Below are positions 1-64,000 of a stretch of DNA of 64,000 nt, in pieces. Both the position numbers and the translations under genes were made by a program. Below the pieces are notes generated by a model, which was given only the letters and a program-made list of their open reading frames with translations, was not told where the DNA came from and did not search any database. The DNA comes from a virus. Each line of letters opens with the position of its first letter. The first letter of the stretch is position 1. The stretch covers positions 1-64,000 of the IMG/VR virus record IMGVR_UViG_3300026484_000002, one strand, 5' to 3'.

Positions 1-116
1 GTATTCATATTCTTTTTATCATATGTCATTGCTATAACTGAATATACACCGATAACACTGCCAACAAGTATTCCAACAATTAATCCAGTAACTATTAAAT
101 TATCACAATCTTTCAT
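1..116 (-). CDS. Small membrane protein, 3' end beyond window
   Basis: Partial gene; only the first 38 codons are inside the window and no stop is reached. The start ATG at 116 overlaps the stop of the upstream gene (TAATG), a typical translational coupling in this operon. After a short polar N-terminus (MKDCDN) comes one hydrophobic segment rich in I, V, G and L, then a lysine-rich stretch, so a single-pass inner-membrane peptide is likely. Function unknown. Confidence 0.6.
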   Translation of the reverse strand, partial: MKDCDNLIVTGLIVGILVGSVIGVYSVIAMTYDKKNMN

Positions 117-325
117 TACATAATCCTCTCTATGATTTTTTTAGGTGTTACTTCCCAACCATATAAAGATAATTTATTACTGAGTTTCTCTAAATACTCT
201 ATGCATTCTCCAAGATTTTCTTTTTGATCTAAATATTCAATTGCATAATCTAAATCTTTTCGTAATTCTTGTTCAATAATCATATCTCTAATCATGTCTT
301 CTTTTTTTTCATTATATGGATCCAT
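116..325 (-). CDS. Hypothetical charged protein, 69 aa
   Basis: Highly charged, probably helical small protein with no motif I recognise. Start ATG at 325 is preceded by AAGGAA at good spacing. Its stop overlaps the start of the next gene. It belongs to the long leftward array of small early genes. Confidence 0.75.
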   Translation of the reverse strand: MDPYNEKKEDMIRDMIIEQELRKDLDYAIEYLDQKENLGECIEYLEKLSNKLSLYGWEVTPKKIIERIM

Positions 326-343
326 ATTTATTCCTTTATAATT

Positions 344-565
344 TTATTTTATATCTTCTTTTTTTAGTATATAAATTATAAATATAAATATTAATGATAT
401 TGGAAATATTAAAGATATCATAGACCATTCAAGTAGCCACATTACATAATCATCTTCATCAAATTCAGTAAAACCATATACTTTAGTTTCATACTCTTTT
501 CTATAGTTTATAAAAGGTCTTATACCTATAAGGAATACAAGTATAGTTAAAATAAAGTACCACAT
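344..565 (-). CDS. Two-helix membrane protein, 73 aa
   Basis: Two hydrophobic segments, one right at the N-terminus (about residues 3-18) and one near the C-terminus (about 46-66), separated by an acidic loop (FDEDDY) and followed by KKEDIK. Predicted inner-membrane hairpin. The ribosome site is weak; the gene directly follows the stop of its upstream neighbour. Function unknown. Confidence 0.7.
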   Translation of the reverse strand: MWYFILTILVFLIGIRPFINYRKEYETKVYGFTEFDEDDYVMWLLEWSMISLIFPISLIFIFIIYILKKEDIK

Positions 566-567
566 AA

Positions 568-1164
568 CTATTCACTTCTAATGAGCAATAGCTCATTATA
601 CATTTCATCAATAAGTTGCTGTACTAATTCTTCTGTTTTAAGGTATTGCCAATTAGGATAACGCTTACATTTAGACCAAGCAATACTTTTTAATTCTTTG
701 ATTAAAAAGTCGAAAGACCAATTTTTTTCATTATCTTTAAACTTGATAAATCTACCTTTATTTAATTCCCATATACGCTTTTTAACTTTATATTTAGCAG
801 TACGAAGCATTGACTCTTTTTCTGCTTCTTCTCTTGTCTTAAATACATTTCCTTGTTCGATGATAGCTTTATCATTTTCACAATTCAATATTTCACTAGT
901 TAATGTATTTCCATCAATATCAATATAATAAGCTTTTTCTCCATTTTTTGGTTCCCAGAAAATTGGTATTTCCTTATATATTTTCCATTCTGTTTCATTC
1001 CATGATTCGTTCATTGGAGTATTTTCTGAAAAAATATTCATATAACGAAATGGGTTAGTATGTGTTTCATCATAATAACAATAAATTATATTCTCATAAT
1101 TTTTAGGTGTTAATTTTTTACCATTTAGTAGTCTTTCTATTAGTTCTTTTTTAGTTAATATCAT
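568..1164 (-). CDS. Hypothetical phage protein with repeated W/EEAE-type motifs, 198 aa
   Basis: Strong ribosome site (AAAGGAG) before the ATG. The middle carries the pattern YYID-DG (about 79-85) followed by GN-FKTREEAE (about 104-114). I know this pattern from many uncharacterised phage proteins of varied families, where it is thought to be a small repeated beta/alpha module. The C-terminal half is basic and helical. No enzyme motif seen; function unknown. Confidence 0.75.
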   Translation of the reverse strand: MILTKKELIERLLNGKKLTPKNYENIIYCYYDETHTNPFRYMNIFSENTPMNESWNETEWKIYKEIPIFWEPKNGEKAYYIDIDGNTLTSEILNCENDKAIIEQGNVFKTREEAEKESMLRTAKYKVKKRIWELNKGRFIKFKDNEKNWSFDFLIKELKSIAWSKCKRYPNWQYLKTEELVQQLIDEMYNELLLIRSE

Positions 1165-1198
1165 TTTATTCTCCTTTAATTACATAATATAAATTTAA

Positions 1199-1468
1199 TT
1201 ACATAATATAAAAATGTAAAAGTTTGTATAATTGAAGTTCATGAATATGGTCATCAATTTCTCTTTTCATATCTTCATATTCTTCATTACTATCCCAAAC
1301 ACCTTGCAAATGACTTTTTACCCATTCAGTATATATAAATAAAGTATCCTTCCACTCTCTTTGCTTGTTGTCATGTGTGTTAAAACACAAATAAGTAATC
1401 CAAGTAGGGGTTTGCCACAGTTCTACTTTTTTACCTTTCTTATCCTCTGCATATAGATTCATACTCAT
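1199..1468 (-). CDS. Hypothetical protein with LWQTPT motif, 89 aa
   Basis: The start is placed at 1468 (MSMNLYAE) rather than a further upstream ATG because AAGGAG lies at the right distance. The stretch VELWQTPTWITY near residue 15 resembles a motif seen in small conserved phage proteins of unknown function. The C-terminus is acidic and histidine-rich. Confidence 0.75.
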   Translation of the reverse strand: MSMNLYAEDKKGKKVELWQTPTWITYLCFNTHDNKQREWKDTLFIYTEWVKSHLQGVWDSNEEYEDMKREIDDHIHELQLYKLLHFYIM

Positions 1469-1469
1469 T

Positions 1470-1982
1470 TTATTCTCCTTGATATAAATCTTCAGGTTTA
1501 ACTGGTTTTGCATATTTCCAACAATCGTTTAAACAATTAAAAGGTAATCTATCGTTTTTATGATAGCTTAAAAAGATATCTATTTCCCATTCATTGTCTT
1601 TATGACTTTTAACCCATACAGGTTTATTCTTCATATTTGGATTGTTATACCATTCAAGTGGTTTAATTCTGTATTTTTCATTCAAATTCCAATCAGGTTT
1701 ACAATTCACCCATACAGCTTTTACTTTAGACTCACTATTACTGTCTAAACCTGCTTCTTGATATTGTAATAATTGAAATTGGGTATCCGGTTTTTCAATT
1801 TGTAATTTTCTAAATTCTGCATGTGCATTATCTACTACATAATATGTATTTGAAGTCCAATTAGGAATATATGTAAATTCCCATATATCTTCTTTAAAAT
1901 GGCTTATGCTTCTTATATATACTTTTGGTCTTCCTGCCGAAATCCATCTTTTAAATTCGTTTATTAACTCTTCATTAGTCAT
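1470..1982 (-). CDS. Hypothetical tryptophan-rich protein, 170 aa
   Basis: Contains several repeated short motifs in which tryptophan follows a proline or lysine context (for example around 38, 110, 118, 131), a composition seen in uncharacterised phage early proteins. Ends one base upstream of the next gene. Ribosome site AAGAGAAA. No function assigned. Confidence 0.75.
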   Translation of the reverse strand: MTNEELINEFKRWISAGRPKVYIRSISHFKEDIWEFTYIPNWTSNTYYVVDNAHAEFRKLQIEKPDTQFQLLQYQEAGLDSNSESKVKAVWVNCKPDWNLNEKYRIKPLEWYNNPNMKNKPVWVKSHKDNEWEIDIFLSYHKNDRLPFNCLNDCWKYAKPVKPEDLYQGE

Positions 1983-2042
1983 TTTATTTCTCTTTTAGTA
2001 TTTTTATAATTTCTGTTATTTTTTTTGTTGTTATCATTTGTT

Positions 2043-2420
2043 TTATATAATTCTATTTTGTTTCAGTATATCTTTTTTATCGAAATTACTATATACTTTG
2101 ATAACATTTTTTGTTTTATTATATATCATAGCTTTTGGTATCCAGCAATCATCTGGTATTCCTTTTAATAATATAGCTTTTTCTATTTCGTGTATAATCT
2201 TAAAATTTGCAATGATTATATAAGTTGGTTTATATGAACATGAAGTGTTATAACTATCATTATAGTCATAATAACTTTCATTGTCATCATTATTTGGTTC
2301 TCTTCCACCATAATTTTCAGCTCTACAATATGGATTGCTTGAACTTTCTACTTCATATCTAGCCCAATCACATTCATCATCAAATTCGTAGCCATCTGAA
2401 CTTATATATTTTGCATACAT
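2043..2420 (-). CDS. Hypothetical protein with acidic, tyrosine/asparagine-rich half, 125 aa
   Basis: Strong AAGGAG site. The N-terminal half is very rich in D, E, N, Y and S with three cysteines; the C-terminal half is hydrophobic/basic and looks like a small alpha/beta fold. No recognised family. Confidence 0.65.
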   Translation of the reverse strand: MYAKYISSDGYEFDDECDWARYEVESSSNPYCRAENYGGREPNNDDNESYYDYNDSYNTSCSYKPTYIIIANFKIIHEIEKAILLKGIPDDCWIPKAMIYNKTKNVIKVYSNFDKKDILKQNRII

Positions 2421-2423
2421 TTT

Positions 2424-2618
2424 TTATCTCCTTTTTATTTTTTTTTGTTTTTCTTTTAAAAGTTTTAAACCTTCTATAATATCATCTACATCTTTTTCAT
2501 GTAAATCTATTGAATTATGATCTATTTCATCGTCATAATAAATATCGTTCTTTCTTGCATATCTAAGTGTAATTTTTAAATGTTCTTTATTTATTTTATC
2601 TATATCATAAGTAATCAT
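2424..2618 (-). CDS. Hypothetical protein, 64 aa
   Basis: Short hydrophilic protein ending in a lysine-rich tail (KEKQKKIKRR), so possibly nucleic-acid binding, but no fold is recognisable. Closely packed between its neighbours. Confidence 0.65.
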   Translation of the reverse strand: MITYDIDKINKEHLKITLRYARKNDIYYDDEIDHNSIDLHEKDVDDIIEGLKLLKEKQKKIKRR

Positions 2619-2619
2619 T

Positions 2620-3063
2620 TTATTTCTCTAATGTTTTATAGGCTTCTAATATCCACTCATTATATCTATAAAATGGAAGTGCTTTATAATTATCAAAAAT
2701 CCATTTTATTTTTTTACCTTCATAATCATAATTATAAATGGTTTTATTTTTAACATCATAAAATCCGATATATTTTTCATGAGCATTTTTATTATTCCAG
2801 CATTTAATAGGTTGTCCATCCCATAAGTCTTTTTTAAAATCATAAGCTATATTTTCCCATTTATCATCAGTATGTTTTATACGAGTATAAGAAATGTAAC
2901 CTACTTTATTATGTTTGTTATTTCCTTTCCATACTGTAATGCCTCCTGTTATAAAAATAAATTTTACAATTTCACCAGAATCTTTCCATTTTTTAAATAA
3001 TGGATATATAAATTTAGATTCTTCTAGCTGTTCTTTTGTTAACTTTACTGTATATTTTTTCAT
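2620..3063 (-). CDS. Hypothetical basic protein, 147 aa
   Basis: AAGGAG ribosome site. Basic, aromatic-rich small protein (multiple Y and W) without recognisable motifs. It sits in the leftward small-gene operon with one base to the next gene. Confidence 0.7.
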   Translation of the reverse strand: MKKYTVKLTKEQLEESKFIYPLFKKWKDSGEIVKFIFITGGITVWKGNNKHNKVGYISYTRIKHTDDKWENIAYDFKKDLWDGQPIKCWNNKNAHEKYIGFYDVKNKTIYNYDYEGKKIKWIFDNYKALPFYRYNEWILEAYKTLEK

Positions 3064-3064
3064 T

Positions 3065-3355
3065 TTATTTCTCCTTTTCTAATTCTTGCTTTAATTGCAA
3101 CATAAATTTATGATTGTTGGATCTAGCTTTGCTTGTTATTCCTCTTTTGTCTGCTTTGCTAAAAAAGTCTATACATTCATTTAAATCAAAAGTATTAACT
3201 TGTGTTCTAGCTTCTTTAATAGATCCATGTCTATTACTACTTTTTACATACATTGTTTTTATTTTTATATCTAGATTATTTCTAAATGTATTCATTAAAC
3301 TATCTGTATGTTTTTTAGTAGTATATTTATTTAAAATATATCTATCTATTCTCAT
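3065..3355 (-). CDS. Hypothetical basic protein, 96 aa
   Basis: The second in-frame ATG (3355, MRIDRY) is chosen: the AAGGA site touches the first ATG at 3361 but is correctly spaced to the second. Rich in K and R with a short tyrosine/arginine N-terminus; a DNA- or RNA-binding role is possible but not shown. It is preceded by a hairpin leader and a TATAAT box on the - strand near 3434-3429. Confidence 0.65.
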   Translation of the reverse strand: MRIDRYILNKYTTKKHTDSLMNTFRNNLDIKIKTMYVKSSNRHGSIKEARTQVNTFDLNECIDFFSKADKRGITSKARSNNHKFMLQLKQELEKEK

Positions 3356-3381
3356 ATGCATTCCTTATATTAAAGTTTAAT

Positions 3382-3406
3382 AGAACTCTCAAAAAAAGAG
3401 AGTTCT
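3382..3406. other. Perfect 9-bp hairpin in leader of the 3065-3355 gene
   Basis: AGAACTCTC and GAGAGTTCT flank an A7 loop (T7 on the - strand). It lacks a U-tract after the stem, so it is more likely a leader structure or attenuator than a simple terminator. A TATAAT box lies upstream on the - strand. Confidence 0.6.
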
Positions 3407-3590
3407 ATAAAATTTAATTTTTAATAACATTATACGGTTTACGTGTCTAAGCACTACGTTTAGTTATATAGTCTTTCCTATTAGTCTGCTCAGTTTACAT
3501 GCTTAGAGCTTCATACTAGTCTGTTCCTAGCGTCAAATTATGCGCCAATAATGGCAAAGTAGGGCTTACGTGTCTTGCACTGCCTGAATA
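3407..3590. other. Non-coding stretch with short repeats
   Basis: No plausible coding frame. The string TTACGTGTCT occurs twice in direct orientation (near 3439 and 3566), and variants of CTAAGCAC / TGCTTAGAG recur in both orientations. On the - strand a TATAAT (3434-3429) could promote the downstream genes. Could encode a small structured RNA; no tRNA fold was found. Confidence 0.4.
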
Positions 3591-4124
3591 TTAGCAATAG
3601 TTATCTATATGAACTATTTTAGGTTCAACAATTGACTTTGTTAATGCTTTTTCAAATTTATCTGCTTGTTTTTTATAATGATTAACAGATTTTCTTAATG
3701 CAATAATTTCAGCTCTTAATATTGCTAAATCTTGTAAAGATATTTGAATGTCTTTTACATTGTCATAATCAGCTAAATTAATAGCTTGTAATAATATTTC
3801 TAGATCTTTCATTTTAATTTTCCTTTCTATGCTGTATAATGATTTATTTTTTTCCAATATACGCAATGATTCATTTCCGTCATGTTCATCAATAATAAAT
3901 TTTGTATTTGGATCTAACCAAACTAATTCTACATCTCTTGCTCCACCAAAATATTCATTATTTTCTTCTGCTAATTTTTTAGCAGCCTCTATATCTCCTT
4001 TGAAGAATAACTCGTTATATTGTTTATCCATAGAATTGATATCATTCCAAGTTGACCAACCTGCACCATATCCTTTACTAACAGCTACTGCCACTTGACC
4101 TTTATCGTTATATAATTTTTCCAT
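3591..4124 (-). CDS. Hypothetical protein with GYGAGWSTW motif, possible two-gene fusion, 177 aa
   Basis: The N-terminal part (about 1-100) contains GYGAGWSTWN near residue 18 and GGARDVELVW near 60, a pattern I associate with conserved uncharacterised phage proteins. The C-terminal part (from MKDLEILL, about residue 105) is a helical, coiled-coil-like segment. An excellent ribosome site (GAAAGG) lies in the coding sequence just before that internal ATG at 3811, so a shorter 73-aa product may also be made. AAGGAT precedes the main start. Confidence 0.75.
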   Translation of the reverse strand: MEKLYNDKGQVAVAVSKGYGAGWSTWNDINSMDKQYNELFFKGDIEAAKKLAEENNEYFGGARDVELVWLDPNTKFIIDEHDGNESLRILEKNKSLYSIERKIKMKDLEILLQAINLADYDNVKDIQISLQDLAILRAEIIALRKSVNHYKKQADKFEKALTKSIVEPKIVHIDNYC

Positions 4125-4135
4125 TATTTATCCTT

Positions 4136-4228
4136 TTATTTGATATATGCAATTATTGCTGTATTTGTTAAAAATCCTATTATAAAAAATATAATTGATA
4201 TTTCTATTAAATCATATTTTGTATACAT
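4136..4228 (-). CDS. One-helix membrane microprotein, 30 aa
   Basis: Short gene whose ATG overlaps the stop of the upstream gene (TAATG), with GGAAGA just upstream. It encodes a polar N-terminus followed by one long I/F/G/T-rich hydrophobic helix ending in YIK. Likely inner-membrane peptide; function unknown. Confidence 0.55.
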   Translation of the reverse strand: MYTKYDLIEISIIFFIIGFLTNTAIIAYIK

Positions 4229-4461
4229 TATTCTTCCTTTTTATTCATAAAGTATAATATTGTAGCTTTTGCTATAATATTTTCTACATATACACTTTCT
4301 TTGTAATATATAGATACAAGATGAGTAGTACATACTCCTAATGCTTTGCAATTACTATAGACTTCTGCAGGAATTGCTGTATCTATATCTATTATTTCTG
4401 CATCTTTTTCTAAGCAATACTTTATAAAATCACCTTTATTTTCTAATTTTTCAAATTGCAT
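4228..4461 (-). CDS. Hypothetical protein, 77 aa
   Basis: AAGGAT ribosome site. Small mixed alpha/beta protein with three cysteines and an IDIDTAIPAE stretch, reminiscent of the compact early proteins of T4- and N4-like phages, but not assignable. Confidence 0.65.
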   Translation of the reverse strand: MQFEKLENKGDFIKYCLEKDAEIIDIDTAIPAEVYSNCKALGVCTTHLVSIYYKESVYVENIIAKATILYFMNKKEE

Positions 4462-4472
4462 TTTTTATCCTT

Positions 4473-4736
4473 TTATTTAACAATCAATACAGATATTCCA
4501 TTTGTTTTATATTTATGTTTTAAATCTAATATATTATTGGATCTACATATTTCTGTATTGCATTTTATTATTTTTATTCCATGAGATTTGAAATCTTTTA
4601 TGTATTTAAAATCTTTACTTACAATTGCAATATCTCCTTTTTCAAGAATTAATCCTTGTAAATTGTAATTATAGATATTAAATACAGCTGCTTTTCCATA
4701 TAGAAAAAAAAATAAAAGTAAAATTAAAATTTTCAT
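4473..4736 (-). CDS. Exported or membrane-anchored small protein, 87 aa
   Basis: Begins with a clear hydrophobic signal-like segment (MKILILLLFFFLYG) after which alanine residues could support cleavage. The rest is a small alpha/beta domain with two cysteines (NTEICRS). AAAGGA precedes the start. Probably periplasmic; a superinfection or host-takeover role is only a guess. Confidence 0.65.
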   Translation of the reverse strand: MKILILLLFFFLYGKAAVFNIYNYNLQGLILEKGDIAIVSKDFKYIKDFKSHGIKIIKCNTEICRSNNILDLKHKYKTNGISVLIVK

Positions 4737-4831
4737 TGTTTTCCTTTAATAATTAATAAATAGGTTCGAGACTCATCATCCATTTATTACGTCTATAAAC
4801 AGCTCTCCTATTTTAATTGTTAGATCCAATG

Positions 4832-4960
4832 TTATTTCTTTTCAAACAATTCAGCAATAGATCCAATAATTAAAATTATTGTTACTAGTATTATTTGTAT
4901 TAATACTGGTGCAATATATATCCCTAATGCTATTAAAATTCCTATTCCTACATATTCCAT
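4832..4960 (-). CDS. Membrane microprotein, 42 aa
   Basis: AAGGAT at good spacing to ATG at 4960. The product is almost entirely one or two hydrophobic helices (I, L, V, G rich) with a charged tail ending ELFEKK. Likely inner-membrane peptide, one of several in this early region. Confidence 0.6.
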   Translation of the reverse strand: MEYVGIGILIALGIYIAPVLIQIILVTIILIIGSIAELFEKK

Positions 4961-5120
4961 TTCTTATCCTTTTATTTATATACAAAAGTTAACTTTTTAT
5001 TATTTTATTTTAAAAAGTTTACTTTTCTATTTTTTTTATTTTATCTAAAAAAAACTGTTATTTGTCTTGAAGTGAACATATAGTAAAATGATATTTTTCA
5101 AAACAATCTGATTTGAGGTT

Positions 5121-5294
5121 TTAACTTTTTTTATTAATTATTTTTATATTATTTATTTTATATAAAAAATAAATAATGCTTCCTATTGCTATTGGTAAAA
5201 TAATAACTCCTGCAGCAATAGAAAAAACTAATATTAAACTAATACTTACTAAACCTAAAATCCAAAATAATATCATCATTGTTGAACTTTTCAT
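5121..5294 (-). CDS. Two-helix membrane microprotein, 57 aa
   Basis: AAAAGGAT precedes ATG at 5294. Two hydrophobic segments (starting MMILFWIL and later VIILPIAIG) followed by a lysine/asparagine tail. Predicted small inner-membrane protein. Starts 12 bases after the stop of the upstream membrane gene. Confidence 0.6.
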   Translation of the reverse strand: MKSSTMMILFWILGLVSISLILVFSIAAGVIILPIAIGSIIYFLYKINNIKIINKKS

Positions 5295-5306
5295 AATATG
5301 ATCCTT

Positions 5307-5636
5307 TTATTTTTTTAATATTTTGTTTAATCTTTCTTGACTTTCTTTTAACATATCAATAGATATATTTTCAGTTGACATATCTTCAGTTGATATATTT
5401 TCTGTTTCTTCTTTTAATAAATCAAATTTAGGTTCATTAAATAAAAAATAGAAAGATATTACAAAAGATGCTACTGTAGCAACCATCATACCTCCTAAGG
5501 AACCTCCAAATACTAAAGTTAATAGTATGAGCAGTCCTCCATCAAAAAAAGCATCTTGATAGCGTTCTAATTCTATTTTTTTAAATATAATTAGTATATT
5601 AAAAGCAGTTGAAATTCCCATTATGATAAATAACAT
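5307..5636 (-). CDS. Membrane protein, 109 aa
   Basis: Strong AAGGAG site. Three hydrophobic segments in the first 65 residues, with a glycine-rich turn (FGGSLGGMM), then an acidic/threonine-rich cytoplasmic tail carrying the repeats ISTEDMSTENIS. Inner-membrane protein of unknown role. Confidence 0.7.
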   Translation of the reverse strand: MLFIIMGISTAFNILIIFKKIELERYQDAFFDGGLLILLTLVFGGSLGGMMVATVASFVISFYFLFNEPKFDLLKEETENISTEDMSTENISIDMLKESQERLNKILKK

Positions 5637-5720
5637 TTTAAACTCCTTATTTTAATGTTTCTTTTCTTTGTATCTTTGTTTCTTCCAAAAAAAATAAAAG
5701 AAAAAAAATAACACAACACA

Positions 5721-5990
5721 TCATTTGATGCGCTGTATCTTTTTTATTTTTAATGTTATAGATTGCTCTACTCCTCTTCGTAGATATTCTATAGTATCTG
5801 CTATTATTTCTACTTTTATTGGTTTCTTATGTCCTTTAGGCATTATCTTTTCTATTTTTGATGAAAGAGAGATCCAACAATGATCTCTAAATTCTTTACC
5901 ATCTGTTTCTCTAACTCTAGTTAATAACACTTTTGGAGAAGAAGTATATACTTCTCTCCTATTTCCTGTAAGTAAAGCTATATATTTCAT
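5721..5990 (-). CDS. Hypothetical protein with DHCWI motif, 89 aa
   Basis: Small basic beta-rich protein; the segment KEFRDHCWISL (about 32-42) matches a pattern in conserved small phage proteins that I believe adopt an OB-like fold. It follows the RNA polymerase gene with a 9-base gap and has AAGGAG, so it is probably co-expressed with it. A nucleic-acid-binding role is plausible, not shown. Confidence 0.65.
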   Translation of the reverse strand: MKYIALLTGNRREVYTSSPKVLLTRVRETDGKEFRDHCWISLSSKIEKIMPKGHKKPIKVEIIADTIEYLRRGVEQSITLKIKKIQRIK

Positions 5991-5999
5991 TTATTCTCC

Positions 6000-7838
6000 T
6001 TATTTTAATACCATTGGAGAACATTTAAATTCTCCTGCAGGTTCTACTAATTTCATAATTTCTTTCCACTCTGCTAATGTTGAAGCAGATATATTTAAAC
6101 TACGAAAATAATTTTCTAATATACTATTTCTATCTTTATATAGTTTGTCTATTTGAGATGCATAAACTTCTCTAGCTAATTCTGCATATTCACAATCAAC
6201 TATGATAGCATCATGTATATCTATACACCATTTAGCTATATTATAGACTATATTACAGGTATAATCCATAACTCTACTATCAAGATGATGGATTAATCCT
6301 GTGCTTGTCCAAGTTCTAAATTGTTGTAAATTGGGTACTTTTATAGTATCTGTATGATGAATTCTTTTAATAGATTTACTATAACTATCATATAAATCAT
6401 ATTTAATAGTTTTTTCACCTCTATTGTAGAATTTATTACATTTAACTATAAATTTCTCATTCCATATATTTAATTCCATTTCTGGTTGCATATTGGAATG
6501 AGTAGCCATAAATTGCTTCATGAGATTAGCAGGTGCTAAATTTCCTGTAGTTATGTCTTTTTCCATAGCTATAGCTTCTTCTCTAGTACCTTTTATGTCC
6601 ATAGCAGACCACATATCTAAGATAGGTTGTTTGGATCCATATAATATTCTCATAACTGACTTAGCTTGATTTCTATTAGTTATCATATCATGAGCCCAAG
6701 CATCATTTAATTTATCTTCTTCAACTATAACATTACATTCAACTAGATAAGGTTTATGTCCTAATAATAGTCCATAGTAGCTTTTGATACTAGCACTAGC
6801 ATCTAGCTCTATAGGTACTGTCCATTTGTAATTATCTGTATTAAAGTAATTATCTATATCTATATATAGTCTTTCTAACCATATGGAATCAGGTAATTCT
6901 TTAAGTTCATCTTCGTTAGATAAATCTAAATCAGGATACCATTTAGTTTTATAACATTGTTTTCCATATGCTATTTTGCCTCCTATGGTTCCAGATTTAT
7001 AACCTGCTAATTCAGCTATAAATAGATATTTAGCTTTTAAGCCTTTTTTTGTAGCTATATTACGATTAGCTTCAGGTATAACTAATAAACTTCTCATAAT
7101 TTTATAGCCAACTGGATTGCCTATTTTATTAAGATATCCAGCTATATTTCTACCTCTTGGATCTGAAGTGCGATTACCACTGTTATAGATACTACTATCT
7201 AACATGTATGAATCTATGACTTCTTTACCTATATTTCCATAATTAGCTAAATCATCTCTAAGTATTGGATATTTAATTAAAGTCTTCTCTATACCATAAT
7301 TAACTAATTTAATTACTTCTGAATAATATAGTTTCATTGTAGGTATATCAAAACTAAATTCTGTTTTGCCTGTTTTAGCAAAACCTGGTCTATATAATCC
7401 TGTATCAGATACAACACCTTTAGTACTAGTTAAATTAGCACACTTTTCATCTACTTCTATATTAGTAAGTAGATATTTATTCCATTTAAATTGTTTACGA
7501 ATAGAGGCTAATTCTTCTTTAGTAATCCATTCTAATAACTTATCTTTATTTAGTTTTGCTTCTGACCAATTTTGATTAGGCTTAGTACTAATAATAATAT
7601 AGCCTGCTTCTGATAATATTTGAAGAGTTATATTCATCAGTTTAGGTGATTTAATTTTCTGTGCCCAATAAGGTAAACTAATACTACCTTTAGCACCTTT
7701 AATTAAATATGTTCTCCACATAGCTTCAAACATATGTTGCAATTCTTTATATGCTCTCGGATCTTTAGATTGCATATTTTTAATTCGTGGCATACTGTAT
7801 TTTCCATTAAACAGTTCTGTTCTTCTATCTATTGCCAT
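6000..7838 (-). CDS. T7-type single-subunit DNA-directed RNA polymerase (middle-gene polymerase)
   Basis: Transcribes phage genes from phage promoters. From the chosen start (MAIDRRTELF, ATG 7838, AAGGAA upstream; a weaker in-frame ATG lies at 7877) the 612-aa chain shows all hallmarks of the family. These are the DxxGR motif DPRGR (about 226-230), motif A with catalytic Asp in ELDASAS (about 346), motif B KSVMRILYGSK (Lys about 393, Tyr about 400) and motif C IHDA (His-Asp about 542-543). It is shorter than T7 polymerase (883 aa) and close to the summed size of the two N4 RNAPII subunits (about 670 aa), which suggests an unsplit version of that enzyme. It sits at the promoter-proximal side of the leftward early/middle operon. 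Confidence 0.93.
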   Translation of the reverse strand: MAIDRRTELFNGKYSMPRIKNMQSKDPRAYKELQHMFEAMWRTYLIKGAKGSISLPYWAQKIKSPKLMNITLQILSEAGYIIISTKPNQNWSEAKLNKDKLLEWITKEELASIRKQFKWNKYLLTNIEVDEKCANLTSTKGVVSDTGLYRPGFAKTGKTEFSFDIPTMKLYYSEVIKLVNYGIEKTLIKYPILRDDLANYGNIGKEVIDSYMLDSSIYNSGNRTSDPRGRNIAGYLNKIGNPVGYKIMRSLLVIPEANRNIATKKGLKAKYLFIAELAGYKSGTIGGKIAYGKQCYKTKWYPDLDLSNEDELKELPDSIWLERLYIDIDNYFNTDNYKWTVPIELDASASIKSYYGLLLGHKPYLVECNVIVEEDKLNDAWAHDMITNRNQAKSVMRILYGSKQPILDMWSAMDIKGTREEAIAMEKDITTGNLAPANLMKQFMATHSNMQPEMELNIWNEKFIVKCNKFYNRGEKTIKYDLYDSYSKSIKRIHHTDTIKVPNLQQFRTWTSTGLIHHLDSRVMDYTCNIVYNIAKWCIDIHDAIIVDCEYAELAREVYASQIDKLYKDRNSILENYFRSLNISASTLAEWKEIMKLVEPAGEFKCSPMVLK

Positions 7839-7893
7839 TTTATATTCCTTATTTAAATTTGAATAGTTTATACTCATATTCAGGAGTATTTAT

Positions 7894-8622
7894 CTAATCT
7901 TCTAAAGTAAATTCATTAGAAGTAGATAGTTGTTGAGATTTTTCAATCTCTTCTAATTGCTTTTTAGCTCTACGAGTAGCTGTTTGTTCCCATTTATTAA
8001 CTAATTCTACTAGTTTTTCTTTACTAGGTAAAATTTCATATAGTTCTAATTTAACTGTAATAGATTGTAGTAACATATATAGCTCATCTATATTACTAGC
8101 CTCCCACTCTTTTACTGCTTTAAGACTTGCTAATGGCTCATCGTTGTCTATTGAATCATGTATTTCTTGTTTATGCATAGTTCTAAAACCTTCTACATAA
8201 ATACCATCTTTATTTACATAATCAACTGTACCTAGTATTTGATTGGTAATTTGTAATTCTGTAAATGGTACACCTACAATAGCTTCATATTGCATAGCCA
8301 TCTCATCTGTAAATGCTGATGCTGAACCAGTAATAATACCTATTAATTTATCTAGCCCCATTCCAAATTGAGTTACTGGAAATACTCTAACACTATATTT
8401 AGATCCATCTTTAGCTATAAATGGAGTAATGTTAATATTTAATTGATGAATGATAATATCTAATTTAGATATCTCATTACTAAGATTAGCTATTCTAGCT
8501 TGTGTCTCCATGAATGCATCATTATCTAATAGATCCATAGATGCTTCTGCCATTTTTGCTTTACGCTCTGCTACTTTCTCTGCCACTCTTGCTTCAAATG
8601 CTGTTACTGTTGCTTTATTCAT
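7894..8622 (-). CDS. Hypothetical protein upstream of RNA polymerase, 242 aa
   Basis: Very strong ribosome site (AGGAGG). Alanine/glutamate-rich helical N-terminus (about 1-60, coiled coil likely), a middle beta-rich domain (about 65-150) and a basic helical C-terminal tail (ARRAKKQLEEIEK). Its placement directly before the polymerase suggests an early DNA-metabolism or transcription accessory protein, but no family is recognised. Confidence 0.75.
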   Translation of the reverse strand: MNKATVTAFEARVAEKVAERKAKMAEASMDLLDNDAFMETQARIANLSNEISKLDIIIHQLNINITPFIAKDGSKYSVRVFPVTQFGMGLDKLIGIITGSASAFTDEMAMQYEAIVGVPFTELQITNQILGTVDYVNKDGIYVEGFRTMHKQEIHDSIDNDEPLASLKAVKEWEASNIDELYMLLQSITVKLELYEILPSKEKLVELVNKWEQTATRRAKKQLEEIEKSQQLSTSNEFTLED

Positions 8623-8693
8623 GTTGTCCTCCTACAGACTATATTTAATTTGAACTAGATTATCTAGCTCTATAGAACAATACGAATATTGCT

Positions 8694-8801
8694 CTAAGAA
8701 TTAGATTTGTAATATAGTAAATAATTGATTACTATATAAATTAATAAACCTATATTTGCTGATATTAAAGTTATTCCTAATAGTTGTTGAAATGTTAACA
8801 T
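8694..8801 (-). CDS. One-helix membrane microprotein, 35 aa
   Basis: AAGGAG at ideal distance from ATG 8801, immediately after the conserved leader at 8807-8844. The product is a single hydrophobic helix flanked by short polar ends (start MLTFQQLLG, end YYKSNS). Too short for most gene finders, but the start signals are among the best in the region. Confidence 0.65.
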   Translation of the reverse strand: MLTFQQLLGITLISANIGLLIYIVINYLLYYKSNS

Positions 8802-8806
8802 TGAAT

Positions 8807-8844
8807 CTCCTTGTTTAATTTAGATTGTACTTATTCAATGGAAA
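8807..8844 (-). promoter_or_regulatory. Conserved early leader/promoter element, copy C
   Basis: Read on the - strand: CATTGA, then GTAC, then CTAAATTAAACAAGGAG. The same arrangement precedes the genes at 9571-9915 and 9978-10259. Conservation includes positions upstream of the ribosome site, so it probably includes a promoter, perhaps for the phage RNA polymerase. Confidence 0.55.
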
Positions 8845-9039
8845 GGCAATATGGTTTGATAGTTAATGTTGTATTGGATCTAAATTGATTAAATGTTGTT
8901 TAGTTGATATTAAAATAGATAATTAAAAATTAAGTAATTGATTGATTAAAAATTAAGCAGTTAGTTGTTTAGTTTTTGATAGATGATTGTTTTGAGGTAG
9001 AATTGCTGAAAACTTGTATCTAAAGATATTATAGACCAT

Positions 9040-9306
9040 ATGTTTAATGGTGGAAAAATAAATATAGGTACTAATTCTTCTCCTCTACTCACTGATAGTT
9101 TATTAAGTGTATATAACCATTTTAAAAATAAAGAAATTGATATATTAGATTCTTCTAAAACTAAAGATATGGCTGAATTCACTGATGAAGAACTAGCTAT
9201 GCTAAACGATAAGATTAGAGAACTTAAATCTGAATTTAGTGGCAAGATGTTAAAACAACTAAACTATTTATTGTATACAGATATTATTAATAATTATGAT
9301 GTCTAA
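9040..9306 (+). CDS. Possible hypothetical protein, 88 aa
   Basis: Hydrophilic, protein-like composition with a helical acidic/basic stretch (TDEELAMLNDKIRELK) in the second half. No good ribosome site precedes the ATG, and the gene would oppose its neighbours. The opposite-strand frame over the same DNA is hydrophobic and serine-rich, typical of a shadow, which favours this strand. Function unknown. Confidence 0.5.
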   Translation: MFNGGKINIGTNSSPLLTDSLLSVYNHFKNKEIDILDSSKTKDMAEFTDEELAMLNDKIRELKSEFSGKMLKQLNYLLYTDIINNYDV

Positions 9307-9428
9307 TTTAGAGAGATATTTCTCAGTACTTTGAGATAATAGATTCCTCTATAAATGAAAAGGTATTTGGTTCTATCAATCTCTAGTCATCTCTCCGTAC
9401 TCTGCGAATTGTGTCATGTGTTATGTGT

Positions 9429-9465
9429 AAAAAAAAAAGAAACTTAACCGAATTAACGGTTAAGT
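9429..9465 (-). terminator. Rho-independent terminator
   Basis: On the - strand, ACTTAACCG pairs with CGGTTAAGT (9 bp, 6-nt loop), followed by a run of T (A-rich tract at 9429-9441 on the + strand). It would end transcripts from 10259 leftward. Confidence 0.85.
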
Positions 9466-9474
9466 CTTGGATCT

Positions 9475-9528
9475 CTATTTAGCCCAATGAGGACTGATAT
9501 AGGATCCATCATCTGAATCATAATTCAT
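9475..9528 (-). CDS. 17-aa micro-ORF with strong ribosome site
   Basis: AAAAGGAGAT stands 5-7 bases before ATG 9528; the peptide reads MNYDSDDGSYISPHWAK and stops just before the terminator. It lies at the 3' end of the small - strand operon. Either a real micropeptide or a relic; no function can be proposed. Confidence 0.4.
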   Translation of the reverse strand: MNYDSDDGSYISPHWAK

Positions 9529-9570
9529 AACATCTCCTTTTGTATATATAATGTATAGCATAGAATTGGA

Positions 9571-9915
9571 TTACTCCAACTCTTCTGCTACATCTTTCAG
9601 AAATGACTCTGAATATTTATTAGACATAGTGTCTAATATTTCAGTGTTTTTAGACGCTTTAGATAGCGCCTTGAGTTTGATATCTCTACGGATATCATTC
9701 TCTTTTAGCATCAGTTCGCTATCTCGTAGCGTATCTTCTGCATAATTGTTTACTACTTTTAAGGCAGTATTAACAAACAGTCCTGTATTTTCAGTAATCT
9801 CTTTACCTGACTCTACTGCTGTTACGGTAATTGATGTTAGCGCCTGTACATTAATGTTAGCAGCTTGTGCTAAACCTGTAACTGATTTTGAAATCTCTTT
9901 TGTGAATGATGCCAT
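9571..9915 (-). CDS. Hypothetical helical protein, 114 aa
   Basis: AAGGAT site and conserved leader upstream. Alanine/valine/threonine-rich amphipathic helices at the N-terminus (ISKSVTGLAQAANINVQ) and a charged helical C-terminal half. Codon use looks less AT-rich than the early genes further left. Unknown function; possibly virion or abundant early protein given the strong signals. Confidence 0.7.
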   Translation of the reverse strand: MASFTKEISKSVTGLAQAANINVQALTSITVTAVESGKEITENTGLFVNTALKVVNNYAEDTLRDSELMLKENDIRRDIKLKALSKASKNTEILDTMSNKYSESFLKDVAEELE

Positions 9916-9921
9916 AATGGA

Positions 9922-9960
9922 TCCTTATTTAATTTAGTTTGTACCTTCTACAATGAGAAG
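9922..9960 (-). promoter_or_regulatory. Conserved early leader/promoter element, copy B
   Basis: Read on the - strand: CTCATTGTAGAAGGTACAAA then CTAAATTAAATAAGGA. Same blocks and spacing as copy C; precedes the 114-aa gene. Confidence 0.55.
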
Positions 9961-9977
9961 GTTATATGTATTGGATC

Positions 9978-10259
9978 CTAATGAGATCCAAGTAGAAGTT
10001 CTTGCATAACTGCACTGGTTACATCTTGGGCAAATTGTTTGCCATAGATAGTCTCCAAAGTCATAGAAGGTTGTCCTTCTACAAGTGCATACTTAGTATT
10101 AATAATAGAAGCATAAGTATGTTTGCTATTAATGATAAGCATCAATTGTTTGTCACCTTTTGCACTGAACAACTTAGTGCTTTTCCATACAGATAGAACC
10201 AACTCAATAGTAGATGTATACAGCTCGTAAGTGAGCTCAACTTTAGATGTATTAGACAT
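9978..10259 (-). CDS. Hypothetical protein, 93 aa
   Basis: AAGGAG at good distance from ATG 10259, behind leader copy A. Small mixed alpha/beta protein (LTYELYTSTIELVLSVW near the N-terminus, a predicted amphipathic C-terminal helix). It is the first gene of the leftward unit facing the divergent control region, so probably expressed very early. No family recognised. Confidence 0.7.
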   Translation of the reverse strand: MSNTSKVELTYELYTSTIELVLSVWKSTKLFSAKGDKQLMLIINSKHTYASIINTKYALVEGQPSMTLETIYGKQFAQDVTSAVMQELLLGSH

Positions 10260-10266
10260 GATAGTC

Positions 10267-10310
10267 TCCTTGTTTAATTTAAGTACAGATGTACCTCTCT
10301 CAATGAAGAA
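10267..10310 (-). promoter_or_regulatory. Conserved early leader/promoter element, copy A
   Basis: Read on the - strand: TTCATTGA, GGTAC, then TTAAATTAAACAAGGAG. Compared with copies B and C there is a small insertion after GGTAC that creates GTACATCTGTAC, a short hairpin. Confidence 0.55.
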
Positions 10311-10398
10311 GTAATACTACATAATAGATCCATATGTCATACAAGCTAAGGGGAAAGATGATGTCTATATATATAAATTGCTGTATATATGTATGTAA

Positions 10399-10407
10399 GG
10401 GGGGGGG
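10399..10407. repeat. G9 homopolymer tract
   Basis: Nine consecutive G in DNA of about 30% G+C. It lies in the divergent non-coding region, not inside a convincing gene. Confidence 0.8.
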
Positions 10408-10440
10408 CACTCCTTTGTGAATGTGTTGAATGTGTGTAGA

Positions 10441-10702
10441 ACTACTCTTATTCACGAAAATATGTTTTTTTACTTAAATCTCATTCTGACTTTTTTTCAC
10501 AATACTTTTACTTTTATTCACGAACAAAAAAAATTTACTTATAAAATTTCTACTCTTTTGTGCAAAAATATTATTTTTTTTCACTAATTTCTCATTCTAC
10601 TTTTTTGCACGAATTACAAATTTCTCATTCTGACTTTTTTGTGCAAACATAGAATTTTTTATCTATTAAGTCCAATATCTGCTTTTTTGTACGAACATAG
10701 AG
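10441..10702. repeat. Degenerate repeat array in divergent control region (about 7 copies)
   Basis: Roughly seven imperfect copies around 10441, 10483, 10505, 10546, 10592, 10625 and 10673, with a core like ACTTTTTTGNACGAACATA, the better ones preceded by TCTCATTCT. Spacing is irregular (about 22-50 bases). With the G9 tract it fills the gene-free stretch 10311-10795. Possible roles: binding sites of a regulator, phage promoters, or replication-origin iterons. Confidence 0.65.
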
Positions 10703-10745
10703 TACCCATAAAAGTATTACTATTTTATGTATTAATATATGCTTC

Positions 10746-10773
10746 TTGCAAATAGATCCAATAATGGTATAAT
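10746..10773 (+). promoter_or_regulatory. Sigma-70-like promoter
   Basis: TTGCAA, 16-bp spacer, TATAAT, with the extended -10 element TGG just before the -10. Drives the rightward genes starting at 10796. Confidence 0.8.
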
Positions 10774-10795
10774 TTGTAAACTCAAAGGAGAACCA

Positions 10796-10840
10796 ATGAG
10801 TATGGATCCAATATTAAGGATAAACAATGCAGAGAGGTAA
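10796..10840 (+). CDS. 14-aa leader peptide candidate
   Basis: Perfectly placed AAAGGAG before ATG 10796; the peptide is MSMDPILRINNAER. Its end overlaps the start of the zinc-ribbon gene (10827), whose own AAGGAT site lies inside this ORF. Arrangement fits a leader peptide coupling translation. Confidence 0.45.
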   Translation: MSMDPILRINNAER

Positions 10841-10970
10841 AATATATTATGTCCATCATTATTGCAGTAACTGCAAAGATAGTTTATTGATGGTTCTGAT
10901 TGATGGGATAATCAAATGTCCACAATGTGAGACTATAGTGTATAAGAAGGAACGGAAAGATGATAAATAA
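10827..10970 (+). CDS. Com-like zinc-ribbon microprotein, 47 aa
   Basis: Contains CSNC (residues 13-16) and CPQC (31-34), a four-cysteine zinc knuckle with a short linker, followed by a basic tail (YKKERKDDK). Layout resembles the Com translational activator family of phage Mu and many small phage zinc ribbons. AAGGAT ribosome site; overlaps both neighbours, so translation is coupled. Likely RNA or DNA binding; the precise target is unknown. Confidence 0.7.
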   Translation: MQRGKIYYVHHYCSNCKDSLLMVLIDGIIKCPQCETIVYKKERKDDK

Positions 10971-11211
10971 AATAATTAATTGTGCAAAATCAATAATATA
11001 TAATTTCAAAAACAATAATTCATATGTAAATTTAAATGTTTTATTTGTAGAAATAAAGATTAAAAAGAAATGCGATAATGAAACTTATTATGCTAAATTA
11101 TTTGATTATGAATACGATATATTTTTTACAGTGGGAACAGAAAGTAAAGATAAAGCTGAAGTCATAAATGAAGCAGAGATATTTCTAAATAAACTTGAAT
11201 CCGAAGATTAA
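10960..11211 (+). CDS. Hypothetical protein, 83 aa
   Basis: Start overlaps the end of the zinc-ribbon gene; AAGGA upstream. Basic, isoleucine/asparagine-rich N-terminus, then a small beta-rich domain and an acidic C-terminal helix. No recognised family. Confidence 0.7.
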   Translation: MINKIINCAKSIIYNFKNNNSYVNLNVLFVEIKIKKKCDNETYYAKLFDYEYDIFFTVGTESKDKAEVINEAEIFLNKLESED

Positions 11212-11236
11212 ACAATAGAGATCCAACTAATATACT

Positions 11237-11258
11237 ACTATATAATTTACTATATAGT
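11237..11258. terminator. AT-only hairpin after the early rightward unit
   Basis: ACTATATA and TATATAGT form an 8-bp stem with a 6-nt loop 26 bases after the stop of the 83-aa gene. Weak as a terminator (no U-tract). Confidence 0.35.
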
Positions 11259-11295
11259 TATGATTTGGTTCTAAATTATGGTAGAATATGATTAT

Positions 11296-11397
11296 CAGGA
11301 ACCAAGTCTTTTTGTATATATTTCGCACTTATTTCAAATTTCTCCTTATTTAGTGGACCCCTACTATTTTAAAATGTTTTTTTAAACTTGGTTCCTG
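11296..11397. ncRNA. Candidate structured RNA closed by a 12-bp inverted repeat
   Basis: CAGGAACCAAGT at 11296-11307 is perfectly complementary to ACTTGGTTCCTG at 11386-11397. A TGG-TAGAAT box lies just upstream on the + strand, giving a promoter-like start. No coding frame is convincing here. Type is inferred from structure only. Confidence 0.35.
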
Positions 11398-11419
11398 TAT
11401 AAAATAAAATCCTCCCCCT

Positions 11420-11447
11420 ATAAGCCAAACCTCAAGGTTTGGCTTAT
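11420..11447. other. Perfect 12-bp hairpin with TCAA loop
   Basis: ATAAGCCAAACC and GGTTTGGCTTAT with a 4-nt loop; G+C-richer than the surroundings. No U-tract on either side. Could end or stabilise the preceding transcript. Confidence 0.65.
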
Positions 11448-11494
11448 CTAAAATTATCCAATCAAAGAAACGAAGATATATGCGGTTGCTAAAC

Positions 11495-11528
11495 ATAATG
11501 TTTGCTGAGCTTGCGAAGCGAACATTAT
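11495..11528. other. 12-bp hairpin (one G-T pair)
   Basis: ATAATGTTTGCT pairs with AGCGAACATTAT around a 10-nt loop (GAGCTTGCGA). It lies just upstream of the promoter for the 57-aa gene. Confidence 0.6.
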
Positions 11529-11561
11529 ATATATCGATTAAGTCTGTTATGCACAATAAAG

Positions 11562-11567
11562 TATAAT
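11562..11567 (+). promoter_or_regulatory. -10 box of promoter for the 57-aa gene
   Basis: TATAAT 18 bases before ATG 11585; only a poor -35 (TTAAGT/TAAGTC) is seen about 17-18 bases further upstream. Confidence 0.45.
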
Positions 11568-11584
11568 AATAAAAAAGGATTGTT

Positions 11585-11758
11585 ATGTTTGGATCCCTAC
11601 TAGACACAAGAATAGAAGTCAGTTATCAATGGCTACCTGACTGGGCTTATGCTGATAGTGAGAAGGATGAGATAAAGAATACTGCTGTTAGATATGATAA
11701 TGATGTTTATGTGGTTCTGGTTAATGTTAAGGAATCTGGTTTATTTTTATTTAGATAA
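11585..11758 (+). CDS. Hypothetical protein, 57 aa
   Basis: AAAAAAGGAT precedes the ATG at good distance. The product starts MFGSLLDTR, contains two tryptophans in a YQWLPDWAY stretch and ends in a beta-like segment (VYVVLVNV). No family recognised. It is followed at once by a strong hairpin. Confidence 0.6.
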   Translation: MFGSLLDTRIEVSYQWLPDWAYADSEKDEIKNTAVRYDNDVYVVLVNVKESGLFLFR

Positions 11759-11764
11759 ATTTAG

Positions 11765-11801
11765 AGAGAACAGCTCCCAGCTTCGCTTCCCGCTGTTCTC
11801 T
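11765..11801. terminator. 10-bp hairpin after the 57-aa gene
   Basis: AGAGAACAGC pairs with GCTGTTCTCT, with a GC-rich 17-nt loop that can fold further (CAGCTTCGCTTC). Seven bases after the stop codon. No U-run follows, so termination strength is uncertain. Confidence 0.5.
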
Positions 11802-11890
11802 ATGGGGTGGTGAGGATGTTAAGGATTAAAAAGGTTTTCCTCTATAGACCCCTAAAACATGAGGTTTGGGTCTTAAATCTGATACCTATC

Positions 11891-11987
11891 TGTTCACTAT
11901 ATATAGTAGGTGAACAAAAGTATAAATTCAAATACATAAAATGAGCAAAAAAAAATGAACAAATAAATGCTCTGTTCACAAGTGAAC
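11891..11987. promoter_or_regulatory. Inverted TGTTCAC/GTGAACA operator-like sites
   Basis: TGTTCAC (11891) with GTGAACA (11910-11916), a lone TGAACA (11956), and GTTCAC-AA-GTGAAC (11974-11987). A further TGTTCA half-site (12076) lies inside the spacer of the downstream promoter. They surround the promoter of the ParB-like gene. The last palindrome is followed by T-runs and could also terminate transcription. The stretch 11802-12067 has no convincing gene. Confidence 0.55.
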
Positions 11988-12067
11988 GGGTTTTTGCCTT
12001 TTTTTACACATCAAATCCCTATAATAAGTGGTTTGAAGGGGCAAATCCTTTTTTAAAATTCAACCTA

Positions 12068-12097
12068 TTGACTTTTGTTCAGTGATTATGATATACT
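12068..12097 (+). promoter_or_regulatory. Sigma-70-like promoter of ParB-like gene
   Basis: TTGACT, 18-bp spacer, TATACT. The spacer contains a TGTTCA half-operator, suggesting repression at this promoter. Confidence 0.7.
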
Positions 12098-12147
12098 TTT
12101 GAAGATATAGGGAAGTCCCTTATATGCTTACTTTTAAAGGATTTGAA

Positions 12148-12978
12148 ATGAAAAATGTTTCAGAAGTTTTTACATATGGTTCGCTCACTACACAGCAGGT
12201 AGAGAGCCTTAGATTGTTAGCAGATAATGGTATTTACAAAGAGGATTTTGAAATACTCAAAGAGAATTATAACATAGTAACACTTAATGATGTAAAGGTA
12301 CATAGATTAGTGTTTGAATTAACTCCTCCTATGAATGGAGAAGAGTTTAATGATTTGATTGAAGATATAGCTCAAAATGGTCAAATTGAGCCAATAAAGA
12401 TATGGAAAAAAGCAGGTTCTTTGTTTGTAGTTGATGGCAGAAATCGCATTAATGCCTTAGAAGTGCTTGGCGTTAATTATGTGAAATATGTTGAAGTAAA
12501 TGTATCTTCACTTGAAGATCTAGAAATCAAAATACGCTCTTGGGACAAAAGACGCAAAACTTCAAAATCACAAAAAGCGGTAGTAGCATATCTCGATTGG
12601 CTCAAAAACGCAAAAGTGGATAATCATAACATGTCTTTTTATGCTAAAAAACATGGAGTATCAAAAGCTTTTATTTCTTATTGTAAAACGATTGATGAAA
12701 TTAAAGGCGGAGGTAGATATTTGCTGGATGAAATGTTTAAGACAAGATATATCACTGTTGGATCCAAAAGATACGCTTCATTAAATGCCGCAATAGATGC
12801 ATTAAAAAAGTTAAATGAGGATCAAGGCGAACAAAACCATATAGATGTGCCTGAGAGTGCTAAAGAGATTATAAGACAGCTGCATTTATTAAAAGATAAT
12901 GATGACTTAATATCACTAAGCTATATAATAAAAGATGCTCAAAAATTAATCTCACAGCTAGCAAACAAGGAAAGCTAA
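12148..12978 (+). CDS. ParB/Spo0J-like DNA-binding regulator
   Basis: Start chosen at 12148 (MKNVSEVF), since AAAGGA lies 6-8 bases before it; an in-frame ATG at 12124 is possible. The ParB N-terminal fold is visible around 70-115: NGEEFNDLIEDIAQNGQ, PIKIW, VDGRNRINALEVLG. It is followed near 170 by a helix-turn-helix (FYAKKHGVSKAFISY). ParB-type proteins bind palindromic sites; the TGTTCA palindromes just upstream make autoregulation plausible. No parA is seen nearby, so a transcriptional or replication role is as likely as partition. Confidence 0.8.
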   Translation: MKNVSEVFTYGSLTTQQVESLRLLADNGIYKEDFEILKENYNIVTLNDVKVHRLVFELTPPMNGEEFNDLIEDIAQNGQIEPIKIWKKAGSLFVVDGRNRINALEVLGVNYVKYVEVNVSSLEDLEIKIRSWDKRRKTSKSQKAVVAYLDWLKNAKVDNHNMSFYAKKHGVSKAFISYCKTIDEIKGGGRYLLDEMFKTRYITVGSKRYASLNAAIDALKKLNEDQGEQNHIDVPESAKEIIRQLHLLKDNDDLISLSYIIKDAQKLISQLANKES

Positions 12979-12989
12979 TAGTGAATAAT

Positions 12990-13024
12990 AAAAGCTAAAC
13001 AAGGATATATCTCGTCTAGCTTTT
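12990..13024 (+). terminator. Terminator-like hairpin after ParB-like gene
   Basis: AAAAGCTA pairs with TAGCTTTT around a 19-nt loop; four T end the stem. Moderately convincing. Confidence 0.5.
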
Positions 13025-13172
13025 ATGTATAAGCAATTATCGTTCCAACTTTTGCTATATATGCCAACTTCAAATAATATAACTCCAATCTTTCCAAAAA
13101 ATACCCCATATTAAGAATATATGAAGCCTAATAACTATATTATTGGTCCATAATTAAGCAAAAAGGATTCAT

Positions 13173-13418
13173 ATGGGTAAAAGTGTAGCTCCATTAATGA
13201 CAAAGTTAGTGCAAGAGATGGAAGACTTTAGGATAATAACAAGTAGATTTCCATCAACTATAGTTACCAATACAATGACAGCAAAGCAACTTATGAGAGA
13301 AGCAGAATCAGTAGGAAAACTTACAATTCCAGATACTAATACAATATTATTAGATGGCTTGTTTTTAGCTGTTGGGATCCAAGATAAAAGTCAAGAAATA
13401 AAAATGAGGGTATTATAA
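13173..13418 (+). CDS. Hypothetical protein preceding PhoH, 81 aa
   Basis: AAAAAGGAT ribosome site. Small helical protein (MTKLVQEMEDFRI) of unknown function. Its stop overlaps the ATG of the PhoH-like gene (TAATG), so the two are translationally coupled. Confidence 0.75.
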   Translation: MGKSVAPLMTKLVQEMEDFRIITSRFPSTIVTNTMTAKQLMREAESVGKLTIPDTNTILLDGLFLAVGIQDKSQEIKMRVL

Positions 13419-14812
13419 TGGTTTACAGTTTAGATACAAATATTCTATTATTGGATGCACATAACTTACATACTATAGGAGACAATAACTCAATAATAGT
13501 TATTCCTGAAACAGTGCTGGATGAGCTTGACAGTAAAAAAAGCGTTCAAGGTGAAATAGGATATCAAGCAAGAGAGTTCGGCAGAATAATGACAGCTGGT
13601 GAATATCTTTCATCAATTGAATATGCAAATCAAGTTACCGTTGTTGAATATAAAGTTCAAGATAAATTAATCAATATAGTATCTCTTAGAGAATATCCAA
13701 GTTATGTAGGTATGGAGCGTAATGTAATTAATGATAGAAAAATCATAGATGCAACTATTGCTTATTCTGAAGTTGCTAAATTATCTGCTCATAATGAATT
13801 AACTTTTATTACTAATGATATAGCTTGTGGGATCAGAGCTCAATCGTTAGGTTTAAAGACTGAGCAATTAAGAGAGGTAGATGATGTGGAGCTTGAATTT
13901 ACAAAAGAAATAACTGTTGATTCAGATACTTTTAAAATGCTACATAATAAAAACATAGCTGATGTAGATGATGATTATCACAAAGGTATCTATAGTTATA
14001 TATTTACAGATAGCAATACAAGGCAAATTAAACCAACAATAATAACTAACAATAAAACAATAAATGTAATAGGAAAAGATACAGATAAGGCATTGCAGCG
14101 TCAAATGGTATCACCTGTAAATTTAGAACAAAAATTAGCTAGCAAGGCTATACAAGATACAAATATAGATATAGTTTTAATAGAAGGTTTAGCAGGTTCA
14201 GGTAAAAACATAATTGCTGTTAGCAATGCTATAAGGTTACTTCAAACAAACAAGGATAAATATGAAAGTATAATTTATATTAGATCCCCAATAAATGATG
14301 AAGAGTTAGGAGAAGATATAGGTTATCTTTCTGGGAATGAAGAAAAAATGTCTATATATTTGGGTCCTATGGAAGACACATTGGATTTTCTAGTTAGGAA
14401 CAATATGGATACTAAGGGTAAAGACATAAATACTATCGATACTTTGGTTGCTCAAAAAATAGATAAATTAGTAGAATCATGTGGTATGTCCAGTATAATA
14501 ACTACAGGACTCAGAGGAAGAACATTTCATAACACAATTTTAATAGTAGATGAAGCTACAAATATGAGTGTTGCTACAATACAGAAAGTTCTTACACGCA
14601 TAGGTGATAATTGCAAATTAATAGTAATTGGATCTCAAAAGCAAATTGATAGCAAATATGTGACTAAATATAATAATGGTATGACTGTACTTCTTGAAGA
14701 AGCTTACAACAATAGCTTAGAAGTGGATATTAAAATGTTTGCAATAGAGTTTACTAAAGTAAAACGCTCACCTATTGTAGAATTTGCTGAAAAACTATTT
14801 AGTAAGCATTAA
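13418..14812 (+). CDS. phoH: PhoH-like protein: PIN ribonuclease domain plus P-loop ATPase
   Basis: 464 aa. The N-terminal PIN domain has acidic residues at D6 (SLDTNILL), E35/D36 region (LDELDSK), D106 and D134 (FITNDIA). The C-terminal PhoH ATPase has Walker A GLAGSGKN (about 257-264), Walker B ILIVDEA (374-380), an IGSQKQID sensor (404-411) and KVKRSPIVEFA near the end. The same PIN-PhoH architecture occurs in YlaK-type bacterial proteins that act as RNA helicase-nucleases. Oddity: Walker A ends in Asn where Thr or Ser normally binds magnesium. PhoH genes are common in lytic phages; the role there is unproven. Confidence 0.88.
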   Translation: MVYSLDTNILLLDAHNLHTIGDNNSIIVIPETVLDELDSKKSVQGEIGYQAREFGRIMTAGEYLSSIEYANQVTVVEYKVQDKLINIVSLREYPSYVGMERNVINDRKIIDATIAYSEVAKLSAHNELTFITNDIACGIRAQSLGLKTEQLREVDDVELEFTKEITVDSDTFKMLHNKNIADVDDDYHKGIYSYIFTDSNTRQIKPTIITNNKTINVIGKDTDKALQRQMVSPVNLEQKLASKAIQDTNIDIVLIEGLAGSGKNIIAVSNAIRLLQTNKDKYESIIYIRSPINDEELGEDIGYLSGNEEKMSIYLGPMEDTLDFLVRNNMDTKGKDINTIDTLVAQKIDKLVESCGMSSIITTGLRGRTFHNTILIVDEATNMSVATIQKVLTRIGDNCKLIVIGSQKQIDSKYVTKYNNGMTVLLEEAYNNSLEVDIKMFAIEFTKVKRSPIVEFAEKLFSKH

Positions 14813-14818
14813 AATAAT

Positions 14819-14926
14819 ATGTTTGTTGATGTATATACGACAACAGCTGTTACATTGTCGATTGCAGTCATGGTGGCTGCAATTATGATTAACAAAAATG
14901 AAGAACATAAAAATATTAAGGAATAA
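14819..14926 (+). CDS. One-helix membrane microprotein, 35 aa
   Basis: Sits in the 116-base gap between phoH and the protease gene. One alanine/valine/isoleucine-rich helix (about 9-24) then a charged tail (NKNEEHKNIKE). No clear ribosome site, so support comes mostly from composition and fit in the operon. Confidence 0.5.
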   Translation: MFVDVYTTTAVTLSIAVMVAAIMINKNEEHKNIKE

Positions 14927-14928
14927 GA

Positions 14929-15498
14929 ATGACTTTTGAAATACCAGTAGATAATAATGAATATAGAAGTGTATGGGATAAGCCATTACCAATTGTAACT
15001 GTAAATAATAAATATTATAGAGTATATATTCTTGATGAGATAGGACATATGGCAGATTATGGAGAGTTATTAGATCTTCTTGCAGATTTAGATGAAGATA
15101 GTATAGTTGAGTTTCATTTAAATACTCCTGGTGGAGTATTAGATACAGCCAGTATGATTATGGATGCAATTAAGAATTGCAGAGCTAAAACAATTGGTAA
15201 ACTGAGCGGAACTGTAGCTAGTGCAGGAACAATGCTAGCTTTAGTTATGGACGAAATATATATTGCACCATTTGCTGCATTTATGATTCACGCATGGAGC
15301 GGTGGATCTTCAGGAAAAGCAAATGAGATTAAAGCTCAGCAATCATATATGGAAAAAGAAACAAAAAAATTATTTCAAGTTGTATATGATGGATTTTTAA
15401 CTTCAAGAGAAATCAATAAGATTTTAGCTGGAACAGATATGTGGATGAATAAAGAAGAAGTAGAAAAAAGATTAAGCAATCGTAAAAAAATAGCATAG
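14929..15498 (+). CDS. ClpP-like serine protease
   Basis: 189 aa, the size of cellular ClpP. The oxyanion strand is NTPGG (65-69), the nucleophile is Ser98 in VASAG, His121 is in FMIHAWSGG and Asp170 in GTDMWMNKEE, nearly the same numbering as the ClpP triad. AAGGAATAAG precedes the start. Phage ClpP-like proteins usually mature prohead proteins when located next to portal and capsid genes. Here it lies upstream of the terminase and 16 kb from the portal, and there is no Clp ATPase in the window, so prohead maturation or host-protein turnover are both possible. Confidence 0.88.
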   Translation: MTFEIPVDNNEYRSVWDKPLPIVTVNNKYYRVYILDEIGHMADYGELLDLLADLDEDSIVEFHLNTPGGVLDTASMIMDAIKNCRAKTIGKLSGTVASAGTMLALVMDEIYIAPFAAFMIHAWSGGSSGKANEIKAQQSYMEKETKKLFQVVYDGFLTSREINKILAGTDMWMNKEEVEKRLSNRKKIA

Positions 15499-15576
15499 AG
15501 CTTTAGATTGTATTTAAGATGTATTTAATATACTTAACAGTACAATACGATACAAAACAAATAAAGGACTATAATT

Positions 15577-15645
15577 ATGTTTACAATAATTGATGCATCA
15601 GTATTCAGCAATCAGCAATATAATTATAGTTATTCACAACTATAA
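15577..15645 (+). CDS. 22-aa micro-ORF upstream of tRNAs
   Basis: AAAGGA precedes the ATG. The peptide is polar and tyrosine/glutamine/asparagine-rich (ends QYNYSYSQL) and stops right before a hairpin. May be a real micropeptide or a leader for the tRNA transcript. Confidence 0.35.
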   Translation: MFTIIDASVFSNQQYNYSYSQL

Positions 15646-15648
15646 AAT

Positions 15649-15669
15649 AGTAGCTACCAAGTAGCTACT
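15649..15669. terminator. 9-bp hairpin before tRNA cluster
   Basis: AGTAGCTAC and GTAGCTACT with a CAA loop, four bases after the micro-ORF stop. No U-tract; could be a processing or attenuation structure. Confidence 0.45.
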
Positions 15670-15733
15670 GAAAAGTAGTTGCTTGACTTCACAAAAACAA
15701 ATCAACAATTACTTTTCAATATAAAAAACAAAT

Positions 15734-15817
15734 GGGGACCGAAAGCTAGTCGGATCTAGCAGCATGACTGTAAATTATGTACTTCGGTGAGAAGTTCGAA
15801 TCTACCGGTCCCCACCA
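15734..15817 (+). tRNA. tRNA-Tyr (GTA)
   Basis: Acceptor GGGGACC/GGTCCCC, anticodon stem CATGA/TTATG with loop CTGTAAA (anticodon GTA), a long variable arm and encoded CCA. Clear class II tRNA. Confidence 0.93.
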
Positions 15818-15822
15818 AATAT

Positions 15823-15897
15823 TCTGGTGTACTCAACTGGTACGAGGTATGACTGTTAATCATAAATATGTAGGTTCGATTCCTACCACCAGAGCCA
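15823..15897 (+). tRNA. tRNA-Asn (GTT)
   Basis: Acceptor TCTGGTG/CACCAGA, loop CTGTTAA (anticodon GTT), T arm GTAGG-TTCGATT-CCTAC, discriminator G, encoded CCA. Confidence 0.93.
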
Positions 15898-15907
15898 AAA
15901 AAAACAA

Positions 15908-15982
15908 TGAGGTATAGCCAAGCGGTAAGGCAGCAGGTTTTGATCCTGTTATTCGGTGGTTCGATCCCATCTACCGCAACCA
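15908..15982 (+). tRNA. tRNA-Gln (TTG)
   Basis: Anticodon stem GCAGG/CCTGT with loop TTTTGAT (anticodon TTG), T-loop TTCGATC, encoded CCA. The acceptor stem TGAGGTA/TACCGCA has one A-G mismatch at the third pair. Confidence 0.9.
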
Positions 15983-15983
15983 T

Positions 15984-16068
15984 GGATAGTTCGCATAATG
16001 GTATTGCACATCACTGCTAATGATGCGAGGTAATACTCATGTGAGTTCGAATCTCACACTATCCACCA
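15984..16068 (+). tRNA. tRNA-Ser (GCT)
   Basis: Acceptor GGATAGT/ACTATCC, anticodon stem CATCA/TGATG with loop CTGCTAA (anticodon GCT), long variable arm, T arm GTGAG-TTCGAAT-CTCAC and encoded CCA. The discriminator is A, where bacterial tRNA-Ser usually has G. Confidence 0.9.
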
Positions 16069-16199
16069 TATTCATCATCTTCTACACAAATTGACTTCAA
16101 CATATTATTTAGATACAATTGCTACAAAGACTCTATAAGAGGATAATTAAATTATACCCTCAATATAAAATATGCATTAAAATTAATCAAGGAATCAAC

Positions 16200-17015
16200 A
16201 TGCCAGAAGTAAAAGCTAAAGAAACAAAAGTAGATAAAAAAAAGTTACTCAAGCCAGATAGCAGAGCAAGAAAGATGGTCCCAAAAACTTCTCAAAACAT
16301 TACTAAGGAACGACTAGAAGAGATGCTCCCGAGAGGAAGCAAACATAATGTAACAGATACTATATTGGATCTAATTGCTAATATGGAGAATGATACTGGA
16401 TTACCACAGGATATGATGGAAGAAGAAGTTCTAAGTTATATGTTTATTCTTAAAAAGGTAGATAGAGCAAAATTAAGTGAATTAATTAATGCTGTAAAAT
16501 ACTGCAACTTAAAAAGAAACTATAGCAATGAAAAGTCTTGGTCAATAGTATTTCCAGATAAATATGCTAGATTAAAAGAAAATGGTATGCAAATAGATAA
16601 TCATGTATCTATGTATAACAAGAGTGCATTGGTTCAAGAGATAGATAAGGAAATGTTAATACCATTTCATCTTCAGTATGCACCATACGCACATGCAGCA
16701 GTTAAAAAACAGTATGATTTAATGAATGGTAGATCCAGCACTACTGCAGAAGGAGAACCAATGACAGTAACACCTATGGTCCAGCATTTGGCAGCTAAGA
16801 CTTTGTTTGAGATGACTAGTATGCCTGAAACAGCTAAGATTGATCTTACTGTTAGCAAGTCAGAAGAAGAGCTATCAATTCAACAACAAATGAATGATCA
16901 ATTAGCTCAATTAGTTAAGCAGCAAAAACAAAGACTTGAGAGTGGAGAATCAATAGAGGATGTTCAAGTTATAGAAGTTGATTACAGTAATATAACTGCA
17001 GAGAACGGAGACTAA
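16200..17015 (+). CDS. Probable small terminase subunit
   Basis: Start at 16200 (MPEVKAKE) chosen because AAGGAA lies 5-6 bases upstream; an ORF extends further up without a site. 271 aa with a basic N-terminus (KKKLLKPDSRARK). The middle (about 100-190) fits the conserved protein that precedes the large terminase in N4-like phages: NAVKYCNLKRNYS, VFPDKYARL, QYAPYAHAAVKKQYDLMN. The C-terminus is acidic and coiled. It would recognise phage DNA and load it onto the packaging motor. The identification relies on position and pattern. Confidence 0.7.
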   Translation: MPEVKAKETKVDKKKLLKPDSRARKMVPKTSQNITKERLEEMLPRGSKHNVTDTILDLIANMENDTGLPQDMMEEEVLSYMFILKKVDRAKLSELINAVKYCNLKRNYSNEKSWSIVFPDKYARLKENGMQIDNHVSMYNKSALVQEIDKEMLIPFHLQYAPYAHAAVKKQYDLMNGRSSTTAEGEPMTVTPMVQHLAAKTLFEMTSMPETAKIDLTVSKSEEELSIQQQMNDQLAQLVKQQKQRLESGESIEDVQVIEVDYSNITAENGD

Positions 17016-17016
17016 A

Positions 17017-18867
17017 ATGTCAAAAATAACAAAAGAAGAATTTGAAGAATTAAAAGTTCTCTATGGTGAAGATGAAGCAAAAAACTTAACAAGTGGCAAT
17101 GTGGATGAAGATACAAAAGAAGATTTTGTAAAGCTTATTGCAGATAGCAATGATGACACTTTCGATATAGATCTTGCTTTAGATTCATATGATGCTAGTT
17201 TCCCTGGATATACTCCAAGTGATAATGCTTTAGAGTTTTTCAATCTAATGAGATTAGTGCAAGGTGGAGATTTTGAATTTAAAACACCATTAGCACATTA
17301 TTTTATGGTGGATCTATTATTGAATGAAATTCATGATGTTCATCTATTCCCCTTTAGCGATGAAGTTTGTGAACAAATAGAGATAAATCATTTAAGAATA
17401 TCTTTTTGTTGTTCAAGGGGTGTTGCAAAGAGTACAGTTGTTATATCATTTTTTGGAGTATATAGTGCTATTAAAGGAAAACTTCCTAATGGTATAGGTA
17501 AAGTATATTTCTACCTTATATTAGCTGCATCAACAAGAGGTGGAGCTAGAACCAATGCTTTAGCTGTTCGAGCAATGTGTGAGGATAGTGTATTTATTAA
17601 TAACTATTTTGAGAGTGTTAGATATACTGAAACGGAAACTGAATTTGTTAGAAAAGGAACAGGACCAAAAAAAGATAGATCGTTTATGATTAGATATGCT
17701 GGTATTGGTACAGGGGTTCGTGGTATTAGATATGGTGAAAGAAGACCTGATTTAATTGAGATGGACGATATAATCCTTAATGAATCAGCTGCATATTCTA
17801 AAACAATTAGTGATAATATAGATAGTATAATTTATTCTGATTCAGAAGCTGCCCTTAAGGGTGGAGGAAACGGTAGAATTATTATGACATTTACACCATT
17901 TCATTATAAAGATAATAATGTTAGAACCATCACTTCTAAGACTTATACTCCATGTTTAATTCCTATTGCAAATACTTTTGATACAGAGAATGTAAAACTT
18001 AAAGATATTGTCAGCTCATGGGAAGCTATGCACCCAGCTAAAACAATATTGTCAATGGTTATAAATTCTAAAAGATCCAATAAAATGAAATCATTTATGC
18101 AGGAAAGAATGCTTAGACTAACAAGTAATACTAACAGATTGGTTCCAGACAGTTGTTTCAAATATTATGATGCAAAAAATGTAATAAACAATTTATGGGC
18201 ATACAATATATATATTACAACTGACTATACTACAACAAGTGGAGAAAATTCAGATTACAGTGGAATAGCTGCATGGGCTATTAGCAATAATGGAGATTAT
18301 TTTTTATTGGATCTGTATTTACGCAAAATGGGAATGAAAGAACAATATGCTAAGACATTGGATCTAGCTGCTAAATATAAAAGAATGGGTAGATATGTTG
18401 AAATCGGTGTAGAAATAGATGGAAATCAAGGAGCTCATGTTTATTCATTAGAGCAAGAGATGATGAAAAGAGCAGATTATTATACATTTGCTAGAGATAG
18501 AAATAATAAGAGTAATGAAAGAAAAGGTATTTTGAGTAGAAGTAGTGGAGTTAAAAAACATGAAAGATTTAGAATAGCGGTAACTGATTCTTTGCTAGTT
18601 GGTAAAATGTATTTTCCAGAACACTTAAAAGATACTGATGATTTTAAAGAATTTCTGCAACAAATAAAAGGTGCTACTCATGAAGGATTTACTAGATCTG
18701 ATGATGGTCCAGATTTAATAACTCAGTTAGTAACATTGATTGACATTATTATTCCTGCAGTAGAACCAATGATGAATCCAGAAAATAACCTAGATAGAAT
18801 AGATGCGTCTATATGGGGACATATTGATGATGATGAAAGTAATTCTGGTAGTAGTGAAATATTTTAA
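17017..18867 (+). CDS. terL: Large terminase subunit (packaging ATPase/nuclease)
   Basis: 616 aa. ATPase: Walker A-like CSRGVAKST (about 132-140), Walker B DLIEMDD (245-251), coupling motif near TFTPFHYK (291-298). RNase H-like nuclease: Asp in TTDYTTT (about 403), acidic GVEIDG (465-469) and Asp in GPDLITQ (566). The enzyme translocates and cuts concatemeric DNA at the portal. Immediately follows the small subunit (one base apart from stop). Confidence 0.92.
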   Translation: MSKITKEEFEELKVLYGEDEAKNLTSGNVDEDTKEDFVKLIADSNDDTFDIDLALDSYDASFPGYTPSDNALEFFNLMRLVQGGDFEFKTPLAHYFMVDLLLNEIHDVHLFPFSDEVCEQIEINHLRISFCCSRGVAKSTVVISFFGVYSAIKGKLPNGIGKVYFYLILAASTRGGARTNALAVRAMCEDSVFINNYFESVRYTETETEFVRKGTGPKKDRSFMIRYAGIGTGVRGIRYGERRPDLIEMDDIILNESAAYSKTISDNIDSIIYSDSEAALKGGGNGRIIMTFTPFHYKDNNVRTITSKTYTPCLIPIANTFDTENVKLKDIVSSWEAMHPAKTILSMVINSKRSNKMKSFMQERMLRLTSNTNRLVPDSCFKYYDAKNVINNLWAYNIYITTDYTTTSGENSDYSGIAAWAISNNGDYFLLDLYLRKMGMKEQYAKTLDLAAKYKRMGRYVEIGVEIDGNQGAHVYSLEQEMMKRADYYTFARDRNNKSNERKGILSRSSGVKKHERFRIAVTDSLLVGKMYFPEHLKDTDDFKEFLQQIKGATHEGFTRSDDGPDLITQLVTLIDIIIPAVEPMMNPENNLDRIDASIWGHIDDDESNSGSSEIF

Positions 18868-18894
18868 ATAGAAATATTCTTATTCAATTTATGG

Positions 18895-18900
18895 TATAAT
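18895..18900 (+). promoter_or_regulatory. Late promoter -10 (TGG-TATAAT)
   Basis: ATGGTATAAT, an extended -10, lies about 30 bases before the start of the connector gene. No -35 is obvious. The same ATGGTATAAT occurs at 10764-10773. Confidence 0.6.
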
Positions 18901-18930
18901 ACTTGCAATTAAATAATGCAAGGTAGAATA

Positions 18931-19560
18931 ATGACTGCACAGGATGTAATAAATTTAGCAAAGAATGCCGAGTTAAAACAATTGGCAGTCAGGACTGATG
19001 ATTCAGCAGTATTAGGTTTTGTAAATCTAGGATTGCTTGAATTATACAAACGATTTCCACTTAAAGAAGCTGAAGCAATTATTACTTTGCGAGATGGAAA
19101 AACTACATATAAATTAGATGGAACAGATCCAGATGTTTCTACAGATTCAGATAAAGAACTTTTAATAATTACAGGAGCCTATACTACTTCAGATGATGGA
19201 TTTGTAGAAGAAATGACAATGAATGATGAAGATGATATAATGGGTATAAACACACCTAGTTATAACACAGTTGAAATTCCAGCTACAGCTGAGGGTGTTC
19301 TTGTATCTATTATTTACAGAGCAACACCTAAATTTATTACTTCTGTTGATGACTTGCTTCCACTACCACCACAATTATTGGAAGCATTACTAAACTATGT
19401 AGGATATAGAGGACATGGATCTGTAAGTGGAGAATTGAATACTGAAAATCAATCTCATTATGTTAGGTTTGAGAATAGTTGCAAACGAGTTATTTTAGAA
19501 GGTTTAATTACATCAGATGATTTAGTATCTAAAAAATTCAAAAATAGAGGATTTGTATAA
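18931..19560 (+). CDS. Head-tail connector/adaptor-like structural protein (N4 gp67 position)
   Basis: Start at 18931 (MTAQDVINL) preferred because AAGGT lies upstream; an in-frame ATG at 18916 is possible. 209 aa. The C-terminal half (about 110-180) resembles adaptor proteins that many podoviruses use between portal and tail: VEIPATAEGVLVSIIYRATP, then LLPLPPQLLEALLNYVGYRGHG. The stop overlaps the next start. Assignment by pattern and gene order. Confidence 0.65.
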   Translation: MTAQDVINLAKNAELKQLAVRTDDSAVLGFVNLGLLELYKRFPLKEAEAIITLRDGKTTYKLDGTDPDVSTDSDKELLIITGAYTTSDDGFVEEMTMNDEDDIMGINTPSYNTVEIPATAEGVLVSIIYRATPKFITSVDDLLPLPPQLLEALLNYVGYRGHGSVSGELNTENQSHYVRFENSCKRVILEGLITSDDLVSKKFKNRGFV

Positions 19561-20552
19561 TGAGAAAAATTAGTTCTTTAGTATCTACTGAAGCTGCCAT
19601 AGATAGATTAACTACTAAAACAGATTACGACAATATAGTTGTAGTAAAAGAAAAATTAAGTGAAATAAGTTCTGTTGCTAACAACATGTCTGCTGTTGTA
19701 GATGTAGCTAGTGTTGCAACTGTAATTCAAGATGTTATAGATATGAAAGTAGCTCTTGATAGTATCTATGCTGATAAATATATATTTACAAGTTTGTATG
19801 ATGATAAAGAAACTTTTGATAGTTTGTATGCTGACAAAGCTACTCTTGATAGTATTTTAAATGATAAAGCTACACTAGATAGCTTATACAATGACAAAAC
19901 TACATTAGACAGATTATTTACATCTATAGCAAATATAGACAGAGTTTTTAGCTCAATAGATAATATTGATATTGTAAAAAATCATACAGATGCTATAGAT
20001 ACAAATGCATCAAATATAGCCAATATTGACACGACTGCAACAAATATAAATAATGTAAATATTGTTTCAAATAATATCTCAGATGTAAATGCTGTTGCTC
20101 CAGTAGTATCGGATGTAACAACAGTTGCCGATCAACGTGACAATATTGTAAAGATAGTTTCAGATGTTATTCCGAATATGGATGAGATTTTATTAGCTGA
20201 CAACAATGCTGTAATAGCTACTAATAAAGCTGAAGAATCAAGATTAAATAGAGAAGCTGCATTTTTAAGTGAAGTAAATGCTAAAACTTCTGAAACAAAT
20301 GCAAAAGACAGTGAGACTACTGCTAAAAATGCAGTAAACACAATTAAAACACTTTCAGCAGAAACTGGTAGTTATGATTCAATGGTTGAGTATGATGAAG
20401 ATAACAATGTTATTACTATACCTAGAGGAACTCCTGGAGAAAATGGAATGACACCAAATTATGAATTTACATACAACAGTGATACCGGTGATTTAGAATA
20501 TGCACTTACAGGCTATACTTCTGAAAGTGTTACTATAGTAGAGGAGGTATAA
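19560..20552 (+). CDS. Tail fibre protein with 11-residue repeats, 330 aa
   Basis: Helical N-terminal half with at least five 11-residue repeats of the type LYNDKTTLDSL (about 70-120), which suggest a right-handed trimeric coiled coil. Then N/I/D/T-rich repeats (NINNVNIVSNNISDVN) and an alanine/serine/glutamate tract with SETNAKDSETTAKNA typical of phage tail fibres, then a short GTPGENG collagen-like piece. Probably the shaft of a receptor-binding fibre. Confidence 0.75.
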   Translation: MRKISSLVSTEAAIDRLTTKTDYDNIVVVKEKLSEISSVANNMSAVVDVASVATVIQDVIDMKVALDSIYADKYIFTSLYDDKETFDSLYADKATLDSILNDKATLDSLYNDKTTLDRLFTSIANIDRVFSSIDNIDIVKNHTDAIDTNASNIANIDTTATNINNVNIVSNNISDVNAVAPVVSDVTTVADQRDNIVKIVSDVIPNMDEILLADNNAVIATNKAEESRLNREAAFLSEVNAKTSETNAKDSETTAKNAVNTIKTLSAETGSYDSMVEYDEDNNVITIPRGTPGENGMTPNYEFTYNSDTGDLEYALTGYTSESVTIVEEV

Positions 20553-20554
20553 TA

Positions 20555-21118
20555 ATGGGAGTTATAACAAATTTAGACACACTCATAGATGATACAGTAG
20601 CAACAAGATTAGACGAATTAGATGCAACAGTAACAACCCTAAGTTTTGATACAGACACAGACACATTGTCTTATGTTGATGAAGAGGGAACCACTACAGA
20701 TGTTGACTTATCCAAATATATAGATGATACAAATTTAGCAAGAATTACTTCCGCTTCATTAGATAGTGAAACTGGTGAAGTAACTTTTACTAGAGATGAT
20801 GATAGTACTTTTACATTGGATCTGAGTAATTTATTTGTGCCTGTTGATGGCGGTACAGATGGTACTGACGGTACTGATGGACTAATGACGGATAGTGATA
20901 AATTCAAGCTAGATGGCATAGAGTCTGAAGCAGAAGTTAATGTTCAGTCTGATTGGACTACTACTGATACCGATGATGATAGTTACATAAAGAACAAACC
21001 TTTTGTAGCAGCTCAAGTGCAAACAGCAACTAGTGATGTAATTTATGATGATTCTGAAACTGATAAGAATTATAGATTGCGAGTAATTAATGGTGATATA
21101 GCATTGGAGGAATTGTAG
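20555..21118 (+). CDS. Tail fibre component, 187 aa
   Basis: AGGAGG-type site upstream. Beta-repeat motifs rich in T, D and S (for example LSYVDEEGTTTDVDLS) around a GGTDGTDGTDG linker, then a distal motif (DSDKFKLDGIESEAEVNVQ, DSYIKNKPF) seen in many phage fibres. Likely a beta-structured part of the same adhesin as its neighbours. Confidence 0.7.
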   Translation: MGVITNLDTLIDDTVATRLDELDATVTTLSFDTDTDTLSYVDEEGTTTDVDLSKYIDDTNLARITSASLDSETGEVTFTRDDDSTFTLDLSNLFVPVDGGTDGTDGTDGLMTDSDKFKLDGIESEAEVNVQSDWTTTDTDDDSYIKNKPFVAAQVQTATSDVIYDDSETDKNYRLRVINGDIALEEL

Positions 21119-21119
21119 C

Positions 21120-21365
21120 ATGGCAACAGGTGATATAATAACATTAGCCAGTAAAGATTTTGTAAATAATCAATTAAATATTGGTTTAGATGATATGAAT
21201 ACAACTCAGCAACAAGCACTGGATCTTAAGGCAAATATAGCAGGGCAAGTGTTTACTGGAAATGTGACAGTACCTAATTTAATTACAAGTGGAACAATTG
21301 ATGGTAGAGATGTGAGTGTAGATGGTGCTGTTTTAGACAGTTTAATAGCAGTAGAGGAGATATAA
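21120..21365 (+). CDS. Small tail fibre protein, 81 aa
   Basis: Short structural-type protein; ends with TSGTIDGRDVSVDGAVLDSL, a pattern found at the start of many beta-helical fibre tips. Packed tightly between fibre genes, each with its own ribosome site. Confidence 0.6.
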   Translation: MATGDIITLASKDFVNNQLNIGLDDMNTTQQQALDLKANIAGQVFTGNVTVPNLITSGTIDGRDVSVDGAVLDSLIAVEEI

Positions 21366-24300
21366 ATGAAAATATTAAATAAGAATAGTACTGGATCTAG
21401 AAGTAGAGCTTTAACAGAACGAGAGGTAATGCAAGAGCTGACCCCTGGTGATAAGAACTATGGTAAAATTGCTGTAGGTACAGATGGAACCTATGAAGGT
21501 GAGGTACTAATAGGTAAGGATAGTGATGTACAGAACACACTAGCTAATATAGATGCTACTCACCCATTTAATGGTTATGTCGGTAGCAAGAAAGATATGA
21601 GATTTGAAACATCTACCAACAATATTCTTAAAGTTGCTAATATGCAAGAACAGTATATTGTTGATGGCAAAGTAGTTGATATATTGGGTGAAGAGTTGGT
21701 TGTTAATGGAGACTTTAGTGAAGATGTAGAAATAACAAATACAAGTCATAACTTAGGCATTGATTATGCTGTTAAATTATATCAGGTTTCTCTTTCAATA
21801 AGCAATATTACAGCTGATGTTTCATTTAAGACAAGAAGAACAACTGCTTATTACGATACACACAAAGTAATTTCGGAGAATGGGTTTTATACTTTTTTCA
21901 TAGATAGTCATTTTGCTCACCCTGAAATTAATTACAATGGTTTAATTGTTATAGAATCTTCTTCTTCTTTTGTTATCAACAACATCTCAGTAAGAGAAAT
22001 ATCTGCAATAGACCTAAATATAACAAATGATAGAACAGGATTTAATGGAGAGGGCAATAACTCCTTTGTGCCTCATGTGCATGTAGTAGGATTTGACCCA
22101 ATTAGTACAGGTTCAATTACAGGAAACAGAGTTGCTACAGATGCACAGATAGGAACTATACTAGATAACATCCCTGCTCAAACAGCTAACACTAGAATCA
22201 AATGTAGAGTTAAGTCTACAACAGATGGTATCAAAGTAGAAATACTCGATAAGTCAGATAGTGATGCAGTAGTTAGAATTCAGACAGTAAATGGTACAGG
22301 TGCTGAAACACTTACATTTACATTACCAGTTAATAATGATGGTTATAAAGTTAAAGCTACCAAGATTACTAATGATGGTGTAGATAGTGATGATGCTGAT
22401 GAGAGAATAGATGTTACTGCTGAAGTTAGTACAGGATTGGTTGTTGATGGTAAGGTTAAACGAGGAGATTATGTTGTAGTTGATAAGGAAGAGTTGGTTA
22501 CCAATGGTACATTTGAAGATGTAGCTGATGGAGAAGTTGGACACGATAATGGAGATGGTACAGTAGATGGATGGGAGGATACTCAATATGATTATATCGA
22601 CTTATCTGTAGTAGGTGGAGAGCTTAAAGTATACATTACAGCAAATACAAAGGCAGCAATACACCATATTGATGGGCTAGTAGCAGGTGTTAAATATAGT
22701 CTTAGCTTTGATGCATACATGACACAAGGTGACAACTATCAACTGCGATTACCAAACACTGTTGAGAATACTACAATATTATATACAAACAGTAGTAAAG
22801 CTACACACAGTATCATATTTACAGCTACGGAAGGTTTTGTAACGTTTATGTTGAGAAACACAGCTGATGTTACTACTACATTTTACACTGACAACATCTC
22901 AGTACAAATAGCAGATGACACTTTCAAAGCAATAGAAGATACAGATGATGGAGAAAGTTTAAGTTCAAGTAAATTCAAACCAGCTGATTACATATCTAAT
23001 CAAGTATTTGTAGGTATGAAAGATGATGGTACATATACTTATGATGTATTGATGAATGATGCTTATGCTAAAGAGAGTACAACTGAAACTTTGACTAACA
23101 ATGGCTATGCTAGTTTAGGTGGAGGATTGTTTAGCAAAGGTAGTGATGTTATTACTCCTATCGGTAGATGGCAGACATTAAATAAGGGTGCTTATCATCC
23201 TATGCTGAGTCCGTTTTCTTGTGTAAGACATGCAAGAACAAAAGGAAGCACAAATGGAAATGCTTCAAATAAATGGTATGAGAGTGCAGTATTTAAAATA
23301 GCCGAAAATACAGCAGACTTATTTACTGTGTCTGCTGATGGAGGAAGCTTACACGATATTTACGAAAGTGTAGGAATAAGTTCTTCTGGAGGAGTTGGGT
23401 TAGGAAGACCAGACTCTAAATTCTTTGATATAGTTTATCCTAGCCAATGGTTAGACATGCGATACTCATCAACTAAAACAAACTTACCAGAATTAGCTAG
23501 TAAAGAATTTAGCGATGGAGTTAGTGGTAAGGGTGGAGTTTGTGATGCTGTTGGGATGATCGCTGCAATAGAAACATTAGGAAGTTCTACTCAAACTAAG
23601 ATAGGTCTACAAAAGAAAAACTTTACTACATTCCCCACATATTTATATGGAACAACAGGTTATCATGAAGGACAAGCTTTTGTCTTTAAAGACTTCAATA
23701 CTGAAGATGCTGGTAATTGGTATTTGAATATTGATAGAACCATAGATTTAGTTATTGAAAAAGATGTATTTTTCACAAAACAACTACCAATAACACAAGT
23801 AGGAGAACAATTTGTAACTAGAGCATATTGTGATCCTAGTTTATACCCACAAATACTAAAAGATAAACTTGCAAATGAGCAAGTAGTAGCTGGAGTAGAA
23901 CCTGCGTTGATTGATCAGAATGGTAATAATATAACACCAGCAGGACAAACTGAATTTTTATTATGTAACACTAAGGCTAAAAAAGTTCATAATGTTATAG
24001 TAAGTACAAATCCTGAAGAAGATAAACCTACATATAGCTCAGAAACAGTAGTTGCTGATTATGTAGAAAATAAGATAACTCAAACATTAAATACAGGTGA
24101 TCTTGCATTAGTAAGCAGTACTGACTCAATCCCAGTAGCTACAATACAAGACTCTAAACAAACTGAATATGTATTAGAGAAGTATGTTGCCACAAATAGT
24201 AATGAGATATCATTAGGGAATAACATCACATCTTTGATTGGTGTCGGTACTGGTACAGGCGCATCAGAGACGAATACAATAGGTAATGTAATAGTTGATA

Positions 24301-24713
24301 CAGATGGATTAATAGTTACAGAACCAAGTCATAAAACTATAACATTAGACAATTCAGGAGACAAAGCATCTAAAGCATTCCTAACAATAGCATCAGATGA
24401 CAACAATGAGTTATATGCTCAATGGATGATTGAAGAACTAGCTAGTGGTTGGGATGGTACTAGTACATTTGAAGATGATACGACAACTGAATTGACTATA
24501 GACAAAGTGTATCAAGAGCAAACATCAAAACTATTATATAGAGCATTAGCAGATAAGATAACTGTATCAGACACTGCAACATGGTCTAATCCATTTGACG
24601 GAGATAGTGGAGAGTTTGAACAGCTTACTAATGGCGTTGCAACAGATGTTAATGGAAATACTATCCGAACTATTATTGCTTCAACTCCACTAAATTTACT
24701 TAAGGATGTATAG
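21366..24713 (+). CDS. Large tail fibre/tailspike with carbohydrate-binding-like modules, 1115 aa
   Basis: The N-terminus resembles structural attachment domains. Two modules that start with EELVVNGDF (about 110) and EELVTNGTF (about 375) and end with ISVREIS / ISVQIA (about 215 and 515) look like CBM4/9-type jelly rolls. The middle (about 560-800) is a beta-rich domain with no recognised enzyme motif; the C-terminus is repetitive and T/D/S-rich. Expected to bind surface sugars or protein receptors of the host. This is the main host-range candidate. Confidence 0.75.
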   Translation: MKILNKNSTGSRSRALTEREVMQELTPGDKNYGKIAVGTDGTYEGEVLIGKDSDVQNTLANIDATHPFNGYVGSKKDMRFETSTNNILKVANMQEQYIVDGKVVDILGEELVVNGDFSEDVEITNTSHNLGIDYAVKLYQVSLSISNITADVSFKTRRTTAYYDTHKVISENGFYTFFIDSHFAHPEINYNGLIVIESSSSFVINNISVREISAIDLNITNDRTGFNGEGNNSFVPHVHVVGFDPISTGSITGNRVATDAQIGTILDNIPAQTANTRIKCRVKSTTDGIKVEILDKSDSDAVVRIQTVNGTGAETLTFTLPVNNDGYKVKATKITNDGVDSDDADERIDVTAEVSTGLVVDGKVKRGDYVVVDKEELVTNGTFEDVADGEVGHDNGDGTVDGWEDTQYDYIDLSVVGGELKVYITANTKAAIHHIDGLVAGVKYSLSFDAYMTQGDNYQLRLPNTVENTTILYTNSSKATHSIIFTATEGFVTFMLRNTADVTTTFYTDNISVQIADDTFKAIEDTDDGESLSSSKFKPADYISNQVFVGMKDDGTYTYDVLMNDAYAKESTTETLTNNGYASLGGGLFSKGSDVITPIGRWQTLNKGAYHPMLSPFSCVRHARTKGSTNGNASNKWYESAVFKIAENTADLFTVSADGGSLHDIYESVGISSSGGVGLGRPDSKFFDIVYPSQWLDMRYSSTKTNLPELASKEFSDGVSGKGGVCDAVGMIAAIETLGSSTQTKIGLQKKNFTTFPTYLYGTTGYHEGQAFVFKDFNTEDAGNWYLNIDRTIDLVIEKDVFFTKQLPITQVGEQFVTRAYCDPSLYPQILKDKLANEQVVAGVEPALIDQNGNNITPAGQTEFLLCNTKAKKVHNVIVSTNPEEDKPTYSSETVVADYVENKITQTLNTGDLALVSSTDSIPVATIQDSKQTEYVLEKYVATNSNEISLGNNITSLIGVGTGTGASETNTIGNVIVDTDGLIVTEPSHKTITLDNSGDKASKAFLTIASDDNNELYAQWMIEELASGWDGTSTFEDDTTTELTIDKVYQEQTSKLLYRALADKITVSDTATWSNPFDGDSGEFEQLTNGVATDVNGNTIRTIIASTPLNLLKDV

Positions 24714-25493
24714 ATGACTAAATTAGAAAAAATAGACTTGGCTTTATCGAAAGGTAAAGTTCAAGGTGCTAAACAACTACTTAAAGAATATTATCAAGCA
24801 GAAGACAAAGCTGCTTGGGATAAAGCTAGACATGAAGAGTATGAGGCACTGTACCCGTCAATGAGAGACATGACAGATGATGAAAAAGCTAAATATGATG
24901 AAGCTAATTTTACTGAGGATAATCCTAAACCTGATGAGTTTGAGTACCTACAAGTAAAGATAGAATATATTGCTACAGATGAAGATGGCAATGAGGTTAG
25001 AACGCCAGAAGACTATCTAACATATACTGAGTGGCTAAATGAAACTAAAGTCGTTAAAGAGGCTGTATATGACGATGACGGAATATTAGTTGAACCAGAA
25101 GAAACTGAACCTATAAGACCTTATGCAACAGCGGAAATTACAGAAGATAGAATTAATAGTTATGAACCCCTTGCTGCTTATCTCAAAGAAAAAGCTAAGG
25201 TAGAAAAGCAGAAAACATTAGATACATTATCTGTAACTGCAAATACAGTAGCTTATGATGCAAATGGTAAAGCTATCTCTAATATGGGTGCAGTAGTTAG
25301 TCTTGCTAATTATAAATTTAATAAAGCATTAGCTGATGATACAAGTGCAAAAGATGCTTACCAATCTATTTATAAAGATACTACAATAGGTTGGAAAGGC
25401 TATGACAATTTGGTTCATCAAGTAGAAGTTGAAAGTATTTGTGAAGCACTTGAATTGGGTATGCAAGAAGTTGCAAAAGTTGTAGGAGTATAA
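24714..25493 (+). CDS. Tail fibre assembly protein with DUF4376-like C-terminus, 259 aa
   Basis: Begins directly after the fibre stop (TAG-ATG). Charged coiled N-terminus. The C-terminal about 80 residues fit the DUF4376-type domain of fibre-assembly proteins: VAYDANGKAISNMGAVVSLANY ... GWKGYDNLVHQVEVESICEAL. A related domain follows the second fibre at 37504. Likely chaperone of the preceding fibre. Confidence 0.65.
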   Translation: MTKLEKIDLALSKGKVQGAKQLLKEYYQAEDKAAWDKARHEEYEALYPSMRDMTDDEKAKYDEANFTEDNPKPDEFEYLQVKIEYIATDEDGNEVRTPEDYLTYTEWLNETKVVKEAVYDDDGILVEPEETEPIRPYATAEITEDRINSYEPLAAYLKEKAKVEKQKTLDTLSVTANTVAYDANGKAISNMGAVVSLANYKFNKALADDTSAKDAYQSIYKDTTIGWKGYDNLVHQVEVESICEALELGMQEVAKVVGV

Positions 25494-25495
25494 TT

Positions 25496-25984
25496 ATGAC
25501 TGCAACAGTAGCATTTTATATAGGAGGTGGATCCACGATTGATAAATTTATCAGTTGGTGGACTGCTGACTTTAAAGACAAGTTTAATGGTAAATGGGAA
25601 CTAATTCCAAGTCATGTAGAAATCAGTTTTGATAAAGTTAGCTGGTGGTCAGCTTCTACACGTAATGGTGTATTTAGAAAAAAGATTATACAACTTAATC
25701 AAGATAAATGGAGATTATATAGCTTTGAGGTGTCAAAAGAAGAATCTGATGCAATGATAGCAAAAGCTAGAAATTTTTTAGGTATGCAATATGACTGGGC
25801 TAACATAATATTCTCTGATGGACTAAAATTAGATATAGGTGCAAAAAACAAATTGACTTGTGATGAAAGTGTAGCTAGAATATTATTATTGTGCTGGGTA
25901 GGTGGAGGATTAAACAAAATAAATAATCTAAATCCTAAAAGATTAGAAGAATATATTTCAAATATACTCAAAGAGGCACCATGA
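25496..25984 (+). CDS. Papain-like (YiiX/NlpC-P60-type) cysteine hydrolase
   Basis: 162 aa. Has His40 in PSHVEIS and Cys122 in KLTCDESVAR, a circular-permuted His-then-Cys order as in YiiX/YebB-type hydrolases, with GMQYDWANII between. Could act on peptide or amide bonds of the cell envelope. It sits at the fibre/lysis boundary and overlaps the next gene by 4 bases (ATGA). Confidence 0.6.
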   Translation: MTATVAFYIGGGSTIDKFISWWTADFKDKFNGKWELIPSHVEISFDKVSWWSASTRNGVFRKKIIQLNQDKWRLYSFEVSKEESDAMIAKARNFLGMQYDWANIIFSDGLKLDIGAKNKLTCDESVARILLLCWVGGGLNKINNLNPKRLEEYISNILKEAP

Positions 25985-26592
25985 CAGAAGAAACAATGAA
26001 AGACTTGCTAACACGACATGATGATGCAATAATTAAACAAGATACAACTATTAAAGCACTAGTTATTAGTGTTGAACATCTAGTGAGTGCTCAAACAGAA
26101 ACTAATGAACAGTTAAAAGATATCAGTAAATACTTAGCTAAACAAGCTATATTTAGCAATAAACTTGAGACTATAGATAGAGAAATAAAAGAGTCTTTTG
26201 AAAGACGAGACAAAGAATTAGTAGAAAAAACTAAGAGAATTCACTTGCGTATAGATGAGATGGATGTGTTGCAAAAATCAGAAAATGGATGCAACAGTGT
26301 TCGTCTTCTGCATAAAGATGTAGAATCGCTTACTAGAGATATGACTAGATTAATAGGTGTTACAGAAGAGCATAGGATGAGTATAGAACAATTAGATAAA
26401 AACGATAGCAATAAAATCTCACCAACTACTATTAGATGGGCAGTTGGATTAACCATATTATACTCTATATCATTTGGAACTTATGTGGTTCAGGCATTTA
26501 GTAAAGTAGATGCAATAAATTCAAGAATAACTGTACTCTTAGAAAGAAACATAAAAGATACTACAGATCTTATGCACAGAAAGGATAGATAA
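25981..26592 (+). CDS. Coiled-coil membrane protein of lysis region, 203 aa
   Basis: Long charged coiled coil (about 1-135), then one transmembrane helix (RWAVGLTILYSISFGTYVV, about 151-170) and a short basic tail. Lies between the hydrolase and the holin-like gene and overlaps both, so it could be a spanin-like or lysis-timing protein. No homologue recognised. Confidence 0.6.
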   Translation: MTEETMKDLLTRHDDAIIKQDTTIKALVISVEHLVSAQTETNEQLKDISKYLAKQAIFSNKLETIDREIKESFERRDKELVEKTKRIHLRIDEMDVLQKSENGCNSVRLLHKDVESLTRDMTRLIGVTEEHRMSIEQLDKNDSNKISPTTIRWAVGLTILYSISFGTYVVQAFSKVDAINSRITVLLERNIKDTTDLMHRKDR

Positions 26593-26978
26593 TGTGGGGA
26601 ACAATAGCAAACATATTTACAGGTGGAGCTACTAAGGCAGTTGAAAATATTGCTAAAGAGTGGATTGACACAGACTTAGAAAAAGCAAAAGCAGGACATA
26701 TTGATGCTGAAGCTAAGTCTCTGTTTGTTAAAGTGTTGGATCCAAATGGCAAAATGAGAAGAAACTTGGCAACATTTGCTAGTTGGGCGTACGGGTATTA
26801 TTTGTTTGTAACATCAATTCTCATCTTTATAGTAGCTTTTAAGCTAGGAGATGTTGATGGAGCTAAATTAGCGTCTAAATTAATGACAGACCTCTTCACT
26901 CCTATAACTGCCTCATGGGCTACAATAGTAACTGCATCGTTTGGCGTGAATAGTATAAATGTAGTAAAAGGAAAATAA
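26592..26978 (+). CDS. Holin-like protein (GTA-holin 3TM type), 128 aa
   Basis: N-terminal amphipathic helical region, then NGKMRRNLATFASWAYGYYLF with two predicted transmembrane helices, and a polar C-terminus. The pattern fits the GTA_holin_3TM family that precedes endolysins. Translationally coupled to the upstream gene (TAATG). Would form the membrane lesion that releases the endolysin. Confidence 0.65.
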   Translation: MWGTIANIFTGGATKAVENIAKEWIDTDLEKAKAGHIDAEAKSLFVKVLDPNGKMRRNLATFASWAYGYYLFVTSILIFIVAFKLGDVDGAKLASKLMTDLFTPITASWATIVTASFGVNSINVVKGK

Positions 26979-26981
26979 AAA

Positions 26982-27395
26982 ATGCATTCAAAACATTTTA
27001 AAATTCATGAGTTAGTACCAAAAAAGATGTATGAGAAATATGGTGAAGCTGCTTGGAGATATGTGGATCCAAGGCTAGTAGAAAGTATTGATAAGTTGAA
27101 AGAACATTTCAATTTAGGAACTATGACTATAAATAATTATTTTTGGGGAGGGAACCGAGAATGGAGTGGGATAAGAACGCCAGATAGCCCTTATTATAGC
27201 TATGGGTCTCAGCATAGTTATGGTAATGCATTTGATATTGTATTTAGTAATTACAATGCTGAAGAAGTTAGACAATATATACTTGAAAATCAAAATCATT
27301 TTCCATATATAAGAAGACTTGAAGACAAAGTGAATTGGATTCATCTAGATGTAGCAAATACTGGCAAAAAAGAAATAGTATTATTTAATCCATAA
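26982..27395 (+). CDS. Endolysin: M15 family D-Ala-D-Ala/L-Ala-D-Glu peptidase
   Basis: 137 aa. Zinc ligands of the M15 family are visible: SQHSYGNAFDI (His78, Asp85) and WIHLDV (His121), with the SGIR loop before them. Typical length of phage M15 endolysins without a separate wall-binding domain. AAGGA upstream, three bases after holin-like gene. It would cut peptidoglycan cross-links at lysis. Confidence 0.85.
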   Translation: MHSKHFKIHELVPKKMYEKYGEAAWRYVDPRLVESIDKLKEHFNLGTMTINNYFWGGNREWSGIRTPDSPYYSYGSQHSYGNAFDIVFSNYNAEEVRQYILENQNHFPYIRRLEDKVNWIHLDVANTGKKEIVLFNP

Positions 27396-27439
27396 TTTTA
27401 TAACATAAATATGCTCAATACAATAAAGTTTATTTATGT

Positions 27440-27445
27440 TATAAT
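27440..27445 (+). promoter_or_regulatory. Late promoter -10 (TGT-TATAAT)
   Basis: Extended -10 box in the 79-base gap before the portal gene, with AAGTTTATTTA upstream; no strong -35. Confidence 0.6.
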
Positions 27446-27474
27446 ACAAACAATAAAGAGTAAGGACCAGCTAT

Positions 27475-29487
27475 ATGAACAAACCAAAAATAAATAAAGC
27501 AGAGCTTCTGGCTAATTTAAAAGCTGATATGGCTGCTGCCGATACTTCTCGCAAACAAATAGATTCAGAAATTAAACAAAGAAGAAGTGTTTATAATGGC
27601 GAGCCTTACGGAAATGAAGAAAAAGGTAAAAGCAGGATTGTTCCAAAAGTAGCTAAGAGGCAACAAGCTTGGGCTCATCCTTCTCTCAAAGAACCATTTG
27701 TAAGTACACCTAATTTAGTTAGATTTTCTCCTATCACATATGAAGATGTTCCTGCTGCAAGACAAAATGAAATACTACTAAATAGCCAATTCTGTAGACA
27801 ATTTGATAGATATAATTTTATGACTAAAGTACTTAAAGTATTAGAAGTTGATGCTACGGTATTTGTTCAAACTGGATGGGAATATGAAGAAGAAAAAGTA
27901 GTTCAAGAAGTTGATGTTATAGAAATAGATGAAACTACTGGTGAAAGATATATTGCTAAAGTTGAAGAAGAAGTATTGGTTCCAACTGTAAATAAACCTA
28001 CTGCAAGAGTTTGTAGAAGTGAAGATATATATGTGGATCCAACTTGTGAAGATAATTTAGACAAAGCTCAATTTCTTATATATAGATATGAAACTGATTT
28101 AAGTACATTGCGAAAAGATCCAAGATATAAAAACCTTGATAAAGTTGCAAAAGCTGGAACTAGAGAAGATCTAGATTATGAAGATCCAGATCCTACTAAC
28201 TTTGAATTTAAAGATGCACCTAGAAAGAAATTGTTGGTTCATGAATATTGGGGAAATTATGATATTAACGGAGATGGAATAGCAGAACCAATAGTTTGTG
28301 TTTGGGTAGATGATATAATTATTAGATTGCAAGACAACCCATATCCAGATAAAAAGATTCCATTCCTAAGCTGTGCTGCAGATAGTGTTCCATTTCAATT
28401 GCATGGTGAAAATGATATAGATAATATTGAAGATCAGCAACAAGTAATTACAGCTGTGACTAGAGGTATTATAAATAATATGGCTTCTAGCAACAATGGA
28501 CAAACAGGTATTCGTAAAGGTGCATTAGATCCAGTTCAAAAGAAACGAATGTTAGATGGTAAGAATTTTGAATTCAATGGATCTCCTGGAGATATCTGGC
28601 AGGGTAGCTACAATGCTATACCAAACAGTGCATTTCAAATGTTACAGATGATGAATGGTGAAGTAGATAGTCTAACAGGTACTAAAAGTTTTAGTGGTGG
28701 TATTAATGGCGGGAGTCTTGGATCTAGTGCTACAGCAGCAAGAGGTGTGCTTGATAGTACAGCAATCAGAAGACTAGACAAAGTAAGGAACATTGCAGAG
28801 AATTTAATTAAACCATTAATTAGAAAATGGATGTCATATAATAGTGAATTCTTAAGTGACGAAGAAGTAGTTAGAGCTACTAATGATGAACATGTTGCAA
28901 TAAGAAAAAGTGAGCTACAAGGCAGATTTGATTTAGATATAGAAATTAGTACACCTGAAGATGATACAGCTAAAAGAAATGAACTAGGGTTCCTTCTTCA
29001 AACGATGGGACCAAACCTACCATTTGAAATGACACAATTAATTTTAGGTGAAATAGCTAGATTAAACAGAATGCCTAAATTAGAAAAAGATATTAAAGAT
29101 TATAAACCTCAGCAAGATCCAATTAAAGAGCAACTAAAACAAATAGAACTAGAAAAAGCAAAAGCTGATATTGCAAAAGTTAAAGCAGATATTCAAAAAA
29201 TATATACTGAAAGTATTGAAAACAAAGATGGAGATTTGGCTAAAAAATCAGCTCAAGCAGAAGTACTTAGGGCACAAGCAAAACTTCTTGAAAGTAAAGC
29301 AGACATGGAAGATCTTAAATTTGTTAAAATGGACAATCAGACAGATGAACAATTTCAGCTTGAGAAGATTCAAATGGAGAATGAGCTTAAAGCTAAAATA
29401 GCTGCACTTAAAGAAGAATATAAAATAAAACAAATGAATATCCAAGTTGATAATGGAGATTCCAACATTGGTATACCAAGAGCATAG
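27475..29487 (+). CDS. Portal protein (N4 gp59-like)
   Basis: 670 aa. Forms the dodecameric ring for DNA entry and exit. Diagnostic blocks: RIVPKVAKRQQAWAHPSL and EPFVSTPNLVRFSP near the N-terminus, EDIYVDPTCEDNLDKAQF in the wing, and a C-terminal helical barrel (about 540-660) of regular coiled coil (KAKADIAKVKADIQKIY). AAGGA and a TATAAT box lie upstream. Position between lysis and scaffold genes matches N4. Confidence 0.88.
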   Translation: MNKPKINKAELLANLKADMAAADTSRKQIDSEIKQRRSVYNGEPYGNEEKGKSRIVPKVAKRQQAWAHPSLKEPFVSTPNLVRFSPITYEDVPAARQNEILLNSQFCRQFDRYNFMTKVLKVLEVDATVFVQTGWEYEEEKVVQEVDVIEIDETTGERYIAKVEEEVLVPTVNKPTARVCRSEDIYVDPTCEDNLDKAQFLIYRYETDLSTLRKDPRYKNLDKVAKAGTREDLDYEDPDPTNFEFKDAPRKKLLVHEYWGNYDINGDGIAEPIVCVWVDDIIIRLQDNPYPDKKIPFLSCAADSVPFQLHGENDIDNIEDQQQVITAVTRGIINNMASSNNGQTGIRKGALDPVQKKRMLDGKNFEFNGSPGDIWQGSYNAIPNSAFQMLQMMNGEVDSLTGTKSFSGGINGGSLGSSATAARGVLDSTAIRRLDKVRNIAENLIKPLIRKWMSYNSEFLSDEEVVRATNDEHVAIRKSELQGRFDLDIEISTPEDDTAKRNELGFLLQTMGPNLPFEMTQLILGEIARLNRMPKLEKDIKDYKPQQDPIKEQLKQIELEKAKADIAKVKADIQKIYTESIENKDGDLAKKSAQAEVLRAQAKLLESKADMEDLKFVKMDNQTDEQFQLEKIQMENELKAKIAALKEEYKIKQMNIQVDNGDSNIGIPRA

Positions 29488-29498
29488 GAGATAATAAA

Positions 29499-29759
29499 AT
29501 GGGAATATTAGATAATGCAAGATATGCAGAAATAGGTAAAAAGTCTGAAGCTAAAAAGCTAGTTGATACTGCAATTAACGCAGCTGCTCCTAAAATAGCA
29601 GAAGCAACACTTAGAGAACACGGTCCAATTATTGAACGAATAGCACTCAATAAATATGGACCAGTAATTCATAAGCGTGCAGTAGGAGAAACTTTAGCTA
29701 ATCTTGGTATAGGTATTTCCAATAGTGGAAATGGCTTATCAAGTTTGGGCTTTAGTTAA
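29499..29759 (+). CDS. Small virion-associated protein, 86 aa
   Basis: Basic helical N-terminus, glycine-rich C-terminus ending GNGLSSLGFS. Located between portal and scaffold, the place where N4 has short gp58-type genes. The end motif GLSxxG recurs in the next gene. Confidence 0.65.
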   Translation: MGILDNARYAEIGKKSEAKKLVDTAINAAAPKIAEATLREHGPIIERIALNKYGPVIHKRAVGETLANLGIGISNSGNGLSSLGFS

Positions 29760-29788
29760 AATTTAAACAAATAAAAAAGGATAATAAA

Positions 29789-30067
29789 ATGAATGAAGAA
29801 CAAGGCTTAAGTACAATGGGTGTAGAACCACAAGGAGTTACTGTTGAAAATCCTATTCAAGAAGGACAAGTAGCTGGAGGTATAACTGTAGAAGAAGTAA
29901 TTCAATTACTTATGTCAGGAAAGAATCCTCAGGAATTAGCTGAAGTTGGAGTTCCAGTTGAAATTATAAAACAAGCTATTCAGATCATTCAACAGCAGGT
30001 TCAGGAACAACAAGCACAAGATCAGATGCCACAACAAGGTGGTTTGAGTCAAATTGGCATACAATAA
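29789..30067 (+). CDS. Glutamine-rich small protein, 92 aa
   Basis: Starts with EEQGLSTMG and ends with GGLSQIGIQ; the C-terminal half is Q-rich (IIQQQVQEQQAQDQ). AAAAAGGAT ribosome site. The two GLSxxG motifs suggest a repeated binding peptide shared with its neighbour. Function in head assembly is likely only by position. Confidence 0.65.
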   Translation: MNEEQGLSTMGVEPQGVTVENPIQEGQVAGGITVEEVIQLLMSGKNPQELAEVGVPVEIIKQAIQIIQQQVQEQQAQDQMPQQGGLSQIGIQ

Positions 30068-30095
30068 CTTAAAGCACTCTTAAGTTTAAAGTTTG

Positions 30096-30101
30096 TATAA
30101 T
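30096..30101 (+). promoter_or_regulatory. Late promoter -10 (TTTG-TATAAT)
   Basis: TATAAT directly preceded by TTTG and upstream TTAAGTTTAAAG; this fits the layout reported for Campylobacterota vegetative promoters. Just downstream, CGGAT-AAT-ATCCG (30110-30122) is a 5-bp hairpin with a 3-nt loop. Confidence 0.6.
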
Positions 30102-30150
30102 GCCCATAACGGATAATATCCGAACATCAACCTAAAAAGGAATGTATTTA

Positions 30151-30474
30151 ATGGATACAATTAATCAACATCAAGCAGGTGAAAACCCTTTAGATTACTG
30201 GACTGACATGGCAATGTCATTGGATCGCTTAGAAGTAAATGATGACTTTAAGAAAGTTATTCTAGAAGGTTATTTTAAAGACAAAGCAGTTAGTGGAGTA
30301 AGTATTTTAGCTAGTGATCAAGTGAAAGCTAGTGGAAGACGCACAGATGTAATGGAAGGGCTAATCGCTATAAGTTCACTACAAGATCATTTTCAAACTA
30401 TCAAAGCTATGCGTCAAGCAGCTGAAGATGAAGCTGAGTATGAAGATGAAGATGCTGAAACAGTAGAAGGATAA
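30151..30474 (+). CDS. Hypothetical structural-region protein, 107 aa
   Basis: The ATG at 30151 is preferred because AAAAAGGA overlaps the first in-frame ATG at 30142. Contains LDYWTDMAMSLDRLE and SLQDHFQTIKAMRQ, a helical protein type found next to scaffold genes. Acidic tail. Role unknown, probably in head assembly. Confidence 0.7.
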   Translation: MDTINQHQAGENPLDYWTDMAMSLDRLEVNDDFKKVILEGYFKDKAVSGVSILASDQVKASGRRTDVMEGLIAISSLQDHFQTIKAMRQAAEDEAEYEDEDAETVEG

Positions 30475-30478
30475 TTAA

Positions 30479-31624
30479 ATGGCATATACTGAAGAAGAAT
30501 TATTTGACATGTCAGATGAAGAATTATCCGCTGCTATGGCTGAAGAAAGAGCTGAACTTCAATCTCCAGAAACAGATTTGGATCCAGAGGTAAAAACACA
30601 AACTGAACAAGATGGACCTGAAGATGAAGAGACTTTTGAAGAAGAAACGGAACAACCTGAAGAGGAATCCGCAGACCCTGAAGAAGGTCATGACAGTGAA
30701 ACACCAGAAGACGAGGAAGTACCAGTAGAAACTGATAACACAGATGCTGATAATACTGAAACTGAAAATGATGAAGTAACACAACCTAAAGCAGACGAAG
30801 AAAAAGCTGAAATTAAAAAGTATAAGTACAAAGCCAATGGTCAAGAATTTGAATTTACACAAGACGAAGTTGTGAATCAATTCGGAAAAGTATTTGGTCA
30901 AGCTATGAACTATACTAAGAAGATGCAAGCTATTGCTCCATATCGTAAAATGATTAGTGCTTTAGAAGATGAGGGGATCTCAGAAGATGATATGAATCTA
31001 ATGATTGATGCTCTTAAAGGGAATAAAGATGCAGTTACTAACTTAGTTAAACGAGCAAACGTAGATGTACTCGATTTAGACTTGGATCAGGAAACTAATT
31101 ATAAGCCCAATAGTTATGGACGTGATGAGAGTGAACTTAGACTAAAAGAAGTAATAGATGATATTTCTTCAGATAAAGAATTTGTTATTACACAAAATGT
31201 TGTTTCAGAACAATGGGATGATGCAAGTAGAGATGTATTTGCAAAAGATCCAGAGTTAATTAAGGAACTTCATATTGATGTACAAAATGGAACTTTTGAT
31301 AAAGTTAGTCCACTTGCTATGAAAATGAAAGTAATTGATGGTGGGAAACATTCCGACCTTGAATACTATATTGAAGCAGGCAAGCAGTATCACACTCAAT
31401 CACGTGCTGCGGAATTACAACAAATTGAGTTAGAGCGACAAAAAGAGCTAGAATCTGTTCAAGTAAAACAACAACAACGGACAAAAGTAAAAGAAGAAGC
31501 TCCTAGACGAAAAGCAGCTACTATACCAACAAGAAGAACCAGCACAAATAAAGTGACTGACTACTTGGATGATTCAGATGAAGCATTTGATGAATGGTAT
31601 AAGAAGTTGCAAGACAGCATGTAA
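30479..31624 (+). CDS. Scaffold protein (N4 gp57 position)
   Basis: 381 aa. Extremely acidic first third (long E/D runs with P and T), then helical central part and a basic C-terminus (RTKVKEEAPRRKA). Acidic-to-basic helical design and location just upstream of the capsid gene fit a scaffold that guides procapsid assembly. Confidence 0.75.
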   Translation: MAYTEEELFDMSDEELSAAMAEERAELQSPETDLDPEVKTQTEQDGPEDEETFEEETEQPEEESADPEEGHDSETPEDEEVPVETDNTDADNTETENDEVTQPKADEEKAEIKKYKYKANGQEFEFTQDEVVNQFGKVFGQAMNYTKKMQAIAPYRKMISALEDEGISEDDMNLMIDALKGNKDAVTNLVKRANVDVLDLDLDQETNYKPNSYGRDESELRLKEVIDDISSDKEFVITQNVVSEQWDDASRDVFAKDPELIKELHIDVQNGTFDKVSPLAMKMKVIDGGKHSDLEYYIEAGKQYHTQSRAAELQQIELERQKELESVQVKQQQRTKVKEEAPRRKAATIPTRRTSTNKVTDYLDDSDEAFDEWYKKLQDSM

Positions 31625-31655
31625 AAATGCTGTCTAACTAAACAAGGAAAATATA

Positions 31656-32837
31656 ATGGCAATTCAATCTTATAATAGTGGGACAGATTCGTCTCAAGGT
31701 CCAAATGCAACTTTAGCTTTTTATCAAAAAGCAGGTATTAAAGCTGCAAATAGAGTAAATGTATATGGTCAGTGGGCAAGTAAAAAATTCATGCCTAAAA
31801 AAATGGGTAAAACATTTAAAATTAGTAAATTCATGCATATGTATGATAGAGCTCTAAGTGATGGTGCTTTTGATTCTAAAGGATATTTATCTGGTAGAGA
31901 TTTAACTGCTGTTCAAACATTACTTGCAGCTACTGATGGTACAGGTGTTTCTCTTACAGAAGGTGCTGGTGCAACCAACGAGCGTACACTTCAAAAAGTT
32001 ACTGTTGAAGCGACATTTGCACGCTATGGTGAAATGATTTCTTATACTGATGAAGTAGAATTATTTTCTGAAGACGCAATGCAAGTACGTTACCGTGAAG
32101 AGCTTGGTGAATTAGCTAATAGTCGTTATGAAGATCTGATCCAATTAGATATGTTATCTACTCCTACAAGAGCTTATACTGGTACAGCTACTTCAGCGGC
32201 AACACTTGGTGATGGTGCAGCAGCAGATGGTTCTGACGATGCTCTTTGGAAAATTTCATATGATTCAGTTCGTAAAGCAGTGCGTAGACTTGTTCGTAAC
32301 CGTGCTAAGAAAAATACACAAGTTGTAACTGGATCTACTAAAATTGATACTAAAACAATTGCTCCTGCATTTTATGGTATCATTGATGCTGATACTAAAT
32401 CAGATTTAGAAACATTAACTCGTGGTTCAGGTGCTGAAGCTGAGTTTGTTTATGTTCCTTTCCACAAATATGGTGATGCTGCAACTGCTGCTCAAGGTGA
32501 AGTTGGTGCAATGCATGAGGTTCGTTTTATTGAATCTGAAGGTGCTCTAGTTGATTATGGTAAAGGTGCTGCTCTTCCAGATGATTATGCTGGTACACTT
32601 GCTAATGATGGTACAAAATTTGATGTTCACCACATCTTATTCCCTACGCAAGATTCTTTTGCAACAGTGGGTCTTAAAGGTATGGGTCGTATTAAATTTC
32701 ACGCTAAATCTCCAGAGAACGTAAGTGAAACTAATCCATTTGGAACAAAAGGGTTCTTCAGTTATAATTTCTTCTATGCAGGAATTATCTTACAACCTGA
32801 GAAACTTCTTAAACTTTCATTGTTAGTATCTAAATAG
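31656..32837 (+). CDS. Major capsid protein (N4-gp56 family)
   Basis: 393 aa. N-terminal helix with KFMPKKMGKTFKISKF followed by LTEGAGATNERTLQKVTVEATFARYGEMISYTDEVELF, the signature of N4-gp56-type HK97-fold capsid proteins. Codons here are richer in GCT/CGT and similar than in neighbours, as expected of a highly expressed gene. AAGGAA upstream and a tetraloop hairpin terminator downstream. Confidence 0.9.
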   Translation: MAIQSYNSGTDSSQGPNATLAFYQKAGIKAANRVNVYGQWASKKFMPKKMGKTFKISKFMHMYDRALSDGAFDSKGYLSGRDLTAVQTLLAATDGTGVSLTEGAGATNERTLQKVTVEATFARYGEMISYTDEVELFSEDAMQVRYREELGELANSRYEDLIQLDMLSTPTRAYTGTATSAATLGDGAAADGSDDALWKISYDSVRKAVRRLVRNRAKKNTQVVTGSTKIDTKTIAPAFYGIIDADTKSDLETLTRGSGAEAEFVYVPFHKYGDAATAAQGEVGAMHEVRFIESEGALVDYGKGAALPDDYAGTLANDGTKFDVHHILFPTQDSFATVGLKGMGRIKFHAKSPENVSETNPFGTKGFFSYNFFYAGIILQPEKLLKLSLLVSK

Positions 32838-32851
32838 ATATAGCAAATGCG

Positions 32852-32867
32852 CCTAGCTTCGGCTAGG
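32852..32867 (+). terminator. UUCG-tetraloop terminator after capsid gene
   Basis: CCTAGC-TTCG-GCTAGG stem with the very stable TTCG loop, extended by outer GC/GC pairs, then TTAGCTACTTTTCCCC. 14 bases after the capsid stop. Likely limits read-through and stabilises the capsid mRNA. Confidence 0.7.
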
Positions 32868-32980
32868 TTAGCTACTTTTCCCCTTCAAATTAATTAACCT
32901 ATCCTTAAGAGTAACTTAGATAAAATATAGCAATTGAGACTGCTCAATAAACTAAACAACCAAAACAAAGGACTTAGCGA

Positions 32981-33484
32981 ATGGCAAAGTTAGACGAATT
33001 AAAGCAAGAAGCAAAAGAGCTTGGACTACAATTTAGTCCCAATATCGGAGAAAGCAAACTTGCTGATAAAATTGAAGAATACTACAAAGCACAAGAAACA
33101 AGTGGTGTAGTTATCAAAGAAGAAGTCAATGAAGACGAATCAGAACCAGTAAAAAAGTCTGTTAATAGACTAGGTGAATTAGCTAGAAATGCAGAATTAG
33201 CTGCTAGAAAAACTAGTATAATTACTATTACTGACAACGATCAAAGAGAAAACAATCAAACAACTACAGTTTCTGTAACATGTGGTAATGATCATTTTGA
33301 TTTAGGTCTAAAACGTATTCCACTTAATATTCCAGTGGAAGTAGAACAAGGTTTTATCAATGTTCTTAAAGAGATCCAAATCCCATTAGCAGTTAGAAAT
33401 ATTGATGGTTCCATTAATACTGTAATGAGAAACAGATATTCTATTAGTTATGAAAATGAATTAAAAGATTCAGATAAAGAATAA
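32981..33484 (+). CDS. Virion protein with N-terminal SAP/HeH-like motif, 167 aa
   Basis: Residues about 3-35 form the helix-extended loop-helix pattern (LDELKQEAKELGLQFS ... LADKIEEYY) often fused to phage head proteins. Then a beta domain (about 75-155) containing RIPLNIPVEVEQGF. Position after the capsid gene corresponds to N4 gp55; could be a head decoration or completion protein. Confidence 0.65.
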   Translation: MAKLDELKQEAKELGLQFSPNIGESKLADKIEEYYKAQETSGVVIKEEVNEDESEPVKKSVNRLGELARNAELAARKTSIITITDNDQRENNQTTTVSVTCGNDHFDLGLKRIPLNIPVEVEQGFINVLKEIQIPLAVRNIDGSINTVMRNRYSISYENELKDSDKE

Positions 33485-33492
33485 TAATTTAA

Positions 33493-33516
33493 TACAGCCT
33501 ATTTAGATAGGTTGTA
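33493..33516 (+). terminator. Hairpin terminator
   Basis: TACAGCCTA pairs with TAGGTTGTA (one G-T pair), loop TTTAGA, followed by a T/A-rich tail. 9 bases after the 167-aa gene. Confidence 0.5.
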
Positions 33517-33542
33517 TTTAGATTATAATAAAGGTAAAGCAT

Positions 33543-33974
33543 ATGGCTATAGCAATGACAGATTTTACTAATGATGTATCAATTGACAACAATTACAATG
33601 TTACTGGTAATGGAATTTTTGATGACATGATGGAAGCCATAAACAGTAATATTAAAGCTCAATACGATGCAGGAAGAATAACAGGAGCCGATTATGCTTC
33701 TGTATATTTAGGGGCTATGCAAACAGCAATTAGTCAATCTGCACAAATTATGTTAAATAAAGCATTAGTTGATGCACAAGTTGCTAGTGAAGAAGCAAAA
33801 ACTGCGTTAACTACAACACAAGACACTAATGCTCAAAAACAAATCACAATAGATCTACTTAAAATTCAAGCTGGATCTTGGACTACAATCTACAACAGCG
33901 GCAAGGCAGATAATGTTCCTGATTTGTTAACAAATACAGAAATAAATAGCTTATTTAATAGTTTAAAGGATTAA
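33543..33974 (+). CDS. Structural-region protein, 143 aa
   Basis: Starts MAIAMTDFTNDVSIDNNYNVTG; the segment FDDMMEAINSNIKAQYDAGRI, then DYASVYLGAMQTAI, is a pattern recurring in tail-region proteins of podo- and siphoviruses. Helical C-terminus. Probably a tail or head-tail protein. Confidence 0.65.
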   Translation: MAIAMTDFTNDVSIDNNYNVTGNGIFDDMMEAINSNIKAQYDAGRITGADYASVYLGAMQTAISQSAQIMLNKALVDAQVASEEAKTALTTTQDTNAQKQITIDLLKIQAGSWTTIYNSGKADNVPDLLTNTEINSLFNSLKD

Positions 33975-33975
33975 T

Positions 33976-34341
33976 ATGATAAGTATGATAATACCAAAAG
34001 GTCGTGATTATTCTTTTACTGTAAAAGTATTACAAAGAGATAGTTTTTTACCTCAAGATTTAACAAATATGAGTAATACTAGTTCTTTGCGTTTAATTGA
34101 GTCAGAGAGCGGAAGTACAATAATTACTGCAACTCCACAAATCTATGATGCTCATAATGGTATCTTAGAATGCACTCTTGTAGATAGTGACACAAATTCT
34201 TTAAAAACAGAACGAGGAGACAAGGTCGATGGGTATTATTCTAAACCATTATATAAAGCTTTATTAGAAGTAAAATTTACAGATGATACTGCACCAGTCA
34301 CAACTGTAATAGACAATATAGCTACGATAGCAGTAGGATAA
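33976..34341 (+). CDS. Small beta-rich structural protein, 121 aa
   Basis: AAAGGAT site. IPKGRDYSFTVKVLQ at the N-terminus resembles small beta-sandwich baseplate or fibre-anchor proteins. Immediately upstream of the second large fibre, with which it may assemble. Confidence 0.6.
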   Translation: MISMIIPKGRDYSFTVKVLQRDSFLPQDLTNMSNTSSLRLIESESGSTIITATPQIYDAHNGILECTLVDSDTNSLKTERGDKVDGYYSKPLYKALLEVKFTDDTAPVTTVIDNIATIAVG

Positions 34342-34345
34342 AAAT

Positions 34346-37300
34346 ATGAGTAAAGATATAAATGTATTGACAGGCAGTGACACCGCAGTTAATAATAGTG
34401 TAACATCTGGATCCACTACTCAAACAAATGTATTAATATCTTCACCAATAGAAGTATTAAATACAGATTATGTAATTGGAACTAGAGGTTTGTATAATGG
34501 TTCTTTGCTTGGTGGTGTGCCTAGCTGGGTAGATGAAGCTGTTGCTTATAATGTAACTCAAAAATTAGTAGATATTCAAAATCAATTCTCTACATTAGAT
34601 TTATCATTTCATAATGAAGTTGATAGAATAGATGATGAAATAGTTAATGTAGAGAATAGCGTTTTATTGAATTTAAGATCAGAAATAAATACTACAAAAA
34701 CAGATATACTGGCAGAGCTACATCAAGATTATATTAAAACTGCAAATACAAATGAAGCTATTGCAGAGTTAAATACAAACCTAACTAGTAGTTTTCAATC
34801 ATACACAGATACATCAATATCTAACTTAGAACAAGTATATAAAACAATAGCAAGTGCAGATAAAGCTATTGTTACTGCAAAAACAGAACTCACTTCAACA
34901 TTTAATAGTAACATTGCAAATGCCTTAGTTGAATATCAAACCAAAGCTACAGCAGGTAGTGTTGAATCTAGAATTAGAACAGATTTGTCTACTCAAATTG
35001 ATAATAACATTTCCTCATTATCAGAAGTTTATTTATCTAAGGTTGATGCTACCGATGCAGAAGCCTCACTTACTAGTACTTTAACTGCCACATTTAATAC
35101 TGGACTAGATGAACTATCAGCATCTATCCAAACTACAGATGAAGTTGTTGCTGGATATTTTTCAGAATATACAGATGAGTCAGTGGATCCAAAACTTGGT
35201 CAATTTAAATTAATAGATGGAGTTCAGTATCAATATCTTGGTGGATACCTAGGCATAAACAGTGATGGTTGGGTAAGAACAGATCAGAGTACATATGATT
35301 ACACAGTTGGACAAACAAATTATCTAACTAATTTAGTCAATGCTCAGGCTTCTGCTTTACAAGGGCAAATAGATGGATCCATCACAACATGGTTTGATAC
35401 TGGATCTCCTGAATTTAGTGAGTTATTTGCAACATACCAAAGCGACACGAACAACACAGATGACAACAGCCAGGATTTAACGGCAGGTAATTTTGTATGG
35501 AATGTAGCTGATAATCAAATGTTTAAATATACTGGATCAGACGCAAATATAGATTTGAATTCAGTAGACTATGTTGGAAGTTCTGATTGGTTAGCTATCT
35601 ATAGAATAAATCCAAAAGAAGAAACATGGTATGATACTGATGGTATTGATACTAGCAATAATTATTATTGGTATGAAGATGGAAAAATACGTCCACTAAA
35701 AGATGCTGATACTCCTGCTACAATAGAAGAGAGAGGTAAACATATTGGAGATCTTTACTATGATAGAGATACCGGATATGGATATCGATTTGCATATGAA
35801 GATATTGTAGATATTCCAGATGAAGGAGTAATATTTAGCTGGATTAGAATCACAGATGTAGACATAACGAAAGCATTAGGTGATGCTGCAAACGCTCAAG
35901 CTTCAGCAGATGGAAAAGTAACTATGTTTAGCGAACCGACATTGAATGATGCAACAAATATGTCAAACAGCTGGACTTCAGATGAAAAAATTGAACATAT
36001 AGGAGATTTAAATGTATATCAAGATAAATCTCTGGTAGTATGGGATGGTGAAAATTGGGTTGATACTACAAATTCTACAGCAAATGAAGCTCATGGATGG
36101 GCAGGTTCTGCGAGTAAGCTTATTGGACCTGTAGATAAAAATGGAAAACTAATTGGTCCTATAACTGGTTGGGCGTTCGCTGCTGCTGGAGATAGTCCTG
36201 ATGCTAATCAAATATCAGAATTTGCTATACATGCTAATCATTTTTATATACAAAACTCTGATAGTGATTTTACTGATGACAAGTATAGACCATTTGAAAT
36301 AAATGGTTCAGATATATATTTTAATGGTAAGGTTACATTCGCCAATACAACAGGAGTTCCTGCATTTGGAAGCAATAACTTGTTGACTAATTCCGAACCT
36401 GCTCTTGGTAATGAAACTGATGGTTGGATTATTGGTGGGTATACTACTGACATTGTCCCTGATAGCATTAGAGATGGTTGGGATGTATGGAGACCAACTG
36501 GCAGTGGAAGTGTAGCAGTTCACATTTCTGGTGAACCTACATCAGGAGGTACATTTGACGTTACACAAACTAAAAAAATACCTGTTAAGGCAGGCAAGAG
36601 ATATGAAGCTACATCACTTATATCAAGCCATAGATGTAATAGTAAGGTTGTACTTTCATTCTACAATTCGGATGGTGAGTACATGAGCAAACATGAAATA
36701 GGCACAGTAAATACTAGTGTATCACATTCAGGATTATTGAGTGCCTGGACTAGGTATGGTGGATTTATTACTATACCCACAGATGTGGCAACAGTATCTT
36801 TCTGTGTGAGATCAGTAGTAACTGGTAAATCTCCTTACTGCTTCGTAGCACAAGCCTACTTGGGAGAGGCTACAGAGTTACAGACTGAATTTAGCCCATG
36901 GAGTGAAGGTATTTTAGCTACATATAACTTAGCAAATAAAGATATGAGTAATGTTACTACTATAGATGGTGGTAAAATTACTACTGGATATATAAATGCA
37001 AATAGAATAAAAGCAGACAGTATAACAGCTGATAAGATAAAAGCAAATGCTATAACAGCTGATAAAATAAAAGCAGACAGTATAACAGCTGATAAGATAA
37101 AAGCAAATGCTATAACAGCTGATGACATTACTACTGGTACTTTAACGGCAGATGTTATCAAAAGTAAGAGTATCACTTATTCTGAGGTAAAGAAAGGTAC
37201 AATTAATGTAGCAGGAGATCAAACAACTTTTGCTACACATACTTATGATAATAGCGGAGGATCTTCTACTCTTATAGTAGTAAATACTTTAATTCCTGGA

Positions 37301-37495
37301 GATGCTTTAAAGACTATTCGCCTATACAAAGATGGGGAACAAATTTACCAATCCGCTAATAATTTAGATTGGAGTTATACGTTAAGTATAGTAGATGACC
37401 CTGGGGACAGTACATATGTTGTTAAAATGGACGGTTACGACACTGGTGATGCTGATGTTACTTATTATATTTCTTTTATATACTTTAAAAAATAA
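34346..37495 (+). CDS. Large tail fibre/appendage protein, 1049 aa
   Basis: Helical, T/S/N-rich N-terminal third with long coiled-coil stretches (about 60-260). Next comes a tandem of carbohydrate-binding-like/FN3-type pieces (LDVYQDKSLVVWDGENW region about 550-570; NNLLTNSEPALGN-type jelly roll about 675-850). A repeated TADKIKA-type stalk (about 885-930) is like the distal part of lambda gpJ-type fibres, and a small C-terminal tip follows. A second host-binding appendage besides 21366-24713. Confidence 0.75.
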   Translation: MSKDINVLTGSDTAVNNSVTSGSTTQTNVLISSPIEVLNTDYVIGTRGLYNGSLLGGVPSWVDEAVAYNVTQKLVDIQNQFSTLDLSFHNEVDRIDDEIVNVENSVLLNLRSEINTTKTDILAELHQDYIKTANTNEAIAELNTNLTSSFQSYTDTSISNLEQVYKTIASADKAIVTAKTELTSTFNSNIANALVEYQTKATAGSVESRIRTDLSTQIDNNISSLSEVYLSKVDATDAEASLTSTLTATFNTGLDELSASIQTTDEVVAGYFSEYTDESVDPKLGQFKLIDGVQYQYLGGYLGINSDGWVRTDQSTYDYTVGQTNYLTNLVNAQASALQGQIDGSITTWFDTGSPEFSELFATYQSDTNNTDDNSQDLTAGNFVWNVADNQMFKYTGSDANIDLNSVDYVGSSDWLAIYRINPKEETWYDTDGIDTSNNYYWYEDGKIRPLKDADTPATIEERGKHIGDLYYDRDTGYGYRFAYEDIVDIPDEGVIFSWIRITDVDITKALGDAANAQASADGKVTMFSEPTLNDATNMSNSWTSDEKIEHIGDLNVYQDKSLVVWDGENWVDTTNSTANEAHGWAGSASKLIGPVDKNGKLIGPITGWAFAAAGDSPDANQISEFAIHANHFYIQNSDSDFTDDKYRPFEINGSDIYFNGKVTFANTTGVPAFGSNNLLTNSEPALGNETDGWIIGGYTTDIVPDSIRDGWDVWRPTGSGSVAVHISGEPTSGGTFDVTQTKKIPVKAGKRYEATSLISSHRCNSKVVLSFYNSDGEYMSKHEIGTVNTSVSHSGLLSAWTRYGGFITIPTDVATVSFCVRSVVTGKSPYCFVAQAYLGEATELQTEFSPWSEGILATYNLANKDMSNVTTIDGGKITTGYINANRIKADSITADKIKANAITADKIKADSITADKIKANAITADDITTGTLTADVIKSKSITYSEVKKGTINVAGDQTTFATHTYDNSGGSSTLIVVNTLIPGDALKTIRLYKDGEQIYQSANNLDWSYTLSIVDDPGDSTYVVKMDGYDTGDADVTYYISFIYFKK
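37007..37123 (+). repeat. 60-bp tandem repeat in fibre gene
   Basis: Two almost identical 60-bp units (each two 30-bp sub-units) encode ITADKIKAN/ITADKIKAD repeats in the fibre stalk. Prone to length change by recombination. Confidence 0.85.
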
Positions 37496-37503
37496 GGAAA
37501 ACA

Positions 37504-37941
37504 ATGATATACTTTAAAATACAAGACACTTTAGTCATAAAGGCAACCTTGGCTGAAATAGAAGGATTTACTCCAATAGACACAGATAAACCTTATGACT
37601 ACTTTTGTGACCATCTATATGACATATATTATAAGGATGGAGAGTTCATTAAAATTCCTAATGAACATTTTTATATCGAGCAGAAGTTAAATCTAGAAGC
37701 AAATAAAGAAAGTAGACTAAATAGCATTAAGGTAACTACTAAGGCTGGGAATGTTTTTGATGGTGACGAGAAATCACAAGACAGGATGTCTAAAATTTTA
37801 TTAAGAAGTACTCTGATTGATGATACAAAAACTGATTGGAAATTAGCTGATAATAGCATAGTGACAATCAGTTTTGATGAACTAAAAGAAGCTTTATCTT
37901 TAGCAATAAAAGAAATGAGTAACATAATTTTAAAAGGATAA
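37504..37941 (+). CDS. Tail fibre assembly protein, DUF4376-like, 145 aa
   Basis: C-terminal 80 residues read KAGNVFDGDEKSQDRMSKIL ... DWKLADNSIVTISFDELKEAL, the DUF4376-like pattern of fibre-assembly chaperones. Follows the fibre gene by 8 bases, as the 259-aa protein follows the other fibre. Confidence 0.7.
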   Translation: MIYFKIQDTLVIKATLAEIEGFTPIDTDKPYDYFCDHLYDIYYKDGEFIKIPNEHFYIEQKLNLEANKESRLNSIKVTTKAGNVFDGDEKSQDRMSKILLRSTLIDDTKTDWKLADNSIVTISFDELKEALSLAIKEMSNIILKG

Positions 37942-37944
37942 TAA

Positions 37945-38853
37945 ATGGCAAGCACAGAACAATTTATGAAAGAAGCAGTAGGGAACTTAGATGTAGTAAC
38001 TCCATATAGACAACTAGTAGCAGAAACAACTGGTAGAGATAGCTTATATATAAAAGCAAAAGAGACTTTGCTTAGTTATTTTGAACAACCAGAAAATACA
38101 TTATCAGTAAGAGAAAAAACTGAAATGTTATCTAAGCTAATAACTGATATTACAGTGCAAACTACTGATAGGCTAATGTCTATTGCATTACAAGCAGCAG
38201 TTGAAAATAGAGATGCTGGATATAAACTTGCAAAGGAGCGTGAAGCAACATTATTAATCCAAGAACAAACAAACAAAGTAGCTGAAGATATTAGAGCACA
38301 AACATATCAAGTAGATGTAATTTTGCCTAAAGAAGCTTCAAAACTTGATGCAGAAATATTATATACTGGAACCAAAACAACAGAACTTACCGCTGATGGA
38401 TTAAAAGACAGAGCTGTCAAAGATAAGCAAATAGATAAGTTGGTTGAAGATATTGCATATACAAATGAACAAACATCTGTGTTGGTTGCGAATAGTGCAA
38501 AAGATCTACTTATTAAAGATGCACAAATTGGAAAAGCTAATAGCGATAAAGCATTAATTGATGCACAAGAAGCAGAAATACATTTAAATGCAGAATCAAA
38601 TAGAGCTGTAAAATCTAAAGATTTGGAAGTTAAAGATGCACAAAAAGAATTGTATATCAGACAAAAACAATCATTAAATGACAGTCTGCTTAAAGATCTA
38701 TATAAAGAAGCTTCTGGTGGAACAGCAATGGTTTATAGTGAACTAGATGGTACAATATCTACTCCGAATTCATGGAACCAAGTGGATGAGATAGCAAACC
38801 AAATACTTACTTCTGCTGGATCTAATTATCAATTTACAGTTGCAAACAGTTAA
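37945..38853 (+). CDS. Tail structural protein, 302 aa (N4 gp54 position)
   Basis: Mostly helical with heptad-like A/K/D/E repeats (about 90-240), beginning with an VVTPYRQLVAETTGRDSLY block. Length and gene order agree with the tail-tube-region protein of N4, but I do not recognise the fold. Codes directly after the fibre chaperone. Confidence 0.6.
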   Translation: MASTEQFMKEAVGNLDVVTPYRQLVAETTGRDSLYIKAKETLLSYFEQPENTLSVREKTEMLSKLITDITVQTTDRLMSIALQAAVENRDAGYKLAKEREATLLIQEQTNKVAEDIRAQTYQVDVILPKEASKLDAEILYTGTKTTELTADGLKDRAVKDKQIDKLVEDIAYTNEQTSVLVANSAKDLLIKDAQIGKANSDKALIDAQEAEIHLNAESNRAVKSKDLEVKDAQKELYIRQKQSLNDSLLKDLYKEASGGTAMVYSELDGTISTPNSWNQVDEIANQILTSAGSNYQFTVANS

Positions 38854-38863
38854 AGATTAATTT

Positions 38864-41800
38864 ATGGGAATCTTCAGTGGAAGCAAAACTGTAAACAGAG
38901 GGTATGATATTGTACCCTTGAAAGACAATGTAAAATTACAAGATGACTTATGGAAAAATAGTAAGCTAAGAATGAACAAAGCTTTTATGGATGGAGGAGT
39001 CAATGCATATAATAAACTATCTCATAATATGTATAAAAAGATACGTAAAAAATTCTCTACTTCCTATTTAAAAAAAGCAGGAGTAATAACGGACAATACT
39101 TTTAGTATGCTTGAATTTGATACTGAAAGACTTCAACAATATTTAATTATTGCATCCGGAGATCCAAGTATGACACTTAGCAACTATCAAGTAAATGAAG
39201 TTACGCCATCATATAGTAGTTTGCAAAATATCCTAGGTAGTCTTGTTAAAGTTGAATGTTCTCTTGTTGATGAAGACGATGTTTATTATAACTTTACAAT
39301 TGTTGGAGGAGAAGTAGTAGAAGCTCCTGTTATGGGAACTTCTGTAAATAGAACAATGATTCTTATTGAATGTTTAAATGATAGATCTTATTCTAGCAGA
39401 GAAGTTCCTTTGTCAATTCAATATGAAAAGTTAGAAACAGCAAATGTTACAGGCTTAATGTATCCAAAGGATATGTTTAATTATATGAAAAAAAATCAAT
39501 CAGAACTTTGGTATTGGCTATCAAATCCAAAAGATCTAGTTGGAACAATTAGTTACGATAGCTTACGAGTATCCTACCAAGTAAGTAGTGTGGATCTAAT
39601 TGAAACAACTATAACAGATAATGCAACAAGCACCACAACAAACTTAGGTCTAGCAAACAATATTTCTAAAGCTTTTAATGTTTCAGTATTTTTAACAGGA
39701 AAAGCAAAAGCTATTGATGATGACATAACTGTAACAACTGAGGAAGTTGATTCAGATATTGTTCCTGATAATACGATTACATCAAATACTGAAAGTAGCA
39801 CTGAAGATGGATTTTATAATACATCAGATCCAATTACTGAAACAAATACTACTTCACTAGGTGATTTTAGTGCTTCTTATTCTATAATTGGAGACAGGAT
39901 TACACATGTAACAACCAAGATTGAAGAAACATACTTGCCTGGATCTAGAACCAATAAAGAAGGCAATGTAATTAAAACATATGTAAAAACTACTACTACA
40001 ACTATAATTACAGAATGTGAGCCATCAAATTATTCCATTGAAGTGGAAGTTACACAGCCTATTGTTACATGCTATCCTAAACTATCATATGTAATAAAAC
40101 CTGTTATAACTACAGATGCCTATTCAAATTATGTGGCATTAAATACAAAAAAAATATCTATTAGAGAGTTCATAAATAATCATACAATTCAAGTAGCAAG
40201 TATGGATTATAATATATTTTCCTATGATGATCCAGATTCCACTACAATAAGTCTTAAAAATACTCCAGAAGATATGAATAAAGTGGAACAAATACTTATA
40301 CAAAAAGGTGCAATTGTTCATGAAGATGGATGGGGATATACAAGTGTTGTTGGTCCACTAGTTTCTTATCATGAAGCAAATCATTTTAAATTTAATGTAG
40401 GGCTATTCTTTAATAAGTCTTCTCAAGAAGCTTTAAATCTAGATATTATAACTCTTTGTGGACATAATGAAAATAATGATTATATTAAAGTATCAATTGA
40501 AGTCAAGGATGATATGTATTCAACATCAGAAAATCATTTGCTAACTCCAGTAATACCATTAAGATATGCAGACAGTGTTTTATACTCTAGAAGTAAAGAT
40601 GGCAAGGCAATTAAATATACTATAGATAATTTGAAAAATATAATAACTTCAATTAATCAGTATAGAAACTATCTCGATCCATATGAAATGAAATGGATTA
40701 ATGATTACCCTAGAGACAATAAAGAAAATGATATAAAAACTATACAAGATATAGTAGAAACTATAACTGGTTCTGTTAGTGAAGTTCACAGCATTGTAGA
40801 AGACAATGAAGCAACATTAAAAGAAATAACTGAAGCCATTGTTGATAAGAATCCCCCAAATATTGATGATATACTTACTCAATTGAGCAGTTCTGACAAT
40901 TTTGAAAAAGCAGATAATAAAACTAAAAAACTACAACACATATTGGATCCAATGGGAATCCCAGTAGAAGGATTTGATGATTTAATTGATACAGTAAGTA
41001 CAAATAATGATATATACACTGCTGCTATAATTAGTGGATTAAGACTGTTCAATGAAGACAATACTTTAATAACTGATTCTACTAATGCAAGAGCTAAGGT
41101 TCTACACTTATTTGCTGATTCAATGACAACAAAAAGTATAATTTTAGATACTCCACAAACATTTTCAATTAGTAATTATATTATTAATGCTACATATACA
41201 TATACAGTTGAAAAATCTATAATAACAGATTTTAAAACTACAAATGAATATACATTAGCGACTGAAGGAAGTAAATTAAATAACAAATATTTTATGCGTA
41301 CATCATATGAAGTTGTAAAAACAATAGATGATGGATATAACATATGGAATATAAAGAACCAAATTATATATACATATAAAATAAACAGAGATGGATCTGC
41401 AACTAGATTTAAATTTATAAGTATAGATATGAATTTAACAAGTTATGATGGAAAATATAAAATAAGTACTTGCGATAGCTATGAATTAGATCCATGGTAT
41501 GATACTATTGAAGTTACTTCTCGAACAAACTTGCATAAATTAATTATTGTCTATCCTGAAAGTATAAATAAGAAATTATCATTTCATGAGTATTCTAATT
41601 TATATAATGATAATCTATTTTTATTTGTATATAGCAGAAAAGTAACTCATACCAAATGGTATCAATCTAGCTTTTTTGGATTTGTTCTGATGGTAGCAGT
41701 CATTACTGTTATGGCTTTAACTGCACAACCAGAATTTGCAAGTACTGCTCTTGGTTCATTGATTTCATCTTCTCCAAATATAGCAACTGCTATAGAAGTA

Positions 41801-42361
41801 GGAGTGTTTGGCTATGGAATGGGAATCACTTTTACAAATATGCCAATAGCAATGAGAATTGCTGTTACAATAGCAATGACCTATGCTACTAGAGGGATAA
41901 ACTCTGGATCTATAACTTCAGCTTCAACCTCAGAAGCAGCTACAACAATTACTATGGAAAGTGTAATTGAAAGTATAGAAAATTATTTTACAAATATGTC
42001 TACAATGGACATGGTTACTTTTACTACTGATAAATTGAAAACTGCATATTCTATATATATAAAAGAAAAATTAGAAAGTGAAGCTGATAATGCAAGGAAA
42101 TTTATAGCAGCAGCAACTGAAGCTACTGAAAAACTAGATGACAAATTAAAAGAATTTGATATTCAAAAAGAAAGAGTTTCAATTTTTGCTAGCTTTATGC
42201 TTGATTTTATAGAAGCAGAAACATACAATCAGCTAGCAGTATCTGAAATGTATATGTCAAATGAATTTAATGCTAGTTTGTTAGATTATATATCTAGCAC
42301 TGAATACCAATCAGATATTGCAAAAATACCAAATCTTCCAACTACAGATGTTATGGTATAA
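38864..42361 (+). CDS. Large tail/internal virion protein with membrane-like C-terminus, 1165 aa
   Basis: N-terminal basic domain (YKKIRKKFSTSY about 58-70), long beta-rich middle with T/S/D-rich insertions, then two hydrophobic helices around 935-955 and 985-1015 (FFGFVLMVAVITVMALTA; MRIAVTIAMTYATRG) and a helical C-terminus. Membrane-like helices in a virion protein suggest a DNA-ejection role at the host inner membrane. Position fits N4 gp52/53. No enzyme motif seen. Confidence 0.65.
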   Translation: MGIFSGSKTVNRGYDIVPLKDNVKLQDDLWKNSKLRMNKAFMDGGVNAYNKLSHNMYKKIRKKFSTSYLKKAGVITDNTFSMLEFDTERLQQYLIIASGDPSMTLSNYQVNEVTPSYSSLQNILGSLVKVECSLVDEDDVYYNFTIVGGEVVEAPVMGTSVNRTMILIECLNDRSYSSREVPLSIQYEKLETANVTGLMYPKDMFNYMKKNQSELWYWLSNPKDLVGTISYDSLRVSYQVSSVDLIETTITDNATSTTTNLGLANNISKAFNVSVFLTGKAKAIDDDITVTTEEVDSDIVPDNTITSNTESSTEDGFYNTSDPITETNTTSLGDFSASYSIIGDRITHVTTKIEETYLPGSRTNKEGNVIKTYVKTTTTTIITECEPSNYSIEVEVTQPIVTCYPKLSYVIKPVITTDAYSNYVALNTKKISIREFINNHTIQVASMDYNIFSYDDPDSTTISLKNTPEDMNKVEQILIQKGAIVHEDGWGYTSVVGPLVSYHEANHFKFNVGLFFNKSSQEALNLDIITLCGHNENNDYIKVSIEVKDDMYSTSENHLLTPVIPLRYADSVLYSRSKDGKAIKYTIDNLKNIITSINQYRNYLDPYEMKWINDYPRDNKENDIKTIQDIVETITGSVSEVHSIVEDNEATLKEITEAIVDKNPPNIDDILTQLSSSDNFEKADNKTKKLQHILDPMGIPVEGFDDLIDTVSTNNDIYTAAIISGLRLFNEDNTLITDSTNARAKVLHLFADSMTTKSIILDTPQTFSISNYIINATYTYTVEKSIITDFKTTNEYTLATEGSKLNNKYFMRTSYEVVKTIDDGYNIWNIKNQIIYTYKINRDGSATRFKFISIDMNLTSYDGKYKISTCDSYELDPWYDTIEVTSRTNLHKLIIVYPESINKKLSFHEYSNLYNDNLFLFVYSRKVTHTKWYQSSFFGFVLMVAVITVMALTAQPEFASTALGSLISSSPNIATAIEVGVFGYGMGITFTNMPIAMRIAVTIAMTYATRGINSGSITSASTSEAATTITMESVIESIENYFTNMSTMDMVTFTTDKLKTAYSIYIKEKLESEADNARKFIAAATEATEKLDDKLKEFDIQKERVSIFASFMLDFIEAETYNQLAVSEMYMSNEFNASLLDYISSTEYQSDIAKIPNLPTTDVMV

Positions 42362-42396
42362 TATGAATAATAAAAATACAAACAGGAGAACAAAAT

Positions 42397-42948
42397 ATGG
42401 CACCTTTATATAATTCTACAGGTCAAGTTAACAACGGAATGGGTGGGTTTACAAATGTTATTCCACAGCCTAGAACCTATAGCGGTGTTGGACTTTCATC
42501 ATTGGATCTGCCTGCTACAGGAAATATGCCTTGGGCAGGTTATAGTAATAATACTCCTGAACTTTCTTTTTTAGACAAAACTGAAAATTATTTTAAAAAT
42601 GATTTTCTAAAACCAACTACCGAAACTGTTCGTACAGTAAATCCTGATGGAACTATATCCATGAAAACTATAGATGGTGGATTGTTAAGCTCTGATGCTG
42701 CTAAAATAGGTCAAGGACTATATGCTGTAGGTATGGATGGCTTTAATATATATAACACTAATAAAAATTACAAATTACAGAAAAATAGATTTAATTTAAT
42801 GAAAAAAGAGGCTGCAGCTAATTATGGATTAAGTGCTAAGAAGTTTAATAATGCTATTGCTGATAAAAATGCTGCAAGAGAAGCAGCTAGAGCTTCAGGG
42901 TTCAGAGTTAGAGATGTGCATTATGACACTGCACCTGTAACACTTTAA
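42397..42948 (+). CDS. Small internal virion protein, 183 aa
   Basis: AGGAGA site. Glycine/asparagine-rich N-terminus including GVGLSSLDLP, a basic helical C-terminal part ending in RDVHYDTAPVTL. Helices with NLMKKEAAANYGLSAKKFNNAI resemble small ejection proteins. It lies at the head of the internal-protein gene set. Confidence 0.6.
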   Translation: MAPLYNSTGQVNNGMGGFTNVIPQPRTYSGVGLSSLDLPATGNMPWAGYSNNTPELSFLDKTENYFKNDFLKPTTETVRTVNPDGTISMKTIDGGLLSSDAAKIGQGLYAVGMDGFNIYNTNKNYKLQKNRFNLMKKEAAANYGLSAKKFNNAIADKNAAREAARASGFRVRDVHYDTAPVTL

Positions 42949-42957
42949 AGGTTAAAT

Positions 42958-45096
42958 ATGCAATCACAATTTTTAAAATATATGAATGATCTAAACAATC
43001 AAAATCAAAAAAGAATGGATAAAGAATACCAATATTCTCAAGATTTCTTTAAAAACAGCATGCTTCTAGATGCAAACAATAGAGCTAAATATGAAGCAGA
43101 AACAAAAGGTATGGGTCAAGCTGATAAGGTGAAGGAAGTTATGGATAGTATCACTTCTAGAACCAATAAACTTGACAATACTAAAGCAATGGATGAAGTA
43201 AACAATATTTTTGGTCAAGCTACACAAGACAATACTCTTGATAATTATGTCAAACAAATTGATAATGACAAAAGATATAATGATATGATGTCTGTTACAA
43301 AAGGATTGGATCCAACTAGTGAAGAAGCTGAGAAAAAACGTATTCTAGGCGATAAATATGATGATTATTTAGCTCGTACTAAAAAGATAGATTCTAACTT
43401 GGATCTATTAAATAGTAAGGCAGGCACTGGGTATGAAAATATTCTATATGGAGTTGATGCAGATACTGCAAAATCAACTGTTGCTAATGAATTGATGAAT
43501 GGTGGAGTAAATCCTGTTTATGCAGAGAACCTTGCAGCATCATTATCCGTTCCTTATGTAAAAAAACCTAATGTATCTAAGCTTACTGATTTAGATAAAG
43601 CATTAATAGAACATGCAGATAAAGTAAAGAAAGACATATACAGTAATGCTAATACTTTTGAAAATGCATCATCTATCGCAAGCGGAAAAAGCACTAAAAG
43701 AGATCCAAAAGATAAAAATGGTTTTAAAAATTATTACTTAACAACTGCTCCAGTTAATGATTATAAAAACGATTATCCAGCATTTCAAAATTATGTTATA
43801 GAAAAATTAGATGCAGAACCTTCTGTTGTTCTTGATAGATCTGTTAACGATATATATAAACAATTTAATGCTCCAGTAAAACTAAAACTTGGAAAAGGAA
43901 AAACGAAATCTGTATACTTGCCAAAAGAAGCCCTTTATAAATATGTTACTGATAATTTAGAACCAAATATTGGTACATCTAATGAAATTAAAAATATAGA
44001 TCCAGATACATTTGAAAAATGGAGAGAACAAAAAGCAAAAGAAATGTTCAATCAAGGTTTGATTAACGATTCTTATTCTTTAAAATCTTTAAATCTTACT
44101 CCAAAAGATGAAGTTACTAAAAAAAGTAAAATATCAGGAAAAAGCTTAACCAAGGAACAAAAATCTACCATTAAAGCTTCTAATAATCTTATAGCGAATG
44201 TATTCAGCAAATATAAAGGAGTCACAGACAAACAAATAGTTGATGACTGGCTAGGAACAAATTATAGTACATTAAAAACAGAACCAATTAAAAAAGAAGA
44301 AAATAATAATAATAGTAGCATTATAAAAAAAGCTTTTGAAAAGAAAGTTTTTAAAGAACAAGGAATTGAAAAGAAAGTTAATAACGAAAAAGTTAACAAT
44401 GAAAAAGTTAATCCATTAATTCAAGAATTAAATAGCAAAAATGGAGCTGCAAAAGTATATGATATCTTTAAAGGTACAGAACCAAAAACTCTATTATCCT
44501 TAGTAAATAATGTAAATAATAAAGATTCTAAAAAATTGTTAAGTGCAGTAAATAGTTTTAATGTGGATCATCCATTTAAAGATTTAAATGAATTAAAAAC
44601 AGAATTAAAAGAAAGAATACTGGTTAATAAATCTAATGAAGAAACTAAAAATTATTCTTCAGAACATCCTGTATATTTTACAAAAAAAGACAAACCATAT
44701 GATTTTGATTTGCTAATGAATCAAACATTACAAAATATAAAAAATGATAAATCTATATCAAAAATGAGAGAAGGTGCATTGATTTCTGAATTAAATAAAT
44801 ATTTAAGACAAAAAGATATTGCTAAATCAAAAATAGATAATAAAATACTTGATACGCTGATTAACACTGGAGCTAGTAGTGGAAAGTTTATAGCAAACAC
44901 CATAAACCAACTTAAACCAAAAAATGATCAAATAGATTTATCTATTTTTGAAAAAAAAGCTATTAGGGCTAAAGAAAAAAGAAAAAGTGATGCCAAAAAA
45001 AGACATAAACAAGTAACTTCTCATAATCGTGTTGAAAAAGATTTTGAATCACTTCCATATAAAGATTTACATAAATATTTATACAATAATAAATAG
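42958..45096 (+). CDS. Internal virion protein, 712 aa (N4 gp51 position)
   Basis: Very charged (K, D, E, N) and helical throughout, with no hydrophobic domain. Contains the short tandem repeat KKVNNEKVNNEKVN around 480. Starts 10 bases after the previous gene. Composition and place fit an internal core or ejection protein packaged with the polymerase. Confidence 0.65.
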   Translation: MQSQFLKYMNDLNNQNQKRMDKEYQYSQDFFKNSMLLDANNRAKYEAETKGMGQADKVKEVMDSITSRTNKLDNTKAMDEVNNIFGQATQDNTLDNYVKQIDNDKRYNDMMSVTKGLDPTSEEAEKKRILGDKYDDYLARTKKIDSNLDLLNSKAGTGYENILYGVDADTAKSTVANELMNGGVNPVYAENLAASLSVPYVKKPNVSKLTDLDKALIEHADKVKKDIYSNANTFENASSIASGKSTKRDPKDKNGFKNYYLTTAPVNDYKNDYPAFQNYVIEKLDAEPSVVLDRSVNDIYKQFNAPVKLKLGKGKTKSVYLPKEALYKYVTDNLEPNIGTSNEIKNIDPDTFEKWREQKAKEMFNQGLINDSYSLKSLNLTPKDEVTKKSKISGKSLTKEQKSTIKASNNLIANVFSKYKGVTDKQIVDDWLGTNYSTLKTEPIKKEENNNNSSIIKKAFEKKVFKEQGIEKKVNNEKVNNEKVNPLIQELNSKNGAAKVYDIFKGTEPKTLLSLVNNVNNKDSKKLLSAVNSFNVDHPFKDLNELKTELKERILVNKSNEETKNYSSEHPVYFTKKDKPYDFDLLMNQTLQNIKNDKSISKMREGALISELNKYLRQKDIAKSKIDNKILDTLINTGASSGKFIANTINQLKPKNDQIDLSIFEKKAIRAKEKRKSDAKKRHKQVTSHNRVEKDFESLPYKDLHKYLYNNK

Positions 45097-45111
45097 ATAT
45101 TCCAAGTGAAA

Positions 45112-45155
45112 GCGTACCTATGCTATAATGTCATAATATAATACTAAAGGTACGC
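45112..45155 (+). promoter_or_regulatory. TATAAT promoter boxed by an 8-bp inverted repeat
   Basis: TGC-TATAAT at 45121-45129 (and a second TATAAT at 45137) lies between GCGTACCT (45112-45119) and AGGTACGC (45148-45155). The right arm contains the AAAGGT ribosome site of the next gene, so the structure could act as operator or hide the ribosome site in mRNA. Confidence 0.55.
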
Positions 45156-45156
45156 A

Positions 45157-48100
45157 ATGGCTAACTATCCTGATGACTTCACTAAAAATACCAATAATGT
45201 ACTGGATCAATTTTCCCAATTAACAGACACCTACAATACTGCTGTTGACGTTATTGGTTCTGTGCCTACTTCTACAAATAAAATCAATCATCTCCAACAA
45301 AAGAAACAACAAAAAATAGATAGACTTAATCCAGATGCTACATTGGATCTATATAATAATATGGATATATATACAAATGAATATGGAATAACTAAAGATT
45401 CATTAAATAGCTATACTCCAGAACAGTTACAAGAAATGCTTGGTTCTAGTGTAAATGATAAAGTATATTATGACGATAAAGAAATAGGTCCATATCAAAT
45501 GAAACAAGATGCTGAAGGAGAATGGAATAAAACCCCTTTTAGTGGCACTACTCAACATGTGTATGTTGCTCCTAGCAAAGATGGTAATATGAAGTTAGGT
45601 TTAGCAGGTGTAGGCTTTAGAGAAAGATATACACCTGGTCTTGCTGCAAAAGAAGGATTGACTACAAATAAAAACTATGGTTGGGCTCCAGGGGAAAAAG
45701 GAGTAGATCCAACAAAAGAACCTTATTTAGATATAGCTCTTCCATATGACGAAGCTTCAAGATTAGAATTCCTAACACACTCAAATAAAGGACAAATTGC
45801 AAATAGAGCAGGTGGTGCTAGTGTTGCTGACTATATAAAAAATGTGAAACCAAATGTTTATGGCAAAGGAGCGAGTGAATATACAACACAAAATGCCCCT
45901 ATGTGGAATATAAATTCCAGCAATACAGATTTACCAGAGCAAGTAGTTACTCCACATATTCCTAAGTTTTTAGGTGATACTAGTACGCCTAGATCAAAAG
46001 CAATAGGTGTAATCCATGATAATGCAGAATACGAAGGTGAGCCTCTGCTAGGACAATTTGCAGATGGAGTTGCTAGAAATGCTAGAGGATTTGCTGGTGG
46101 AGTAGCGAGAGTCATTGGTGATACTGCAAAACTAGCTAATGATTTAGAAACTAGAGCCATTTATGAATCAGCAAAAAGACTTTATGATTTCAATGAGAAA
46201 GATGCAAATGAATTAGCAGATAGATTTCAATTTTTAACAAAAGAAAAACTAGATACCATGGAAAATGCTATAGCTGGTGAAGATTTTGTTACTGCTACAG
46301 CTGATGATACTAAGAAAATGGAAGAGCATCAAAAGAAAGCTTTTAAGGATGTTACTTGGTCAGATCCAAGTTCATATGGTAAAGTCAATTTACCTGAAGC
46401 ATACAATATGTTTAAGACAGGTTTATCTAGCCCAGAAATGACTTTTAAATCACTAGGCTATATGCTCGGAAACCTAATAGGTCTTCCTGAAAAAGCAGCA
46501 ATCAAAATGGCAGGCAAAGGAACTTTAAAAGCACTTGAGTACAATGCAAAAAAAGATGTTGCAAAAGAGATGTTAAGCAAAGCTGCCAAGACTGATAAGC
46601 TAATTGCTGCTGGAAAAATAACAACTGAAGATGCTGTAAAAAAAGGCATGACTTTATTGGATCCAGCCAAGAAAGCCATGTATGAAAAAACTATTCAACT
46701 TAGTGACAGAGCATTAAGTAAAATTCCAATTAAAAATAAATTCAATGCATTCGTTGCAAAAAATGCAAACATACTACATCTTGGAGCTGTAACTAATGAA
46801 CAGGATATGGATGATTACTACGAAAAACACGGTGAAAGAGCATCTCTACAACATGCATTATTAGGTTTTGCTGCAAATGCTGTAGGAGCAAAAATAGACT
46901 TATGGGCTGATAAAACTGCATTAATGGGAACAAAAGAAGGCTTTTCTGCATTAATTAAAAAAGCAGGTAAAACAAGAGCACAAAAGATGCTTACAGGAGT
47001 AATTTCTGGTGCAGCAAAAATGGCAGAAGGTGGTATTGCTGAGCTTCCTGCAGAATATATTCAGAGTGGGATCCAAGCTTTCAATAATACATATAAAGAT
47101 GATAATGCAGCAGAAGCTTTAACCAAAGCATTTCATGATGCAACACAAGGTGCAGCTTTCGGAGCAGCAAGTGGTATTCATATGGCAGGTCCTAGTGCTG
47201 GATCTAACATTATTACAAATACATTTACTGAAACTGATAGTGATAAAAGCTATGAAAATAAAATTACATCTGACACAGAACCAACAAATGCAACTTCTGA
47301 TGAACAGGCACAAGATTTAGCACTTGATAAGCTCTATACACACTTGCATGAAAAAGGAGAACCATTATCTGAAGAAGATAAACCTTTGGCTCATGCATCA
47401 GTTGAGCGTCATTTAAACAATACTTTACAAAGTCTTGCATTAGCTGAAGAAAATATAAATGCTGAAATTGCTAAAGAAAATCCTGATACTGAATTTATAG
47501 GTTCTCTCGAAAAAGAAAAAGAAAACCTTGAAGATAAGATTTCTATTTTACTTGATATGCGTAATCATACTGCAGAAGATGGAGTTATTTATAATAATAG
47601 ACCAATAAAAGAAATAGACAATGATTTGACACAAACAATAGAACAACTCAACAATGAGCCTAAAGATCCAAAACTGATTAAGAAAAAACGACAGTTATTG
47701 TTAGAAAAATATATAGCCAGTCATCCTTTAGCAAAAAAAGCCAATGAAAATGGTGAAGATACTGAAGATTCTGAAGCAACTTTCGATACAGTATTGTCAC
47801 AAAAATTATATGGAGGAGTGACCAAGGATGGATATAGAACTGGTATTGTTAATATGGTCACTCCATTGTTTGATGACAGTATAAGTGAACATGGAAAGCG
47901 AGCTGTTAAAAATAATATAGAAAGATTTCTTGAATCTCAATCAGCCAAAGAAAAGGCAATCGAAGCAGCTAAGACTAAATTTGAAGAACAAGGAAAAGAT
48001 GCAGAAGAGAATCCAACACCTGTTATAGCTAGATATTTTACTCCTACAGGTACTGAAGCTACTTTTGAATATAGAGGTATTGCTTCAGAAAAAACATTAG

Positions 48101-49782
48101 AAAAAATAAAAAAAGAAAACGAGTTCTTGCATAGTATTCTTCATTATGCAACCAATCCTGTAGAATTGGAATCTATAGTATCTGACATTGGTTCTAATCA
48201 ATCTGATAAAAATGCTCCTGATGATTTTTTTGATGCTTCAAAAGGAGAACCTAGAAGCAACCATGCTTTAGAATCTGAAGAAGGAATAAATACTAATTTT
48301 GAAAATAAAAAAACACATATACTAAATAATACTGAAGATACTTCTGAAACACAAAACACTATAGAGAATAAAATCACAGAACTAAATGACTTATTAGGCA
48401 ATAAACAACACGAGAACTTCAGTAAACAGCTAGAAGAAACCATTGAATCAATTCCTTCTTTTTCAACTGATATACTAAACCAACTAAAAGATACAAGAGG
48501 ACTTAAAAGTTATGTTACAAATGTAAAAAATGGTATAAACCTTATGCCAAAGCTTTTAACACGACTCACAAAAGAACCAAATGAGCAAGGTACTCCTACT
48601 TGGAACGCCAGAGCTTATAGAGCAGTTACTGCATTAGAAAAGTATGCCAAGGCTGCTAATAAAATAATAGAAAGTGAAGCATATCAAAAAATACAACAAA
48701 ATGCTTTTCAGGAAAAGTTGCCCAATATAGAACAGACAGCATCTAATACTAACACTAGTATGAATGAAGTTTCTTTTGACGCAGATGAAGCTCCTTTTGA
48801 TATTTCTAATATTGATATAAACACAGAACCAAAAGAAAACAATAATATTAGTACGCAAAACAACACAGTTGAGATTGGATCCAATGAAACAAAAAAAGAA
48901 ATTGGATCAAACGAGACAACAGATAGTAAACTTAACGAAACAAGCAATAACAAAGATTCCAAAGAAGAAGTAGAAACAACTCCTAAAATGGATAGTACTG
49001 GATCCAATGACTATAAAATTCCAGATATGGAAACAAAACAATCAAGTGAGGCATCATTAAGTAATGAAGCACCATCAAATGTTGTCAGTAAAGTAAAAGA
49101 ACAACAGCAACCCAATAAACAAACCAAACAAGCTGAGCAGCCAAGTAAAGAAAAGGTTGAATCAAATAACAAATCTAATAAAGAAGCAAATAATAAAGAA
49201 GTAAAAGAAGTAAATGATAAAGAAGAATCAAAGAACGTCAAAACAGTAGATAACCATGGTCCGATTGAAAGAAAAAACAAATCTGATACTTTTTACAAAA
49301 ATGATACAACATATAAAGATCCTATAAAACAGAAGGAAAAACAATTAGTAAATAGTGTTGTCGGTAAATTGCAGACAATATTGAATAACTACGAAAAGAA
49401 ATACAAAGAAGTAGAAACTACTTTAGGCACCGACATTAAAACAATAAAAGCAGAAAGAGCTAAGCGTACTAAATCACTAAAAGAATTTACTGGAATTAAA
49501 GATATTGCATCTAGAGGAAAAGTTAAAAAGAAATATTTTTACGAAGACTTAAGTATAACTATTGAAGACTTATTAGAAGATATAGATGAGAATAGTTATC
49601 TTGGAAAAAATATAATAGAAGAAGTAAATAAAATTCGACCTAATAGTAAAATAGGTATTGAAATACTTGAAAATAATAGTATCTCTAAAACAATAGAAGA
49701 ATCACTAACTAATATGCTTGATAAAGAGATCATAAGTGAAGATGTGATAAACTCTCTAGAAGAAATAACAGGATGTAACTAA
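45157..49782 (+). CDS. Giant internal virion/ejection protein, 1541 aa (N-terminal part of N4 vRNAP equivalent)
   Basis: N-terminal mixed domain (1-350). Then a region of amphipathic, alanine/glycine-rich helices (about 440-680: SLGYMLGNLIGLPEKAAIKMAG; ELPAEYIQSGIQAFNN; GAAFGAASGIHMAG) typical of phage DNA-ejection proteins that insert in membranes. Next a helical part, a 150-residue low-complexity N/K/E/S linker (about 1220-1400, with repeated GSNET) and a small C-terminal helical domain. The stop overlaps the ATG of the virion RNA polymerase (TAATG), so both are made in similar amounts. Corresponds by place to the N-terminal third of N4 gp50. Confidence 0.7.
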   Translation: MANYPDDFTKNTNNVLDQFSQLTDTYNTAVDVIGSVPTSTNKINHLQQKKQQKIDRLNPDATLDLYNNMDIYTNEYGITKDSLNSYTPEQLQEMLGSSVNDKVYYDDKEIGPYQMKQDAEGEWNKTPFSGTTQHVYVAPSKDGNMKLGLAGVGFRERYTPGLAAKEGLTTNKNYGWAPGEKGVDPTKEPYLDIALPYDEASRLEFLTHSNKGQIANRAGGASVADYIKNVKPNVYGKGASEYTTQNAPMWNINSSNTDLPEQVVTPHIPKFLGDTSTPRSKAIGVIHDNAEYEGEPLLGQFADGVARNARGFAGGVARVIGDTAKLANDLETRAIYESAKRLYDFNEKDANELADRFQFLTKEKLDTMENAIAGEDFVTATADDTKKMEEHQKKAFKDVTWSDPSSYGKVNLPEAYNMFKTGLSSPEMTFKSLGYMLGNLIGLPEKAAIKMAGKGTLKALEYNAKKDVAKEMLSKAAKTDKLIAAGKITTEDAVKKGMTLLDPAKKAMYEKTIQLSDRALSKIPIKNKFNAFVAKNANILHLGAVTNEQDMDDYYEKHGERASLQHALLGFAANAVGAKIDLWADKTALMGTKEGFSALIKKAGKTRAQKMLTGVISGAAKMAEGGIAELPAEYIQSGIQAFNNTYKDDNAAEALTKAFHDATQGAAFGAASGIHMAGPSAGSNIITNTFTETDSDKSYENKITSDTEPTNATSDEQAQDLALDKLYTHLHEKGEPLSEEDKPLAHASVERHLNNTLQSLALAEENINAEIAKENPDTEFIGSLEKEKENLEDKISILLDMRNHTAEDGVIYNNRPIKEIDNDLTQTIEQLNNEPKDPKLIKKKRQLLLEKYIASHPLAKKANENGEDTEDSEATFDTVLSQKLYGGVTKDGYRTGIVNMVTPLFDDSISEHGKRAVKNNIERFLESQSAKEKAIEAAKTKFEEQGKDAEENPTPVIARYFTPTGTEATFEYRGIASEKTLEKIKKENEFLHSILHYATNPVELESIVSDIGSNQSDKNAPDDFFDASKGEPRSNHALESEEGINTNFENKKTHILNNTEDTSETQNTIENKITELNDLLGNKQHENFSKQLEETIESIPSFSTDILNQLKDTRGLKSYVTNVKNGINLMPKLLTRLTKEPNEQGTPTWNARAYRAVTALEKYAKAANKIIESEAYQKIQQNAFQEKLPNIEQTASNTNTSMNEVSFDADEAPFDISNIDINTEPKENNNISTQNNTVEIGSNETKKEIGSNETTDSKLNETSNNKDSKEEVETTPKMDSTGSNDYKIPDMETKQSSEASLSNEAPSNVVSKVKEQQQPNKQTKQAEQPSKEKVESNNKSNKEANNKEVKEVNDKEESKNVKTVDNHGPIERKNKSDTFYKNDTTYKDPIKQKEKQLVNSVVGKLQTILNNYEKKYKEVETTLGTDIKTIKAERAKRTKSLKEFTGIKDIASRGKVKKKYFYEDLSITIEDLLEDIDENSYLGKNIIEEVNKIRPNSKIGIEILENNSISKTIEESLTNMLDKEIISEDVINSLEEITGCN

Positions 49783-52700
49783 TGAGTTGTAATATAAAAG
49801 CAGGACATATAATAGAAGGTATAGGAAAATATTTAAAAGATGGTGATAATGCTACAGCAAATAAGTTGCAAAATGCATTAAGAGATACTACAAATTTATC
49901 TACTCACTTTACTATCGACTTTAAAAGTAAAAGTAAGTTAGATGATTATTCTAAAGAATATGACAGTAATAGCAACAACCTTACTACTACAGAACTTCAC
50001 ATAAACAATTCAATAAGTAATTTCATTGAAAAAGCTGTGGATCTAATTCCTAGTGTGGATAAAACGCTTCCATCTATTGAAGGTGAAATTTCACAAGGAT
50101 GGCAAAGTGTTATCTCTTATTTTATTCGACCTGAAACAATAAAATCAACAGATAAATATGGAACTACAAAAGAAAAAATTATTACTAGACTTGATCCTGA
50201 TGTTCAAAGAGCAGTATCTTTAGTTACTTCTGAATGGTTAAACAATGATGCATTAACAGGCATTTCTGAACTAAGAGGTGATGATGGAGTTAGAGCTCTG
50301 CTTGGTATGGGGACAAAAGATATCGTTACTAAAACTGAAAGAGATGCTGTAAGAGATATTGACGGTTATGTTGGTGAAGCTGCTAGGCAAATGGGTAATA
50401 AAATCTACAGCATGTTAGGCATAAGAGCAAAAGCAAATTCTCCACAAATAAATAATAAACTGATTGAAAATACATTAAAAGTAGAATTAGGTTTGTTGGC
50501 TCTAAAAACATTGGAATACAATGGAGATATATCATTGAGCAAAAAAGACATTATACTGAACGAAGAAGTTATTAGATCCCAAGTGTCAGTATATCAATTC
50601 AACAATAAACATAATAACAACATTAATCTAAATACTCCTAATGGGGTTCTTCCTTTGTCAATAAATGACAAATATAATGATATCAAATTTAGTAAAATAT
50701 TTACTGATAAGGTAAATGAAGTAATCAACAATAAAAGAATTGCAGGGATTTATACTGATCCAAAAGAAGCAATACCATCTTATGATGAAATAAAAAATAA
50801 TGGTGTAACTGGAATACTAGGTAATATAGTCAGTGAGGCACATAAGAATGCTGTACAAAATTCTAGTAGTACCGCCTATGAATTTAAACATGGGTTTATT
50901 AAAGGTGTAGAGTATGTAGAAAAAGCCCTTAAAAAAGCTATGGGGTATAAAGATGAAGCTAAAACTACCAAAGGACTAAGAGAAGCCACTAGAGGTAAAA
51001 ATTTAGCCATAGATATGCAGTATGATAATTTAATGAATGCATATAATACTGTAGGTTTGAGCAAAAAAATGTATGCTAAATGGGAAGTTATTACTAATAA
51101 TAGATTTATGATTGATAGCAACCAACTTAATTGGCAAGATAAAAAAATGCATAGACAAAGTGTATTTTTTGAACCTGTTGTGGTTACTGAAGAAAATAAA
51201 AATGATTTCTATATGATGTTAGGTCAATCTTTTGATTTAGATATAGATAAACATTCTCCTGATGTGGTCAATAAAGCTGTTGAAGATTTGTTTAAGGATA
51301 TTGAAAAAAATACAAAATTATCAGTTACTAAAAGAACTAAAAAAAGTTTAGACTCTTATTATAATAGTAAAGATTACAAAAAAGATATTGAAACATTATT
51401 TAAATACATAGTTGATAATTACAACAGTAGTGAGCCTGAACATGCATTAAGTGGTGCAGTTGAGCTTCTGGGTTGGATGCACGAAACTAAAGCAAGTAGA
51501 CCATATACTACTCAATCTATGATAGAGACTGATGCTATTACTTCTGGATATGCAATCAAAGGCTTGATGTTTCCATTTCATGATAATAAAGAAGAAATTA
51601 ACTGGAGTGAATTTGAACGCACAGGAATATTTACTGCTGATGCAGAAATTACTGATTATGGAGAATGGAAAGATAATGAAGACAATAAAGATTCTTATGA
51701 AGTTCCAGCAGAAATGCTTACTGAAAAATTACAAGCATTATACACAGAAGATAATACAAAAGAAATTTCAGACATTATAAAATTAATTGACAAGAAAGCT
51801 AAATTTGATAAAGATGGAGAACTAGTCTCTATATCTCGTAACTTTATGAAGAATCCTTTTATGGTTCTAAACTATGGTAGTGCTATTAAATCTATCATTA
51901 GAGCTGTTAGTAAACATGCTGAAGATGAGTTCTATCAAACTTTAGATGCACTTTTCAACAGTAAAGAAAATAGCAATAGAAAAGAACTACAAACTAGTGT
52001 TTTAAATGCAATAGCAACTATAGCTAAAAGAATGAATCCTATCTTTGATGTAGATGGTGAAATTATAGGATTTGATAGAACCAAAGCTAATTCTACATAT
52101 AAATCTATTATCAATAGATTTAAACACGAAGGCTTAGAATTTGAACTTACTTCACAAGAAGCTACAGCTCTAAGAGAAAGCATATCAGATTTTATAGGAG
52201 AACCACTAACAAAAACATTTAAAGAAAAATATGGTAGATTTATAGAATTAACTACAACAATTAATGAATCTATGGTTGCTCAATTTAGAATAGCAAATGA
52301 AGTAATTGAAAAAGAAATAGAAAAACTTCACCAAGAAAAATTAAAAGATGCTAGTGGTAATGAAAAACTTGTAACTCCTATGACTGATAAAGAGTATCAA
52401 GAAATAGTACAAAGTGTAGCCAATATTCTGCCTGTTGTAAATACAGCATTGGATCTGGTTGAAGGTGGTAAAGCTCCATTATTGATAGCAGAATTAAAAG
52501 CTATAGATAATAGAGAAGTATGGGGAAATACTAGTACTAGTGGTTATGTCCGCAGCAAGTTCACTAAAAACACAAAAGAGTCAGATGTTTATATTAATAG
52601 TGCTCCTGCACAAGTTAAGAGATTATTAGAAGCATATTCTTCTGGTTCTGTAATACCTATTCATTTCTTTGATGGTAGTATTCAAGCCAAATTATTAGCT

Positions 52701-53279
52701 AAGCTAAAAGCTCTTGGAGTACATGATGCCAACTTCTCTCCTATAAATATGACTATAGAAGTAACTAAAGCGTATAATGAAATATTTTGGGAATTAGCTA
52801 GAGAATATAGTTTAGCAAAAGAAATTAGAGAAAGTTATTTAAATAGCTTAACCGCATTAGATGATGATATTGTTACAGCATTAAACAGTAAATACTCAGA
52901 AACATTGAAGGATAGTTCTAAGATCCCATATACAAAGACTTTAAGTAAATTAAACAAGCAATTAGAAAATGTACATATAGAAGCTGAAAATAAAAGAGAG
53001 AAGATATTTACTACTCCTGTAGTAGTTAATCAAGCTTATTATAACAATGGCACTGAAAGTGCAGCATATATACCTAATAAAAATGAATACACTAAACAAA
53101 CTATAGATGAAGATCTTGTAAACAATGCTGCTGACAAATTAAAACGATATAATAATATATCACTTGAAAATAATGCTGATATACCAACTGATATGACGCA
53201 AACGCAAGCTTTGATTAGTGATAAAGATGCTAAAATAGCTATAAATAATGTTATAGAAAATAATAATAAGGAATGTTAA
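49782..53279 (+). CDS. Virion RNA polymerase (N4 vRNAP-type catalytic core), 1165 aa
   Basis: All catalytic parts of the N4 virion polymerase are present at matching spacing. Motif T/DxxGR-type NNRFMIDSNQLN has Arg441 (N4 R424). Motif A ETDAITSGYAI has Asp584 (N4 D559). Motif B RNFMKNPFMVLNYGS has Lys690 and Tyr698, eight residues apart as in N4 K670/Y678. Motif C GVHDANFSP has Asp982 (N4 D951), with PIHFFDGS before it. Such polymerases are packaged in the virion, enter the cell with the DNA and transcribe early genes from hairpin promoters. In N4 the core is the middle of a 3500-aa protein; here it is a separate gene flanked by two giant coupled genes. Confidence 0.88.
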   Translation: MSCNIKAGHIIEGIGKYLKDGDNATANKLQNALRDTTNLSTHFTIDFKSKSKLDDYSKEYDSNSNNLTTTELHINNSISNFIEKAVDLIPSVDKTLPSIEGEISQGWQSVISYFIRPETIKSTDKYGTTKEKIITRLDPDVQRAVSLVTSEWLNNDALTGISELRGDDGVRALLGMGTKDIVTKTERDAVRDIDGYVGEAARQMGNKIYSMLGIRAKANSPQINNKLIENTLKVELGLLALKTLEYNGDISLSKKDIILNEEVIRSQVSVYQFNNKHNNNINLNTPNGVLPLSINDKYNDIKFSKIFTDKVNEVINNKRIAGIYTDPKEAIPSYDEIKNNGVTGILGNIVSEAHKNAVQNSSSTAYEFKHGFIKGVEYVEKALKKAMGYKDEAKTTKGLREATRGKNLAIDMQYDNLMNAYNTVGLSKKMYAKWEVITNNRFMIDSNQLNWQDKKMHRQSVFFEPVVVTEENKNDFYMMLGQSFDLDIDKHSPDVVNKAVEDLFKDIEKNTKLSVTKRTKKSLDSYYNSKDYKKDIETLFKYIVDNYNSSEPEHALSGAVELLGWMHETKASRPYTTQSMIETDAITSGYAIKGLMFPFHDNKEEINWSEFERTGIFTADAEITDYGEWKDNEDNKDSYEVPAEMLTEKLQALYTEDNTKEISDIIKLIDKKAKFDKDGELVSISRNFMKNPFMVLNYGSAIKSIIRAVSKHAEDEFYQTLDALFNSKENSNRKELQTSVLNAIATIAKRMNPIFDVDGEIIGFDRTKANSTYKSIINRFKHEGLEFELTSQEATALRESISDFIGEPLTKTFKEKYGRFIELTTTINESMVAQFRIANEVIEKEIEKLHQEKLKDASGNEKLVTPMTDKEYQEIVQSVANILPVVNTALDLVEGGKAPLLIAELKAIDNREVWGNTSTSGYVRSKFTKNTKESDVYINSAPAQVKRLLEAYSSGSVIPIHFFDGSIQAKLLAKLKALGVHDANFSPINMTIEVTKAYNEIFWELAREYSLAKEIRESYLNSLTALDDDIVTALNSKYSETLKDSSKIPYTKTLSKLNKQLENVHIEAENKREKIFTTPVVVNQAYYNNGTESAAYIPNKNEYTKQTIDEDLVNNAADKLKRYNNISLENNADIPTDMTQTQALISDKDAKIAINNVIENNNKEC

Positions 53280-56200
53280 ATGAAATGTACTATATACGCT
53301 TTAGGTGAATACCTTGATGAGAAAGAAGATCTGCCAAAAGTCATAAAAGAATTAAGAAAATTAGATAAGTCAGATAAGTATTTTCCTGACAGTGAATACA
53401 AAAATTTAGCAAAACAAGCAATATTGGATCACAACCAAGCTTATCAGCTTATGGAAGATCTTGATGGTAGATTTAGATATGAATACGAGAACCAATACCA
53501 TGTTGTAGATATTAAAAATATAGATATAAATAACAATAAAAATGAATTAAATATAGTTCTAGCAGATAATACTACTATCAAATATAAGATAGATAATAAA
53601 AACCTAAAAGCTATTAATCATCCTTTTTATTCAAGAGATCTTGAGTTGCAATGGAATGATGTTGTTAGCTCACCTATTGAGCTTTTATTTAATGGGGTTG
53701 ATGCAAAAAGTAAAAATCTAGATAATATTATAGAAGGAAAAGAACTCCTTGATGGTAATATTGAGGCAATTCAAACAGAGTTAAGTAAGTTAGATAGAAT
53801 AGCTCCTAACAGTTCATGGGATCAAGCTCATAGCAATCATTTAAAAGAAGTAATAAGTCGCATAAGTAGATCTGCTGACGAATTAAAAACAGTACAGATA
53901 AAAGTAACTAAAAATTTAGTTGAAAATCTAAAAGAACCATTGGGTAGCTATAATACAAAAAGTAGAACTATCCAAGTTGCTACAGCAGAAGCAATGACTA
54001 AATTTGGAATGAGCAATGAAGAAACATTGGCTCATGAATATCTTCATGCAGTATTAGATATTTTATTCAATAAGCAATTAGGTGTTATGGGTGAAGATAT
54101 AAAAAATGATTTACGAAAATTATATGTACAAGCTAAAAAGAATATAACCTGGAAAGATTTAATGCCTGCTAATGAACTACACAGTAAAGCAGCAGAAAAT
54201 AAAGCTAAAGAAATATACGATTATATTTTTATTGGTAAAATTGGAGATAATAGTGTTGAAGATGCAGAAGTAAGATTAATGGAATTTCTAGTTTATGGTA
54301 TGACCAATAAAGAGTTAAAATCAGCCATAGATAAAATATCATTAAAAGTCAAACCTGTGAAAGCTAAGTCTTCTGGTTTATCTGGCATCTTTGAATATTT
54401 AATGGAAAAATTACAAGATTTAGTTTTTAAAATTAAAACCAAAACAAATAGAAGTGATAATGTAGGGTCAGAACTTACAAGATTGGTTTATAAGCTTGGA
54501 ACAATAAATAAAATGTATGCTAAAACTATTGAGAACAATAAAAACTTACCATTAGATGAAAAAATATTCTCATCTGTAGATAAGGTTTTTAGTAAAATGG
54601 ATAAAGAATTAGGCAAAAAAGTTGAGTCTATAACTAATGATTTTCTAAATGAAAAAGATGGTGATAAAATCTACACCAACGATTTAATAACTCAAGTTAA
54701 AATGCTCAGTAAAGAACTCACAGAAGCTTATAACAAAGGCAAAATTATAAAAACTGCATGGTTATCCATTAAAGGTATATTTGTCATTATGAAAGCTTAT
54801 AGATTATCTAAACAAAGTAAAAATGAAAATATTCAACGATTGTATAAAGAGTTGGATCGTTTACTTCGTAGGATGGATGAATTTGCTGGTAAGTTTATAT
54901 CTGATCTTCTCAGGGATTTCAAAGAGGGAAGAAAGACATTGGTTCAATTAGGTGACATAACTATGCAATTTAAAACCCAATTAGATCGTGTTAAAGACAT
55001 GTATTATAAAGGAACACTTAATGATATTTTTTCTGGTTTTACTAAAGTGGATCTCACTCACGAAAGACATAAAAAACTTAACCAATCTTTAACAAATGTT
55101 ATATTACGTACAGATGTACAAAGTTTCACTACCGATGTTAATGAACTTAAAAAATACATAACAGATGATAAAAAATTATCTAACACTATAAAAGAATTAG
55201 AAGATGAATTAAGTCAAGCTATGTTTAATAGCAAAACATCTACATTAAATGTAGGTCCATGGGTTGTTAATGAATGTAAAGAATTAGCTTCTTATATGAT
55301 ATCTAGAAAAGGAAAAAGAAATAATGCAACTAATATATCACATTTATTTGGAACCACAGAAAGTGTACCTTTAGATGAAAGCTTAAATGGACTATGGAAT
55401 ATTCAAAATATAGAAGAAAAAATAGATAAACTTACTAGCCTTTATGCTCTAAAAAACACAAGTATAGAAAGTAAAAAAGCATTAATTGAATTAATTGATT
55501 TAGATAAAAATGGAGTTCAGAATTATTTAGAAATAACTAGAGGAATGGTTGCTTCAACAAAAGAAGATTGGTTCGTAACTGGATCTTTATCTGAAATGGT
55601 AAAAGGACAAATACATGAAACTCACAATAAAGATAAAGAATTAGTTTTCGCTCCTTTAAATGAAACAAATGCAATGTTAGAAGCTGGTTATTCTTTGGTT
55701 AGGAAATTAGACAAAGATGCTGGAGATATTGATATTAAAAATTATGGTTTATTTGTAACTAACACAAAAGGAGTTACAAAAAGAGTTGATGGAGCACTGG
55801 GTCTTCAAAGAATAAAAATTCCAGGACTATTGCTAAGTCAAAAAATTATGATGTCAAATAAACATTTAACTGGAAAATCTTTAGGAAGAAAAATTAGAAA
55901 TGCTATAAACAATGCTAGAGTAAATGGAACAGATGGAAAAATGTATCCAGTTTATAATGATTTAGGAAATATAATTGATTACAGATATGAATTTACATTA
56001 GATGAGGCAGAGCAATATATGGATTTGGAAACTAGAGGTTCTGAAAATTTAGCTAGAAGTTTTGGTCAAAAAAGTTCACAAATTATTACTGATGAACACA
56101 ATAAAGAATTAATAGATTTAATTATGGAAGATTCTAAAAAAATAACTAATGAAAACAAAGATCAATTCTTGCGTGTTCATGCAGTTGAAAATACTGATGT

Positions 56201-57371
56201 AAACAGTGGATCCAAGATTGATACTTTAAATGCTATGACTGAAGGTGAAGAACTATGGGGATTGCTACCAGCAGATGCTAGAAAATATATTATTGAAAAA
56301 AATATTGAAAATCTTAATGATCCAGATAACATTCCTAAAAAAGAAATTTATATCAGTAAAGATTTATTAAAACAGTTGTTTGGTTATGATGAATTAAGTA
56401 TTGCAGATAGTAAATTGTTTAAAAAAATGGATGTTAAAAATAAAAATAGAATTAGAATGATAGAAGCTTGGTGGATGGATTTAATGCAAATTGCAAAAAG
56501 TATGGTAGTTGTTAAAATGCCTAGTACTATTATAGGAAATATTTTAAGTAATGCTAAATTCTTTATGTTCTCAGGAGTATCTCCTAGAAAGGCTATACAA
56601 TACTTATTGTTAAGTAAAAAAAGTTTGGATAAATGGAAAAAGAATGAAAAAGCTAGACGTGATTTAGAAAGAAAAATTGATATAGCTACCGGATCTAAAA
56701 AAGAACAATTATTGAAACAATTAGCAGATTTAGCTTTAGAATTAAAAGATAATCCTATTATGCCATTAATTGAAGCTGGGTTATATCAAACTATTGCAGA
56801 AGATATTGACACAGAAGATTCAACTAATAGAGTTGTTCAATTATTAGATAAAACATTAGATCCAATTTATAGTAGCAATAAAACTATTGAAGATATTATT
56901 AATACAGTATTTCTTACTAAGAAAAGTACATTAGGTCAAGGATTATTACATATAATGCAAGAAAGTGACTTTCATTTTAGATCAGCTATATATTGGGATG
57001 GTATTGAAAAAGGAATAAGTAAAGATAAGATGTTGAGAGATGTTACAGATAAATTTATTAACTATAGTCGTGTAACTAATAGTCGTTTAATTCATTGGTT
57101 GGATAGAATGGGACCAGAAGCTTTTTGGAAATATTTTGCAAATATACAAAGAGTAAATTGGAGTTTAATGAAGAAAAATAGTACTAAAGTAATTTTAGAT
57201 ACTACAATAAAAGAAACTGGAGTTCCTTTGTGGTCAAATGATGTATTAGATAGTTCTATTATTTATCAATTTGGTAGAAGATTTAACCCATTAAATTGGA
57301 TCAATAATACAGAAGGATTGTTAAATGCAACAGTTGATGTGCCTATTACACATTTGATTGATGGATATTAA
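53280..57371 (+). CDS. Giant internal virion protein with zincin metalloprotease motif, 1363 aa (C-terminal part of N4 vRNAP equivalent)
   Basis: AAGGA site, first base after the vRNAP stop. Around 251-256 it contains AHEYLHA, a HExxH zinc site, and about 80 residues later EVRLMEFLVYGMTNKEL (Glu about 335), the usual third-ligand region of the metallopeptidase domains found in large phage polyvalent proteins. Long helical middle. The C-terminal third (about 840-1360) has tryptophan/tyrosine-rich blocks such as FWKYFANIQRVNWSL. Likely packaged and injected with the polymerase; the protease may process internal proteins or act in the periplasm. Confidence 0.75.
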   Translation: MKCTIYALGEYLDEKEDLPKVIKELRKLDKSDKYFPDSEYKNLAKQAILDHNQAYQLMEDLDGRFRYEYENQYHVVDIKNIDINNNKNELNIVLADNTTIKYKIDNKNLKAINHPFYSRDLELQWNDVVSSPIELLFNGVDAKSKNLDNIIEGKELLDGNIEAIQTELSKLDRIAPNSSWDQAHSNHLKEVISRISRSADELKTVQIKVTKNLVENLKEPLGSYNTKSRTIQVATAEAMTKFGMSNEETLAHEYLHAVLDILFNKQLGVMGEDIKNDLRKLYVQAKKNITWKDLMPANELHSKAAENKAKEIYDYIFIGKIGDNSVEDAEVRLMEFLVYGMTNKELKSAIDKISLKVKPVKAKSSGLSGIFEYLMEKLQDLVFKIKTKTNRSDNVGSELTRLVYKLGTINKMYAKTIENNKNLPLDEKIFSSVDKVFSKMDKELGKKVESITNDFLNEKDGDKIYTNDLITQVKMLSKELTEAYNKGKIIKTAWLSIKGIFVIMKAYRLSKQSKNENIQRLYKELDRLLRRMDEFAGKFISDLLRDFKEGRKTLVQLGDITMQFKTQLDRVKDMYYKGTLNDIFSGFTKVDLTHERHKKLNQSLTNVILRTDVQSFTTDVNELKKYITDDKKLSNTIKELEDELSQAMFNSKTSTLNVGPWVVNECKELASYMISRKGKRNNATNISHLFGTTESVPLDESLNGLWNIQNIEEKIDKLTSLYALKNTSIESKKALIELIDLDKNGVQNYLEITRGMVASTKEDWFVTGSLSEMVKGQIHETHNKDKELVFAPLNETNAMLEAGYSLVRKLDKDAGDIDIKNYGLFVTNTKGVTKRVDGALGLQRIKIPGLLLSQKIMMSNKHLTGKSLGRKIRNAINNARVNGTDGKMYPVYNDLGNIIDYRYEFTLDEAEQYMDLETRGSENLARSFGQKSSQIITDEHNKELIDLIMEDSKKITNENKDQFLRVHAVENTDVNSGSKIDTLNAMTEGEELWGLLPADARKYIIEKNIENLNDPDNIPKKEIYISKDLLKQLFGYDELSIADSKLFKKMDVKNKNRIRMIEAWWMDLMQIAKSMVVVKMPSTIIGNILSNAKFFMFSGVSPRKAIQYLLLSKKSLDKWKKNEKARRDLERKIDIATGSKKEQLLKQLADLALELKDNPIMPLIEAGLYQTIAEDIDTEDSTNRVVQLLDKTLDPIYSSNKTIEDIINTVFLTKKSTLGQGLLHIMQESDFHFRSAIYWDGIEKGISKDKMLRDVTDKFINYSRVTNSRLIHWLDRMGPEAFWKYFANIQRVNWSLMKKNSTKVILDTTIKETGVPLWSNDVLDSSIIYQFGRRFNPLNWINNTEGLLNATVDVPITHLIDGY

Positions 57372-57382
57372 TTTTTTTTTTA

Positions 57383-57457
57383 TGGTTGGCAGACAGAGAA
57401 TCGAACTCTGATTAAGTCGTTATGAGCGACTGGCTCTAACCATTGAGCTACCTGTCA
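57383..57457 (-). tRNA. tRNA-Met or Ile2 (CAT)
   Basis: Anticodon stem AGTCG/CGACT with loop CTCATAA (anticodon CAT), D-arm GCTC-AATGGTTA-GAGC, T arm CAGAG-TTCGATT-CTCTG, encoded CCA. Acceptor TGACAGG/TCTGCCA has an A-C mismatch. Elongator Met is the simplest reading; an Ile2 tRNA with modified C34 cannot be excluded. Confidence 0.88.
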
Positions 57458-57463
57458 GAGTAC

Positions 57464-57497
57464 TATAGCTAAACATATAAACAGAGGTTTAGCTATA
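57464..57497. terminator. 11-bp hairpin between MazG gene and tRNA
   Basis: TATAGCTAAAC pairs perfectly with GTTTAGCTATA, 12-nt loop. Between the end of the leftward operon (57509) and the tRNA, so a terminator or tRNA-processing structure. No U-run. Confidence 0.5.
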
Positions 57498-57508
57498 AAA
57501 TTATTAAA

Positions 57509-57898
57509 TTATTTTCTTATTTTGCAAGTACTAAAATCTGCTTTATATAATGTAGCTGGATCTTGTGTTTTATCTTTTTCCCATTTTTCTACATCTTGTA
57601 GTTTTGGATCTTTTTTCCATCTATCATACTGTTCTTTAGATTGATTTCGTGATTTAATCTCTTTTACAACTTGTTTAAGAGTTAATTCTGGATTATACCC
57701 ATGTTGTGTAATAAATCCTCCCAGAACTACAATAGTATCATTGGCTCCATCTATAGCTTCATTTATATCATTATTCTTGATACCTTCAAACATTTCATCT
57801 ACTTCTTCATAAAATGTTTTTTTAAATTTTTCTAAATCAAAATTTTTGCCATATCTGGTAAGATTTAAATTCATTATATCTACTAACGGTTTACTCAT
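57509..57898 (-). CDS. MazG-like nucleotide pyrophosphohydrolase, 129 aa
   Basis: MazG/PRA-PH helical fold: EEVDEMFEGI (about 31-40) for the E-E-x2-E metal site, then EAIDGANDTIVVLGGFITQHGY, in which D and ND replace the usual E-x2-D. Followed by SKEQYDRWKKDP, common after phage MazG domains. It would hydrolyse nucleoside triphosphates or ppGpp-type alarmones, or clean dNTP pools. AAAGGT site. Near ribonucleotide reductase, in keeping with nucleotide metabolism. Confidence 0.75.
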   Translation of the reverse strand: MSKPLVDIMNLNLTRYGKNFDLEKFKKTFYEEVDEMFEGIKNNDINEAIDGANDTIVVLGGFITQHGYNPELTLKQVVKEIKSRNQSKEQYDRWKKDPKLQDVEKWEKDKTQDPATLYKADFSTCKIRK

Positions 57899-57911
57899 AT
57901 TTTACCTTTAT

Positions 57912-58121
57912 TTATTTATTTTGTGTTAATTTTGATTCTATCATAAACATTAACGTCATCATATCAAAAGAATCATAAGAATTATTTTTAGATGTAGGTT
58001 TTATTTTCATAGCTGCTACTTTATTTGAATAAACTTTAATATTACCTTTTTTTGTAATTTTTAAATAAAATTGATCATCAATTTTTTCATTTATATATTT
58101 AACTATTTTTTTTAATTTCAT
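57912..58121 (-). CDS. Hypothetical basic protein, 69 aa
   Basis: Lysine-rich protein with a small beta segment and a helical C-terminus. GAGGAT ribosome site. Starts immediately after the membrane microprotein at 58123. No family recognised. Confidence 0.65.
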   Translation of the reverse strand: MKLKKIVKYINEKIDDQFYLKITKKGNIKVYSNKVAAMKIKPTSKNNSYDSFDMMTLMFMIESKLTQNK

Positions 58122-58122
58122 T

Positions 58123-58263
58123 TTATTTATCCTCGTATTTAAACTGTAACATACTTAAATATGCAATAATTCCAAGAATAGCATAATCTGTATGATGCGT
58201 CACTGCCATTCCTGCTGCTGTAGCCAATACTGTTATTAACAATGTATTTAATATTTTATTCAT
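58123..58263 (-). CDS. Membrane microprotein, 46 aa
   Basis: AAAGGA before ATG 58263 that overlaps the stop of the upstream gene (TAATG). N-terminal helix of L, I, T, A (about 5-20), then a second weaker hydrophobic segment and a charged end (KYEDK). Too short for standard gene finders but well supported by signals. Confidence 0.6.
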   Translation of the reverse strand: MNKILNTLLITVLATAAGMAVTHHTDYAILGIIAYLSMLQFKYEDK

Positions 58264-58469
58264 TAATTTCCTTTAAAAATATAATAGTCTATTCTATAGA
58301 ATATAATGGATCCAATTATTTGTACTAATAATAAATGTATATACTCTGAATACTTAGATCCAATACAACATTTATATTTAACTAATAAATACAATGGAGC
58401 CATCATTACGAAAGATGATAAAATCCATCTTCCTAAATATATCATAAAATGAATAGATAAATAATCCAT
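58263..58469 (-). CDS. Membrane protein, 68 aa
   Basis: Two hydrophobic helices (about 8-30 and 42-62) with a KYKCC loop between. Tightly coupled to the next gene. Unknown function. Confidence 0.6.
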   Translation of the reverse strand: MDYLSIHFMIYLGRWILSSFVMMAPLYLLVKYKCCIGSKYSEYIHLLLVQIIGSIIFYRIDYYIFKGN

Positions 58470-58525
58470 TATATTTCTTCTTCTAAAATTTTCATTTTTT
58501 ATTTCTTTTTATTTAATAAAAATAA

Positions 58526-58807
58526 CTATTTTTTAATAGTCATTTTTTTACATTCTAGGCATACTTCTATGCTTAAGCTTAAAAATTCATCTTGCAATTC
58601 ATCGTCAATATCAATATTGTCTTCATTTTCTTCATTTCTATATATAAATTTTATTAAATTAACTATATCAAAAACTGCTTTAATAAAAATATTTCTATGT
58701 TCTTTTGGAACTTCTCTTAAAACTTCTTTTGGTACTTTATCTTTTATATCATCTGGTAATTGTGTTTCTAATTTTCTAATTATTTTTTTGAATTTTTTGA
58801 ATTTCAT
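58526..58807 (-). CDS. Hypothetical helical protein, 93 aa
   Basis: AAGGAG site. Basic helical N-terminus (MKFKKFKKIIRKLETQL), then VPKEVLREVPKEHR repeats and an acidic stretch (EENEDNIDIDDEL). A cysteine pair at the end (CLECKK). Not assignable. Confidence 0.65.
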   Translation of the reverse strand: MKFKKFKKIIRKLETQLPDDIKDKVPKEVLREVPKEHRNIFIKAVFDIVNLIKFIYRNEENEDNIDIDDELQDEFLSLSIEVCLECKKMTIKK

Positions 58808-58816
58808 ATGTTCTCC

Positions 58817-58996
58817 TTAATCTTGTTGTATGTCTGACAAGTCAGGAGCAGCATCAGCATACTGCTGACGAGCTACTTCATCACTTGTATGTAGTTTGGC
58901 TTCTAATTCTTTTATAGCAGCATCCTTAATGTGTATAGGTGCATCTGATACACGATATCGTTCTATTTTTTTTCTTATTTCAAATTCAATCATCAT
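58817..58996 (-). CDS. Hypothetical small helical protein, 59 aa
   Basis: ATG at 58996 (MMIEFEIRKK) is taken because it avoids overlap with nrdB; an upstream ATG at 59041 inside nrdB is possible. Charged helical protein ending APDLSDIQQD. Ribosome site is weak. Follows nrdB in the same operon. Confidence 0.55.
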   Translation of the reverse strand: MMIEFEIRKKIERYRVSDAPIHIKDAAIKELEAKLHTSDEVARQQYADAAPDLSDIQQD

Positions 58997-59012
58997 ATAC
59001 TTTTTTATTAAA

Positions 59013-60116
59013 TTATAAAAGAAAAGATTTGTAATCAGCACTAGTTATTTCAGTATCAAGTTTACCTAATAAATAATTTGCACTATCTGTTTCTTTCATT
59101 GCTACTTGTACATTTGATAAATTTGAATATTTATCTACCCATATACAAGGATTTTTTACACGTTTAACAATATTTGGTAATTTAACATTTGTCATTACAT
59201 TATACATATTGTATTGTACATATTGTTTTAGAATTGAATTGCTTACTCCAAGAAGCTGAATATGCTTATCTTTAGGATAACAATAATCAATCCATTCTAA
59301 ATCAGTTTCATATGCTTGTTGATACATAACTATTGCTTCATTTTCAATTTCTGCAAATGCTGCTATCCATTCTTGTTGCTCTTTAAGACGTTTAATTATA
59401 TACACTGTCATTTGATAATGCATAATTTCATCCATAGATATTTTTGTTATTGCTTTTGCTGAGCTTTCCATTATATGATTTTCTGCAAAGGCAAATGTAG
59501 TTACAAATGATGATTTAAAAAATACTGCTTCTAAAATATTTAATGCATATAATGATAATGCTATTGATTTCATATGTTCATATTCATCATAATTTGGATC
59601 TTGAAGAACCATTCTACTATTCCACTCAATTGTTTTATCAAACACTTCTGCAATAGCAAGTCCACGTTTAATTATATGTTCATTAATAATAATATCATCA
59701 AACACTTCTTTTGCATCCACAGGAAGAGCTTTCAATATTTCTGCATATGTAGGTGAATGGATAACTCCTTCATAAAAAGCATGTTGAAACCACCATTCTT
59801 CAAGTTGAGGATTTGTAGTAATTGGACCAAAAACTTCACTTACAGATCTAGCTGCAATGCTATCTCCTACAGTTTGAAATTTAAGATTTTTATCAAATAA
59901 TTCTCTGAGTTGTTCATTCATTATAGAATAATCTTCTCCATCTTTTTTATATGAAAAATCAGTTTTAAACCACATCATACCTAAAGCTTTATCTGTTCGT
60001 TTTTGGATCTCTTGTTCTATAGGAAGATCCAATCTAGCCACATTTCTACCTTTTCCTAAAAATAATGGTTCATTTGTGAATTCTATATTATTAGTTGAAA
60101 ATGTATTATATTTCAC
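59013..60116 (-). CDS. nrdB: Ribonucleotide reductase class I, small (R2) subunit
   Basis: 367 aa, typical length. Aligns with E. coli NrdB: Asp in QTVGDSI (D84), His and Tyr in IHSPTY (H118, Y122), Glu in LEAVFF (E204), Glu and His in MDEIMHY (E238, H241), Tyr in NYLLGKLDTE (Y356). Oddity: the E-T-I-H of other R2s is E-G-V-I-H here, one residue longer, so the E115-equivalent is shifted. GTG start overlapping nrdA by 11 bases, with AGGAGG inside the nrdA tail codons. Generates the radical used by NrdA for dNTP synthesis. Confidence 0.92.
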   Translation of the reverse strand: MKYNTFSTNNIEFTNEPLFLGKGRNVARLDLPIEQEIQKRTDKALGMMWFKTDFSYKKDGEDYSIMNEQLRELFDKNLKFQTVGDSIAARSVSEVFGPITTNPQLEEWWFQHAFYEGVIHSPTYAEILKALPVDAKEVFDDIIINEHIIKRGLAIAEVFDKTIEWNSRMVLQDPNYDEYEHMKSIALSLYALNILEAVFFKSSFVTTFAFAENHIMESSAKAITKISMDEIMHYQMTVYIIKRLKEQQEWIAAFAEIENEAIVMYQQAYETDLEWIDYCYPKDKHIQLLGVSNSILKQYVQYNMYNVMTNVKLPNIVKRVKNPCIWVDKYSNLSNVQVAMKETDSANYLLGKLDTEITSADYKSFLL

Positions 60117-62346
60117 ATCCGCCTCCTGTACATTGTAGTTTTGGTTCTTCTACTCCAGGAACTCTAGTATTTGTATAATATAATGATTTTACTCCATAAT
60201 ATTTTGCAAAATACATATCTTCAATTAATAATTTAAGAGGCACTTTTGAATCTTTAAACAGTTCAGGATTATAAAATCTATTTACACTGATTGATTTATC
60301 TATCCATTTTTGAGTTACTGCTACATGTGTTAAATATCTTTTAGTCATATCTTTTGTTTCATATGCTAATTCATATTGATGGGCAAGTTTATGTACTTCT
60401 GGAGCAAATTGTTTCATTACAGATGTTTTATTTTCTTTAAATGTAATAAAATCTTTAATTGGTTCTAACCCGTTTGTTTGATTTGATGGACCAGCTGAAG
60501 ATTCTGCTGGAGGAACCATAGATAATGCTACATTCGCCATTCCAATTTTCATTACTCGTTTTCTTAATTTATCCCAATTCAATCTAGTTTTAAATGGTAT
60601 TAATTTATCTACATTTTTATTGTAACGATCTATTGGCATTGTACCGTTTGCATAAGTTGAATACATAAAAAATCTAGGAGCTGGTGAAGTTTCCTCTGCA
60701 ATATCTGTAGATGACTTTATTAAATAATATTGAAAATGTTCCATCCATTCATCATGTAATTCAAGAGCTTCTTTGGATCCATATTTCAATCCTTGCTTTG
60801 CTAACCAATATGCATGATTAGAAAATCCAAGACCAACGCTTCGATATTCTTCAACATAAGCTTGTGCTTGTGGAGTTGGATGTTTTTGACGTATCATAAT
60901 ATGTGTTTGTGCACGTAATAATACATCAATTGTTTCTTGTAGTTCATTAATAGATACTTTACCTTGATTTACGTTACCAAGTACACAGATTGCAATATCT
61001 GGTTCATGTAGTCTATCAGCTGATAAATCTTTTGTTGGAGATACTTCTTCCATACATATATTAGATTGGTATATTGTTTCTGTATATGGTGAATTAGAAT
61101 TTACTTCATCTATATTTAAAATGTAGTATGCACTATTTTCAAATGTTTCTACATTTAATAGTTCAATAAGTTTTTTTGCAGAAATACGTTCATTATTTGG
61201 AAATTTATTTTCACATTCTTGATACAATTTACTAAATTCTTCTTTTGTTCCAGAATGAAATACTTCATATAATTCTGCTGAATCTCTTGTAGAGAATAAT
61301 GTTATAACATCATCAGCTACTGCTCGTTCATATACTAATTCACGTAATTTAATTCCATAAGATAAATCATTAATTCTTTTTTCAATTGATGTTCTTGGTG
61401 ACTTTAATGCCATTATAGTTATTATTTCTGGATCAAAAAAATTAATAAAAGGAGTTGCAGAACCCCTTCTCCCATTTTGAACTGCTTTTTGAATATCTGC
61501 ATCAATAGATTTTAATATAGGAACTTTTCCACCATGAGTTATAGATCCATTTTTTACTGAATCTCCAATAGAGGCAATTGCCGATACATCTATACCAATA
61601 CCAGCTGAAGCTGCTGTGTGAAGTACTAATGCTTTTGATGATTCTACCCAAGAATCAAGTGAATCTCCAGTCTTCATTAACACACATGAAGCATAATCAT
61701 TGGATTTTGTACGTAATGCATCCATTTCTGGAGAAGGTAATGTAATTTGGAATGTAGATAATTTATTATACATTAATTTAATATAATGCATACGATTTTT
61801 GTGATAATCACGAAAAATATCCATTGCAATTAACATAAACATATGTTGTGGCAATTCAATTAATTTTGTATTAAAATGTTTCATATATCTTAATTGTAAA
61901 AATTCAATACCTGCTGAGGTAAAATTAAAATCACGTTCATATTTTATTTCATTATTTAATTCATAAATTTCATTATCATCAAAAGCTTCATATAATTCTT
62001 CTGAATATATTTTTGCATTTTTTCCACGAATTAATATTTCCAATAAATGTTTTGGTTCTTTTGATTTTCCAACTTGTTTGTAGATTCTATGTATCATTAA
62101 ATTCTTAGCAATTATATCATATCCGATATCTTTTATTGTTGCCATATCTTTTGCAGTTTTAATAATTACATCATCGATATATGATGTTTTTATTTTGTCA
62201 TAAAAATGCAATTTTGCTGTTAATTCGATTGAACTAATTAAATGATTATATTTTCCTTCGGATGCTGATTCTAAATGTGAATGAATCTTTGATATGTTCA
62301 ACGGTTCAAGAGAGCCATCAGCTTTTGTAACCATTATATTGTTCAC
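60106..62346 (-). CDS. nrdA: Ribonucleotide reductase class Ia, large subunit
   Basis: 746 aa. ATP-cone at the N-terminus (VTKADGSLEPLNISKIHSHLE). Active-site set: Cys in YASCVLM, N-x-C-x-E in NICMEE (N437/C439/E441 of E. coli), radical-transfer Tyr pair near the C-terminus (SLYYTN), and redox cysteines CTGGGC in the last residues. Converts ribonucleoside diphosphates to deoxy forms. A GTG start at 62346 overlaps the stop of the upstream gene (TAGTG); ATG at 62334 is an alternative. Confidence 0.94.
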   Translation of the reverse strand: MNNIMVTKADGSLEPLNISKIHSHLESASEGKYNHLISSIELTAKLHFYDKIKTSYIDDVIIKTAKDMATIKDIGYDIIAKNLMIHRIYKQVGKSKEPKHLLEILIRGKNAKIYSEELYEAFDDNEIYELNNEIKYERDFNFTSAGIEFLQLRYMKHFNTKLIELPQHMFMLIAMDIFRDYHKNRMHYIKLMYNKLSTFQITLPSPEMDALRTKSNDYASCVLMKTGDSLDSWVESSKALVLHTAASAGIGIDVSAIASIGDSVKNGSITHGGKVPILKSIDADIQKAVQNGRRGSATPFINFFDPEIITIMALKSPRTSIEKRINDLSYGIKLRELVYERAVADDVITLFSTRDSAELYEVFHSGTKEEFSKLYQECENKFPNNERISAKKLIELLNVETFENSAYYILNIDEVNSNSPYTETIYQSNICMEEVSPTKDLSADRLHEPDIAICVLGNVNQGKVSINELQETIDVLLRAQTHIMIRQKHPTPQAQAYVEEYRSVGLGFSNHAYWLAKQGLKYGSKEALELHDEWMEHFQYYLIKSSTDIAEETSPAPRFFMYSTYANGTMPIDRYNKNVDKLIPFKTRLNWDKLRKRVMKIGMANVALSMVPPAESSAGPSNQTNGLEPIKDFITFKENKTSVMKQFAPEVHKLAHQYELAYETKDMTKRYLTHVAVTQKWIDKSISVNRFYNPELFKDSKVPLKLLIEDMYFAKYYGVKSLYYTNTRVPGVEEPKLQCTGGGCEI

Positions 62347-62522
62347 TAATTAGCCTTATCTGCAGCTACTAATGCAGCTCTTAGTTGCACTCCATCTTTA
62401 CCAATTTGGTTACTTAATTTACGAATACGCAAACTACATGCTTTTGTAGGTTTATTTTCATATGCTTCAATTTCTTTAATTAAATTATCAACTAATTCTT
62501 TATAATCTCTTAATTCATTCAT
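62346..62522 (-). CDS. Small basic helical protein, histone H1/Hc1-like, 58 aa
   Basis: ATG at 62522 is chosen (AAAGGA upstream). Pattern KPTKACSLRIRKLSNQIGKD is close to the bacterial Hc1/histone H1-like helix of DNA-binding proteins. Coupled to nrdA by overlap. A DNA-condensing or binding role is possible; short length keeps this tentative. Confidence 0.5.
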   Translation of the reverse strand: MNELRDYKELVDNLIKEIEAYENKPTKACSLRIRKLSNQIGKDGVQLRAALVAADKAN

Positions 62523-62722
62523 TTTATTTTCCTTTGATTTATTTAAAATTAGAGCGTATCTAAGAATTGCTATAACTCTTAGTAGAGGCTTATTGTTTAA
62601 CAACATCTAAGGCTATTAACCATACTGAATGTTGAGCTTTAGGCTGCAGCCTTATATATATTTCGAGGGTTAAAAGTATAACTACAAAGTACTTAAAATA
62701 CTCTTTTTTGTATTTTTAGCAA

Positions 62723-62739
62723 TTATGAAACTTTCATAA
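62723..62739 (-). promoter_or_regulatory. Candidate vRNAP-type hairpin promoter
   Basis: Stem of 7 bp and 3-nt loop; on the - strand the loop is AGT with central G, as N4 vRNAP promoters use 5-7 bp stems with 3-nt loops and a purine at the centre. It points toward the nrdA operon. Single example, so tentative. Confidence 0.3.
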
Positions 62740-62846
62740 GGCATAGGTCGCTGCACCAGAAAAGGATATAAACGATATGAAAAAAAAATGTTTATTTGTT
62801 ATCTTGTGAATAAATAGTTTTAAATATTAATAGGAGGTTAATATGT

Positions 62847-62885
62847 ATGGATAAGTATTCTGATGCAGCTAAATATGCCTTATGA
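62847..62885 (+). CDS. 12-aa micro-ORF with consensus ribosome site
   Basis: TAGGAGG, one of the strongest ribosome sites in the window, stands before ATG 62847; the peptide is MDKYSDAAKYAL. It is isolated on the + strand in an otherwise leftward region. Real micropeptide or chance. Confidence 0.3.
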   Translation: MDKYSDAAKYAL

Positions 62886-62916
62886 GAACCAACATCTAAA
62901 ATTAAGACATTAGTAA

Positions 62917-64000
62917 TTAAGACATTAGTTCAGTTTCTTGTAGTGTTTGTAGAAATTTATTTTCAATATATGTAGCATTAATTACATTGTGCCTTGCACG
63001 AGTAACTGCAACATAATATAAGTATAATTCAGCCATTTCTTCTTCATCTGGCTCATAATTCTTGAATTTTTGTAATTTAAAAATTGTATCTTCTATAGCT
63101 TCATTCATTGAGTCTGATAGCTCAACTTCATCTACTGTTGTACCTTTGCTTGTGTGAGCAGTATAGAGTGTATAACTAGCGTTATTGTGACGCTCATGAG
63201 TTATTTCATTATACACAGAAAGTATTGTTTCTGGTCCATAATTCATTATGAGTCGTATTGCAGATATAATTTCAATATCATCATCAATTTCATTTAATAA
63301 ATATTTTAACCTAGATCCACCAAACTCATTTTGTAAATCTTTAGAATTATAAAATACATCTACTTTTTCTTGTAAATCTTTAAATCTATTTGATGTTTCT
63401 TTATTAAATCTTTTACATCTTAATACTGCTAATGGAACTTCAAACATTTGTTTTACTTTTTGTTTTGTTGCTAATTTAAAAGGAACTTTTTGTTTTTTTA
63501 ATTGAATTATTTTATCAATTAAATCTGCATTGGTTCTAGATAAAAAAGCTCTAGTTTTAATTTCTGATTTTTCATATTCAAATCCTTCAAATACAAAATT
63601 GTCATCAAGTGTAAATCTTCCAAATTGTTGAACTCTTTTTGCAATATTTATATTACATCTAAAAGATTGAGATAATGTTAATTGTTTAGCTTTTGGATAA
63701 TAATCAAATGCATTTACACATCCCATAAAACTCATAATTCTTTGTTTTGGATCACCAATCAATATCTTTAATTTTGCTGGATAATGTTTGAATAGATCCA
63801 ACATTATTTTATTTAAATCATTTGCTTCATCAATTACTAATACATCTACTGGATCCAATTTAATCAATCCATTAACTATTTTTGAATGAAATAATTTTAG
63901 ATAAGCATCATGAGTACAACCCATAGATCCATCAAACATAGCTGCTATAATTTTCTTTGCTAGTGCAATAATACTTTCTTTTGAATTGTAATGAAGTTCT
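62917..64000 (-). CDS. Superfamily 1 (UvrD/FBH1-like) DNA helicase, 5' end beyond window
   Basis: The reading frame continues through 64000 without a start or Walker A, so the gene is truncated at the window edge. Visible motifs: II VLVIDEANDLN, III GDPKQRIMSF, IV LSQSFRCN, V TAHTSKGTTVDEV, VI YYVAVTRARHNV. These define a UvrD-type 3'-5' helicase. It should unwind DNA during replication or recombination. Downstream of a gene-free stretch, leftward. Confidence 0.88.
   Translation of the reverse strand, partial: ELHYNSKESIIALAKKIIAAMFDGSMGCTHDAYLKLFHSKIVNGLIKLDPVDVLVIDEANDLNKIMLDLFKHYPAKLKILIGDPKQRIMSFMGCVNAFDYYPKAKQLTLSQSFRCNINIAKRVQQFGRFTLDDNFVFEGFEYEKSEIKTRAFLSRTNADLIDKIIQLKKQKVPFKLATKQKVKQMFEVPLAVLRCKRFNKETSNRFKDLQEKVDVFYNSKDLQNEFGGSRLKYLLNEIDDDIEIISAIRLIMNYGPETILSVYNEITHERHNNASYTLYTAHTSKGTTVDEVELSDSMNEAIEDTIFKLQKFKNYEPDEEEMAELYLYYVAVTRARHNVINATYIENKFLQTLQETELMS

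Follow-up and report, generated by a model that had tools for sequence, protein, structure and literature searches.

The gene at positions 6000 to 7838 of the window (the whole 64,000-nucleotide stretch analysed here) is predicted, from its sequence and its modelled structure, to encode a complete and minimal T7-fold single-subunit RNA polymerase. This enzyme probably takes the place of the second RNA polymerase (RNAPII) of phage N4, a heterodimer of gp15 and gp16. Within one clade of phages that encode a virion RNA polymerase (vRNAP), the enzyme is found both undivided and as a pair of subunits, the cut falling at a single hinge between the DxRGR segment and the palm, and the one-chain form is favoured as the older. 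According to a 2015 review, all species with a vRNAP bar two have a heterodimeric RNAPII, both exceptions have gp16 divided between two genes, and where the heterodimer came from and what benefit it brings "remain unclear" (PMC4496689). A literature search, with the original AD45 paper outside its scope, found no description of a single-chain RNAPII in vRNAP phages.

The record, from an uncultivated virus, is 91,281 bases long; the window covers its bases 1-64000 and has a G+C content of 30%. The polymerase reading frame lies on the minus strand, is open throughout and ends at 6000. Its possible starts are at 7877 (625 aa) and 7838 (612 aa). The ATG at 7838 is preceded by AAGGA 8 bases upstream, in a context shared by most relatives at the equivalent place, whereas the start at 7877 lacks a Shine-Dalgarno sequence; the 612-aa form is therefore preferred. 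The same unbroken gene is found in independent contigs at 79, 71, 46, 46, 47, 43, 35, 35 and 32% identity. The dN/dS ratio is ~0.15-0.3 and is alike in the N-terminal part, the junction and the C-terminal part, as under purifying selection. Given this conservation and selection, the open frame is taken as real, neither a chance occurrence nor an assembly error. The features are located in Table 1.

Table 1. Polymerase features and associated genes in the window
Feature	Position	Strand	Basis or remark
Single-chain T7-like RNA polymerase, 612 aa, probable N4 RNAPII counterpart	6000..7838	-	ORF, Shine-Dalgarno, AlphaFold2, Foldseek
DPRGR (DxxGR) motif, residues 226-230	7149..7163	-	D226, R228, R230 invariant in ten single-chain homologues
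Junction linker PEANRNIATKKGLKAK, residues 255-270	7029..7076	-	Alignment of unsplit, split and Schitoviridae proteins
Motif A ELDASAS (D346)	6789..6809	-	Aligns with T7 FDGSCSG, N4 LDATSSG; D346 invariant
Motif B R389xxxK393x6Y400GS	6633..6674	-	K-Y gap one residue shorter than in T7, N4 and other relatives
Long beta hairpin, residues 470-502	6333..6431	-	Predicted strands 470-484, 489-502 (AlphaFold2)
Motif C IHDA (H542-D543)	6207..6218	-	Invariant; aligns with T7 IHDS, N4 VHDC
242-aa gene, mostly helical, candidate partner or cofactor	7894..8622	-	Directly upstream of the polymerase
Virion RNA polymerase region, three ORFs (45157-49782, 49782-53279, 53280-57371)	45157..57371	+	phrog_2206 "virion RNA polymerase", E 9e-119, 3e-84, 2.5e-10

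Motif residues are numbered on the 612-aa form, and their invariance was judged across the ten single-chain homologues. D226-P-R-G-R230, D346, Y400-G-S402 and H542-D543 are invariant or nearly so in this set, and DPRGR aligns with DWRGR of T7 and DKRGR of N4. The initial annotation had described one 612-aa chain with the T7-family motifs. The chain, its frame and the motif positions are confirmed, with DPRGR, D346, Y400 and H542-D543 rightly placed; the departure is the K393-Y400 spacing, which is 7 and not the usual 8. The pattern Rx3Kx6Y is present in all seven window-type proteins and Rx3Kx7Y in all 22 others compared, namely the T7-like (four), Schitoviridae (eight) and AD45-type (six) proteins together with L038, L039, L041 and L047. 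In the window type, R and K keep their i, i+4 spacing and K stands 7 instead of 8 residues before Y. The motif B helix is broken at residue 394 in the AlphaFold2 model. As read from the alignment, the window's subclade is marked by this one-residue contraction of a catalytic motif, a shared derived trait and a small novelty.

The AlphaFold2 model, built with 20 homologues, covers the 612 residues with a mean pLDDT of 93.2 and a pTM of 0.89; the linker residues 250-270 exceed a pLDDT of 90. The DxxGR motif, the motif A aspartate, the R..K..YG signature and the HD pair of T7-like single-subunit polymerases are brought together in one fold, and the predicted structure has the three-dimensional fold of the T7 and mitochondrial enzymes. 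The hairpin would sit at the position of the T7 specificity loop. Over the whole chain, the best Foldseek matches listed are mitochondrial and T7 RNA polymerases (E about 1e-13 to 1e-12; POLRMT 7.5e-14, T7 7.5e-12), and a fold search of BFVD gives phage RNA polymerases as best matches. N4 RNAPII is absent among the 50 best Foldseek matches listed, presumably because its two chains are stored apart. A heterodimeric RNAPII has two subunits, gp15 up to DxxGR and gp16 with motifs A, B and C. Here one ORF covers both regions, so the protein is filed as the single-chain counterpart only.

The relatives were recovered by alignment-based searches of IMG/VR and amount to about 17 lineages, the window included. 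Neither a viral contig search with the single window protein nor a GTDB genome search with a two-row alignment retrieved anything, and patterns derived from alignments were needed. A mixed alignment of Schitoviridae gp16 and the window protein offered no stretch conserved enough to serve as a search query. The gene is unsplit in ten lineages (the window, L023, L033, L034, L035, L036, L037, L039, L041 and L047; 574-676 aa), where L036 and L024 denote the same contig. It is split at the same junction in seven (AD45, L038, L043, L045, L046, L048 and L050). By alignment, the junction linker is the site both of the gp15 end and gp16 start in N4 and of the AD45-type gene split. In N4, gp15 ends with "...LEFAEKEVID" and gp16 begins with "MQTFTAREYLKIDIAN", and this boundary aligns to the short linker that joins the DxRGR segment to the palm. 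AD45-type N-subunits end with "...ALVITYED" and the C-subunits start with "MKTECNAVFLFIAEL". In L038 a small ORF started by GTG lies within the linker. Its C-subunit start "MRHIATKDGAEAVFLFIAEL" (MRHIATKDG) keeps the linker of the unsplit forms, which is "NRNIATKKGLKAKYLFIAEL" in the window. Every C-subunit start examined in the split members has its own Shine-Dalgarno sequence, so the two halves are genuinely separate genes.

Alteromonas phages vB_AmaP_AD45-P1 to P4 are the nearest isolate homologues, with 34-36% identity to the window polymerase. They resemble the window phage in the gene order with the upstream gene of 216-242 aa and in the presence of a vRNAP, and differ in having the polymerase gene in three pieces instead of one. 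The three PHROGs families matched by the window protein (residues 24-267, 349-529 and 529-624 in the numbering of the 625-aa form), all of "unknown function", correspond to the neighbouring genes gp044, gp046 and gp048 of AD45-P1. Once joined, these pieces can be aligned with the window protein over the full length, at 36% identity. The two gaps differ in kind. The gp044/gp046 gap is a true two-gene division at the N4 junction, where an 84-aa ORF separates the genes. The gp046/gp048 gap, placed before motif C, consists of a group I intron (RF00028, E 4.6e-12) and, after it, a GIY-YIG ORF, and this intron accounts for the split gp16 counterpart of AD45. AD45 may well be one of the two exceptions mentioned in the 2015 review.

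Two group I introns interrupt the split polymerase of L050, one at each of motifs A and C (E 2e-16 and 4e-18), and an HNH-family ORF accompanies them. The introns within split polymerase genes, all at motif A or motif C, lie at L050:6013-6311, L050:6943-7204 and L002:7806-8060, and those at motif C adjoin HNH or GIY-YIG ORFs. The thymidylate synthase gene of AD45-P1 (L008:11480-13745) is likewise fragmented, its parts separated by HNH and GIY-YIG genes, so interrupted genes are common in this phage. Two further isolates were observed. In Vibrio phage CHOED (L018, 1157-4349) a single-chain RNA polymerase gene is annotated with an intron and two small ORFs. The 249-kb record of Enterobacter phage SonariX (L017, PQ898399.1 192806-199044) contains an RNAP1/RNAP2 pair of the N4 type, closely similar to the one in Pectobacterium phage CB4; the record is possibly a chimeric assembly.

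The initial annotation had left two origins for the single chain, ancestral or secondarily fused. The phylogeny leans towards an ancestral unsplit chain, favoured rather than proven. All trees were built without the linker columns. In the tree that includes T7-like RNA polymerases, Schitoviridae (96/92) and the window clade (100/100) are each recovered, and within the clade so are the seven window-type members (100/100) and the six AD45-type members (100/99). The unsplit L047, L039 and L041 are basal in this tree, weakly; the branches that place L039, L041, L047 and L038 have 40-57% bootstrap. Parsimony over 1000 bootstrap trees with T7-like outgroups reconstructs the ancestor of the clade as unsplit in 792, ambiguous in 204 and split in 4. 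Forcing all split forms into one group, as a single origin of splitting would require, is rejected (p-AU 0.0003), which implies two or more events. The main weakness of this reconstruction is the very long branch that joins the clade to Schitoviridae and the T7-like enzymes (~2.5-3.7 changes per site). The subunit ends fit separate splits, since in our reading of the alignment the Schitoviridae gp15 proteins end just past a "LAxxxPIG"-like stretch and the AD45-type N-subunits a few residues sooner. Rooting of the clade through the vRNAP was considered and dropped, as the vRNAP and the RNAPII of the window have different histories.

The strongest competitor, although an unlikely one, is that the ancestor of the vRNAP phages was already split and that the unsplit gene arose once in the clade by in-frame fusion of gp15- and gp16-like genes. 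Every Schitoviridae member checked is split, and with Schitoviridae as the only outgroup a weak branch (49/89) can set the unsplit members apart. By the AU test neither the monophyly of the unsplit forms (p 0.31) nor that of the split forms within the clade (0.43) is rejected. The L038 C-subunit, whose start matches the unsplit linker, could represent a state before fusion. On the other hand, when T7-like outgroups are included the unsplit forms are monophyletic in 4% of the bootstrap trees, and the clade ancestor is split in 0.4%. Moreover, the unsplit linker is about as long as that of T7, is collinear with T7 "LAKGKPIGKEGYYW" with one-residue gaps, and appears as an ordered element rather than as translated intergenic sequence.

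An independent gain of a T7-type polymerase (Autographivirus or mitochondrial-like), not orthologous to N4 RNAPII, is improbable. It agrees with the Foldseek ranking, with the lack of a convincing gp15 alignment for the N-terminal half and with the lack, throughout the clade, of the ~60-100 aa insertion that precedes motif C in Schitoviridae gp16. The fold ranking is the expected outcome for an N4 enzyme deposited as two separate chains, which lowers its rank in a whole-chain comparison, and all sequence-profile tests place N4 gp16 above the T7-like families. A PDB search with the profile of the ten unsplit proteins gives N4 RNAP2 (6dt7_B) as the sole significant match (E 7e-4); mitochondrial RNA polymerases come next at 0.13, none of them matching at sequence level below E 0.1 in that search. 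With hhalign, the unsplit profile matches Schitoviridae gp16 at E 2.5e-12, improved to 2e-13 once the split homologues are added, and four T7-like polymerases at E 5e-7 across DxRGR, linker and palm. The L047 polymerase matches phrog_2051 at E 1e-10 and the T7 family phrog_414 at E 4e-5; phrog_2051 is the N4 gp16 family, matched by N4 gp16 itself at E 5e-172. The 612 aa are also closer to the minimal 673 aa of N4 than to the 883 aa of T7, and the near kin of the AD45 group split the same gene at the N4 site.

The special relation to N4 RNAPII put forward in the initial annotation thus holds for the C-terminal half, where the profiles support N4 RNAPII as the nearest relative. The N-terminal half aligns with gp15 only in the DxRGR region (hhalign E 0.11), and its relation to N4 would rest on fold and motif. 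Best matches to T7-like or mitochondrial enzymes with no tie to N4, the result named beforehand as fatal to this relation, are seen in part in the Foldseek search, and the profiles of the C-terminal half go against it.

Compared with known enzymes, the window polymerase is like N4 RNAPII (gp15-gp16; PDB 6DT7, 6DT8 and 6DTA, chain RNAP2) in its T7 fold, minimal size and motif order, and in coming from a phage that also encodes a vRNAP. It differs in being one chain of 612 aa instead of two of 269 and 404 aa and in its motif B, Kx6Y against Kx7Y. With the T7/Autographiviridae enzymes it shares the single chain, fold, motifs and collinear linker, but these have 800-883 aa and a larger N-terminal domain, their profile similarity to the window polymerase is weaker than that of N4 and, unlike them, the window polymerase belongs to a phage with a vRNAP and a genome above 90 kb. 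The mitochondrial polymerases (POLRMT, Rpo41) are the best fold match, yet have 12-14% identity.

Two further readings concern the gene itself. It is highly improbable that the ORF yields two products, through programmed frameshifting or slippage of transcription on the linker's A AAA AAA run, or through an internal start, with release of a gp15-like piece. The A7 run (window 7044-7050) is of the slippery type, in the right frame and exactly in the linker, and the shifted frames run for just a few codons before a stop. However, 14 such in-frame runs occur in 34.8 kb of AT-rich coding sequence, and a programmed frameshift was discarded as the close relatives L023 and L033 lack the run. A hidden GGAGG with a start just past the linker was likewise set aside, being incompatible with the L023 protein at that place (VKGK). 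Lastly, an assembly or gene-calling artefact that joined two genes is scarcely credible: the contig is metagenomic, but the unsplit gene recurs in about ten lineages from different metagenomes and purifying selection spans the junction.

The window phage shows, from the genes it carries, a probable N4-type early transcription. It encodes the vRNAP typical of Schitoviridae, though in three ORFs instead of one of ~3500 aa, and its large terminase matches phrog_38; of the seven hallmark genes of that family, the analysis covered these two. A vRNAP is encoded by at least six phages with the unsplit gene (the window, L024/G001, L034/G003, L035/G004, L039/G007 and L047/G012) and by three with the split gene. 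N4 gp50, the N4 vRNAP, is a giant virion protein with separate N- and C-terminal domains. It is a divergent member of the same superfamily as the 612-aa enzyme and the product of another gene, of which the window phage also has a counterpart.

In most of the clade, a C-terminal vRNAP domain of 1300-1450 aa is a separate ORF. The vRNAP ORFs measure 1419+2514 aa in AD45, 1391+2310 in L043, 1337+2447 in L038, 1292+2346 in L036 and 1459+3841 in L034, while L047 has one 3700-aa frame; records L064, L065, L066, L069, L070 and L071 were compared with window 45157-57371 in this respect. The divided vRNAP of AD45 has been put down to a gene-calling error or read-through (PMC10654107). A clade-wide split is a better explanation. 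The same survey of N4-like viruses in IMG/VR dropped vRNAPs below 2500 aa (PMC10654107), a filter that would have left out phages like that of the window. The two polymerases of the window differ in their histories: by a wide margin, the vRNAP nearest to that of the window (49782-57371) belongs to the L039 phage (L070; E 3e-220), and the nearest RNAPII proteins are those of L023, L033 and L036.

According to the 2015 review, the second polymerase of N4 is made from early RNA and transcribes the middle genes with gp2 and probably gp1 (PMC4496689). By analogy, a role as middle RNA polymerase is inferred for the window enzyme. The injected vRNAP would transcribe the early genes, among them the 612-aa polymerase gene, and the 612-aa enzyme would then transcribe the middle genes, probably with a phage cofactor. 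The gene directly upstream is the best candidate for such a partner. A homologous gene (175-242 aa) precedes the polymerase in all 17 clade loci aligned, immediately so in nearly all of them; in AD45 two small ORFs lie between. The 242-aa protein is predicted to be helical (pLDDT 80) and gave no useful Pfam, PDB sequence or fold match. A tblastn search of the window with N4 gp1, gp2 and gp14 returned chance matches only, a method that distant homologues could escape.

As to its origin, the favoured view is that the single chain goes back to a T7-like ancestor. The heterodimers of N4 and AD45 would then be separate splits at the hinge, where small ORFs gathered afterwards. A fuller account can be offered tentatively. 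The common ancestor had a single-chain RNAPII and the heterodimer came from two or three separate hinge splits (Schitoviridae, the AD45 group and L038), after which cargo ORFs occupied the gap. Beyond the cultured Schitoviridae, many vRNAP phages would never have split the gene, and the window's subclade would have re-spaced motif B.

A single-sequence PDB search with the window polymerase found no meaningful match, and a Pfam scan of the 612-aa protein and its ten homologues found no polymerase match. A family unseen by Pfam and of "unknown function" in PHROGs will escape annotation. The unsplit lineages supply a missing state, vRNAP phages with an undivided enzyme beside close relatives with a divided one. 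One clade now offers both forms of the enzyme for comparison, which makes the origin of the two-part enzyme of N4 testable, and the halves can be split, fused or co-expressed in direct experiments.
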